A stretch of 63,830 nt of DNA from contig FN649727.1 of NCBI GenBank assembly GCA_000310025.1, positions 1,875,829 to 1,939,658 of the forward strand. The letters are read 5' to 3'. The notes under the pieces were generated by a model that did not search any database, was not told the origin of the DNA, and saw only the letters and a program-made list of their open reading frames with translations. The translations under genes were made by a program, and so were the position numbers. Positions 1 through 63,830 of the stretch are shown one piece after another. The DNA comes from Ectocarpus siliculosus. Taxonomy: Eukaryota > Sar > Phaeophyceae > Ectocarpales > Ectocarpaceae. The first letter of the stretch is position 1, and the number at the start of each line of letters is the position of its first letter.

Positions 1-25
1 GGGGGGGGGGGGGGGGGGGGGGGGG
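1..25. other. Poly-G contig end
   Basis: A run of G at the very start of the window. It looks like a sequencing or assembly edge artefact rather than biology, and matches the poor sequence at the other end. Confidence 0.7.
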
Positions 26-238
26 AGGGCAGAGCCCTATGTTGAGTGATTAAACTAGGGCGTAACACCGTTCCTTGGAGATATTAGTGTCAATAGCACG
101 TCCCTGTGACAAGAGCGAATCGTCCTCGACATGAGACCCGTTTACAACAAGGTCACCCCCTCATCTCCAACGTGCAGTGCTCGTCACACGATTGAAGCGC
201 ATACGGGGGGGGAGGAATCACTCTGGTCAGACAGTAGG

Positions 239-1834
239 CTAGGGTGGCGGGATGGTACATTGTATTGTGTACGACCAGGCGTTGCGGTGCTGAGGCCCGC
301 GCCGCTCTTCGGTCAACCCCACACGAATGAAGAAATGCAACCGGCTGCTCTCACTTTGCTGCCTACACGGCTTCGGCGGCGCAACAACCAACACCTGTCT
401 CTCCAAACCCATCATCATCCCTCTCGCCTGCATCAAGCGAACCGTTTCCTCGTCCGGCTCGGCTTCCGGGTGCGGCAGCCTGGCGTCCGATTCGCTCGGC
501 GGGTCAAGAGCCAGCAGCTCATCCAGGCGGTCAATCAGTTCTATAGCGTCCGGCAGCTGATCTTCCCCCCGCTCTTGCGTGCCCGCGTCCCCGATCCCCA
601 CCCCCCGGAACAGATCATTAAATTCGAACTTCTCCTCGACGCTGTTGTCGTCGTCGACGCTGCTGCCAACCTCCGGTCGGCCGTATGGAACCGGGGGTAC
701 TCGCTGCTGCACCTGCGGGTCCTCCTCCTCCTGGCCCTCGTCCTGCACCCGGCCGTCTACCATCGGCGATGATATCTCCGCTCCGCTGCTCTTGCGTTGC
801 TTGGCGGTGCTCAGGAGATCGGACGGCCGTCCTCCCGGGCCGTAGACGGCAGCAAGAGCGGCGTCCAGCGCGGCCGCTTCCCTCTCTATCTCGTCTTCTA
901 GTGTGTGCTCCAGCCGCTGGCGCTTGAGCTGCCGCCGCTGCTTCCGTCTGAGCTCGCGAACCCGCTTCTCGGCGGTCCTGATCTCCGCACCGAAGGGCAC
1001 ATCGTCGTTGTCAAGATCTCCGAAACTCTCATCGTCGATATCGTCGATATCGTCGTCGTTGTCGCCATCTACAAGCTCTCCTCCTTCCAGTCCAGCGCTA
1101 TGCCAAGGGTCGTCGTTCGTGGGCCGGTTGCTGTTGCTGTCGCCCCCGCGTCCGGCACTTGCACCAACGGAGATGCCCGCCTCGTCGGCGAGCAACTCCA
1201 GGGTGCTCCTCCCGCTACTACCACCATCTTCAGGGGCGTTGTTGCCGTCCTCACCGTCACCATCGCCTTCACGCTCGGGAGACCTTTGGAGACCCTTTGA
1301 CCGAGCGAGCTCGACCAGCTGCTGTAGCTGAGCCGCGGTCATGTTCCTCGCGATGCTCCCGTCCGCTGCTTTCCTTGGCTTCTTGTTGGGCGCTCCCTTG
1401 GGCCGCCCCCCTTTTCGCTTGACCCGGGGCGGGGCACGATCGTCCCCCTCTGCTTCGCCGTCAAAGCTCCTACTCGACATTGGCGCTGACATCGAGATTG
1501 AACTGCTGTACGAGGATGATGCCCCGGCGCCGCTGGGTAGCGGGCGCGGAGGGATGCGCCTGGTCACCGCTGCTGAATTCCAAGAGCACCGATGAGTCAA
1601 TGAGCACTGCGCTCGAGGTGAACCGAGAAGAGACCGCAGCAAGAAGGCTGGCCGCGCAGGGCTACCTCCTGCTGCGGCCGCTGCTGCCGCTGCCGGCACC
1701 GCCGTCGCACGGGCCGATGATGTTGCCGGGCTCTGCACCAGAGGACCACACGAGGTCAAGAGTGTAACGAGGCACAAGTTGTGGACCTCCCAGACCACGG
1801 GTCTCTTACGACGGCGCCGCCTTGTAGTAAACAT
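239..1834 (-). CDS. AT-hook/acidic nuclear-type protein, partial, exon structure unresolved
   Basis: A long open minus-strand frame that stays open upstream to about 2011. The first plausible Met is at 1834 (MFTTRRRRRKRP); a second good start is at 1492 (MSAPMSSRSF). After the second start comes a basic block KRKGGRPKGAPNKKPRK containing the GRP core of an AT-hook. Then follow Asp/Glu-rich linkers, a probable coiled coil rich in Arg/Lys/Glu (RELRRKQRRQLKRQR) and an acidic Leu-rich stretch (IELIDRLDELLAL). The make-up suggests a nuclear DNA- or chromatin-associated protein; that is inference, and I recognise no family beyond the AT-hook. The frame stops at 239, but a possible donor at 395/394 means the true 3' end may lie outside the window. 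The gene diverges from the EF-hand gene. Confidence 0.5.
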   Translation of the reverse strand: MFTTRRRRRKRPVVWEVHNLCLVTLLTSCGPLVQSPATSSARATAVPAAAAAAAAGGSPARPAFLLRSLLGSPRAQCSLTHRCSWNSAAVTRRIPPRPLPSGAGASSSYSSSISMSAPMSSRSFDGEAEGDDRAPPRVKRKGGRPKGAPNKKPRKAADGSIARNMTAAQLQQLVELARSKGLQRSPEREGDGDGEDGNNAPEDGGSSGRSTLELLADEAGISVGASAGRGGDSNSNRPTNDDPWHSAGLEGGELVDGDNDDDIDDIDDESFGDLDNDDVPFGAEIRTAEKRVRELRRKQRRQLKRQRLEHTLEDEIEREAAALDAALAAVYGPGGRPSDLLSTAKQRKSSGAEISSPMVDGRVQDEGQEEEDPQVQQRVPPVPYGRPEVGSSVDDDNSVEEKFEFNDLFRGVGIGDAGTQERGEDQLPDAIELIDRLDELLALDPPSESDARLPHPEAEPDEETVRLMQARGMMMGLERQVLVVAPPKPCRQQSESSRLHFFIRVGLTEERRGPQHRNAWSYTIQCTIPPP

Positions 1835-2308
1835 TGCTCTGCTGCACTCTCCAGCATCCCTGCGGTTCTGCCGGCCAAGGAGAGACGGCGACGAGAGGCA
1901 GGAGGAGGAGGCAGAGGGAGGAGAGAGGAGAACATGAGTAAAGGAGTTCGTGGAGACCGCGTCGCGCCTTTTTTGTCCGTTACGGGACTGTAACAAGTGG
2001 CCTTCATACATTGCCCAATTTCAAATTTCGGATACGCCGCATCTCCACTGCTGAGCTGTAAGGTAGAGCAGCGCGGAGACAGAGACAAAGACATAGACAA
2101 AGACAAAGACAGAGAGAGAGAGATACAGAGACAGATATAAATATATATATATACAGAGGGAGAGAGAGAGAGGGAGAGAGAGAAGGGAGAACTTACACGA
2201 GCCGTGTTTGGTGTTTTGTCGTGCGTGTGCAACCTTAGTCTATTTATTGTAAGTACCTACCGCCGGGACCAAACCAAACTCTCCACCCGCAGATGATCAT
2301 CAGATATC
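1835..2308. promoter_or_regulatory. Divergent intergenic region with GA-rich microsatellite
   Basis: Shared upstream space of the minus-strand AT-hook gene and the plus-strand EF-hand gene. Positions 2081-2190 are a purine run of imperfect AGAC and GA repeats interrupted by an ATATAT stretch near 2140-2150. Such purine tracts recur in intergenic and intronic DNA here. No individual factor site can be named. Confidence 0.4.
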
Positions 2309-5300
2309 ATGGGAGCGGCGGCGAGCCTGGTTACAGAAGACCAACGAGCTAGCCTGCACATCGCCGTCCTTCAAGTCCTGCCATCTGTGGTGTATGCCCT
2401 GGAGGAGAGGAGATGCAAAGCTGGCTCTTTTTATGAGACACCGGAGTTCGCCCAACAGAAAGAACTCTGTCCCCTTTTTGCAGCGCTTGGGCTCCACGAA
2501 TGGAGTATTTCGCACTTGTGGCGACACTTCCGGCAGGTGCGAGTATGATTCCCGTGGGTCGAGGTATGACTCATAGCAATCGCACACTGCAGCAGCAGTG
2601 CTTACTCTGTAGAGGCGTATGCGTAGTCGTTAAACGGCGTTTGGGCAATTTTTATACCAGATACAAGCGCAACAGAATAGTCTAATGCTCCTTGAGCTTG
2701 GCCGGTGAGCGTCTGGTGAATACCGTACCTCGTATCCCCACACACAGACCAAACCCCTGGGCTGGACAAATTCAAGGATACCTCGAACAGAGGAAGTACT
2801 GTAGGTTACAAACCATAAGGTTGCCAGGAAGTCGACAGAGCCAAACGAACACGAGAGCAAAGCGAAACGAACCTCGCTTGTACACCCCACTTGCTTTACC
2901 CCGCCCCCGGCCTCGTTCTGAATCCACACTCTCGTCTCTTAGCCATATCTCTTAACCACAGCGCCCGCCATCCGTACACACTTGAATCCAGATGAATGAG
3001 ACGGGGAACGGTACGGTGACATTGTGGGAGTTCCGAGAGTACTTTAACCTGCCAGACGATCGCTCCACCACAAGGCTTTTCCGCTGCTTCGACGAGGATC
3101 GCGACAACAGGATTGGCTTCCTGGAGCTAGTCGTGGGCATGTGGACATACTGTGAGACAACGAATGCACACCCCGCGAAAGGTCGTCTGTTTGAAGGTTT
3201 AGACTTGCGATCTCCTGCGATATTTTGGGGGTTGTACGAGACGACGCCAGCACTACCAGATACCTCGTGACAATCGAATACACCCAAAACAAGGGCGGGT
3301 ACTTGACGCGTTCACACGCGGCACATACACCTACAGCTCGCGAGCATCCAGGGTCGGCTTGGGGTCGTCATCTCCACCCGAGTAGCGATCAACCCTACTC
3401 TTCTGATGCCACACACACACACACTTGGTTCTTCTGTGGGCAGGCTGCAACTGTAATGCTTCAGTGGTGTGCCTATGCTTCGACCTGCTAGACATGGACC
3501 ACAACGGGAAGATCGGGGCCGACGAGTTCAACTTCATGATCGTGGATGTTTTCGGGCCGGAGTGGGAGAAAAACGACGAGGCCAAAGCTGTCCACACCTG
3601 GTGAGAGAGGGGGACATGTTGAAACAGACACAAAAGCACGTGAAGATTCCAAGCTTTATCGATCGTATTCAATAACCTCGTGCTATTTTTCCCGCTTACC
3701 ACTGCTGTGTTTTCGTTGTGAGAGCGGCTGCAACCGGCCGAAATCTGAACACGACACACCGCCCAATCACAAGCAAGAGGGACCACCGACCAGAGGGTCT
3801 CTGCGAGTGAAACATGCAGTTCGCATCTCATGCATGTTGCCCGCCGTGTACAACAAACAGGTTCCACGAGAGAGACGATGCCCTGCTTGGTTTTCCCGAG
3901 ATGGACATGGATGCCTGGTCTGCCTTTGTGTCCGCCAACCCTCAGATTCAAGCCCCCGCGGTCCACACACGGCTGGTCCTCCAGAAAAAGGTGTGGTGGG
4001 TTTGAGTCGCATAGGAAGAGCCGAGAGTGGATGAAGAAAATATATTTTCGCATTCTACCTTTGACAGAGTGCTCAAGAATGAGAAGCATCTAGAGTCGAC
4101 AAACCGATGTACACTGTCAGGGGTTTGGGTACAATCCGTACAGGAACGGCAGCCGTGAATATGGTTTTTCTGACCAGCCCGAGGGTTGTTCGTATTCAAC
4201 GGTAGGAGGCACAACCAACAAAATGTCTCGAGGCACGTCGAGTCGTTCAAGCAGCGCGCAAGCAACAAGAATACGAGGGGAACGCTTTCTCCGGATAACG
4301 ACCTACGTTCCGAGTATCGTGGTTGTTTGGTATCACGTCCAATTCGCGGTCTTTGAACAGAAAAGCCCGGATATCTATCGTGTTGCTGAGGTTTCGCGCT
4401 TGTTGCCGCACATCGCCGTGTCGTAACACCAACAACCTCTCTCTCGCAACAAGGTGCTCGGTGTCGGCTTCTGGACTCACTGCCTGCCGAAGAACATGAC
4501 GATCTTCTTGGGACGCACGGCTACCGTCGAGCAAATCCTCAGCGCGCATGTGTCCCCGAACATTCTCGAGGAGCTCGCGCAGGACAGGAGGCTGGAGCTG
4601 GACCACGACGACAGCACACAGTTCAACCTCCGGGTGAGAAAGAGGGAAAAAGCAGCACCATGAACCTTCGCCCCGCCCTTGCCGTGGCCGCGAGCTCCTT
4701 GTTCCCGCCTCTGTGTGGCATTTTTTTTAATCGTGGCTGCCGTGATACCTACTACGCGTGCAGAGAGAGAGAGAGAGAGCGAGCGAGAGAGAGAGGCCTC
4801 TGGAATGATTCTCTGCTTGAGCTGTCATCAACCTCTCATTGGCAAACCAAAACCAGGTCATTCGCCGCACGGGACCATTTCCCCGGCGAAGAAAATACAG
4901 AGATATGGCAGGGAAAAAGCTGAGAGCAAAGGCGGCGGCAGCTGTCGGGGCGGTGGCGGCAGACAACGTGAAAAAATTCGCCACATTGACGGTGCGGGAG
5001 GCCTTCGAGAGAGTCACCGTGCCGGCCGGCAAGGACGCAACGTGGGAAGATCCTAAACCGCCATCGACGCTTCAGGTGTGGGGGGTGACCGTGCACGAGT
5101 GTCCAGCACGCACATTCGCGTAGAACATTTCATGGGGAACATCAGGTGTTGTCATGCTCTTCGATCCATTTGACTTGATGTGTTGATGGTGATTGGCAGT
5201 ACGAAAGAAACTCAGACATGCATCAATTCGTGCCCCATCGTCCACTTTTCTTCACACTTAGACACATTCATCCACCCATAGATTAATATCTCTGTTTCAA

Positions 5301-5514
5301 CGTTGTACTTGCGCAACAACAACAACGATAGCACTAAATCTAGGTGCGCGCCTTCCCGGTCGTAACCTGGTCAGGCGCTCATGGCAAGCCTGACGGCCAT
5401 CGTCGAGCGCGCACCACCGGGCGGGGCGCCGGCTGCCGGCAGCAGCGCCTCACCATCCCTCTCACGGAGCCCGGCGTCAAGATCACCAACCTCCTCCAAG
5501 AAGAGGAAAAATAA
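2309..5514 (+). CDS. EF-hand calcium-binding protein with N-myristoylation-type start
   Basis: Seven exons: 2309-2536, 2992-3151, 3444-3600, 3861-3990, 4454-4633, 4857-5075, 5344-5514. All introns are GT-AG and the phases close to 414 aa. The protein starts MGAAAS, with Gly2 and Ser6 as in N-myristoylated proteins, which suggests membrane attachment. Three EF-hand loops are visible at about residues 78-89 (NETGNGTVTLWE, weaker), 110-121 (DEDRDNRIGFLE) and 146-157 (DMDHNGKIGADE, canonical), so it should bind Ca2+ as a sensor. The C-terminal half is Arg/Lys-rich and I recognise no further domain, so the target is unknown. The last exon is uncertain: in the frame that follows exon 6 it stops at 5514, while another frame stays open to 5959. 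Intron 5 holds a GA microsatellite (4763-4796). Confidence 0.8.
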
Positions 5515-5959
5515 CAAGAAAGGGGCTCCGCCCGATGCGCTTGCTCTGCTCAAGAACCGTCCCGGTATCGACGGAGCCCCTCTCGGATCGCCGGCGGTCG
5601 CCCCCTCGTCGCCGACCGGCTCGGCGGTTGACGCAGACCCGGCCATCGCGAACGCCTTCTACGGGCTGAAGCCGTTGCCGGAGGCGGTAGCACCGGTTAG
5701 CCCGTCGGCCGCCGCCGGCTCGGGGAGGGACCGGGCCAAGACGGCGGCGCGGACGGCGAAGAAGGGGGTGTCCCCAGCGGCATCGTCACCGGAGGGGTCG
5801 AGAGCCGTGGGGGGGGGGAAGATCACCCTCTCGAGGACCGGCAAGGAGCTCGTTGGTGCCGGAGAGGTTGGGTGCGTCGGTGTCCCGGGGGGGGAAGGCG
5901 GGACGGGGACGCTGAGCGCCCGGTTGCTCGGTGGGGCCAACGGCGTCCGCAGTGGGTGA
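5381..5959 (+). CDS. Alternative frame over the EF-hand last exon, Pro/Ser/Ala-rich
   Basis: A 192-codon open frame overlapping the last EF-hand exon in a different frame. The product is low complexity (Pro, Ser, Ala, Gly) with a basic patch KKRKNNKKG. It may be the true C-terminal tail reached by an acceptor I did not identify, or only an open frame in GC-rich DNA. I favour the second reading. cDNA would decide. Confidence 0.2.
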   Translation: MASLTAIVERAPPGGAPAAGSSASPSLSRSPASRSPTSSKKRKNNKKGAPPDALALLKNRPGIDGAPLGSPAVAPSSPTGSAVDADPAIANAFYGLKPLPEAVAPVSPSAAAGSGRDRAKTAARTAKKGVSPAASSPEGSRAVGGGKITLSRTGKELVGAGEVGCVGVPGGEGGTGTLSARLLGGANGVRSG

Positions 5960-7474
5960 CATGAGTTTTTCCCGAAAGAACCCGATTCTTGAGTAAGAAC
6001 CTGATTCTTGAGCAAGACCCTGATTCATGAGCTAAATGTTCTCAAATGATTCGCACGCATTAGAATTGTTGTTCTGGGGGATGAAGGTTGGGTGCTTGAC
6101 AACGGCAGACAGACGCGGGCCTCGTGCGAGCGGGGGGAATGGGGGGTTATTGCCCACACACACACCTAGAACCCTTCTCGTGCTGAGCGAAATCGCTCTG
6201 ATATTCGCGGCGTATACCAGTAGGTTCTACGTCAGCATGCCGCGCTAGGGAAAGGACATGTGTGCAGCGATGCCTTACGTTGTCCCAGGCAGGCGATGGT
6301 GCCGCCGTTTGTAAAGTTGAACCATCTCTCTAGACCACTAGTATATAGTCAAATAAGCCTTTGCCCGCGGTGGAGCGGGTATGCACAGAACGAGATGACG
6401 GCGAAGGGTACAACAAGCGAGAGCGCAGACAGATCCATCTCCCAATCTCTGCATAATGGTCACGGAAGCTCCTGGGCGACTAGTCTATTGACAATGTAGC
6501 TTAGCACAATTGCTGGTCTAACGCACCGTACATCGTACCCGACTCTGGGCGCGGTACAACACTGGAAAAGACTATTGACGCTGCTCCAGGAAGGCGATAA
6601 ACAAAAGATTTCCGGCGTCACAGATAGGCTCCTCGCCTAACTCTACCGTCCTACATACGACGTTTTACCGGACGTGCTAACACTAGTCCCTCATGGGTTG
6701 AAGATGTGCAGTACTTCGCACGCGCGGAACTCGTGTTCACGCCTGCCTCTCTCTTGTCGCCTTGCCTCAACGTGCGCTTGATGTTCTCTCCCCTGCCTTC
6801 TGCTTTTCTTCTCCATGCTCTCTGGTCAATCAACACATCTGTCGCATTTTTCGGCTCGTTAATGAGAATCGCATGTGCGGCTGCATTTGGTAGAACATTC
6901 TTCTGACGTGTGGGTGCTTTCATTTGTACCAACACATCTTGCTGGTACGGCGACTTTTTTGTACCATGCCCGGCGGGTTGTTGTTCAACACGGTTGCCAT
7001 CAGGCAAAACAGCGAGCGGTAGTTGTCCGCCTGTGCTGGCCGTTTTCTTCACGTCAAAACGGTCGCAACGCAACATCCCGCATCACGACAAGATTAACAC
7101 CATAACAGGAGTAATAGAGAAAACGACAATCTCAGAGAGGATTAGCACGGTTGCCTGAGGCAAGCTGCGTTGCCAATTGTTCAACACGTTTTTGTCATCA
7201 GGCCAAAAGGCTCAAAGCTTCCCGTTCTCAATTAACGCGGCGATAACAGCGTCGTTTTTCTTAAAAACACCACAATAAGAGCATTTCCTATGTTCGTGGC
7301 TGGGATGTTGTGGTACTTCTCCAAGACAATTCCGTTCATGATTTTTTTCATACATGTACTACAACAAACACGCGCGTGCAGCACCACGTTACTTGTGGTC
7401 ACGCAATGTCTTCGTTCTTTGTGAAAATCTCTACCCCACTCGGAAAGAGCAACACTCTGTACGGCAGTCAGTCT
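5960..7474. other. Convergent intergenic region
   Basis: Space between the 3' ends of the EF-hand and TLC-like genes. Positions 5977-6032 hold three tandem imperfect copies of a roughly 18-base unit around GATTCTTGAG. A phrase GTTCAACACG...TCAGGC occurs twice (about 6985 and 7178), an internal diverged duplication. I see no convincing gene; open frames here have no splice or family support. Confidence 0.5.
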
Positions 7475-8433
7475 CTACAAATCCTTCCTATGACTACTAC
7501 TACTAATGCTTGCACTACTCGTACTTCTACTGCTGCCGCTCCCATTGGCACGAACGACGTCGTCGTCCTTGCCAGCAGATGCACTAGTAGCACTGCTGCT
7601 ATCTATTTCGACTCCCCCAACTGCCCTCCTTCTGACTCCCTCCGTCCCATCTACACCACCGCCACCACCACCATCACGGCTTGCTTGGGGCGTAAATATC
7701 TTCGCGGGCGGTACCCCCCGCTGCTTCGATGGCGAAGGAGGCGGGGACGGCAGGGGACCGCCCCCTCTCCTCGCTAACGCCTCCACCTTGCGGATCGTTG
7801 CCCCCCAGGCGACCGACAGCACGAGGGCGACTCCCATGAGGGCCCTCTGGGGAGGGGTGCCGCCTAGGACGGCCGAGCACAGGTACAGCAACACCTGCGC
7901 CGTCGTGCGCCCGATTCTGACGCCAACGGTTGCGATGGCTTCTTTGCCTGAAAAAAAAAACAAAAAAAAATCACACACCCACACAAACACAAACACACGC
8001 ATGGTTTCATTGGCAAGCCAGTCGGCGCGGTCGATGCTAAAAATATGACGTACACACACGGTCATGGCCTGTAGAAGCATTTTCTGTTTTCAGCCGCACT
8101 GAGACTGGCGTATTTTCATTGGTCCGCCGGTTAGCTCGGTCGATGTGAATCACAAAGACACAAACACACGACGAAAGAGGGTGCTCTAGAGGGTACAAAC
8201 CTTCGAGGAATGAAATGACGGCATGATGTCCGTCGGAATGGCGTCGTAACATAAAAACGCGGTGTTCTACAGCAGACGAGGAAGTGGTGGCTACAACTAT
8301 CACGCACGGGTTATCTGACGACCTTTCGGAGTGTGGCTCACGTGTGTTGCGATGCGCTGCTACGGTTTCGTGTCACGACTGATGACCGACAGGGACATAC
8401 GACTCGTGCTCGCCGTTGGCAAGCCCCCCCTCC

Positions 8434-8476
<43 letters not shown>

Positions 8477-11400
8477 GCGACCATGTCACGACTACGGTAC
8501 ATGCCATGACGCCTTGTGCGGTTATTCGCGCTACGTGTGAGACGCAGAATGTGGCACAACTGACAAGTGATGTTTTCTCTATCTCTGACTCTGACTCACC
8601 CAAGCGGCGCTCGTCGTCGGCCATGGCCTGGTACACCAACTCCAGCACTGTTCCCCTAGGGGACACCACGAGCACACGAGGAGACACACACACACGCACA
8701 AGGGACAGAAAATAACACAGAGAAGTTGTTAGACAAGGCGGTGAATATAAACATAAGCACCAAGAAACAGAAAATACGGGGGGGGGTAAAAGACAAGACG
8801 TTGACTAAACATTCACACTCCGACAGACAGAAAAAAGGTCAGAGAAAGCTGTCACACAAGGCGGTGATTGGCGACAGAAAGAGAGAACGCTGCAAAATAC
8901 CCAATGGGAGACAGACAGTTGGTGTGTAAGGGCGGGACCAAGATTTTCTCTTCTACGATAAATTAGTTCGCCGGGCTCCGCCTTGCGGAACGGAAGTTGT
9001 AGAGCACCCGGGGTGCCCTTTCCTCAGCGCCGGGCCCGCATGGTACGGCAGCGGGGGCGTGGTCAGAGATAGCGCCTGCCTTCGGCAACGCTTCTAGCTA
9101 CAAATGTCTCCCGTCGCGCGAACGGGCTCTCGTGTGAGCTTGTGGCCAATCAATGCCCGTGCGTTTTCTGGGGCGTTGCGTTGGCATTTCTCTCTGTGAG
9201 AAGACTGCTGTCAACACGCTGGCTATTCTAGTGACGTCACTCATTTTCAAAACCCTTCGGACTTACGGTCGTTGGTGGTACGCCGCAGGGGAGTATTTAG
9301 TAAGAGCACGACTCTCCAGGCGAGCGGCAGATAAGCAGGGTGGTCGTCGGTCGAGTTGGCGTGACTGAATGCTCGTGTGCCGCCCCACGTGCTCTCGTGT
9401 CAGTTGAGTCAGCACGAAATGTACGTCATTGGCCTTTGTTCACCAACACACACGTAGCACGAAAAACACACGTAGCACCCTCACCGTGACCTCCCGGTCC
9501 CTTTTTTCGAATGCGCATATGTAGCACCTTCACCTGTAGCTTCCCGCCCCCCTTTCTCGCTTACATAGGTACGGCAGCACGTTCACCGTGACTCCCCCCG
9601 TCCCTTTTTCCGTTGACGCACCTGACGCTATACTCGAGGATCTTCGTTACGGAGAATGCCACTGTGGCGGTTCGAAACCCTGGGGACACGAAGGTCACCA
9701 GGAAACCGCCGCCTGCGACGACGGGTAGTGTCTTCAGGAGGAGGGAAGGGGTTGACGCGGACCATCGCCCAGGGCATCACCACCAGCTGCAAAATGCCAG
9801 AGACCAAGCTGTCGCGGGGGGGGGGGGGGCAGCAGTATTAATGGTGGACACACGCTAGACAAGCTAGGAATCGGACTGCGGGAGGTCTGAGGTTCTCTTT
9901 TCCCTGCACGATTGCTGCTGCAAGGGCTACTGCGAATATCTTGACCCCGCCCCTTCCCTACACGCCTGGAACGATTCCCACAAGACCGAAGCAAGCAACA
10001 CAACAGCACTTCCCATGCTTTAGACATGGTACAATACGGCAGCGCGGGCCGTCGGTTTTGCTGGCTCACCCAATTACAGCGAACGAGTTCCCCACGAAGC
10101 CCGCAGCCCTTGCCCCTGTTTCCCCGGAGGCCTCCTCTGGTGGGAGACCCTGTCTAATGGCCTCGTTGAAGCTCAAGTTTAGAGTTGCTACCAACACCTA
10201 AACGACGACGATGACGACGGCGACGACCACAAATAACAAGACTACGTGAGATGATAAGAGGCACGAACCAACAGGAGAGGAGGACATTTCTTCGTTGATT
10301 TCTAAGCAATTTGAATGGACAAACAAGGCGAGTCATTTTAAGGTGTGATGTCAGTGGCGCGCTTCGTGCTGAGGTTTGCTGAAAAAGCTGTTGGAAGCAA
10401 CAGAAGCAGCAGCAAAAAGCAGCAGCATTCTTACCAGAAATTACCAGGAAACAACAAGCAGCGCGGGGCAGAGAAGGGAGAGGCGACACCATTGAGCAGC
10501 GGTGTCGTCGTGTTCCGCCGTTCGATTGCTTATCTAGGCCGAGTGTGGGAAACCAGCACACACGACCCGGCCGTAGGTTATGGGATCTCGCCCACCAACA
10601 GCCGGTCAGATTCCATATGTAGCACTTGCATCCTTCAGGCTCTACACCCATTGGCAAAATCGTCCATCGGTGTCAAGTCTAGGGTGATTCGTCAAGGCGC
10701 TTGAGACACTCCTTCCTGTTCCGCCACCCCCTCTTCAGCCATTACCCTAACGAGCTTGGTCTATATGTCCCAGGTGATCATCATTTACGTAATAAACCGC
10801 CATGTTTTATCCGATCCCCGTCTACTTGGCCACACCAACAGCTCATGACCATCGGAGACCATGCTCCTTACCGCGGCCTCACCTGGCACACCGTCGCTTC
10901 CGCTAGCAGCGCCGCCAGCAAGGGGCTCTGTCGAAAGAGGGACGCGCTTGATCTGCGTGGCAACAACCAGGAGAGGAATGTAGAAAGAAGTTGGAGCGGA
11001 TCAGGAAGAAAGATGCTCATAGGAGACAAAAAACCAGGGCCATACGTGGCGACGTAGTCGCCCCGTGGGATGGGAATGGTAAGAAAAGCCCGCCGCAGGC
11101 GGAACTTTTCTTGGGCTTACCATCAGCTTCGATGGGATGGGATCTTAATTTTTCCGATGGGAATGGGATGGGATGGGGAAGGGATTGCGCTTCACGCTAA
11201 TGGGATGGGATTGTATTAGCCAATCCTGTTTGCTGGGATGGAACGGGAACTGCTGGATGTTTCGATGGGATGGGATGGATACGTTCACGAAGGGGTGGTG
11301 GGATAGGATGATAAAATCTATCTCAAGTTTTCGCTGTTGATGGCGATAGTTTTTATTACAAGGTTTGCCGCCTCTCTCTCCTGTTCATGGGGAGGACACA

Positions 11401-14086
11401 AGCATTCATCTCCTTGCACAATTTAGCACAAACAAGGCGGGTGATTGAAAATCATGGCAGCCAGTAAGGCTCGTCGTATAGATCTACAGTATATATGCAT
11501 ACATAACCCTTTTCATGCGAGATAGATGCTATGATACGCACAAACAGAAAAGGAAAGAAAAGAAACACACGCACACGCACATACATAACTACGGGCTGCT
11601 ATTTCTCATATGCTGCGCCTTACTTGGTTGCCTTCCCCGCTACAAACTCAACTAGCACAGAGAGATGCCATCTAGCATGCAACACAGCTACACAATAATT
11701 GAAGAACGACAACCCCTTCCCGCCGAGGCACTATGTGGTTGACTTGACACCGCTGTTGCTAGCGGGAGCTGCTGAGGGAGCTGTTGCTGTAGAATGAATG
11801 AATGTCGTCGTGCAGACTCGCTACTGCTGTTGGCTTCGCGGTCCGCCATGTTTGGTGTGAACACATAATAGATAATGGCTGCATAGACATGCCAGATGCA
11901 GCAGGCCGAGTAGGAGGCGGCGGGGGAGGCGCCAACTGGTGCAACAGTACGTTCTTCATTAGAATAGGTACGCAGGGGGGTGGGTAGTGGAAAATGTGCG
12001 GTTGGCTGGTGTTTAGATTGGATGTGGTTGTCATGTTGGTGGGAGTGACTGGGATGGGATATGCTTTTGTGATGGGAGTGGCTGGGATGGGATGTGCTTT
12101 GTGATGGGAGTGGCTGGGATGGGATACGCCATTCGGATGGGAGTGTAGATGGGATGGGAGCGACGTGGCAAGTTCTAAATGGGGTGGTAAACGTGGTGGG
12201 ATCGAAAATCTTCTACCATACCACTACCATACCACTACCATCCCATTACCATCCCATTTACCATCCCATCGAACTCCACGTATAGCCCTGCAAAAAACGA
12301 TATAGTAGGAGGAAACAAGTTGTCTTGAAACCGGAAAACCCCCAAAATTACACTATTGTACGCTTTGTTCTTTTCGGAGGGAATCGCGAGCTGCTCAGCG
12401 GCTGTCTTGTAAAGGGGAATGAATTGTCACTTCGTAGCTGTAAGTGCCTTGGGTCGGAGAGGCGGTATACTATGTTGTAACCGCGAGCTACAGTAGTTAT
12501 CGTCCTCTTTCCCCGTCTTTCTCTGCACCTCTGCTGCGTCGTGTACGATATTTACATATTTTGTTGCTTGGTGGTGAACTCGAAACGAAAGTTTTTTAAT
12601 CCGTCTCAAATCACCACACACCCCGAGTAGGACGATAGAACCCCTAGTTACGACTTGCACCATTTTCTTGCGTAGCTGATTCAGAATTAACCAACCTCAC
12701 AGCAAAATGACCGTGTTACGTGCCGTGGCCACGCGAGCATCAGTCCAAGGTTTCAAGGGTTTACATGAGACCGTGAGCGGATGGCTTGCCTCTCAGCGCT
12801 TTGTTCATGGGTCGACACAACAGACCGCGCCGCCAAACGCCGAAAACAAAAAAAGGTCCGGCCTGCTCGTCACCTAAGCACGCTCAGCATCCCGTGGTCA
12901 CTCTTTTTCTTGCCCGTTTTCCCCTCGACCTTTTCGACCCCCCACCCGCCCGCCTTGACGGGTGTTAACGCCACAGCGGTGACCGTGATGGTGCCGAGGG
13001 AGAGAGCTGCTGCAAGAAGGAGGTAAGCCTGGCCTCCGGCGGTCGCCAGGCGTCCCGCCGCTACCCCGGAGAAGGCGCTGCAAATGCAAGACACACCCTG
13101 ATTGGGCGAGACGTCAACGGGCGGGGGAAATGTTTGGGCGATGTAGAAGCCAAATACTTACTTCATTGGTTTTTTGGGCAAGGAACTATAAAACTGGGCA
13201 AGCAAGGAGGAATAGCTGTTCTTCTGGTGGTGTATGCTCAGCCGCCGTGTGTGTATAATTTACATGGTACGTGGTGCATCCATTTCAACCTTGGTGGCTG
13301 GCTGAAGGTATGTGCCTCTTCGTTGAACGGCCAAACTCTCGCCATTTTTTGGGGGGTTTTCGTTTGAGAAGGAAACAAGCGCACAAGGCACCTCCACCCA
13401 CTGCTGCTTTTCGGTCGCCCCCCAGTAAAACTTGCGTTGGAGCGGTCTATGCGTTCTCGCTGCCGTGCACTGCTCGGGTCTCTCCCCTTTGCACGGCGAT
13501 GGTGCCCGCTGATCACGGGTGGGACATTTACTGTTTACCCGTGTAAATTAGCCAACACATTCGTGCGTCACATCACCCTGTAAAACTGCAACCACGAAGC
13601 ATTCACGCGATGCAATCATGCAAGCACAGAACTGCTGCATAGGACCTACCGCACCTGGATGATGCAGAACCAGCGTCGCGATTCCCTTTCTCCTCTCTGC
13701 TTGAGCGCCGCCGACAGCAGCCCCCAGACCTGGGTCGCTATCAACGCCACATACATCTCCCGAAACGCGTAGAGGCCGCATATAACCGTCCTGCCGAAGA
13801 CCGCATCCCCGAAACACGCAAACGCGAAGGCTAGAAACACAACACAGCACCCACCGGCGCTAACGACGAGAGTCCACTTGCCCCCCAGCGCCTCCGCTCC
13901 GACCCCATACACCCCGAGCATTGCCACGCTCAGCACAAAGCTCACGGTCGAGGTGAGTGCTCCGCTCAGGCCTGCATCGCTCTTGTTGAAGAGAGCGAGA
14001 GAGGACGCTCTAGCGAGCTCGTACCCGCTGTATAGCAGGCACAGGCACCAGCCAAGCGCCAGGGAATGACCGCCAGGGTGCCTCAT
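7475..14086 (-). CDS. TLC (ATP/ADP translocase)-like multi-spanning membrane protein, one-base frame break
   Basis: Seven exons on the minus strand: 14086-13655, 13097-12930, 10197-10070, 9808-9622, 8655-8600, 8266-8201, 7947-7475. Phases close to 502 aa only if one base is removed in exon 4. Exon 1 (144 aa) has several hydrophobic helices and the segment ESRRWFCIIQ, which resembles the 'eakRfy' region of TLC/NTT nucleotide transporters. Exons 4-6 give KILEYSVRGTVLELVYQ and a charged loop, followed by GKEAIATVGVRIGRT, like the conserved K(A/G)K..iD...R.G motif of that family. The tail is Ser-rich and hydrophilic. The length (about 500 aa) fits NTT-type carriers. Substrate and location are not shown; a plastid-envelope or other nucleotide exchange role is possible but inferred. 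Intron 2 (2.7 kb) is full of GGGATG repeats. The gene diverges from auxin-carrier gene A. Confidence 0.6.
8434..8473. repeat. (CT)n microsatellite
   Basis: Near-pure CT dinucleotide run in the intron between exons 5 and 6 of the TLC-like gene. Confidence 0.95.
9463..9606. repeat. Three diverged tandem repeats in a TLC-like gene intron
   Basis: A unit of about 60-70 bases, GTAGCACcTTCACCgTGAC-CTCCCGgtCCCtttTTCG, occurs three times in a row with substitutions (starts near 9463, 9517 and 9568). It lies just downstream, in gene sense, of exon 4 of the TLC-like gene. Confidence 0.6.
11062..11300. repeat. GGGATGGGA low-complexity block (left)
   Basis: Degenerate GGGATGGGA/GGAATGGGATGG units in intron 2 of the TLC-like gene. 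Inside is an imperfect hairpin, AAGAAAAGCCCGCC near 11091 against GGCGGAACTTTTCTT near 11098-11115. The opposite-strand version of the unit occurs at 12216-12275. Confidence 0.7.
12035..12276. repeat. GGGATG / CCATCCCATTA low-complexity block (right)
   Basis: Positions 12035-12160 repeat GGGAGTGGCTGGGATGGGAT in plus sense. Positions 12216-12275 switch to the complementary sense (CCATTACCATCCCATTTACC). With the left block this gives inverted terminal-like arrays about 1.2 kb apart, which could bound a repeat element. Confidence 0.6.
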
Positions 14087-14814
14087 GGTGCAGTGTACAG
14101 CAGTGCCAGTCGCAAACACATGCTAAATATACAAACGGGCTTCGCAGCGCGTCTCCGCGTTTCCGCACGTGTTTTGTTCGTGGTCGTCGGTGGTTGGTCA
14201 GCCTGGAGAACCGAGAACCAGTTCACGATACATTTTCCGACTCTTCGGGACAAGTTTTTTTTTGTCATACTTCAAATCAGCGCATCTCTTGTAGAGCATC
14301 AGCGCTTCGCAGCATGAATGTTTAGCACATTCTACCACTCCAACCCGTGGTCACACGCAAAGACGGGTTCCTCTCCCTGAGGCCCCCTACCCACCCCTCC
14401 TGCGGTGCGTTGCCTTTGATTCTTAATGTGAGAAGAGTGCCGCACTCTCTGTGTGCACGCGAACTACAGCAGTAGCCTATGTATGTACTGCTGTAGCGCT
14501 TTCCACCAGGCCAGGAACGGAAGCGAGAGAAAATCTCTCACATGCACCGCAGGTTTTTCGTATTCAGCAATCATATTGAATAAAGAATACAATCGGGGAA
14601 GTTGGGTTAGGGTTAGGGTTAGGGAATAGGTTCGCTTACGCCGGGGTCCGAACCCTTGACCCTTGCCCCTGGCCCCTGGCCACTACAATATTATAAAGGT
14701 TCTTCCGGACATCCGTGCCCTATTTACACATTTACACCGCATCCAACCGCTCTGCAATTTGAACTTTGTATGCGCAGACGTGATTGCACATTGGATGGTC
14801 AGCAAGAAGACGAC
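14087..14814. promoter_or_regulatory. Divergent region with telomere-like repeat and an 11-bp inverted repeat
   Basis: Upstream space shared by the TLC-like gene (minus) and auxin-carrier gene A (plus). It has a perfect 11-bp inverted repeat CTACAGCAGTA/TACTGCTGTAG (14464-14474 and 14486-14496) and three TTAGGG units (14607-14624). No core promoter element can be assigned with confidence. Confidence 0.5.
14604..14624 (+). repeat. Interstitial (TTAGGG)3 telomere-type repeat
   Basis: GGG followed by three perfect TTAGGG units. Brown algae use TTAGGG telomeres, so this is either an interstitial remnant or chance. Confidence 0.8.
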
Positions 14815-17800
14815 ATGGGGGACACGACGACGACGGTGCTGCTCACCAGTGTACTGGGGACGTTCAGGTTTTTCGTTGTCCTAGGCGTCGGATACATCGT
14901 GTCGGTCAGGCCCAAACGAGAACGTAAGTATCCTCTTGATACTGTATGTATGAGTGACCAAACGACTAAACGTGGTTACTTGTTGGTGTTGAACTTGCGC
15001 GCTGGTGTTCCTGGGGTATTAGTAGGGCGGGGTATTGAGCCGCGAGGTACGACCCAATACCTTGCAGTACATAGTCTATCGGCGATGCTGTGCGAGACAC
15101 GCTGCTTCCAGGCAATAACCGCACACAAGCCGAGACCCGCAATCGATGCATACGTATTGGGGGGTACTTGGTCGAAAGAAAGGCCGGCAAAAAATCTTAG
15201 GAAACTTCCTGATTACACCCTGTATACAACCCCCAGAGTTCCAGTTTATATCCATCCCTAGGAACCTCTAAATGAGGTAGATGGGGCGGCGGAGTACTGT
15301 AAGATGTATAGTCTCGTCTACAACGCGGGTTGCTGTCGTGTGTTCACCGTTCCGAACCAACCTTAGCCCTAGCTCTATCTCTAACCCCAAAACCCAAACA
15401 ACCCGACCCACAGCTAGATACTTCGATCCTGCAGAATGTTCCAGGGTCCACGAGTCCTTCCGTCACCCATATTCTGGCCGAGAGAATCCAGGGTCTCACG
15501 AAAAAAAACACTTCAAAGTGTCGAGCCTGGGTCTCGAACCCACGACTAACTTTTATAATAAGCCGCGGAGCGACCTTTTTTCCCTTCTCATCCCCAGGAG
15601 GGAAAAAAAAGGGTCTATATATCGGCCAAAGTTGCGCCGCGCGATACAGGGGCCCCAAAACTTGATTTCCGGGAAGCCGATATAGCCCACCTTTGGAACC
15701 AGAACGAGATCTATAGGGCACCGATTGACGATCTGTTCGCTTCTGAGAAACAAGAAAAATGGCACGCTCTGCGTCACACCGATTTCGTCGTGCTCCCATA
15801 GCAGATGGCCGTGCTTCACCGGCATATGTAGCCTAACTTCGTAGGAGATCTTGATCCCCAACCCCGGGGTTTCTACGCGAAAAGGCATGTATACAAAAGC
15901 GGAGATCGCGCGCGCGATTCAAACCAGGACAAGAAACGAACACAGACAGAGACGCGACAACACCAAAAAACGCAGTCACCGCTGAGACGCTGGTCTGAGA
16001 CCAGCTATTATGAAAACCAGGAGGGGCCGGGCCTATACGACCTGTGCACCGTGGGTATACTGTAGGCATGCGCCATGTGTAACCTAGCGGGTGTTTATTG
16101 ATGTTGAGTGGGTCCAACCGACTGCTCCAAAAAGAGCAAAAACCGATGATCACAGTTGAACATACGTAGCACACCTTCCCAAGTCCAGATCACACCTACA
16201 ATCATCGAGAGAAACCGTCGAGGGCGTGAGGGTCTACTGCTGCTGCTGTGCGTTATCAGGATGGTTCCCCACGGGATCGATTCAGATTGCGTACTTGCGC
16301 CGCGCTACTGACTGTCTTGGCAAAAGCAGTGCCCTGCATGCTGTTGTTGCTGCTGTAGAGTGTTTCGCATCAAAGTCATGACGTCATGACCATCAACGGC
16401 TTTATTGTTTTTGGTTCATGCTGGACTGTTATCACTTGGCGGGAACCTCGGAAGGCTTGAGACGAATGTGGCGCGCAACTTGTGAGCCTGACGCACAATA
16501 TTTGCCATCATCTGTCGTGTCACAATCCTATGTCTACGCTGCTGGTCGTGCTCCTCGACGGTGTGATGTGTGATACGCTTGCCGCCAGGTGTATGCCGCA
16601 TGCGTGCCTCTTCCAGATGCCCAGATGTACGTGTTTGCGTCCGCACAGCGGGAAGACTTCACATTTTGTTTCTTCGTGCATGCTTGTGCATCAAAACGGA
16701 AAAGAAACAACCGCATGTAAAGTGCAAATTTTTCAGTTTGAACGGTGGCCGCACATACAACCATCGTCGCTCCGTCGCACGCCTGCTGTCCCTCTGTGGT
16801 GCACGCGTAACTGCACCACAAACGATTCACGCTAGTGTGTGTCGGGATCCGTGCACCATCAGCATCGCAGATAAGACTACTGCAAGGTGTTGAGTCGCAC
16901 CACGCGGCTCATTACCCCCCCCATACCTAGTAGAAGCCGAAATCACTGACTAGTCTAGTGACTGACTATTATCTCATGGTTTGATTTCGGCTTCTATAGC
17001 GCTCAGTAAAAAACTGCGTGTAAGCCCAAGCCGCGGCGTAAGAGGGGGTAAGGGCTGGGTCACTGTACGTATAAGGCTATGCCGCGGCACAAGAGGGGTA
17101 AACAGCTAGGTTGCTGTGCACGAGCTGCACCTACCGAAGGATTGTTCCGAGAAATCGTGTTTCAACGTGGAGACCACCTTTCGACCAAGTCCTATATAAG
17201 CACTACCTACTCGAGAGGTAATCCTGCACTCATCCTTGTCTGGCCAAAATGCTACCTCCTTTCTCGCACACAATGTTAGGAAATGTGTCCCACGTGAATA
17301 CAATCTAGTTGCCGCCGTCGGGGGGCTCGCGAACCGGTGGATTGGATACCGACTGCACCGAAAACCGACGACAAGAGGTTTGGAAACCCCAGCCGATTCA
17401 CAGCTCCCAGCAAGAATCTTTCCAAATACATGTACCACAAAAACACAAAAAAACGCCCTTGTTTTTGGCTAGAACCTGTCTCGCTACACTCTCGAAATAT
17501 TCCTGCAGCCCGTTGCGTCCATCCACCCCCGTCCCCTACCAATCACCTTCACGGACCGGTTGCGACTCGTTTTGGCCCCTACAGTAGAGGTCCCTGTTGA
17601 AGGCCGCAAATTTAAGGCCGGTGGCCCTGTTTAAGGCCGGTGAAATCGCCTGCCCCAAATGCCTTCCTTTTTAAGGCCTTAAAAAGGGATGGTCCCTATT
17701 TAAGGCCTGTTGGAACCTCCTCCCACCCTATTTAAGGCCGGTTTTGGGGTGACGCACGCAGGTTCGGCCGCATTATTTTCAAGCCACAACACAGCAGCTC

Positions 17801-20800
17801 TCGACATCTCCACACACACAACACACAACAGCCTAGCGTACCCCTACCGACCCAACCAGTAGGGGCATACATGCCTTGTGCGGCTGGTGAGCTGTGCACT
17901 CTACCAGAGAAGACGCAAGTAGCCCCTCACGGCCACGAATGTCGGGGAGGGTGTGGTGGGCGACTGCACGGAGTGTGTGGGGAACGCGACCAAGATGGGG
18001 AGTACGAAACCGCCCGCATCTGCGTTTCATGCATTGCCTCCAAGCAAAAGCAAGCCACCAGCGATGCCTCGAAAGTTGGCAAGGGCAAGCGCAAAGGGTC
18101 AGCCACGGAGGGCGGAGGCACAGCAGGACCGAAAAAGACAAAACCAGCCGACCACCCTGATCAGTTTCAACAGCTGTCGCGGCAGAGTCTTCTCTGCCAA
18201 TTTGGTCGGTCGGTCGCCCTTGATCGTATGCAGGAACACTCTTGTTTTTTCAACCATCGTGTGCCGTTGCTATTGCATGCAGAAGATGTTTTTTTTTTTT
18301 TTTGTGTGCCGTCGTTGTTGGACGGAGAAATATTAACATGTGCAACACATGTAGATCGTTGTAGGTTTTTGTGGCGTATCTACGTCCTCTCAAACTGAGC
18401 AGCATCAGTACGTAAGCAGCATATTTGTCGACCGTTCGTGAGTAATTTTTTTCATTCTATGGTGTCCTTGCCGTCCGTACTTTCACGTCTTCCATTTTCA
18501 CGTGACACTCTGCTTTTCTGTCGTTTAGGTTGGTTTTGTGACTTGGACCACGACATATATGTTGACCAGTTACAGTAATGTACAGTAGTCGTCATTCAGT
18601 ACATACATACGTAGCAGTGCCATGTGGTGCACATCCAACGCGGCGCTGTGGCACTGTGAGTGAGTGATATACACCCCTGCTGGCTTTCAGACATGTTTGA
18701 ACCGGCCCGCTTCCCGCATAGCCTTGAGTGCGCTGCACTATTCCTCAATAAGGCCGGTACCGGCCTTATTGAGGAATTCATAATCCTGTATAAGGCCTGT
18801 ACCGGCCTTAAACAAGGGCCGTTTCCAGTAAGGCCGGGTGCCCTGTTTAAGGCCGGTTTGTACCTTCCACACTATGCGGCCTTAAACAGGGACCTCTACT
18901 GTACCAGTTATCATCACCCAACCCGCACCGCGCGTATCGTGCAATAACGATGTGTGTGCGCACAGCCCTCATGCCGAAAGAGGTCGGCCGACACTTCAGC
19001 AGGGTGGCCATGGACCTCTTCTTGCCCTGTCTCATGCTGGCCGGCATGGGGGCCAACTTAAACCCGGGAGCGCTGCGAGACTCTTGGCACTTGGTGGTGA
19101 GCAGCACCTTGTCGATCGGCCTCTCGAACGGCATCGCCTGGGCGTTCGGGTGGCTGCTGATGCGGCGGGACGAGCGGGCGAAGTTTCGGCCGGTGCAGCT
19201 GGCGATCGCGTTCCCTAACGCGCTCGTAGTCCCGCTGGTGCTGTTCGATGCGCTCTGTGAGCAGGACTTAATCAACAGGTGTGCGCCCATCCGTTGCCCG
19301 CTTCGTGTTCGTGGTCTCTAGTGCCTGCCTTTTTGACCTCTTGCCCGTCTATACGCAACAAGGCTTTGCTTTCGCCGGGGCTCACACGATTGTTCTGTCT
19401 GCATGTCTGTGGCTGGTTTGTTGACGGCGGTGCGCGCCCGGGTGTCTCTCATGGACTGCTTATGGCGCCGAAAGTGGGGCAGCTGTGCCACGTTGTATCG
19501 AGAGGGGGGATCATCTTCAAACGTCTGGCCTAACCGTGCTCCGTTTAGTTGTTGCCTACTTTTGGATTCGTTTCGGGTGGGCGTTATGCTTGCCTCTCTC
19601 CCACCACCCACGCCCCGCCCCCATTTCGTCGTTACACCTGCCTGCGCTTGAAAGCGACTTCGACGGCGACAACAACGAATGCTTCGACCAAGCGACCGGC
19701 ATGATCTTCATCTTCCTCGCCGTCTGGCAGGTGATTTAGACACAGGTGAAGCGGTTGAATCGCCGCCCCCTTTTATCCGTTGATTCGTTCCCCTCTCACC
19801 ACCAACCACACACTCAGGCCAGCCTGGTGGTGGACGTTTTCGCAGACGGAGTAATTGCCGAGCGAGCAGGAGGGCAAGATGATGTGTGCCATGCAGTGAG
19901 ACGAGGGTACCGCGGGATGGTACATACCGTGCATGCGACGAGTGTACCACGGGGCGGTACATACCGCGCGTGCTACCCTCGGCGGAAACAACAGGGGTGG
20001 TCGCGGTAATACCGCGGGTGACGACAGCGATCATGACTACGGAAGGTGTCAACAACTACGGTGTTCTTTCCGCCGTTTCTCTACACAAATCGATCCTCGT
20101 TCGCACCCGTCGCAGGTTTGGTTCTACGCGTGGGGCGTCTACTGCTTCCAGAACGACAACGCCCTCGAGCTAGCCCTAACTGGCCAGCCAGCAGCGGCAC
20201 CATCGCCAACAACAACAGTAAGAGAAACGGCAATTTCGTCGGGGGGCACAGACCCGCCACATGCAGCAGACCCCCCCCGTTGCCAGAGGGGTCACGGCAA
20301 CGGCAGCATCACGAAAGTCATCAGCAGTACTAGTCCGCCGTCGAGCGTCACGCTTAGCAATTCCTCCCCCAATCACGCGCTCCATCCCAAGCCTGCTGAG
20401 GCAGCCAAGGTTGACGGCGACAGGTCTTCAAAGTGGGCGGATGGGGGGGCGGTGGGAGGAGACAGCGGCGCCGTAGACCCCCAAGCGGGCGCAGCAGCAG
20501 CAGCAGCAGCAGGCGATGAAACGGGGGTTGTCGGAGCGGCCACCGAATCGGGAACAGGAGCAACGGGAACGGGTGCCAAGAACCATGGCTTTCCAGTCGG
20601 TTCGCTGCACAGTCGCGAGGTGGCGGCGGTATCGTCACCCCTTCGAAGAGATCAACACACTCTCATACCGCAGACTGGACGTGGTGGTGGCGAAGACGCA
20701 GACGCTAGTGAGGTTGCCTCGACGCGACGGAGGCGCAAGGAGAACACAGTAGTAGTGGCGGACCTCCTGGTTATAGAGGAGGGCAACGCCATTGACGGCG

Positions 20801-23309
20801 GTGACGCTGGGGGCGGCACCGGCGACGTTGATGGTGGTGTTGGCGGTGACAGCGAAGGGCCGTGGGAAGAGGCGAAGCACCGGGCGTGGACTTTGTTGGT
20901 TTCGCCTGTTATCGTGGCAGTGGTAGCGGGCATCGTGATATGCACGACCGAACCCCTCCAGGACATGCTGTTCCACAACCCGCAGGCGCTTCTGCGCCCT
21001 CTGGGAGGAGCAATCCAGGTGCTTAATAGCGGTACTGCTCCGCGATTCTCCCACAGAAAACCGCCCTCCCGTCACATGTTCGGGTCAGCAGAGAGAGAGG
21101 CTTGGGTTATTGGAGATACATTTAGAGAGTGCCGAGGCTCAGCAACGCGAGACACACAAGTCCGTGACAATGGTCCACTCTGATCTCTGTTCAGCCGGAG
21201 CCGACATTGTGTTTTCATCGTTTCGTCCCGAGAAAACCGGAAAGTTCATCCAGCGACACTACAGTGTCGCTAGAACGGAAGCCCGACTTTTCTGATCTCT
21301 TCGGTGCCCGAGAAATCGGCCGGACAAAATTTACTTTCCGCAATCCTTGTGTCAACCGGTCAAAATTTCGCCGCATAAGGAAAGAATGCCCGCACGAGAA
21401 CCTTGAATGTGCGTAAGTCAGACCACATCAAGAGCCCTTCCGGCCCCCCGCCGACAGTCGTCGACCTCTTGCGATTGCCAATACCTTCCTGTTGTCACTC
21501 CGGCATATCACCGATACCTGTTTTGTTGTCACTCCGCATGACCAAATTTTTTGTCGCTCCGGATGAAGGCGGTGGGTGTGCCAACGGTGACGGTTTCATC
21601 GTTGGTGATGGCCGGTTCTCTGGTGGCGGTTTCGGCGGTTGCCAACGGAGCGGCACCATCTGCGGGGGGGCACGAGGCCGCCGTGCCGATTTGGCGTCGA
21701 CCCCGATTCGTCATGGGCTTCTTGCTTGTCTTCCTCCGCCTTATCGCTGTGAGCTTGCGTGATTCTTTCTTTCTTTTTTCTAAATATGTGGTATAGAGCG
21801 ATGAATCAGTCTCCATTAGATATGCGTTTCTCTATTGTTCTTTGTGTTGGCGGATGTACATGTGTGTGATGTTTTTTGAGAGACAGGTTATCAACAGCGA
21901 GCGAACACGTTCCGTACAGCAGAGAGAAGTTGCAATGACGACCTGCTGTACGGGGGTCGACATTCGTGTCTGATGCATTCGGTCTTTCTTTCGTTGGTGA
22001 TCGTCTCGGCCACCTCCTCAAGCGCCATTTTCCTACCAGCACACACGGCACGGAAGGCGAAATCCGAGCACAACGAGAGAACGGAGAGAACGTCAAGTTG
22101 TCTCGCAATTTCAAACGCGAAGAAGGTTGTGCGGCCACCGGCCACTCAATCAGAGAGAAGAAAGGACCGGATAGACGTGTATGTGCTCATCGCGTAAATG
22201 AAAAGGACGGGGGTTGGACCGCGTGCAGAGAAGCCCCGTGCAATGGTAGTGCTACGCAATAAGATTCTAGCTCTGTTTCTTCTTGTGACAGTTTCAACCT
22301 GTGTTTTGTCTCGGGCGACCAATCGTGTGGCGTCCCGTGTGGTGCTCAGATCCCCGCTGCGTTCTTCGGCGTTTTCTGGGGGGCAAAGACGTACAGCTCG
22401 GTGATGGGCGAGAACCGGTTAATGCACCTCATCCTGTTGGTGGAGTTCGCCATGCCTACAGCGACGGTGAGAAGGCTGGTCTTTAGTCTACCGTGGTTGT
22501 GCTTCCTTTGTATTGTCTGTCCCCCGGCGGGACTAGATCGGAGCCTACCTTGTGCTCGTAAACCCTTCCGCTATCATCATGCCACAGCAGCATCAAATAG
22601 AATAGCATGTTGGCAAGCATCTGGTTTCTTGGTCAGTTGAGAAACACGACACTCCCCCTTTGGTATGTGTGAGCGGTGACCGGACCATGTACACCCCCTC
22701 TTGCTTGCTGTTTTTGTTGGTTCGGTACCCGTCCCGATTGATGTCACTTCTCCGTCGTCGCCGCCCTGCGTAAACGAACTCCGAACGCCACTCCGACCTC
22801 GCCTTGTTGCAGGCGGTAGTAAAACCTTGCCCCCAAGTAACTATGCATAGTTGATCCGCGCAAGTCCAATCCTCCTTCGGACCATCGGTGCCGCTGTCTC
22901 TTGGGTAGGTTCTGGGAAGGCGCTAGGACATGACGAGTCTACTTGCTGACAATGTCCGAGAGATCGGGCCGACTCCGTTCGAAGTAGATGACATGCTCGA
23001 CGCATCAGTTGCAGGCGATATTTGACTTTTTTTTTTTAATGAAATTATGGTTTTCGCTGGGTTAAGACTGTGTAAATAGTCTTGTTTAGTCATGACTTTC
23101 TCTTCCATCTGTCGTCGATAAGATTTCGAGTATTGCATTTGCACGAAAAAAATTTCCTCGTGTCGTCGCAGATCATGATCCCCCTCCTTCACCAAATTCG
23201 GTTGCCGAGGACGGCGGGCTTCATCTCACGACTACTTGTGTGGCAGTACGCAGCTTCGAGCATAACCGTGAGCTTCTGGACCGCCTTCGCCATAACGATG
23301 CTGTATTAA
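14815..23309 (+). CDS. Auxin efflux carrier (PIN/PILS-type) family membrane transporter A
   Basis: Seven exons: 14815-14923, 18966-19278, 19655-19730, 20116-21018, 21569-21748, 22350-22466, 23172-23309. Phases close to 611 aa. The layout fits the PF03547 membrane transport family: five N-terminal hydrophobic helices (exons 1-4 start), a large hydrophilic loop (exon 4, about residues 180-440, with an Ala run and many Gly/Asp/Ser), then five C-terminal helices. Diagnostic segments are ATGMIFIFLAVWQ, SSVMGENRLMHLILL and LVWQYAASSITV. The role is probably efflux or intracellular transport of a carboxylate such as auxin; the substrate is not shown. Exons 3, 6 and 7 have exactly the same lengths (76, 117, 138) as in the two paralogues at 34.9-42.9 kb. 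Intron 1 is 4 kb because it hosts a pogo-type element and other repeats. The loop is about twice as long as in the paralogues. Confidence 0.85.
15344..15900. repeat. Probable dispersed repeat with tRNA T-arm-like segment
   Basis: Within intron 1 of carrier A. On the minus strand near 15528-15545 is GTGGGTTCGAGACCCAGG, which resembles a tRNA T-arm, but no full cloverleaf can be built around it. Open frames on both strands have no family match. I take it as a degraded repeat, possibly SINE-like. Confidence 0.25.
16931..16996. repeat. Short inverted-repeat element (hairpin)
   Basis: Perfect 15-bp arms TAGAAGCCGAAATCA (16931-16945) and TGATTTCGGCTTCTA (16982-16996) enclose about 36 bases. It looks like a miniature inverted-repeat remnant inside intron 1 of carrier A. 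Confidence 0.7.
17011..17125. repeat. Two-copy tandem duplication
   Basis: Two diverged copies of about 55 bases sharing GCCGCGGC(G/A)(T/C)AAGAGGGG(G)TAA, at about 17029-17060 and 17080-17115, in intron 1 of carrier A. Confidence 0.5.
17582..18901. mobile_element. Non-autonomous pogo/Tc1-mariner-type transposon
   Basis: Terminal inverted repeats begin CAGTAGAGGTCCCTGTT at 17582 and end with the reverse complement AACAGGGACCTCTACTG at 18901. Both sides carry a TA target duplication (17580-17581 and 18902-18903). This is the signature of pogo/Tigger-type elements. Both ends carry arrays of TTTAAGGCCGG-like motifs (about five or more on the left to 17745, several on the right from 18745), and a 32-bp near-perfect palindrome around GGCCGGTACCGGCC lies at 18742-18773. 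No transposase core is present, so it must be mobilised in trans. It sits in intron 1 of auxin-carrier gene A, about 60 bases upstream of exon 2. Confidence 0.85.
17871..18398 (+). CDS. Cys/His-rich open frame inside the pogo-type element
   Basis: A 175-codon frame. The first 60 residues hold a regular Cys/His pattern (CAAGELC, HECRGGCGGRLHGVC, RICVSC) like a zinc-binding finger of PHD/RING type. A Lys-rich nuclear-signal-like stretch (KVGKGKRKGSATEGG) follows. After about residue 100 the frame is low quality (a Phe run from poly-T), so the original protein is probably cut by an internal deletion. I read it as a relic of an element-encoded DNA- or chromatin-binding protein; function unknown. 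Confidence 0.35.
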   Translation: MPCAAGELCTLPEKTQVAPHGHECRGGCGGRLHGVCGERDQDGEYETARICVSCIASKQKQATSDASKVGKGKRKGSATEGGGTAGPKKTKPADHPDQFQQLSRQSLLCQFGRSVALDRMQEHSCFFNHRVPLLLHAEDVFFFFCVPSLLDGEILTCATHVDRCRFLWRIYVLSN

Positions 23310-24336
23310 GGAGCTACGGACAGCGCATGCCGACGTTTTTGGGGCGGATTTTCTCTAATTAGTTGCTCCCCGCGTGTTTTCGGGGTAGCACGAAGGGAAG
23401 GGACGGTGATAGATAGAGGGTCGGGGCGTTGTCCTCTTGCTCACTTTGACAGACCTTGGTTGGAATATCTGTCTTCGTGTGGCAGGCGCGGGGTGGGTGG
23501 GGGGGGGCTCGAACCCTCGAGTTAATAACATGATTCAGCACCGACCACAAAACGCATTTTGCGTGTAGACTCGACCCGCAACCATTTTTGATCTTGCTTG
23601 GTGTGCTCGCGTTGGTGTCCGTGGCTGGGGGAAAAGAAGGCCAGGTGGGAGGAGGAGGAGGAGGAGGGGAAGTTGTTGATTGCTTCTTCCTGGCCATGCG
23701 TGCGAACTGCTCTGTGCTCGTTTTGGTTCCTGCGGGTACCATGACCACTCTCGTTGTTTGTGTGTGTCGTCGTATCGGTTTCTTGCGCCTCTCGGTGTAG
23801 GATTTGGACGCACCAGCGTGTCCCGCACAGGAGGAAGAGCCCTGCAGGTTTTTGTTTTATCTTTTTTTTTCTCCGGTCTCCTTCTGCGCGGTGCTTGCCT
23901 TCGTTACCTTCATTTCGACGGCGAGAAGGATTCAGCCACCCCATGCCCTCGTCGAGGGGCGTTCTAGGTCGAATCTTGTGCATGCACGACGGTTTATCGT
24001 GTGGTACTATGATTACTTGCTTTGAAACTATTTAATCGATGTTTGCGGTGAAGTACAACTAACTATTATAATTATATTCCAATCGTTCTTGGAGGGAAGA
24101 TGGAACAACGAGACGCTGGCTTTTACGAAGCCGTCTCTTGGAAAGCTTAGCTGAGCTGGGCTATCTGAGACGTTGAATGACGGTTGTGAAACTAGAGCAA
24201 GTGCACCGCACTCACTTCCCAACATGGGTGAGCGTCAAAGGTGCAATTCCCCAGAGTGCATTGTGGTCAATGGTACGTTGCAGACCTTCTTGATTGCGTT
24301 CTGCAACGTATGCGGCGGGGCTGGAGCAGCCGCTAG
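23310..24336. other. Downstream region of carrier A up to the LTR element
   Basis: No gene seen. The minus strand at 23500-23530 has GAGGGTTCGAGCCCCC, another tRNA T-arm-like piece without a cloverleaf. A GGA-rich patch is at 23647-23672. The last four bases, CTAG (24333-24336), are the left target-site copy of the retrotransposon. Confidence 0.5.
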
Positions 24337-24807
24337 TGTCACGGTAGCATGAACGGGCGCTAGATACTGAGATTCATTCCGTTTCACGATGGTTTGAGGA
24401 GGGCTAGGGTATACCCCAGGGTGTATCTGAATCATTGGCGGGGCCCCTCTAGAGCTCCGCCTCAACACGTGTTTTGGGTGCTCGCTCACTGTTAACACGG
24501 CCAATCTCGGAAGAGGAACTTTGACCCACCCGCTAAGAAGCAACCAGTCTGTGACTCAAAGCATGAGAGGTAGATCTGGATAGATGTTGCCTAGACCCCC
24601 CTTGCTAATCCCACCTTGATTAGACCCACAGGGCTAGACCCACCGGGATTATATCCCTTTTACTAGCCCCCAACTTGAATCCAATGGTAAGATACCATGA
24701 AACTGACCATGAAATGGATGAAACTAATTGAACCCTAGCCAGTGCTTGTTACGCTAACACATGAGTGAGCTACCCTAAACGATAGCGTTATAACCACTGC
24801 TGTGACA
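24337..24807 (+). repeat. 5' LTR
   Basis: Direct-repeat partner of 33629-34096, bounded by TGTCAC and GTGACA. It carries ACTGCTGTGACA at its end, where the 3' LTR lacks CTG. Confidence 0.95.
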
Positions 24808-24825
24808 TGGTGGAGGAGTAGGGAC
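24808..24825 (+). promoter_or_regulatory. Putative primer-binding site
   Basis: TGGTGGAGGAGTAGGGAC begins directly after the 5' LTR. A leading TGG complements a tRNA 3' CCA end. The matching tRNA is not identified. Confidence 0.5.
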
Positions 24826-26162
24826 AACTTTAGTTTTGTTTACACGCAGGGGCGTTTACTTTTGGCTCAGTTGCTGCTTGCTTCAACTGACGATCTCTTT
24901 TAGAGAGGTTGGATTCGCTCACAATCGTGTAGAACTCAATCGCTACCACCTCGGATACAGACCTAGTTTTCGATGAAATGGGCCCCTCGTAGGGGTATCG
25001 AAGACACTGACTGGTGGGTTAAACCCTGTGCATGGTATCGCTCCCCGTGGGGGGGGGGGATTATGATCCTTCAGAACGTAACACAGCGGACACGCGAATC
25101 TACAACCAAATGCATGCACGAAAAATCTTTTTTTGACTCCCACTCTAAAACCAAGAGGGGAGATTTGTTGTAGGAGCAGACGGAAACAAATCAAGGTTTC
25201 GAAAGTAGTCGAATTTGTAAAGTCGTTGTTAGGGTATGCATAAATTGCCACGGAAATACGGAGTCCCCTCCCAAGCGGGAGCATGAGTAGCCACCACCTC
25301 GGCACTCTATCGAAGCTAGGTGTTCACACAAAGTCTTACCAGGACTAGTCTAGAGAGAGCAACGCAGAGACAAGGAGCGAGGTGGACACTGTGAGGGCTT
25401 CGAGTGGTTTGCCAGTTGGAGGAGCGGCAAACAAGTTTGGTATTTCGGTCTTACAATCAGCGAGCCGTGGAGGACCCGAGAGGGCCGCCCAACAGCAGCA
25501 GCAGTTTTACGAGGGAGTGCGCTGCTCCATCGCGGTGCTAGAGGAACGCCGGGAGTACGGACGCGCGTGCACACCACTGAGCGGTACGTGTGGGTCGATA
25601 TGTGTGGGTCGATAGGCTCCGATGCACGTTGGGTGTAATACTGGTAGCGATCCAGTAGTGATTGTTCCACCTCTGCCGTTGGGTTGCTGGGGTGATTGCA
25701 GGCGGCGGGAATTTTATTTTGAGCATGGGTGCATACATGGAGGCACACGCCAATTCGCCATCTGATGTACAAAAAGCGACCGGTGTCTTCGCAGGCACGT
25801 AGCCATTACGGCGCCGAGGTTGTCGCGGATACACGGCACAGTGCATGCAAGCTGAGATGTATGTCAATCACGAGGGCAACACACGGAAATATCACAAGGC
25901 AACACACGGAAACGTTTTTTTTGCATGTCTGATACTTGTTCAAAGTACCCTATCACCAGGGTCCTTGATTCGGTGCGGCATGCTCACCGGATGTTGGGCT
26001 GCTGTGTACTGATACCATGCAGAGACATATCAACTGAGATATACGGATCATCTGGCATACGACATAACTGCATGCATGAAATGATCACAGCCCAGCAGGG
26101 CACATGGTATACAAACCAATTGCTGTTTGGTAAAACCAATTGATGCTCGTTGTGGATGTGCA
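24826..26162. other. Retroelement interior without recognisable coding
   Basis: This is where gag would be expected. I see no zinc knuckle or protease motif. A plus-strand frame at 25382-25615 has a Gln run, and TACGTGTGGGTCGATA-like sequence is duplicated at 25585-25615. The sequence is either highly diverged leader/gag or replacement DNA. Confidence 0.4.
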
Positions 26163-26325
26163 TACAGTAGTGGGCCCTCTATAGTGCCGGGTAGTGTCCA
26201 GAGAAAAAAGCGGCACTATACCGGGCACCGGCGGTATTCAGAATAGTGCCTCAGTAGTGCCGGTACGGCACTATTGAGGCTTCGAATATCCCTCAGTAGT
26301 GCCGGACCGGCACTACCGAGTAGGT
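26163..26325. repeat. Pogo-type terminal repeat with subterminal palindromes
   Basis: TA (26163-26164) is followed by CAGTAGTGGGCCCTCTATAG, similar to the first bases of the element at 17582. Further in lie two palindromes built on TAGTGCCGG: CCTCAGTAGTGCCGGTACGG...TTGAGG (about 26247-26279) and a second around GTGCCGGACCGGCAC (about 26291-26322). This is the 3' end of the element whose transposase is read on the minus strand up to 28345. The partner end is missing. Confidence 0.7.
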
Positions 26326-26505
26326 GTTGATTTCATGGTGCAGCGCTCAAGCTTTGCGGGGCCAACAAAGTACGATGTGGATCGTGGATCGAATACGTGT
26401 ATTATTAGTGGACGTCTAAGTCCTCGTTGCCCTCCTTCGATGTTGCCAGATAAAAAAAGACAACAGAGAACCACGACAGGGAGCGCACCGCACGAAAAAT
26501 AAACG

Positions 26506-26900
26506 ACCATTACACACTCTACCACAGCTGTTCTCCCCGCCCTCGCAACGTAGCAGCAACTCTTTCATGTCTGCCTGGCGCACCCCCTTGGATGTCGCAA
26601 GAAAGAATCAAAACAACCCCAAGAACACAAGCACGACAGGAAGCGCACCGCACGGAAAATAGATGACCATTACATACTCTACCACAGCTGTTCTCCCCGC
26701 CCTCGCGACGTAGCAGCAACTCTTTCATGTCTGCCTGGCGCACCCCCTTGGATGTGACAAGAAGAAACGGTGACAGAGAAAAACACGACAGGAAGCGCAC
26801 CGGAAGAAAAGCAAACAACCATTGCAACATTGCATCACCAGCTGTACCCCTCAACCTTACTCGGTAGCAGCAACAAACTCTCTCATGCCTGCCTGGCGCA
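26506..26900. repeat. Tandem copies of the transposase 3' end
   Basis: Units start near 26506, 26666 and 26818 (ACCATTaCAcACTCTACCAC...), spaced about 160 and 152 bases. The last is the genuine 3' coding end of the transposase (minus strand, RQAGMREFVAATE). The first two are extra, frame-broken copies, and a partial copy precedes them at about 26452. Confidence 0.75.
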
Positions 26901-28345
26901 CCCGCTTAGCGGAATGCTCTGCAATCATCGCCATCTTCGCTTTCGTTAGGAAGAACGCCGCGTCTGCGTTGCCACTCTCATCTGCTGCGGCTTCCAGGAC
27001 GCTGAAGTGAGGCGATAGCTCAGCATAATCGGGTGGAGCACGGCGCTCGGGCCCCGTGTTGTCATCGCCACTGCCCTCCCCTTCGTCCTCCTCATCACCG
27101 CCGGTAGTCACGCGCGTTCCAGCCAGCAGTGCCGCCATTTCGTCCACTGCGTCCAGTCGAAGAGCCTCCGCCACCTCCTCGCCGTCCTCGATGGTAGCCC
27201 ACCCCTGAATCGCCCTCACCGCTTCTCCCTCGACCGGCTTTCCGGGTTCGATGTCGAGTTCTGCGAAGAGCTCGCTGATGTCCTCGTCTACGGTGCCGGC
27301 TCCCTGCTTGTGCGCGTCGCCGACGCTCGTGCTCAAGTTGTTGACGGTCTCCGTGAGAGCCTTCAAGTCAGTCTCGGCGATGCTGAACCGGGTCTTTCCG
27401 TGTTGTTTGGTGAGCTCAGCCGCCATCTCTGGAGGAAGCGTGTCGGCCTTGACAAAGCACCTGGTCCCAGGTAGCAGAAAATGCAATGCATCCGTTTTGG
27501 GGCGGACAAGCGATGTTGGACGGGAGTGACGAAGAAAACTCATAGGGATGCGAGAGAGGACCCTTTCGTAGAAGAGAAAAAATGGGCATATCCGGATGCT
27601 GCAATACTCAGTCGAAAAAAAAGGAAGAAACCTATGCGACACTGTCCGTACAACTGTCCCCACGTATCGCACCACCAAAGCCACGCGCACTTGAGGGAGC
27701 TGGGAAAAAAAACAGCGATGCCACATGTTCAAACCTCACCTGGCGATATCCTGGGCGGTGACGCTGGCCCATGCTTTCTTGAGAAGTTCTGCGGCGTCCC
27801 GCAGATGAGGTTGGTGCCCTTGCGCCAGCCCCATTGTCCCGGCCTTCATCTTGCGGGCTTTCGCCTGGGCGCGAAGTGTGTCAGCCACCAACATAGTTGA
27901 TGTCTTCACATCGAGCCACTCCTTCCTGAAGACGACTTTCGTCTTGGCGATGATCCCCAGATCCATGGGCTGGTGTACGGAGGTGCACAGCGGAGGGTAG
28001 AACTTGATGGTCACTTGCCCCCGGACATCCACGAGATCAGCGTGAGAGGCACAGCCGTCCATCATCAGCAGCACAGGTTCGTGAGTGAAGTGCCGAACGA
28101 ACGGAAGGAAGACTTCAAGCCACCACTTGAGGAACGTCGCAGAGTCGGACCACGCGTTGGCTTGCGAGAAGTACTTAAGAGGTGAAGGCGCGCTCTTGAA
28201 GCAGCGGGGTTCCTTTGCCTTCCCGATGATGGCCATGTCAACCTTCGCAGTGCCGTCGGCATTGCAGCACATGAAGGCAGACAGTCGGCCCTTGAAGTAC
28301 ATGCTCTTTGAACCCCGCGCCGTCTTCCCCCCCTCGCCGTCTTCC
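26857..28345 (-). pseudogene. Pogo/Tigger-type DDE transposase, 5'-truncated
   Basis: Two exons on the minus strand: about 28345-27740 and 27470-26857, joined by a GT-AG intron with matching phase. Exon 1 contains the DDE_1 core: AFMCCNADGTAK, then LLMMDGCASH with the second catalytic Asp, and CTSVHQPMDLGIIAKTK with the third. The first catalytic Asp and the CENP-B-type DNA-binding domain should lie further 5' and are absent, as the frame breaks near 28345 at a duplicated CCGTCTTCCC. Exon 2 is a hydrophilic acidic C-terminal tail (EDEGEGSGDDN). The remnant is not functional as seen. It sits antisense inside the LTR element. Confidence 0.8.
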
Positions 28346-28436
28346 CGACTGCTATGTCGTTACACTGGGTGCTGCACTACGATCTTCCATTACTTGCCTC
28401 GACCATGGGTGGCATATTCTCATCACCACACCTGTG

Positions 28437-28876
28437 TCGTTACCATACTTCCCTGCCGATCCATTATTTCTGTGTCAGGTGCAAAAACATGGATTTCATC
28501 ACCAACACCTCGTACACCCGAACCATAACGACCGTAGACAGCAGGGTCATTCGGAAACATTATGACGGAAACCCGCAGCAAGACACAACGACCTTTACCG
28601 TCANNNNNNNNNNNNNNNNNNNNNNNNNNNNNNNNNNNNNNNNNNNNNNNNNNNNNNNNNNNNNNNNNNNNNNNNNNNNNNNNNNNNNNNNNNNNNNNNN
28701 NNNTGTGGTTGAACGTGACGGTAAAGGTCGTTGTGTCTTGCTGCTGGTTTCCGTCATAATGTTTCCGAATGACCCTGCTGTCTACGGTCGTCATGGTTCG
28801 GGTGTACGAGGTGTTGGTGATGGAATCCATGTTTTTGCACCTGCCACAGAAATAATGGATCGGCAAGTACACAGGT
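28437..28876. repeat. Long inverted repeat flanking the assembly gap
   Basis: The left arm (about 28437-28603) and right arm (about 28716-28876) are near-exact reverse complements over roughly 160 bases, for example CCGATCCATTATTTCTGTG against CACAGAAATAATGGATCGG. A 100-base N run (28604-28703) separates them. The right arm abuts the RT remnant. It may be a real hairpin that collapsed the assembly or a chimeric join. Confidence 0.85.
28604..28703. other. Assembly gap (100 N)
   Basis: A run of exactly 100 N, the usual placeholder for a gap of unknown size, inside the LTR element between the arms of an inverted repeat. Confidence 1.
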
Positions 28877-28882
28877 CACTTC

Positions 28883-29620
28883 GTGAAAAGCGAATTTCTA
28901 TTGCCAGAGCTCGAGTTCTTAGGGGTCATGGTCGGAAGGGATGGAACTCGACCAGCACCATCGAAAGTGACAGCCACACAAGAAATGGAAATGCCGTCGA
29001 CGGTGAGAGAGTTGAGGTCCTTCCTTGGACTAGCCAACTATTTGAGGGGGTTCGTACCCAACTTTAGCGCCATCGCCGCTCCACTATCAGACATCCTGAG
29101 AAACAAGGAATTTAGTTCTAAACGAGCCCGTAACGAACGAGTCGTCATGAGACCTCCACAAATTGAGGCGTATATGAAACTCGTGGAGAAACTGACCACA
29201 TACCCAGTGCTGGTACTACGTAATTGGCTGGAACCCTTCACGCTACATACGGATGCCAGCTTGATCGCGGCAGGGTCAGTCCTGACACAGCAGGTGGAGA
29301 ACAGAGAGGCTCCGGTCGGATACGCCAGTAAAAGGTTGTCCAGGTCAGAGCAAAAACTGTCGTCAAACGATCGGGAGGTTCTGGGAGTGTTGTATGCATT
29401 AGACCATTTCAAGATTTACCTTCAGCACCGTCAGTTCACTCTCATCACGGACTGTGCGGCCCTGATGTGGCTCTTCACTAGCCAAAACCTATCGTCAAAG
29501 ATGCACCGTTGGGCGCTAAAGATGATGGCGTATGATATGGTCTTGAAGTGGAGAAGGGGAACAGACCATGTCGTTCCAGACGCTCTCTCTAGACTCCGGC
29601 GGAAAGGCTCTGGCGAACCC
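28883..29620 (+). pseudogene. Ty3/gypsy RT C-terminus and RNase H
   Basis: An open frame starts mid-domain with FVKSEFLLPELEFLGVMVG, the RT palm-to-thumb junction of Ty3/gypsy. The YxDD active-site part of RT is missing. ELRSFLGLANYLRGFVPNF is the connection. RNase H follows, with its acidic residues in LHTDAS, NDREVLGVLYALDHFKIYL and LITDCAALMWLF, ending at HVVPDALSRL. The frame runs on without a stop into the next region. Confidence 0.9.
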
Positions 29621-29829
29621 GATGTCGACACCACATTACCGGGTGATGGAGCTGGCGAAGTAAGGGGGAGCGGGCCGGCAGGACCAGTGTTGGAAGGGGT
29701 TCCTCTCCAAAGGATGGCACAATCACAACTTGCGGAAGAAGAGGAGAGAAGTGACTTACAACCGGAGTCAGTCATGCTCAACAAGGAAGACATCAAACTC
29801 GATGGAATCTGCTTAGCTGACCTGGGGCC

Positions 29830-31020
29830 AACAGAGGTCGATGACAGAGAAGTGGAGAATCTCAGTGTGTTCTATGCATTGCAGATCACACCTGATGCGT
29901 TGACACCGAGGGACGAGGAGTACGTAGCGGCGTATCAACAAGCACAAGGTCTCTTTACACTAAGACAGCCGAGGGCGGCTGTTCTCGGTCGAGGGGCAGG
30001 TGGAGCATTACAAGCCGTTGAGGGTATGCTGGACGTAACATGTGTGATTGACTCTGATTGGAAAACCATGGAATGCATCAGAGTCAACGGAGGAGCCGGT
30101 GATGCGACATTGATTCGTCAGAGTCCGACAAACGCCACAAAATCCTGGAGTATAAACCCGAAATCCTCATTGGCAATGCGTGCGCCATCGAGGATGGTCC
30201 AGACGAAGGAGCGAGGACAGGGCGAAATGCAGACAACATTGTGCAGATTTTCGTGTCGTCCCCCATCCAGATTCTGGTAATGGAGAGTCCAGTAGGCTTT
30301 GCAGGGTCAGAGAGATGGAAGAACATTCTTCACCCAGAACTGCACCTGGCGGGCTGTGAAACGGCAACAGCGTCTCTGTCAGCGACAGCAGTCGGGATAC
30401 CCACAACAAAACGGAGAGTGTTTGTGGTAGCAGTCAAGAAGAGCGGGGATCCCAATTTGACAGCTAAACTATCTCAGTGGAAGAAGAATGTGGAGAGAAC
30501 CGCACCGTCGACACCCTCGGTGCCTTTTTGAGAAGACAGGGATGCTTCTTCTTGAAACGGGGACGTCAGAACAAGGAGATATTCTCGTTTGAGGAGCCGG
30601 TGGTGACGGTTACAAGGGAACACATCATGGGCCGTAAACCCCTATCAACAGCTTTTACGGCACACCCCAACGACGCAGGGTAGTTGTAGAAGCGCAAGAG
30701 CTATCGTGGAAAGATTACGTGAAGCTAACCACCAACCGGGACAACTACGAGGTACCACCAACTCTGAGAAGATGCGATGTAGCTCGAGTGATGCAAGAGC
30801 ACACATTAGCGCCAATGCTGAGAGAAGTTCTGAATCTCCTACAACTGAAAGGAAGGCCGAAGCGTCTAATGGATGGTAAAAAGAACGCAGAGACAGACCA
30901 CACCAAACAAGTAGACGAAGATCTGCTCATCGACTTGGCCAGCTTGTATCAGGAAGATGCGACGGTGGCGGTGGTGACTAGGGTAGTTCCGTCGACCGTC
31001 ACGTCGACCGCACACGTTTT
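29830..31020 (+). pseudogene. Cytosine-5 DNA methyltransferase-like domain in the retroelement, frameshifted
   Basis: Between RNase H and integrase. The first frame gives AAVLGRGAGGALQAVEG (29975-30025), like C5-MTase motif I, then CVIDSDWKTMECIRVN (motif II). After a frame change near 30120 come EILIGNACAIEDG (possible motif IV with the Cys), IVQIFVSSPIQILVMESP (like the motif V 'ENV' segment) and GIPTTKRRVFVVAV (30393-30434, motif VIII region, normally QxRxR). After another change near 30500 come GAFLRRQGCFFLKRGRQ and IFSFEEPVVTVTREH (motif IX), then a Leu-rich end. The order and spacing fit PF00145. Substituted key motifs and at least three frame changes mean this copy is dead. Identity is from pattern reading only; an unrelated linker is the alternative. 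Confidence 0.6.
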
Positions 31021-31023
31021 AAG

Positions 31024-32818
31024 GTGACCCCGGCGGAGACTCGGAGTGCGGCTCGACGAGCTCGACAGCCGACACTCACTCCACCCACCATAGCGAAGCC
31101 GACGACCTCTTCAGAGAAGGAGACCGTGGTGCAAAAACCAGAGAGACGATCAGTGTCGACAGAGAGCTCTTCTACAACACCATCGAGGTACGACCCAGAA
31201 ACATCGCAACCACGGTTGGAACGGCCAGACAACGACATCCCCCTCTGTCGAGGGCATTCCGAACAGTTGGAACAAATGGAGCGTGTCTTGCGCGACGGTG
31301 CCCAACTAAAAAGGACTCAACAGGAAGACTTGAGGTTGAAACCCATCCGGGACAATTTGGAGAACGGCGAAGGAGAGCAAGCTGATTATATCCTGGACGA
31401 TCAAGGTCTACTTTGGTTTGCGCCGAGAGGGGCGGCACATGTTGTAGCCCTACCTCGCAAGCTGGTGTCTGCAGTACTGGCCCTGGCACATGGCACCTTT
31501 GGACATCCGGGGATAGCTCGCACTACTATCATTGTGGCGGACAAGTACCACTGGCCATCGCTGAAGAAAGATGTGCGAGACTCATGTCGATGCCGTATGA
31601 GAAAAAGACAGTGGAGCAAACAAATTCACATGTTACCGGCACGATTCTTGCGTCCATGGGAAGTCTTGGAGATGGACATTCTTGACATGAAGTTGACATC
31701 GAACAAGGGCAACAGGTACTTGCTGGTGATAGTGGATCGACCAACCAAGTTCCTCTTCGCTTTCCCGCTTCCCACGAAGGAAACTTTGGGAGTCAGCAAG
31801 AAATTGTTGGAGCTCATCCTCACCTTCGGACTACCCATATAAGTGCGCTGTGATCCGGGGGCAGAAAACACCTCGGCGATCATGGAACACCTGTGCCGGT
31901 GGCTCAAAATATCCCTCGACTTTGGACCGACCAACCATCCTAGAGGACAGGGAACAGTCGAGAGGATGGGAGCGGTGCTGCAAGAGATGCTGTCGGAGCT
32001 CTGCAGGCATGACCGAACAGGTGGGATGAGTATGTGGCAGTGGTCGCTTGGGCCCATCGTACGACGCCGGATGAGAGCCTTCCAAACAAAGAGTCAGCAT
32101 ACCAACTGCTCTTTGGACGGGCGCCAAGGACATCGTTTGATCACATGTCGCCATCACTAGACAACTCGGGTCCAGCATTGCGTTGGAAAGGACGGTGGAG
32201 GAAACGAGAAGGAAGACTGTGGAAGTGATGCAAGTGCTAAAAGTGCGACAGGAAAATCGGAATAGACACCGCGAACTCCAGAATGCGAGGATCAAACGTG
32301 CATCACCAGGCACCAAGGCTAAGGTGGGCGACAAGGTATTGGTCAAGGAGAGCGCAAGCACACTTTACCGGGATGGCGTCCACCCTAAACTTGCCCATGA
32401 CCACTTCACAGGACCGTGGCAAGTCGTGCACGTCGTGCGAGAGGGGTTGAGCTTTACTGTAAGACTGCATGGACGTCAAATCCGCCAGAGGACGGTGGCA
32501 GCCACGGACTTCAAGCCGTTTCATTCTCGACCACAAGACATCAGACATCCATTCGAAGATGAGTTTGGTCATTTTGTATGGTCGCCGGATTTAGGATTAG
32601 CTAAAGACTCCGTCGTCGCGGCACCTCTGTATACTTTGGTGAATAGACGGGTGGTCCAGGGCGCTGAAGGAATAGCGTCCGCATGGGCATGGGAGTATAG
32701 AGGAAAGAATCAGGATGGCACCACCTCTCCGTGGATCACCGAAGACACTGCCAGGGACAGTTTCTCGCCTCTGCAACTTGATGTTTTTCTGCCCTGTGGG
32801 AAGACTTTCACGGGGTGA
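31024..32818 (+). pseudogene. Ty3/gypsy integrase, one stop and two frameshifts
   Basis: The N-terminal zinc domain shows LALAHGTFGHPG (His pair) and DSCRCRMRKR, where the usual CxxC is shortened to CxC. The catalytic core has LEMDILDMKL (first Asp), RCDPGAENTS (second Asp) and GQGTVERM (Glu). A TAA at 31840-31842 splits the core right before the second Asp. Frame changes near 32030 and 32180 follow. The last frame (32183-32818) is the C-terminal DNA-binding part (GDKVLVKESAS, FTGPWQVVHVV) and a Trp-rich end that could be chromodomain-like. Confidence 0.85.
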
Positions 32819-33184
32819 ATATCGCACCACGACCCCCGGGACCGCCGTCGCGAGGAGAACGCGAAGTAGCAACGCGGGCCGAAGCTCTCGCGGAATTTCC
32901 CTGTGGAACCATGGTTGGACGGGAGCTCATGGATCAAGAAAACATTGTGCTCAGCAGAGGGAAGGTCTGCGATTTCTATGATCCGTATTGGAGAGTGGAG
33001 TGGAGTTCAGCGACGGAGATTGGGAAGAGCTCAATCGCAGGGAGCTAAGGCGTGGAATTGATCTTGCCACCAGACTCCCACCGCTGACCGCTCAAGAATC
33101 GTGGAGTCGTACACTGCCAGCCATCCTCCGTCCTCCATGCGGGAAGCTGGGGGGGGGGGTGACGGCAGTGTTACGAATGAGGAG

Positions 33185-33370
33185 TTCCAAGATCGTCTTC
33201 TACAGCGGAAGATTGTCCTCAACAGTCGGTGATCGTCGGTCAAGATGCAAGATCGTCGTCATAGTCGTCGGTATGTGGAGACTGTTTGTGGAAGAACGTC
33301 TTCAACAGTGGAAGATCACCTTCTTCAGTGGACGATCGCCTTCTTCAGTTCAAGATCGTCATCGTCAAGG
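33185..33370. repeat. Degenerate tandem repeat before the 3' LTR
   Basis: Units of about 28-30 bases around CAAGATCGTCTTCTACAGCGG and AGATCACCTTCTTCAGTGG recur about six times with changes, in the non-coding part after integrase. Confidence 0.6.
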
Positions 33371-33621
33371 AGTCCGGTATACGGCGGCCAAAGTACTAAC
33401 GGCCGTCATTCGGGGCCGATGATTTCAGCAATGTAACATCGACGTCGAACACACCGGCATCCGTCCTCTCGAGGTTCAAATCCGTTTTTTGTGGTTTAAC
33501 CTGGGGAGGGCGGCATCCTCCCTTTTCAGATCTATATTCCCGGCGTGGTATGATCTGAGGAGGGAGAAGCGCACGTTCTGCTACCTCCTTAGCATTTTGT
33601 GTTTTTCAACACATGTATGCT

Positions 33622-33628
33622 GGGGGGG
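33622..33628 (+). promoter_or_regulatory. Putative polypurine tract
   Basis: A run of seven G directly upstream of the 3' LTR, in the position where second-strand DNA synthesis is primed. Confidence 0.55.
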
Positions 33629-34096
33629 TGTCACGGTAGCATGAACGGGCGCTAGATACTGAGATTCATTCCGTTTCACGATGGTTTGAGGAGGGCTAGC
33701 GTATACCCCAGGGTGTACCTGAATCATTGGCGGGGCCCCTCTAGAGCTCCGCCTCAACACGTGTTTTGGGTGATCGCTCACTGTTAACACGGCCAATCTC
33801 GGAAGAGGAACTTTGACCCACCCGCTAAGAAGCAACCAGTCTGTGACTCAAAGCATGAGAGGTAGATCTGGACAGATGTTGCCTAGACCCCCCTTGCTAA
33901 TCCCACCTTGATTAGACCCACAGGGCTAGACCCACCGGGATTATATCCCTTTTACCAGCCCCCATCTTGAATCCAATGGTAAGATACCATGAAACTGACC
34001 ATGAAATGGATGAAACTAATTGAACCCTAGCCAGTGCTTGTTACGCTAACACATGAGTGAGCTACCCTAAGCGATAGCGTTATAACCACTGTGACA
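33629..34096 (+). repeat. 3' LTR
   Basis: Near-identical partner of the 5' LTR, followed by CTAG (34097-34100), the right target-site copy. Confidence 0.95.
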
Positions 34097-34852
34097 CTAG
34101 CTCGTGAAACGAAACCAGCTCCACGGCTGTAACACACCAATTGCTTAGATTGGTTCGATTCGCCCCATGTCGTGATCGATCCCCAGACCTTATTGTTCAG
34201 CGCATTTTGTTTGTGCGAAGTGCTTTTTCTGGACAGCTCTCCCTGTCTCACTCGACACAGTAGCACTCGACGACGACATGGGGGGGCTCGTTACACCTTG
34301 CACCTTTGATAGCAGAGCTCCAGGAAGACCGGCCCCCTTTCGTGCTGCAAGTGCCGTGTTGGTTTAGCAACAACTAACAATAAACGTGTACGGTTCATGC
34401 ACCACCAAGAAATCCGTGACCAGAAATACGAAAAAAACTGCATGACAAAAACCACGTGACGCATGGGCTCTCTATTCAACCACCAAGAAATCCCTACCTG
34501 CAAAGAACGAAAAAACTATTACGTGACGGGTTCTCTATTCCAAGAGAACCCTATCTCCTGGAGCATACTATTGCAAGACACAACAAAACAAACTGGTCCC
34601 CTAGGCTATCCCACTGCTGCACTACAAGGAAGGGGAGAGAGTCTTGGAGGAAGCGGTTCCCAACGGTAATATCAACGAGACGCGCACACGCTCATCCCTG
34701 CAGGGTTCTTCCATAGGACCGCTCAATACCACCGCCAAGAGGGCTCTCGCGCTTCAGTCCCATCAATTGGACAACAAAGACTCGAAAAATTTTAGCCGGG
34801 TCACCTCTCTTCGACGTTCCATCAATATAGCCCTCTGCCTGAGTTTTCATTC
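34097..34852. other. Region between the LTR element and carrier C
   Basis: No gene seen. ATGCACCACCAAGAAATCC (34397) and CAACCACCAAGAAATCCCTA (34479) form a short direct duplication. It is the 3' flank of minus-strand carrier C. Confidence 0.5.
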
Positions 34853-37800
34853 TCAGTACACGAGGTGTACGGCCAACGCCGTCCACGCGGTGATCGTAAG
34901 CATCGACGCCCCGTACTGCCACAGGTACAGCCGGGCCATGAAGCCTGCGGTCGCCGGCATCCGTAGCTGGTTCAGGGACACGATCACAAACTGCGGAAGA
35001 ATGTACGGAGGGATAACCAGGGTGATGGGTCATTACGTGCGCGCGGGCGTGACGAAGGCGATGGGCGCTTTCCCGGTAGGGTATTCCGGGTTTTCTTCAA
35101 CGCTAACCGCCGGTGGTACTGGGCGCTTACCTTCAAGAGAAATACAGCCGCAGCGGCTCATCCTATCCTGAACCGCTAAAGCAATCCACGTCTGTCGTCT
35201 CTATCTGTACTCTCTGTCAAAAAAAAAGGTAGTCACGTTCTATTCTACGCGTGGCCAACCTGACTCTGTCGCCTCTGCGCCGCCACGGTCCTTCTCCAAC
35301 GGCTCACGCCCACACCCCCGCGGAAACGAAGCAAACGTACATCACATTCATGAACAATCTGGCAGAAAGAAACGCCCCCCTCTCACCGCCGCCGACGGCA
35401 TGGCGAACTCGATGAGCAGGAGCAGGTGCATCAGGCGGTTTTCCCCCATCACCGAGCTTCGTGTCCTTGCCACCCAAAAAACGGTGAACCCGATGGCAGG
35501 TACCTTCAAGATGTGTACAGATAGCAGCAATTGGTCACGGGTTTGACCGGACAGTCTGGTCAGGGGTAGAGCGACCGAGATCTCGAGGAGGGTAGGGAAA
35601 TGCATGTGTGATGAAGACAGGGCGTTGCTCGTTGAACCTGAAGCCTCCACCTCTATCATAGATATCTTGGCCCGTGTGTGACATCTTGACACTAACGGCC
35701 AAAACTGAGATCGTCGGGAAGAACGAGTGCGTAATTATTGAGTACATGTCGATGAAAATACACGTTTTCAAGCAGGTTATTGGTCCAAACAAAAAACTCC
35801 CCGAAACTCGATCAACCAATGCCATTTTCCGTCTGAGTGTAGTCGTAGCCCCAATTTATGCAGCAGGGGCTCACTTACCACGATGAGGCGGCAAACCACG
35901 TGCAGGAAGCCCACGAGGATTCGGAATCGACGCCATCTCCGCACGGCGCCGTCGTCGTCAGCCTGTCCCCCTTGTGTTGCCGCCGCTGATGCCGCCGCCA
36001 CGGTGGGAACCTGCGCCAGGCTGCCGGCCATCACCAGCGTTGACACCGCCACCTCGGGTGTCCCCACCGTCTGTCGCGACCAAAACATGCGATGTCCGAC
36101 GGCGAATACTTGTCAGACACAAACTCTAGAGGAACGGCGGTGTGTGCCATTCAACACGTGGTATAGCAGGAAGGGAGTGGAGACAAAGCACGGACTAGGA
36201 AAACATAATCGAACCGGCTCGAAACACTCGACCTGGAAAAAAATAATGCTTCGGGGTAGGTTTTTAAGAATGTTTCAGAGCCGTTCATTTCCAATAGCTC
36301 ACCTGAAGAGCGGCTCCCAGCGGCCGCAGTATCGACCGCGGGTTGTCGAAAAGCATCTCTTGCAGCGGGGCAATCATAGCGATAACCACACCGATCGTGA
36401 CGGAGATGATGTTTGGCGACACCAGAACACGCGAGACCCGCTCTTTGAATCCCGTCCACCGATCTCCCTCGCTAACATCGCCACCGCCCCCCATGCCACC
36501 AGCATTCGTCGTCCCCTCGCCGCTATTTTCTTCTCCCGTGCACGCCTCGATGTCGATGGCCACTGATTCCGCCGCGTTGATGCGGCCGATTCCGCCGTGC
36601 TCTTGTCGCGCCGATGGCGTCGAGGACGTAGCTCTTGCGGCAGCACATGTTTTGGTTGACGGTGTTTGTGTCCTGGTCCGCTGTCCGGTGAGGCTACGCT
36701 CCAACGTGTCGTCGTGCCCTAGGGCATAGAATCCCCATCCAAAAAAGTACATCTGACGACGCGCACACCGCCGAAGGGCGCAGCCAGTTGTTCGCACCAG
36801 ATGCGATGGTTTGCTTGGGGGTAGGGGAGGTTTCTCGTCCTCGAAGTACCGCCAATACTGTGCGTCAATATCATTGCAGGCTAGCTAAGTTATACGATCA
36901 GTTGACTTGTGTACATTCGGCCACGTCTCTTCTGCTCCCGGAATTGTCATTTTTTCATCGGTAGCTTGACGAGTGAAGCGATATTGATCGCTCATACGAT
37001 TGGATTTATTGCTTCGCACTCGCTTGGCACTCGCTAGCGTCTATCCGACCCTGCCCCACTGTTCACCTGCCAGACGATCACGTAGATGAAGATCATGCCC
37101 GTTGCTTGTGTGAAGCACTCCACCGCGTCGTCATTGTAATCACTGTCGTTTCGTTACGGGGTTCATGAGCACATTCGTGGCAGTCATGGTGGTGTGTGGA
37201 TCTCGCGTACGTCATTACTACATGTGGCGCCCTTCGTGATTACCTGTATTTGATGACCTTTAAGATAAGAGAGCGATTCTGCAATTAATTGTGCCATGAC
37301 ATCGTTGGGGCTTGATTGGCATACTAGTGCACACAGATATGACACTACTAGTGCACTAGACTTCATGCCGGCTGACTGCTTGCGAGCGTACTCACCGCCG
37401 CAAACGTATTGGGCGCAGACAGCAATGCCACGCTAAGTGGGTAGACTTTGCAAGGAGTGTAGTAACACAAAGCGTGTAAGATCAGTCATAGGTGTAGGCA
37501 AAGACGAGCATCCAACGATCGCACGTCAAGCTTCGAGCTTCTTCAGGGTCACGTCATTTTGGTAGTTAAGTATGCTCCATGTACGCACATTTCGTCTATT
37601 GCTCGACTTCCCGCATAAAGAAAATTTACGGGCGTGTCCTGCGTTGCGATTCAATTTAAAGTTAGGGGGAATTTTCTCCGGGTGCCGTCCATGTTTTGAA
37701 GTTTCGTTGCGGCAAGTACTTGTGGTATTTACTGTAGTAGAGGTCCCAACGGTGTGCAACTTGTGAAGGAATAAACAACAACTCCGCTTCCACGCAGCTG

Positions 37801-38796
37801 GTGAATCAAATCACCTTCTGACGTAGTCTTGCTCGCACAAAGCGTTCATCAGCAGGAGCGGAAACCCCGCTGAGTTCGCGAACGTGATTGCCAGCCCAGC
37901 GGGACGGAAGGCGCGGCGATCTTCAGGCCTCCGGAAGAAAACTCGCCCGACTACCCACGCAACGGTTCCCGAAAGAGCAACCGTGAAGCTCCCGGCTACC
38001 ACCAACTGCCACGAATTGATCAGTGCCTCCGGATTTAAGGTAGCTCCCAAGCTGGAGATCATCAGCGAAGGCAGAAAGAGGAGTGCGCAGGCCCGGCTAA
38101 ACGCGCGGCAGGTCTCCTTGGTGAGGAGCGCTGCGGCAGAGTTCGTGAGTACGAACAAACAACGTCATCCCAGTATACACTAACATCCAGAGGAGTTAGC
38201 TCACAGCAGTAGTCCTATATGTCCAGGAACTCTTGTAGTCTAATCGCTGCATCAGCAACGGCGCGATTGCAAAAGGCAAGCCGAACAGATTGAAGCAAGC
38301 TGCGAAAGACAACATTAGCAGGTTGAAAGAGCACGAACCACAACATGACTATAACCGAGAGGTTGCACGACACCACACACAGTGAACACTGTCGTCGCTA
38401 ATTGAAGGGTTAATCCAACCGGCAGGGCGGGCTAAATAGTGGCACACCAAGCTTGTCCTCCCAACCTCCCTCGAGTACGATATCTACAGTAAATATCTAC
38501 AGTAGTCCAAGTCTTTACGCATAGAAGCGGTGCGCAACCCACCACATCCTGCACCACACTAACCATCCGTGCATATATATGCAGGACGTTCTTGTTCATG
38601 GATCGTTGCATTTGCATGAACACATGACAGATCTCTGTTACATACACCAAGAACATACAAGACCAGCACACATGTGATTGGTTGACCCACGTTCACTTTT
38701 CGGCCATCTGGACGCGAAGAATCCGGCAAGGAGGATCGCAAGCACCCGCAGAGTGCCGAGAACACTTGTCGAAAGAGCTGTTATGATCGCATCCAT
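34853..38796 (-). CDS. Auxin efflux carrier (PIN/PILS-type) family membrane transporter C
   Basis: Seven exons on the minus strand: 38796-38691, 38130-37815, 37142-37067, 36752-36303, 36070-35879, 35503-35387, 34990-34853. Phases close to 464 aa. The N-terminal part has MDAIITALSTSVLGTLRV and further helices, including LITFANSAGFPLLLMNAL-like sequence. The hydrophilic loop is about residues 180-280. The C-terminal helices include VSTLVMAGSLAQVPTV, FLHVVCRLIV, SSVMGENRLMHLLLLIEF and LYLWQYGASMLTIT. Exon lengths 106/316/76/.../192/117/138 match paralogue D exactly; only exon 4 (450 vs 471) differs. It should be a 10-helix carrier like A and D; substrate unknown. It is read head to head with D from a 461-bp shared upstream region. 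Confidence 0.88.
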
Positions 38797-39257
38797 TGGT
38801 CCCTGTCTCACGTACACCGTCAGGGGGTTCTTGTTGGTGTCTAGGAACACCGAACCAGGTCCGGGTCTGTGTTCGGCTGCACAAATGAATGAGTAGGGAT
38901 GGGCAGCAAGATCTTTCTCCCGAAGGAAAGTGTGTGGACGAGGGAGATCTGCCGCCGACGTCTTGACGCCAGTATATAGGTTCAGTGCTCTACATAGGAT
39001 AGTCAACTTCGTGACGTCAAGCTCTACCCACAGCCATACAGAACGAAGATCTCTTGCTTGGTTGGGGGGTGTCGACGACGTGTTGTCGCGCGCGCTGCAC
39101 GCCTCGGTGTGTCGCCACGATTGGCTGGGAGTTGCTCCGCATGTTTCGCAAGTTTCGGTTGGCTGACAGCACACAACACAACAGTCTCGGCTCAACTTGC
39201 TGACGCGGTCTCCCACTCCCTCTCAGCTTTCTTCCGCTCCCCCCGAGAGGCAAAGGC
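38797..39257. promoter_or_regulatory. Bidirectional promoter region of carriers C and D
   Basis: 461 bp between the two divergent start codons. It contains the palindrome TGACGTCA (39012-39019), the core recognised by CREB/bZIP factors, and an AGTATATAGG TATA-like box near 38970. Both genes must be driven from here, so co-regulation is likely but inferred. Confidence 0.55.
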
Positions 39258-42200
39258 ATGGATGCGATCGTAACCGCGCTTACAACAAGCGTTCTAGGCA
39301 CTGTACGACTGTTCGTGGTGCTCTTGGCTGGATTCTTGGCGTCGAAGTTCCCTCGTAATGAACGTGAGCAGCACCGGGAAAACGCTGCATGTCGGGTTGC
39401 GTACCGCCCCCGAGGTTTTGTGTTAGGGGTGGCCGAAGCTATGCGATACCATTGATACGGGCAGATCACAGATGAAGAGCAATATTTCTCTCCCGTCAAG
39501 AATCACCTGCCTGGTATGGGTTATCGGTTGGTTAGCTTTTCCGCCAGACAAATTTCCGTTGCACTGCTGCTGTGCTGCTGCTGCTGTGCATGCTATGTAC
39601 TGCTGTAGTACAGTAGTACACACCATGTTCCCACCCGACATGCTGCTGTTGTACGGATTTGCCATTGTGCGCAATCCTGACGAACCACTGTGCTGCACAG
39701 CTCTTCTGGCAAAGGACACCTGCCGCTGCATCAGCCGGGTCTGCGCGCTACTATTTTGGCCAGCGCTTATGACCGCTGGCACCGGAGCCACCTTGACTCC
39801 GGGCACGCTGCAAGACGCCTGGCAGCTGGTCGTGACGGGAAGCTTCACCATAGGGTTTTCTGGAGTAGTTGCCTGGTTGGTGGGGCGTGTGAGCTTCCGA
39901 CGTCCTGAAGATCGCCGCGCCTTTCGTCCCGCGGCCCTGGCGATCGCGTTCCCGAATTCCGCCGGTTTTCCGCTCCTGCTAGTGGATGCACTCTGCGAGC
40001 AAGACTACATCAACAGGTAACATGTACTTCAAGGAAGGGCTGGTGTGATATTGGTCAGATTGAACAGCGCAGTAATTGGAGTTGTGTCTGCTAGAGATGC
40101 CACTGCTGCGGTGTGTTCCTGGTAGTCATTAAAAGTCTGTCACTCTGCAGCGGCACCAGCAGCAGTGCTTCCGCAGGTGGCCAACACAAAACACGAAGCT
40201 GTTCGACAATGTGTTGTTATGGGGGGTCGAAACAACCGGGTTATACATAGCGACGTGCTGACTTGCGCCGAGGCCGGCCGCCTGCTCACACACATTGAGG
40301 AGGCGAAGATTTTCGTTCCATGATTACGGGCAAATCCTGCAAGTTAGTTTAAACCATTCCAGAAAATAGACCAAATAGGTGAAATATTTGTTTTCGACAG
40401 GTGGCGTTGCTTCATCCCTCCAACTCACCCTGCCTGCCCCGCCCGCCCCCTCCCTCTGAAATAAACCCCGTGTTTGCGTGCGAAGTGATTTTGATGATGA
40501 CGAGGTCGAGTGCTTCACACAAGCAACGGGCATGATCTTCATTTACGTGGTCGTCTGGCAAGTGAGTGAAGGCAGTGAGGGCGGTGGTTATGAATGATTC
40601 TTCAAAAGCAGTGCGGACAGACAGAAGTACGGAACAGCGCAAGCAAGTGGAATGTACTCTGGCTTACCTCCGTGACTACTGTGGCTTGTCGACGGCTAAA
40701 CAGCACGTTACGGTGCCGGAGAGGACACCACGAGCTGGCTGCGTTAGCATGAGCCAGCTTGATTGCTGTTCTCTTGTTGACCCACCGCTTATTTTCACCA
40801 CGCGTGCGCCGTGGGTGATTTATACCTTTTGTTTCTTTTCGTCAGCACATCTCCCCGAAACGCTCGGACTCGTTTTGTTGAGCAAGAAAATCAGCCATTG
40901 AAAGATGAACGACAATGGGAGAAACACGGACGAGTAAACCAACCCTCGCACGTGCGGACAACAATCCACGCCCCTGTCGCGAATTTTCATTGCAGGTATG
41001 GTTTTACTCCTGGGGTTTCTACGCCCTTGGGCAGGATGACGAGCTGGAGCGCAAGCTCGCAGGGGAAGCAGCCAAATCACCGTCCGAAGCAACCACTGAC
41101 GATGTCGAGATATCTTCACCCTGCGAGATAGCACAAGGGGACGCCTTGCCCCCACGGCAGGCAGAGGGCGGTAGTGGTAGGCAGAGCCCAACACACGACG
41201 GCGCAGTGGTTGTCGGCGCTAGTCGGCGGAATGAGGGGGTCAGCGGTACCAGCGGCACGGCGGCTGCTTCGCACGCGGGCAAGGATGGCGATGACGAGGG
41301 CTGCTGCTCCTGGGCGGGGCTAAGGCGTCGGTTGTGGCGTCTTGTGGTGTCGCCCAACATGATTGCGGTCGCGATCGGTGTGACCATCGCCATGATTCCG
41401 GCCCTACAAGAGCAGCTGTTCGACAACCCGAGGGCGGTTCTGCGGCCATTGGGTGCGGCCGTCGAGGTGGGTCGTTGTAGCCTGACCGCAACGCCTGTCG
41501 CGATTGAACAGGGGGTACGTGTTTACCAGTTGGGAGTACCCCGTGTTTGGCGCATTGCTCGTCGAATCTCGTGTTCAAACTCGGCAAGCATTGGTACAAG
41601 TTCATCGGACCCCGCAAACGCGGTTCCCCTCCCCGATCGGGCGACTACGCCTACCGTCTGTTATCTTCTCTGCCTCTTATTTTTCTTCTCTTGCCATACA
41701 CAGACGATCGGTTCGCCCACGGTAGCGGTGTCGACGCTGGTGATGGCCGGCAGCCTGGTGCAGGTTCCCACCGTGGGGGCGGCATCCGCGGCGGCATCAC
41801 AAGGGGGACAGGGTGATGACGACGGCACCCTGCGGAGATGGCGTCGCTTCCGAATCCTCGTGGGCTTCCTGCACGTGGTCTGCCGCCTCATCGTGGTAAG
41901 TGAGCGCTCGCTCCTCCTCAACGTTCGGTTGCTTGTTCTCACCCCCTCATATCCTACAGCAACCCGGTGGCTAAGGGTTGTGCGCATGCCTCTCCTGTTG
42001 TCCTTGCAGGCTCGATGAATGAAGAGGAAGTTGCAGAGGGTTGGCTGCCGACTCGACCCTACGACGTTGCGTGTCCCCTACGACATTTCGTGTGGTCGAG
42101 TGTTTTAGGGGGACTTGGATTTTCCGTGCATCGGTTTTCCTGATCTCCCTAACCCCCTGGGGGCAATGGTTTAACCGCTAAGGCCCGCAAAACATGAGTA

Positions 42201-42923
42201 CGCCCCCCCCCCCCCCTCTCCGCCGTTGCTCCCCGTGATCGTGATCGTTTGATCGTGTCTGGGCATCAAAAGGTGCCTGCGGTGGGGTTCACCCTGTTTT
42301 GGGTGGCAAGAAATCAGAGCTCGGTGATGGGGGAGAACCGGCTGATGCACCTTATCTTGCTCATCGAGCTCGCCATGCCGTCGGCGGCGGTGAGGGGCTC
42401 TCCTTATTGCTGTGCAATTTGTGACTGTGACCGTCTGGCTTAGATTCTGGGTATACCCTACGCTCCAAATAGCCTGAACCGGGTACAATAAACGCTGTCT
42501 TGACGAGGGTGTCCGCTAAATCCCTCCTGTTAACTAGCTATTGTGACGTAGGGTCTTCCCCTACGTACTGCATACACCAGGAAGCCTCTGCTAGAGTAGT
42601 GCTTTGCAGGAAAGTCACGTACCGTCGCCAAATACGTCGTCGCCCACATGGCCGACCCGTTCAAGTGTCCACCCTGATACCATATTCCCGCCACGATCCC
42701 CACAGCCTCCCCGCCCCCTACACTTTCCAGTTGACCTCTAGCGAACGAACTGTTGCTGTGCGATCGTTCGTGGTTCTTCTCGCAGTTTGTGATCGTGTCC
42801 CTGAACCAGCTACGGATGCCGGCGACCGCAGGCTTCATGGCCCGGCTGTACCTCTGGCAGTACGGGGCGTCGATGGTTACCATCACTGCGTGGACAGCGT
42901 TGGCCGTACACCTAGTGTACTGA
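39258..42923 (+). CDS. Auxin efflux carrier (PIN/PILS-type) family membrane transporter D
   Basis: Seven exons: 39258-39363, 39701-40016, 40486-40561, 40996-41466, 41704-41895, 42273-42389, 42786-42923. Phases close to 471 aa. It starts MDAIVTALTTSVLGTVRLF. Further segments are ALAIAFPNSAGFPLLLVDAL, ATGMIFIYVVVWQ, a loop at about residues 180-285, VSPNMIAVAIGVTIAMIPA, SSVMGENRLMHLILLIEL and LYLWQYGASMVTIT. This is the 10-helix, two-bundle layout of PF03547. It is closest to gene C: the first ~68 bases of exon 7 are identical, including silent positions. A poly-C run (about 42198-42213) lies in intron 5. It converges on GDP-L-fucose synthase. Confidence 0.88.
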
Positions 42924-44242
42924 AGGAAGAGTTGCGCACTGTATGTAGCCCAAAGTCGTGTTGTTCAAGTGTCTTCTGTTTCTGTAGCTTGGTGTGCGGA
43001 CATTGGGACCAATTCCTGGTAGGGTAGATGATAGGGAGCATGGGAATGTCGAAGCGTAGCTGCAGCTTAACTCGTCCGTCGATGGGTGGGCAATCTCCTC
43101 GCATTCTACGGCACAACGCTCGCGGGTTTCGATGTTTCTTATGTCTCCCGAACACGAACGCTGTATCCCGTTGTACAGCAGTAGATTGGTACATAGTATT
43201 TTCCCCGTGAAGTAATGGTTGTCCGTCCGCGTTTCTGAGATAGATGTATTTTTCCGTGCGTGCAGACTGGTGGTGCGTGAGTCTTGTGGGTATGGCTTTC
43301 ACTTGCACACGGTGCTATGTGCAACGCACAACCATCGTACGAATAAAAAAGGCTGGCGCAGAAGCCGACCAGAGCACAACACAACATGTGTGCTTCTTTC
43401 ACCAGACTACTCTATCGTCTACCTACCCGTCTGTATCATCGCACGCTCCCCCGCCAGCAGAGGTACAAGCGACTTAGCATGCTTTCTGCTCCCTGGCTTG
43501 GTGCCCAAGCGTCGTGTGAAAATGCAGCCGTCGCCAGCCATACGGTTGTGCGCAGAGAGCGGTCGTTGGCAGAAGAAGTCCACGCCAAGGGTCCACACGC
43601 ATCGGCGTGGGCGAACGCAGCCTCTGGGAATGCAAGAGAGCGCGAAACTCGTGAAATTATGCGCGGCAACCACCTAACTTGGTGCAAAATCCGTCGACAA
43701 TGACCAACAAGAGAGCTAGCTCTTAGCAGATATTGGTTACAGGGGATGAATCTTTAGGAAAACTGCCGTTGCCATGCGGACCAAAAACCACCGACATCCT
43801 CCTGGGAATGCATCGGCGACACACACGCGCTCACGCCAGTTCATGATGCCGAGATTCATCCACGGCCGCCCCGGGGCAGGGCGCCTACTCCGGTTTTTGA
43901 CCGACTATCAAACTATGCCGCGGCAAACTCCTACCCACCCCTGCATTCGATGATCAACCGAACGCACCGGGACGACGGCTGCAGGGGCAGTCGCCAAGCC
44001 ACACCCGCCAACGCTAACAGCCTCTTGCGAATTTTCACACACCCTGCTCCCGAACGTACACACTAAAATTACAAGTGCGGGGGACCCCGACCTCTCGTTA
44101 ACAGACGGCCAAACACATGCCGTACGGGACAACGCAAGTACGATACCACATGTACCCCTTCCGGAACACCCTCCAACGCACGTGACGTCAACATGCCGAA
44201 TACGAGCAAACACCACCAAGTTTCTCTCCCAAAAATGGTCTT
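42924..44242. other. Convergent intergenic region
   Basis: Space between the 3' ends of carrier D and GDP-L-fucose synthase. TACAGCAGTAG occurs at 43170-43181. No gene is supported; frames open on both strands at 43.2-43.7 kb have no splice or family support. Confidence 0.5.
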
Positions 44243-50830
<6,588 letters not shown>

Positions 50831-51220
50831 GGTGTTCTGAGAGAGAGGGCGGGGTCAACAAGTCCGTGACAGCATTTAGGGTGGGTGTGTGGGTGCGGGC
50901 GGTGCTTTGTTCCGATATCGCATTTTTTCGGGATTAAAAGACACAGCTGGTACACGGCCACCGCCAGGTACCTGTCGACCACGACATATGATCCCTTGAC
51001 ATAGGCCAACCAGTGCACGCCAGGCATCACAAGAGAGCTCACCTTGGACGGGAAAGACGGAGGACAAAGAAGATGAGACAGAACAAAGTGAGTGTGCGGT
51101 GGGGGAACAACAGCATCAAAGGCGGTGGTATGATGGTATGTGGAAGAATCCGCGGAGCGCCTTTGATCCCTTTGTTACGCCGCATCATCTGATCATGAAT
51201 AAGACACTCAGAGAGGGTAT
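50831..51220. promoter_or_regulatory. Bidirectional promoter region (GDP-L-fucose synthase / lumen protein)
   Basis: 390 bp between divergent start codons. There are GT-rich and GA-rich stretches but no element I can name. The synthase 5' UTR may include extra upstream exons. Confidence 0.4.
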
Positions 51221-54200
51221 ATGCACATGTTCATCGGACAACAGAGAAGCAACATGTTGTTGCGTCTAGGGACGCTTGCTCTCTTGGCCTACACCAGCCA
51301 TGGTTTCGTCATGAGTCTGGGCTGTGGTCCCAGCGAGCGAGCGTTGAGCAGACGCGAAGCGATTTCAAAGGTTTCCCTGGCAGGTGACGAATCGAATCAT
51401 CAAACCTTGCGACGTTGCGAGAACGACTGACTCCGGTACTCAGTCAAGCGTAGATCCTATCTTGCTGAGTCTATCATTGTCATCATTTATTCAAGGGTGG
51501 TGGCTGCCTCATGAGAAGCGTGAAATTATGCTCGTTGTCTCTCAAGGTAGTTGTGCTTCCTACCCAACAATCGGAAGTTGCACATGTTTGTTGGCGCAAC
51601 AACAGCAGCAGCAGCAGCTGCACACAAACAGCCGAGACAGGTCTACACGGCACCATGATGATGACAGAAAGGAATGAACGAATGAACCGCATGGATGGGT
51701 GCGATAGAGAGTGTGTGGTAGTAATGTAGAAGATCTTGCTGTCGATGAAGGGCGAAAAAAATTGTTTTCATTTCTAGTTTTTTCTTTAGAAGGTCAAAAT
51801 CGACTTGTAATTCTGGGCCCCACAAGGGCTGAAGGGACGGCTCATTGTCGGGTTGAGGTACTTTAGGTTGACCATCAATTGACGGATCATAGGCAGCGCA
51901 CCCACGTACAATTTTGTGTCAGACACGGAAGAACTTCCAACAATCATCTGTGTTTTAGAGGGGTAGAGCGGGGTAGATACCCATCTCCCACCAATCACAC
52001 GTCGATTGTATCAGACATTTTGTAAGACAGAGACAGATGAGTAAGCGATCGGCACGACGCTCGAGGAGAATCCCCGAAATCCTCTTGAAAGACGCAGCAC
52101 AGCAGCACACGAGAATGCTGTGGGCCAAGGAATCCAAAGGCACACATCATAGGAAGCGTTGGGTGTGACCTTTACAGCCCGTTGCCTGCTGTCGGCAGCA
52201 TACGCGAGTGACGACACAAGTCAATCTGCGGTCCGTCTGCATCATCCTATCTACCGATCTTTGGAGCTCCCCACCCAGACGCATCCCCACAACAGAGACA
52301 ACGAGACGTACACACTGCTGTAGGTCAAGGCCGGCCAAAGGCACACATCATGGCTGGCGTCGGAAGCTATTTTTAAGCCCGAGGCCTGTTGCTAGCAGCG
52401 TAAGCGAGGGAACATGCGAGTGCACACACGTCAAATCTGTCTGCGGTCTGTCTTCGTCTGAAGGCCGATCTTTGCTTCCACAACAGACGCACCCCCGAAA
52501 CAGAGACAAGTGAGACGTACACAACGCTGTAGGCCAAGGGCGGCCAAATACAAATACACACATCGTAGGAGGCGTCGGGAGCGATTTTTAGAGCCCGTTG
52601 CCAGCTGCGAAGCGAGGAAAGCAAATGCACACCCATGCACAGCAGCAGCAGAAACAACAGCAGCTGCTGCAGCTACATGTAGCTGACGATGAGAGCTAAA
52701 CAGCGCTCTCATTCATGCCCTGACTGACTGGTGGTGTCGGGTGAGGTGTGAGCGTGTGCACTGGTGACCTCTATGGTGGCGTAGGCTCCATCCATATCTA
52801 TCGACGCTTGGTTTGGTGTCTCTCTCCGCCCCTTCTTTTGGCGCTTCGCGCGGAATAATTTGTTTTGTTATTAAGCCCCCCGTGTACGAGTACTGTATGG
52901 GAGGTGAGCCGAATCGTAGGAGTTCGATGCCTCTCCCACGCAAACCGGAACCTTCGGTCAATCTTATTTTTTTGGCGCCTATTATTTTTCGAACTACACT
53001 AAACTACTGGTATGCCTATCTATATGTTTCCTCATTATTTAACTAACTGCTGTCTGTTTGTGTATCTACTGCTGTGTACGTAGGCGATAATATTTCGTTA
53101 CGCGATGACTCGTCGTCCCCAGAGTATCCGCGAGGATATACTGAATCACAGCTAAGATACGTTTTTTCACTATCATCCATGTGGTCATGTCTCTAAAGAA
53201 AAGGAAGTGGGCGATGGGCGGATGACTGACTCCCTCTTACGTGCACTTCGAAGTACTCGCGTGTTTTTTATTGTTTTTTTTTCCTTGCCCAGTTTTTGCT
53301 TTTTTGTTCTCTTTTTTGTTCCTTTTTTTGGCCAGGTTCGATAGGCTCGGCATCATGTACCTACCATGTAGCATTAGCAGGCCACCGTTCATAATTGAAT
53401 TTGAACGAACGGTTTCCAATTTCATAAATGCCCGTGCTGTCGAGCGTAGGGAAAGAACAGTAGCTGGTGCTCGCATCGATTGAACCTTTGAAAACTGCCG
53501 ATCCTCCCAAACTGCATCGTTCAAAACAGGGGCAGCCGCTGCTGTACTGGCCAAGCCGAGCGGTGCGTTCGCCGCCGCAGGCAAAGTCAACAAGTCGCTG
53601 GGGCAGGAATCATTCCGGAGGATCAGGGATGCAAGGCAGCAGTTGGACTCGGTGGACGTACCCCTTCGATCACGAAAATTCGAAGAAGTGCAGGTACGAT
53701 TTTGCAGCACCTCTCATGAGTAGGTATGGTACTGACAGACGACAGCATTGTTCATGCACCCACCCACAGCAGTACGGATATTGGAAGTTACTGAGCGGAG
53801 ACCGGAACGGTGCTTAATGTGGAGAAAACAACAACAACAACAACAACAACCACAACAACAACAACAATCACAGCCCACTTGTTATGTTTGCGTGTTGAAT
53901 ATCATTTCGTCACTACGTGCAGGAAGTATTGGACAGCGGTGCCACCGCGGATCTCGAAGCATCGCTCGTGGGCCTAGTCAAGTCCAACTCATTGCCGGCT
54001 GACGACAGGCTTGCCGTGGGCACCATTCGAAGGTGAATTTGCTGCTGCTTTTGGTCGATATGTTCGCATGTGGTAGTCCCCTTCTGCGGTTGCCTATGCC
54101 GTTGCAGGATCAGCCCTGTTCGTCCGCGACCTACAGCAATACATCCACTTTGATGCGATGCTTCTTGTGCGGATAGACACGATGCTCCAACTAGCGCGAA

Positions 54201-54567
54201 GTGGTATAGCATTTTATCATTTTATTTATTTTTTCACCTCACACGCGATCCCATATACATACGCACTAAACACCAACACCCGCGAGTCTTCTTTCCTTTC
54301 ACCTTGCCCGCTGCCGTGACCGCGACAAGCGACTCCAAGGTTTCGTTGGTCTCGACATGAGTTGGGCTGAAAAAGAGTTGACGCCAATAATTTTTTTTTC
54401 CCAGGTACGGACTCGCCGCGGACGCGCTGATAGCGCTCGGCGGGCTCTCAGCTGCGGCCCGCGACGGGGACGGTGGGGAGGCTCGCCGGATGCTCACGCT
54501 AACCAAGGAATCGCTCAATGATATCCTCACGATCGGGGTCAACAACGACCTCAACAAAACGAACTGA
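51221..54567 (+). CDS. Tat-targeted thylakoid-lumen protein, candidate PsbQ/Psb31-like four-helix protein
   Basis: Four exons: 51221-51383, 53530-53693, 53923-54032, 54405-54567. Phases close to 199 aa (188 if the start is Met at 51254, which gives a better signal peptide). The N-terminus is three-part: signal peptide MLLRLGTLALLAYTSHG followed by Phe (heterokont plastid motif), then SRREAISKV, a twin-arginine motif, then a hydrophobic GAAAAVLA stretch ending AFA, a lumenal cleavage site. The twin-Arg half and the hydrophobic half come from different exons, and the join is in frame. The mature protein is about 125 aa, predominantly helical (RRIRDARQQLDSV, RRMLTLTKESLNDIL), without Cys. This suits a four-helix bundle such as PsbQ or Psb31 of photosystem II; that family call is tentative. 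Intron 1 is 2.1 kb. Confidence 0.75.
52121..52640. repeat. Three diverged tandem repeats in intron 1 of the lumen-protein gene
   Basis: A unit of about 200 bases (GGCCAAaGGCACACATCaT-GG...GCGTcGG...TTTTtA-AGCCCG...) starts near 52123, 52330 and 52543, the last copy partial. Confidence 0.65.
53826..53872. repeat. (CAA)n trinucleotide repeat
   Basis: Imperfect CAA run in intron 2 of the lumen-protein gene, just upstream of exon 3. Confidence 0.9.
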
Positions 54568-55343
54568 TTAGACAGACTGGGCAGCAACCCGTTTTGTTTG
54601 TCGATGTATGATGGTTGGGGGTTCTCCCCCGTGTGATTACGGACATTTTTTCTTTCGTGCATCAGTCCAGGACTGCTGCTGTGTCTCACAAGAGAGAGGG
54701 ACCTACTGTACTTGGCGCCGAAAAGGATCTTCGCTGCACTGTTTTTAGTGTTTCCCACAGGCTTAGCGGGGATTGCTACGTAGGCCGTAGATGTTTTGCG
54801 CCTACAGCAGCAGCCTGAAGGGGTTGGTACGCGGTGGGCCTGTTGATGTGTACAAATAAATGTCGCGCCAGTGGAACAGAGAAATAAGTTACAATTAATT
54901 CATGGTCCGAATTAGACCGCCCGACACCGACACCGCTTTCCAGCGCGCGCCGAAGAAAGACCATGATGATATCTACTTGACGCCAACACTGCTCAACATG
55001 TGCCACGCTCCCACCGTCGACCAATCAAATGGTCGTCTACAGGTATCTTGATCCACTAGCATACAATACTGCCCGCCAGCTCAAGAGAGATCACGGGCTA
55101 ACCCCAGCACGATGCGCCAACAAAACTTTCGTTGTTCGCCCCATGTTAGACAAGTATGCGGTATTTCTTTCTGCGAGAGCGCTTCACATTCTGTCACACA
55201 CAATCCCTCTCACTACTGTACCACAAACGTTAGACTAGCGTGCCGAAACAAACCAACAGTCGCCCGCAAGGCCGGAGGTACTTCAGGGCACTATTATGTA
55301 GGTCCATGACGCGTCCTCCTTGGGGTGCACCCCGTGGGTGACT
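54568..55343. other. Convergent intergenic region
   Basis: 3' space of the lumen-protein gene and the hydrolase. No gene supported. GCCTACAGCAGCAGCC at about 54800 is the only repeat-like feature seen. Confidence 0.5.
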
Positions 55344-58300
55344 TCATGCTACCTTGCGTTCGATGAACTCTGTGAGCGCTTCCAGCACGATTCGCATCTG
55401 CTCGTCCGGGGAGATGGTCGCCTGATTAGCACGAGGCGGACATTGACCGAGAGAGACATGCCAAGTGAGATGCATCACACCGAGTATCACGGAGCAAGAA
55501 AGCAGGGTGTGTGAGGAGGAGGCCCTCGTACGAGTCCGTCAGGAGCGTACAACACGAGCTATGCGTATCGAGTTCTGGAGACGCATCGTGGCAATGACCC
55601 TCGCAACGCATTGGCATCATGCAACGCCCAATACTCTCCGTCGTTGACAAATACCGGATCGTACTGAAGCGCCTTCGGCAAACGAGCGGAGCATGACGGC
55701 AGCAGCCAACGGCTGGCAGAGCCTCAGTAATGCTTGGCTGGCAAACTCACAACTCACACGACTCTTCAACGATCTGCATGGCTGCAAGGGAAAAAAAAAA
55801 GAGCAAAGCAACGACGATGAGGTGATCCCTACCAAAGCCGGTGCTGATCGTGTACAATGCTCTCTTGCATGAGATGCCGACGTGGCGATCACATGATTTC
55901 AAACTCCAAAACGCGTGCTCCACAACCTCTCCCCCTCCGTTGGGGGAGAGAGCCGACAAGCAGCCACGTCGACCCTCTCTTGGCATCTAAGATGTCCTCA
56001 CGCACCTCCCAGTCGAGCGGCTGTCGGCCGTACGACGCGAAACCTCGGTGGTTTCCACCTTCCACGATGCAGGTCTCGGTGCCCTTGGGCCACTTGTCCA
56101 CCGCCTTCTGCATGTCCTGTTTCGTCGAGTGAGAAGGGAAGAAAAGCACCGAGCCGGGCAAAAAAGGGTCCGTCCTGAAAGGAAGCCCACGAACGTTCCA
56201 TTGCCCCAATAAAGAGTCACAAAAAAAAATACCCGAGAAATCTGAGACAGCAACCGCCGATAAGGTCGTGGATGCGATGTGGTGGAAATTCAATACCAAG
56301 CGGAACAAAGCGTCCCTGTCGGTGCAAACGAAAGGGGTAGGTTGATATGGCGACATTTGGTTTCATGACTGGGGCATACGGCAGTATCTGAGCACCTCGG
56401 AGATACGGAAACTGTTGTTTCTTCACCAAGAGGAATGATCAAGAAGTCAACGTTGACAATGTCATATCGTTGGGTTTTCGAACTACATATACAAACTTGT
56501 ATCACATTGGGCTGTCACCTTTTCCGGAGTGAAAGGGTCGCGCGATCCCCGTATGACGAGCGACGGCAAGTCAAGGTTGGCGATCTTCCCCGTGGGCTTG
56601 TTCCCGCCGCCCATGTACACCACACCGTTCACGCACTCCGGCCTGGCTTCTGTGAACTGAGCGGAGAGCGAGGGCGACGACGCAACGGACGGCGACAGAC
56701 GATAGCTTGCGAGAGCTCTCTTCTAGTGGTGTCTTCGAAGCGTCCCGGGTAGTCTCCGAGAACAGAAACTGTGGTGGAAAACGGTTCCGAGACTTAGTCA
56801 TCGATCATTGGAACATTTCTGCGAGGAGCCACAGACACACACATCAGGGTTCCGGACCGATATTAGGTTAGTGTCTCACGAAGTTGCCCGGGAAAAGGTC
56901 AGCAAGGTACCGGGTCGACGAGGTCTGTAGGTATCGCTCTTTGGTTGAAGCTCTCCTACGAAATATCGTGTCGTGGCATTCGAAGACATCGCGTGTGGTG
57001 AACAAGCAGTTCAATCACGGTGCACTTTTTACCTGGGGAAAGGGGGGGTCAAGATATATAATTGCAAAGTGTTGTCCTCACCAACTCGACGCCCAACGTG
57101 CCCATGGAGTGGCCGACCAGCACCCATTTGGTCGGAGGTTTGGGAGCGTCCTCCGTCTGTGTGCGTTTGATGATCTTGCCACTTGTTGTCCAGCCGTAAA
57201 AAGCTTGCACGCGTTCAAGAACGATGGGCGCTGGTTAGATGTGTGCTTGTGTACACGCGTTTCGGTTGTTCAAAGCGAGTGCAACATGCGCAGCGGCAGC
57301 GTCCAATCTGATACCACCATCCTCGCTGACCTTCTGTCCACTTTGAACACAAAGCACAATACACAAGGCATATCGAATCGCACGACGTCACTTGACACCT
57401 GAACAACGCGGCGTCTTCGTACGACACAAAAAAGCCACCGGCCAAACAATTCGATCGACGTGCACACCTATGTCAACCACGAGTACCTAGGTTGAAGGGT
57501 AGCCGCAGGACAAAGGTCGGGTAGCCTCGCTGCGCCAAAGAGCGAGCCAGGATGGAATACGCGAAGGGGGACACCAAGCCCCCAGGAACAATGATCACCT
57601 GTTGTTGGCAACAGGTGAGTGCAATGTCGACATCGGCGGTGAAAAAAGAAAAAAAATACACTGCAAAGACTAAGAGTTCAACACCCCCCCTTCGACTGCT
57701 GTGGGTATATCTCGAATGGGTATTATAGCCTTTCCGGGATTGCATGAATGTTTTGTAAGAAAAAATTCCGGTTGTCTCTCTACGTCGATGCATAGAACCA
57801 TCCCTACACACCAGTACATGACAGCGTGTGGACAGTCGAGGGGGGTACATGTAAAGATCGACAAACTCTGACAACGCAGAGCCCAGTTTCATCAGATGGA
57901 AGAAACACGCGAAGGCGCAGGCGTAAAAAAAAAGAAGGATAAAATTATTACCGCCACGGGTGCGTGCGAAATCAGCGCACGATAACGCGTATCGCAAGCT
58001 CACCCCGACTTTCCCGTCTCCTTTCCCCTCCTTTGGCTGGAACTCCATATAATCGTCCGTCATCTTCACCTGGCGAGCAGATGTCGTTCGCAAGCCGCAA
58101 CAGGGACCAGTTCAAAAGAGACAAACACACGCTCTTTTGCGAGCGCTCGACTGCATACAACGTGGTGTTGTCAGCTTGAGTCGATTGATCTGTCGACGAA
58201 TCTCGGGAACTGATTCAATCCCCTGGCCCACGCAAAGGAAAGGAAAGATGTGTGTACTTAGCGATTGTGCCGTTGTTGTTGTCTCGCAAGACAAACCTAG

Positions 58301-58660
58301 GTGCAATTATGACACAATTCACGAGGGTGACATTCCCTTCTTCGACAGCAGTAAATACCATTTCGGGGAATGGGGAAATCCGTACAGCAAGCATGCGGTC
58401 ACAAAAATGAGGCCAGGGCTGAACGACCCCCCTTGTTCCGGCAGGATGGCTCTCACCATGATCCCGTCGCCCTGCGTCGAAATGGCCACGCTCTTCGTAG
58501 CCTCGTAGGCGAGGTCTGTGGCGGGCTTCGATCGCAGAAGCGTGAACTTCATCGCGAACTCCACCAGGTCTCTGCCGTACGTGAGCAGGGGCGGCTTGCC
58601 TCGGGGGTCCGCGAACCAGCCCTTCCCACGAGCGTGATGGATCATGGCCTTCCCGAACAT
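55344..58660 (-). CDS. Alpha/beta hydrolase (Abhydrolase_5 / dienelactone hydrolase-like fold)
   Basis: Seven exons on the minus strand: 58660-58457, 58069-58004, 57598-57487, 57230-57082, 56656-56519, 56116-56006, 55421-55344. Phases close to 285 aa. The oxyanion strand is VIIVPGGLVSPFAY; the nucleophile elbow is WVLVGHSMGTLG with Ser169; the acid is Asp217 in VIRGSRDPFTPEK; the His is His246 in EGGNHRGFASYGRQPLDW, a form typical of Abhydrolase_5. The C-terminal helix is EQMRIVLEALTEFIERK. All three triad residues are present, so an active esterase-type hydrolase is likely; the substrate is unknown. An acceptor-like TTCCAG directly precedes the first ATG, so one more 5' exon with a targeting signal may exist. 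Confidence 0.85.
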
Positions 58661-58959
58661 CTGGAAGTGAGTAGAACATGGTGCACACAAACGCAGGAAT
58701 ATCTAAGCCATCGTCCACAAGGGTCATTCATAGCACGACAAAACAAAGAGGTTAGACAGGTTTCGCGTTCCAAATACTTATCACGTCGAGACAGACGCCA
58801 AGTTGCTGTTGGTGTCGCCTGGTTGACAAAACACTGACGCCATGTGAATTCGTGAGAAGCGATTCGCCGGCCGGGGCTCGTGTTGCACTCTCCTTCTATC
58901 CCCATTGGGTACAGCTCCTGACGTGTCTGGAACTACGGTAGGTGTGCGTGCCATGGCAG

Positions 58960-59130
58960 CCATGGGTGATTTCGCACCCATCGGGGTCATGGCACCGGGG
59001 TGCGCAAAAAAACAACAAAATAAATAAAATTTCATTTCCGCACCAGTATCGGTGTGTATATCGGTGGTATCGGTGTTACCTGTTATCGCGCCCGGAGCGA
59101 TATCAACGATATAACACCTGATAAGGACGT
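58960..59130. repeat. CACCGGGGTGC-type repeat, copy 2
   Basis: CATCGGGGTCATGGCACCGG at 58978 and TATCGGTGGTATCGGTGTTA plus GATATCAACGATATAACACC near 59060-59117. It shares phrases with 49575-49680 and 59492-59747. Confidence 0.55.
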
Positions 59131-59491
59131 AAAATTGCGTGCTTCCGTAAGGTACCGGTACCCTCCAGCTCAAGTTTTAAACTGTATGAAACCAACGGCT
59201 GGGTGCCGGTAGGTATCAACCGTGGGGCGCGAACCCTTTACATGTTTAGAAATGAGTCAATTTTCTTTTTACGGTGATCGATACATCGAATTCTCTCAAT
59301 GTACCGTTCCCTTTGAGGAAGACAAAGACAGATATCCAGCGTGCCGTGTAATTTCGCCGCATGTTCGCGGGAACTGCAGTTGTAATTCGCCGCAATTCGC
59401 CGGCAACCGGTGTGTGTGCTTTGGAACGGATCCTGTACCGCAAGTTGACCTTCTTGTACCAGAGAGCACCTGTGCTCGTTCTTTCAGGATC

Positions 59492-59747
59492 GTACCTATC
59501 GGTGTCATCGCACCGGGGTGCATGGACTCAGCACCATAGAAGGGCTACTGCTGTGAACGATGCATACTACGTATCGCACACATCGGTGTCATCGCACACA
59601 TCGGGTGCGAAAAATGAGGTTTTCATTTCCGCTGCGGTACAGAATCGGTGTTATGGCACCCATACGCGATATGGCACCGGGGTGAGATAAACAGCCTAGA
59701 GAGGAATGATTAGAAAACGATGTAACCCCGGTGCCATGACACCTACA
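59492..59747. repeat. Inverted-repeat element, CACCGGGGTGC family copy 3
   Basis: The left end GGTGTCATCGCACCGGGGTG (about 59498) matches the reverse complement of CCCCGGTGCCATGACACC (about 59727-59744). Internal copies are near 59587 and 59648-59690. The overall form is a small terminal-inverted-repeat element of about 250 bp. Confidence 0.6.
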
Positions 59748-60839
59748 ATTACGGTATGCTCGCTGGAGCATGGGCGATGGGGATACGTATGCATGTATCG
59801 TTGTTTTGCTTTCTTCCGAGGGGAAAGAGGGCACTGTTTGTCAGCGGGTACCGTTCCTATGCGGGTGTGATACCTCACACCCTCTAACAACAGGCAATAG
59901 ACAGAGAAGCCCTAAGCTGGCACGAATCATACACGAAGTATCAAACGCCGTGGCTATCTCCCAACGCTCCCCTCAGCAGCTGTTGTGCGTACAAATTGGT
60001 AAAGCAGGGTACCAGGTATCGTCGGTTATCCGTTTCGAACAACTTGAGGGAATCAGAATGTCTTGGGTGCCGTATTGAACAGACAACACCACGAGAGCGC
60101 CCCCCGCGAACGATCAGGGACGGTTCGGCTACAGGGAAGGCCTTCACAACTTTGGATTGCTAACACAAAACGCGTTGTCGTTGTTGGCAAATGTACAGAC
60201 ATCTCTTCGTACCGTCGCCTCCAGTGCTGAGCCGGTCTGCAACTACTTCACTTTTTAGATCTTCTCCAGTAAACATTCAAAGCACACCGTGGGAGTGACC
60301 CTGGCCGACGTAAAAGTGCCGGGTTTGTGAAGGAATATATGTTTTCCTTGTGTACATCCCGGCAAATTGACAAGCGCGCACGTTGTTGTGGCATCGTCGA
60401 TTGTCGATCTAGAAGAAAGCTGTAGCAAATGCTCCGCCCTCGGGTGTGCAACCGAGAAGAATGTAGGCAATATAGCCAGCGCGAATCAACTTACGAAAGG
60501 GACCATGCACCAAAACACGGAGCTGTAGAACAGCAGCGCCGTGCGTCGCTTGCACCATACAAGGTAGTCCTTGAAGACAAACCAGGCATCGTCGAACATG
60601 GTTTGATGCTCGAAATGACGGAGTTGAAGCTGGCAAGGGTGTGGAATTGGCGCGCCGTGTCGTGCGGCGTGTCAATAAGAGCTCCGTGGGTACTTGTGTG
60701 AAATCTGGGCGTACCCTGGCCTTCGTTCTGATACCATTCAGCGTTGCCCCCGAGGTTCAATGATGAGAACATGTGCCGCGACGCCACGACCAAACCAACT
60801 CGCTTTGGACCTCCAAGACGTAGCACTGGTTGCTCTTCA

Positions 60840-63402
60840 ATGAAACGCAACCGCTGCTGCGTTGTACCGTTTTTATTGCTTGCAAGTGCCCAGGGCTTTG
60901 GAACCAAGTTTGCGCCGTTGAATCACTATGGTTCCGTGACAGGATACCATCAGTGCTGCAGCAACAGCCGGCAAAGCAACACCGTCGTTTCCTGTCAGCG
61001 TGCGGAAGGGAGTGCGGAAAGGGACAACCGTATAGACCCTAATCCGGAGGCGTTGCAGCAATGGTTCTCGAGCGTGGGAGGAGCTATTGGCCCTGTTGGT
61101 TTGGAGGGTGAGTCATAGTGAGTCACTTGGGATCATGTGTCAACCTGTCTGTGTAGGCTAATAAAGATGTTGCAGGGTGATTCCTCGCCACCTCGAGCTC
61201 GCTTTGTCGCCTCACGCCTACACAGACAGACACAAAACGTCAAGTGCGGCGCCACGCCTCGTCTGGTCTAGCCGTCCTGTCACCCCCTATCGCCTATCGC
61301 TGTCGAAAACATCCGATCTCACCGCATCCCATTGCGCCGCTCTCTTTGCTACAAGTACTGCTGTAGCTACAATGTACAGCATACGAGAACGAAACGTTCA
61401 TGTGCAACCTGGTTCAGAACCCATGTGACGCAATCCTCACTTTATCGCTCTACCGCCCTGCTACCGCCTTACAAAGACTTGAAAAACTTGAACTAGCACT
61501 TTCCATTTCAGGATCATCTCGAACGGACGGTCCGTCTGTGATGCTGTGAATACTTTCTCTATCGTAATGATTGTGTAGATGCCGCGTGGAAAACTCTATA
61601 AGGTACTGCGTTTTGTAGCGGAAAAACGAAGAATTGAAGGCTTTCGGCTTCCCAGAATGAAGCGAGGTCGTTGTAGCCAAGAGTACCAGGTAGGCCGCCT
61701 TCTCTTGTGTGTTGGAAATCTGGGCTGGGTCCGTCCACCTAGAGTACTGAATTCGGACGGCATTTGCATGAAACACCGCCCATCCGTTCCGCTTCACCCT
61801 CCCTAACAGAAACGCCTCGGTTTGGGTGGGGGTTGAAGGCGGAGCGAGATATCGAGCTCGGGGAGAAGCTGGCGACAATCCCCAGGTGCATGTGCATTGG
61901 CAGCACCGCCGCCGTGCAAGGCGAAGAGGGCGCAGACGATAACAACGGTGTCCTCGAGGAGGACAAGTCTTGGATGGGACCGCCCGAATTGCAGGCTCTC
62001 GTCGAGAAAGTCCCTCGCACGTACCCGGACCTTAGGTGAGGGCGGGCCTTGCGGCTTTTCTTGAGCTTTAGACTTCTTCTGCACTGTGATTTTCGGTATG
62101 AAAGCGTGCTGATAGGTGTGTTCCAAGAGCACATCACACAATGACGAATTAATCGTTTCGTCTACCGTTCCGCGAGTCCGTGTGTTTGAGCGACGAGGTT
62201 CCTTCTGGAAAGGTCGTGATTGCCGCTAGTGTCGTCGCTTTTATTAGTGTGTAGTGCTGAAGTTGACACACGGAGCTATAGTAAGCCGCTACAGGGCACG
62301 CAAGCGAATGGCGTTTCGAACTGCTGTGCGTGCGGTTGTGGCGATTTTTGGTGCGTGTGCACCATAAACAGGACAGCGCGTGAGGGTGGTAAAGCTAAGC
62401 CAGCCCTTGCACGGCGTTGTCGGAAGCACGTGCCGGCTCGCTTGCCCGTGGCGACGATCTTTTAACTCGGTGCTGTCCATGTGTTGCCCCTGTTGGTGGG
62501 GCCCTGATTTGGTGTCGTCAGGCTTGGTCTTGTTCTTCTGCACGAGCGTTACAAGACGGGCTCCTCCTCCGAGTGGGAGTCGTACATTTCGAACCTCCCG
62601 AAGCGCTTCAAGGGCGTCCCCTTGGCGTCCTTTGGCGCCGTCGAAATGAGAGGCATGCAAGACATGGCGCTTGCCGGGAAGATCGATCAAAGGCAAGTCT
62701 TCCGGTGATCAAAAGTTGCCTCCTAAATGAAACGGCCATGGGAACTATTACAGCTGTTCGCCTATGATAAGTGCAACTGATCCGCTTGCATGGGTCATGC
62801 CAGCGCTCAAGACGAGCGTCAAGGAGAAACGAACGGTTGTTGTTCTTTGTGTAATTGAGCAGAGCTTGCCACGAAGGCGGTCGATCAAAAGCGAGCTCGT
62901 CGCAGCTGTGGGGATCGCCGTTGGCTTTGTAAAGCCGTCCTTGCGCATCATTGGAAACCCAAAGAGCTCTTGGTTGGACCTCGTCGGCCTCCTTTATCTT
63001 TCTTTGCAAGGGTAGCATAACTAAGAGTGGGTCATTTAGCCGGCGTGCTCGCTACGCTCTATTTGTAGTCCTGACCTCGAGGCTGGAATTGTTCCGATTC
63101 GGGTGAGTAACCGCCAATCACACCGCGCGCGATAGTCTCGATCTCTTCCACGCCGCCGCGGCAGGTGTAAATTTATGATGAGTTTCATCAAGCGTGTGCT
63201 GGACCCCTTGACCCCGGGGCCGGGCTCTCCGTTCGGAGAGCACCGAGTGGGCTTCGGCGATCTGGCCTGGGCAACCGCGGCAGTCAGCAGCAGGGCGTTC
63301 ACCCGCTTGGACGGCGGGGGGGGGGAGTTGCGGGAGTCTAGGTCGCTGCTGGTGCCCTTCATGGACTTGCTGAACTTCAACTTTGTTCAGGGGAACGTCC
63401 AG
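60840..63402 (+). CDS. Plastid-type SET-domain protein methyltransferase (Rubisco LSMT-like), 3' truncated
   Basis: Four exons seen: 60840-61107, 61810-62035, 62522-62692, 63165-63402; the rest is beyond the readable contig end. The phases agree. The start MKRNRCCVVPFLLLASAQG then Phe is a signal peptide with ASAFAP-like junction, the heterokont plastid signal. The SET domain begins GWGLKAERDIELGEKLATIP, the GxG...dI..Ge...iP motif; the insert region has SEWESYISNLPKRF, as in Rubisco-LSMT/SETD proteins. DLAWATAAVSSRAF and LLVPFMDLLN are the core motifs. The Asn is followed by Phe rather than the usual His (NH), either real or an edge error. It should methylate lysine on a plastid protein; the target is unknown. 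Intron 3 has a GC donor (AAAG/GCAAGT). Confidence 0.8.
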
Positions 63403-63429
63403 GTGTGTTTGATTAGCTTTTTTGGTCGT

Positions 63430-63830
63430 CCAAAAAGGGGGGGGGGGGGGGGGGGGGGGTTTTTCGGGGAGCCCCCCCTTTTTTTTTAAACCGGTTTTGG
63501 GCCCCAAAAGGAAAAAAAATCCCCCACCCCTCCCTCCCCCATCGGGGACCCGGAACCCGGGGGGGCCCTTTTTTTTTTTTTTCCGGAAAATGTGAAACGG
63601 AATAGTGTTTCCGGGGGGAAAAAACACAACCCCACTTTTCCCTCCCCCCCCCGGGGAACTCCCCTGGGCCAAAAATCCCGGGGAGGCGGCCCACCGCGGG
63701 GGGGGAGTTTTGGGGGTTTTTCCACAAAAAAAAAAGGAGAAAAAAAACGCCGGAAAACACAAAAGGGTGGGTGATCCCCACCCCCCCCCGGGCCCGCCCG
63801 GCCCCCCCCCGAAGGGGGAAAAGAGAAAAA
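63430..63830. other. Low-quality contig end
   Basis: Homopolymer ladders of G, C, A and T with stretched runs. The composition is unlike anything else in the window. It looks like the unreliable end of a read. Open frames here are meaningless. Confidence 0.85.

Follow-up and report, generated by a model that had tools for sequence, protein, structure and literature searches.

The locus considered here lies in a 63,830-bp stretch of the genome of the brown alga Ectocarpus siliculosus (referred to below as the window) and raises the question of whether a retrotransposon in this alga carries a cytosine methyltransferase and, if so, what such a domain does there. A sequence-only reading had recognized six methyltransferase-like peptides in a broken Ty3/Gypsy element and proposed that they derive from a captured enzyme that could protect or disguise the element's own DNA. 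Its premise that retrotransposons with captured cytosine methyltransferases exist agrees with published cases (PMC5890265; this and the other papers cited by accession are represented by excerpts of their text).

Structure of the Element

The element is bounded by two long terminal repeats (LTRs) with 457 of 464 aligned bases identical (blastn), and a 4-bp target repeat, CTAG, flanks it at 24333-24336 and 34097-34100 (read directly). From position 28867 onward the order is end of reverse transcriptase (RT), RNase H, methyltransferase-fold domain, integrase, and Tudor-like end. The features of the element, in window coordinates, are as follows.

24337-24807, plus strand: 5' LTR (TGTCAC...GTGACA), 471 bp (blastn of the LTR pair; ends read directly)
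24808-24825, plus strand: candidate primer-binding site (TGG...), adjoining the 5' LTR (read directly; putative role)
27739-28302, minus strand: remnant of a DDE_1 transposase, foreign and nested in the LTR element (PF03184, E 4.8e-30)
28867-29640, plus strand: end of RT plus RNase H, with the RNase H models at approximately 29153-29533 (PF17917, E 1.3e-28; PF17919, E 1.1e-23)
29975-30850, plus strand: predicted C5-methyltransferase-fold domain, broken, in frame 2 and then frames 1, 3, and 2 (tblastn with the natural pol frame of relative L036; peptides; fold of a relative)
29987-30025, frame 2: GRGAGGALQAVEG (read directly)
29987-30004, plus strand: motif I-like GRGAGG (aligned by hhalign to FAGIGG of Dcm)
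30041-30064, frame 2: CVIDSDWK (read directly)
30169-30183, plus strand: motif IV-like IGNAC, Cys codon at 30181-30183 (aligned by hhalign to PC of Dcm-type enzymes)
30265-30291, frame 1: IQILVMESP (read directly)
30280-30291, plus strand: motif VI-like MESP (ENV in canonical enzymes)
30394-30435, frame 1: GIPTTKRRVFVVAV (read directly)
30403-30417, plus strand: motif VIII-like TTKRR (QxRxR in canonical enzymes)
30525-30569, frame 3: FLRRQGCFFLKRGRQ (read directly)
30591-30617, plus strand, frame 3: motif IX-like EEPVVTVTR (read directly; similar in relatives)
30809-30832, plus strand: motif X-like APMLREVL (read directly; PPMLRE-like in relatives)
31450-32010, plus strand: integrase zinc-binding domain (31453-31590) and damaged integrase core (PF17921, PF00665; homology to L036)
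32965-33035, plus strand: Tudor-like C-terminal stretch, in two frames in this copy (peptides; the same region of relatives matches PF21743)
33622-33628, plus strand: candidate polypurine tract of seven G before the 3' LTR (read directly; putative role)
33629-34096, plus strand: 3' LTR, 468 bp (blastn against the 5' LTR)

All six peptides are present in the order claimed, in three frames, and they do lie between the RNase H and the integrase of a Ty3/Gypsy element, flanked by the matches to PF17917 (E 1.3e-28) and PF17921 (E 3.2e-10, over its cut-off); the integrase core match to PF00665 (E 1.1e-4, 22.8 bits) is under the cut-off of 32.6. The copy is broken, as had been said, with the domain spread over frames 2, 1, 3, and 2. 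The window copy as a whole is heavily damaged: homology to the L036 pol frame does not begin until 28867, which falls in the latter half of RT, and the segment from there to 29640 shares 93% DNA identity with L036. The motif labels given earlier were in the right order, except that the ENV-like MESP had been called motif V and is what we take to be motif VI in the numbering of C5-methyltransferases. Overlooked were the motif X-like APMLREVL and the motif IV-like IGNAC; motif IV carries the catalytic cysteine in C5-methyltransferases.

Several other repeats and remnants lie within the element. A minus-strand open reading frame (26860-27732) neighboring the DDE_1 remnant has no Pfam match. A 150-bp inverted repeat (28454-28603 and 28716-28865, 97% complementary) surrounds a 100-base run of N (28604-28703) and may represent either transposon ends or an assembly fold-back. 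Two 135-bp direct repeats (26469-26603 and 26629-26763), 93% alike, start 160 bp apart.

Relatives, Identity, and Origin of the Domain

A search of the window piece alone against PF00145, suggested earlier as a check, gave no significant match (E 0.24, 11.2 bits against a cut-off of 22), and the case for the domain's identity therefore rests on natural relatives. The 142-residue window piece has at least 45 matches in the whole 189-Mb assembly, of which 19 are at 84% identity or higher, from 16 places, and 26 are at 30%-59% (these counts are lower bounds). Intact reading frames, also sought in other genomic copies, were found as natural pol frames at L036, L023, and L026; natural open frames of relatives reach 1807, 1649, and 1943 amino acids, and the domain can be read in them without mending. 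We distinguish subfamily A, to which the window element belongs (L036, L037); subfamily B (L023, L024, L025); and subfamily C (L026, a copy also listed as L044, and L045-L047, which each have one stop within the domain). In the natural frames L036, L023, and L026, representing A, B, and C, RT, RNase H, zinc-binding integrase, and integrase core all exceed their Pfam cut-offs, and the domain sits between RNase H and integrase in each. Identity across the domain is 45% between A and B and 34% both between A and C and between B and C. Two diverged single relatives, L041 (G000:C31; 54% to the window piece) and L040 (G000:C147:66000-71000; 43%), stand outside confident assignment to A, B, or C. An open frame of 2963 amino acids on C476 crosses a stretch of N and was excluded as a natural frame.

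Protein searches returned 8, 11, and 16 proteins in overlapping sets. The organism-named relatives (P0006, P0007, and P0018) come from Ectocarpus sp. CCAP 1310/34 and the others from EukProt, Logan, and ENA records. Where domains were precomputed, they include RT, RNase H, or integrase; in P0003 and P0005 the domain shares one open frame with all three, and P0001 has the same single-frame arrangement with the integrase core just under its cut-off.

Relatives in the genome, the predicted fold of one of them, profile comparison, and PHROG matches together indicate that a C5-cytosine-methyltransferase-fold domain almost certainly sits in Pol between RNase H and integrase. The structure predicted for the relative has the overall fold of a C5-methyltransferase catalytic domain, so that a methyltransferase fold is retained among relatives rather than lacking. 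Motifs I, IV, VI, and VIII are placed in order by hhalign, and motifs IX and X by alignment inspection only; the GxGG of motif I is invariant in the five domains compared. PHROG matches of the domain point to C5-methyltransferases, and a second structure model, poor in itself, has C5-methyltransferases as its first matches.

It is very improbable, given these results, that the resemblance is due to chance or to another Rossmann-like domain, such as a degenerate second RNase H or a spacer. Consistent with that explanation, single natural copies as well as the window piece fall below the PF00145 cut-off of 22 bits (best score 13.5 for natural copies, 10.9 for P0009); a PDB sequence search with a five-sequence profile gave one match, to an unrelated protein (E 0.99); NCBIfam matches are weak and confined to two of seven proteins, P0013, which matches dcm (E 0.0077), and L026, which matches an unrelated viral family; and all that Pfam and NCBIfam return for the L026 domain is weak similarity to a seadornavirus protein (E 0.023 in Pfam and 0.011 in NCBIfam). 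However, fold, motif order and spacing, profile comparison, and PHROG matches all lead to C5-methyltransferases, as does the ranking from the poor second model, and the predicted fold strongly disfavors chance or an unrelated domain. A degenerate second RNase H was rejected because its fold and motifs differ.

The domain is strongly diverged. In structural alignments it shares 11%-17% identity with M.HaeIII, M.HhaI, DNMT1, and DNMT2, and where those enzymes have PC(Q), ENV, and QxRxR it has NAC, ESP or ECP, and TxKxR or SxRxR. The structural matches nearly tie. A DNMT3 origin was dropped as a claim, the domain being too diverged to place; no DNMT3 label occurs among the 50 VIA rows listed, which excludes nothing.

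A sister group of Gypsy elements, D, bears on when the domain was acquired. In a search with RT-RNase H, D shares 45%-48% identity with L036, the same as C (45%-48%); integrase identity is 49%-51% in ten D places and 57%-60% in C. RNase H and integrase are separated by 622-629 amino acids in A (five places), by 671 in B (two), and by 542-547 in C (two), as against 230-252 in all 15 D places measured (G000:C156:88406-90778, C16:6699699-6702071, and another 13; long open frames occur in several of them). Because this stretch is short and three domain searches list no match in any of the measured D places, D most likely has no such domain and would serve as a natural comparison lacking it. The simplest account is therefore a single capture in the ancestor of A, B, and C, which we consider very probable. 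A profile search (E up to 10, with 7994 candidates sharing most words scored) returned no recognizable stand-alone methyltransferase among its 16 proteins. No donor was found, as profile scans gave 73 pattern stretches in viral_contigs and 385 in genome_contigs, none of them a relative.

Catalytic Residues, Selection, and Possible Role

The departures from canonical motifs noted in the window copy (ESP for ENV, TTKRR for QxRxR) are genuine, but decay of this copy is ruled out as their cause because natural copies carry the same residues. Among the subfamily A and B and database sequences, 39 of 290 columns are invariant. The motif IV cysteine is present in 14 of 15 (the exception, P0006, reads PWGAYPF), and the proline that precedes it in canonical enzymes is replaced in all 14, by Ala in 13 and by Val in one (P0002), so that the canonical Pro-Cys occurs in none of them. 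The motif VI glutamate is found in 16/16 and the last arginine of motif VIII in 15/15, and both are also present in L026; in the QxRxR of motif VIII, Thr replaces Gln and Lys replaces the first Arg. Departures from the motif VI Glu or the motif VIII Arg occur in genome copies L018, L031, L033, and L064.

In the genome rows spanning motif IV, the cysteine is kept in 14 of 15 in A (Tyr in L009) and in five of eight in B (absent in L056, L033, and L070). None of the six C rows has it; they read CNVE or CNVG, and the catalytic loop of C is eight residues shorter. L064, a diverged relative of C, reads YNLES, with no motif IV Cys and with Asp for the motif VI Glu, and P0023, a database relative at 84% identity, reads CNVER, likewise with no motif IV Cys. 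Since the cysteine is missing from the C rows, L064, and P0023, and the loop is shorter, subfamily C is most likely unable to carry out the usual chemistry, and catalysis by the domain in general is doubtful.

The host background was examined by searching PF00145 against the whole genome. Two pieces exceed the cut-off; they belong to one gene only, with DNMT2-like motifs, and the element domains all fall below. This gene (L042; G000:C2:8122500-8129500) contains GSPPCQPF, LENVQGFE, and QLGIPNSRLRYY, from which we take it to be DNMT2-like. As the sole gene over the cut-off, it fits reports that brown algae have DNMT2 homologues only, from which an early loss of DNA methylation was deduced (PMC13076208; 2026), and that 5-methylcytosine (5mC) in Ectocarpus is negligible, transposons included (PMC12477816). 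The brown-algal picture is not settled, because DNMT1 orthologues are reported in early-branching brown algae (PMC12344493) and approximately 1.4% of cytosines, mainly in CHH contexts, are reported to be methylated in the kelp Saccharina japonica (PMC6916402). The suggestion that the element would be the sole source of the enzyme is supported insofar as only a DNMT2-like host gene passes the cut-off; a working source of 5mC is not supported.

Pairwise dN/dS ratios (Nei-Gojobori) of A copies against L036 have a median of 0.30 for the domain (range 0.18-0.65; 15 rows), compared with 0.09 for RT (15 rows), 0.21 for RNase H (11), and 0.07 for integrase (9), medians that leave out rows below 74% identity for the domain, 84% for RT and RNase H, and 89% for integrase. 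The rows left out with finite dS include L015 RT (0.52, four stops), L004 RNase H (0.48, one stop), and L067 integrase (0.52, three stops); rows with saturated dS yield no ratio. In B, domain values are 0.15 and 0.18 in two more diverged pairs but a weaker 0.48 and 0.55 in close copies, the range of 0.15-0.55 covering pairs with finite dS and without multiple stops. In C, the domain gives 0.26 in one pair over 110 codons and, again weaker, 0.17-0.51 among rows from close copies, where integrase (0.00-0.74) is no lower than the domain. Several loci overlap one genomic copy (e.g., L011 and L053), so the rows for dN/dS, residues, and mutations are not independent. From the medians, the domain is under purifying selection, looser in A than that on the replication enzymes RT and integrase. 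Selection has maintained it as the subfamilies drew apart, down to approximately 34%-45% identity.

Heavy methylation of the copies would be expected to leave a strong excess of C-to-T changes at the target context, a CpG excess far beyond 1.4- to 1.5-fold. In A, C/T differences occur at 498 of 4718 CG sites (0.106), against 0.087 at CC, 0.086 at CT, and 0.050 at CA; in B, CG stands at 0.057 against 0.023-0.052 in other contexts, and in C at 0.051 against 0.046-0.055 (17 A, 2 B, and 5 C loci). The ratio of CpG to other C sites is 1.40 in A, 1.47 in B, and 0.97 in C (19, 4, and 8 loci), an internal comparison without an outside control element. The highest trinucleotides are GCG in A (130/929, 1.7 times the group mean), CCT in B (22/292), and ACA in C (39/306, 2.5 times the group mean). 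The excess at CpG is at most a weak effect, in the direction that active A and B domains would predict.

The proposal of a working 5mC source that protects or disguises the element is therefore not supported: in every relative read the catalytic motif departs from the usual form, the cysteine is absent from every C row covering motif IV, and any methylation-type mutation excess is at most weak. We instead favor, with a probability of roughly 0.55, a mainly noncatalytic domain that handles nucleic acid within Pol over one that deposits heritable methylation, because it adjoins RNase H and integrase, its fold is kept, and loss of the catalytic cysteine has been tolerated. The domain would grip and handle nucleic acid inside Pol by means of its fold and part of the active site, a step in which we have moderate confidence; the substrate may be nascent cDNA, or target DNA beside the integrase and the Tudor-like C-terminus. 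Since most A and B sequences conserve the Cys and Glu, there is a real possibility that the domain methylates the nucleic acid of its own element. Such residual activity, if any, would be limited to A and B and to replication, and it would leave little heritable 5mC, because no maintenance enzyme was seen in the host. In C the chemistry has most likely gone and the domain stays.

A more specific version of the favored noncatalytic role can be put forward only tentatively. A captured cytosine methyltransferase may have been turned into a pseudo-methyltransferase part of Pol, a clamp holding cDNA or target DNA next to integrase and a Tudor-like reader, selected in algae that have largely lost cytosine methylation; C would be the fully noncatalytic end state and A and B intermediates.

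In our judgment it is unlikely that the A and B domain is an active DNA cytosine methyltransferase marking element cDNA or new insertions, with C a derived branch that has lost activity. The near-invariant motif IV Cys (14/15) and motif VI Glu (16/16) of the A, B, and database sequences agree with such an enzyme, as do the near-complete predicted fold, which includes the motif IX- and X-like stretches, and the MENP, nearer to ENV, read in P0013 and genome copy L004. There is also a precedent in the SymbioDIRS DNMT3 domains, which methylate CG in yeast (PMC5890265), and the methylated cytosines of the kelp would need an enzyme source (PMC6916402). On the other hand, replacement of the proline by Ala or Val in every keeper of the cysteine, the altered Gln and first Arg of motif VIII, and the three of eight B rows that have no Cys all speak against such an enzyme; C/T differences at CpG do exceed those in other contexts in A and B, and not in C, but just 1.4- to 1.5-fold and without an outside control; and the negligible 5mC of Ectocarpus extends to its transposons (PMC12477816). 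A further alternative, that the domain is an RNA m5C methyltransferase, DNMT2-like in action, on element RNA or primer tRNA during packaging or reverse transcription, appears improbable.

There are two possibilities: these algae have a cytosine methyltransferase that may escape surveys because the domain falls under the usual Pfam cut-off, or a DNA methyltransferase has been turned to a job other than methylation.

Relation to Known Elements

Methyltransferases of the DNMT type have been described in LINE and DIRS elements of Symbiodinium and in LTR Gypsy elements of Klebsormidium. Activity was shown there for SymbioDIRS (on CG, in yeast), whereas the tests of the other elements gave inconclusive results; the paper nowhere uses the words Ectocarpus, stramenopile, or brown alga (PMC5890265). 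Streptophytes and dinoflagellates are again the groups named for such elements in PMC12344493. An opinion paper mentions in passing DAM- and DCM-encoding retrotransposons in stramenopiles among others (PMC6338049, excerpt), and is a loose earlier mention.

The closest parallel is KnitGypsy-Dnmt3 of Klebsormidium nitens (de Mendoza et al. 2018; PMC5890265), in which purifying selection (Ka/Ks <0.2) likewise acts on a C5-methyltransferase within the Pol frame of an LTR Gypsy element. That domain is DNMT3-related with its key residues conserved, in an element with a DIRS-like repeat arrangement and a host with cytosine methylation, whereas the element described here has an altered catalytic motif, one subfamily without the cysteine, and a host lineage mostly reported to be without 5mC. 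SymbioLINE-Dnmt and SymbioDIRS-Dnmt3 of Symbiodinium are also retrotransposons bearing C5-methyltransferases, but they are LINE and DIRS rather than LTR Gypsy elements, and their key positions are functionally conserved (PMC5890265).

Within Ectocarpus, the Gypsy-10_Ec32 lineage resembles the elements studied here in being Ty3/Gypsy with a C-terminal Tudor or Tudor-like domain (PMC12477816); the excerpted text of that paper contains no mention that we found of a C5-methyltransferase domain in this lineage. The Tudor family PF21743 is matched by all three natural relatives (E 0.0022-0.099) and by two of four database polyproteins (best E 9.2e-5), in every case under the cut-off, and is not matched in P0001 and P0004. 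Because these matches are weak and in part missing, the elements probably, and not surely, belong to the same lineage as Gypsy-10_Ec32, a likeness drawn from the Tudor-like end and the published description rather than from sequence. Measured against the open-licence literature, what is likely new is the host lineage, the Tudor-type Gypsy lineage, the odd catalytic motif, and the retention of the domain without its cysteine. The capture of a methyltransferase by a Gypsy element, here beside a Tudor-like reader domain, appears to be an independent case.

A methyltransferase on a mobile element of the same algal group has been described in Sola1-1_Ec32 (PMC12477816). That element is a DNA transposon, unlike the one described here, and its methyltransferase is an accessory protein of the N4/N6 class, encoded by a separate gene with a ParB-like domain.
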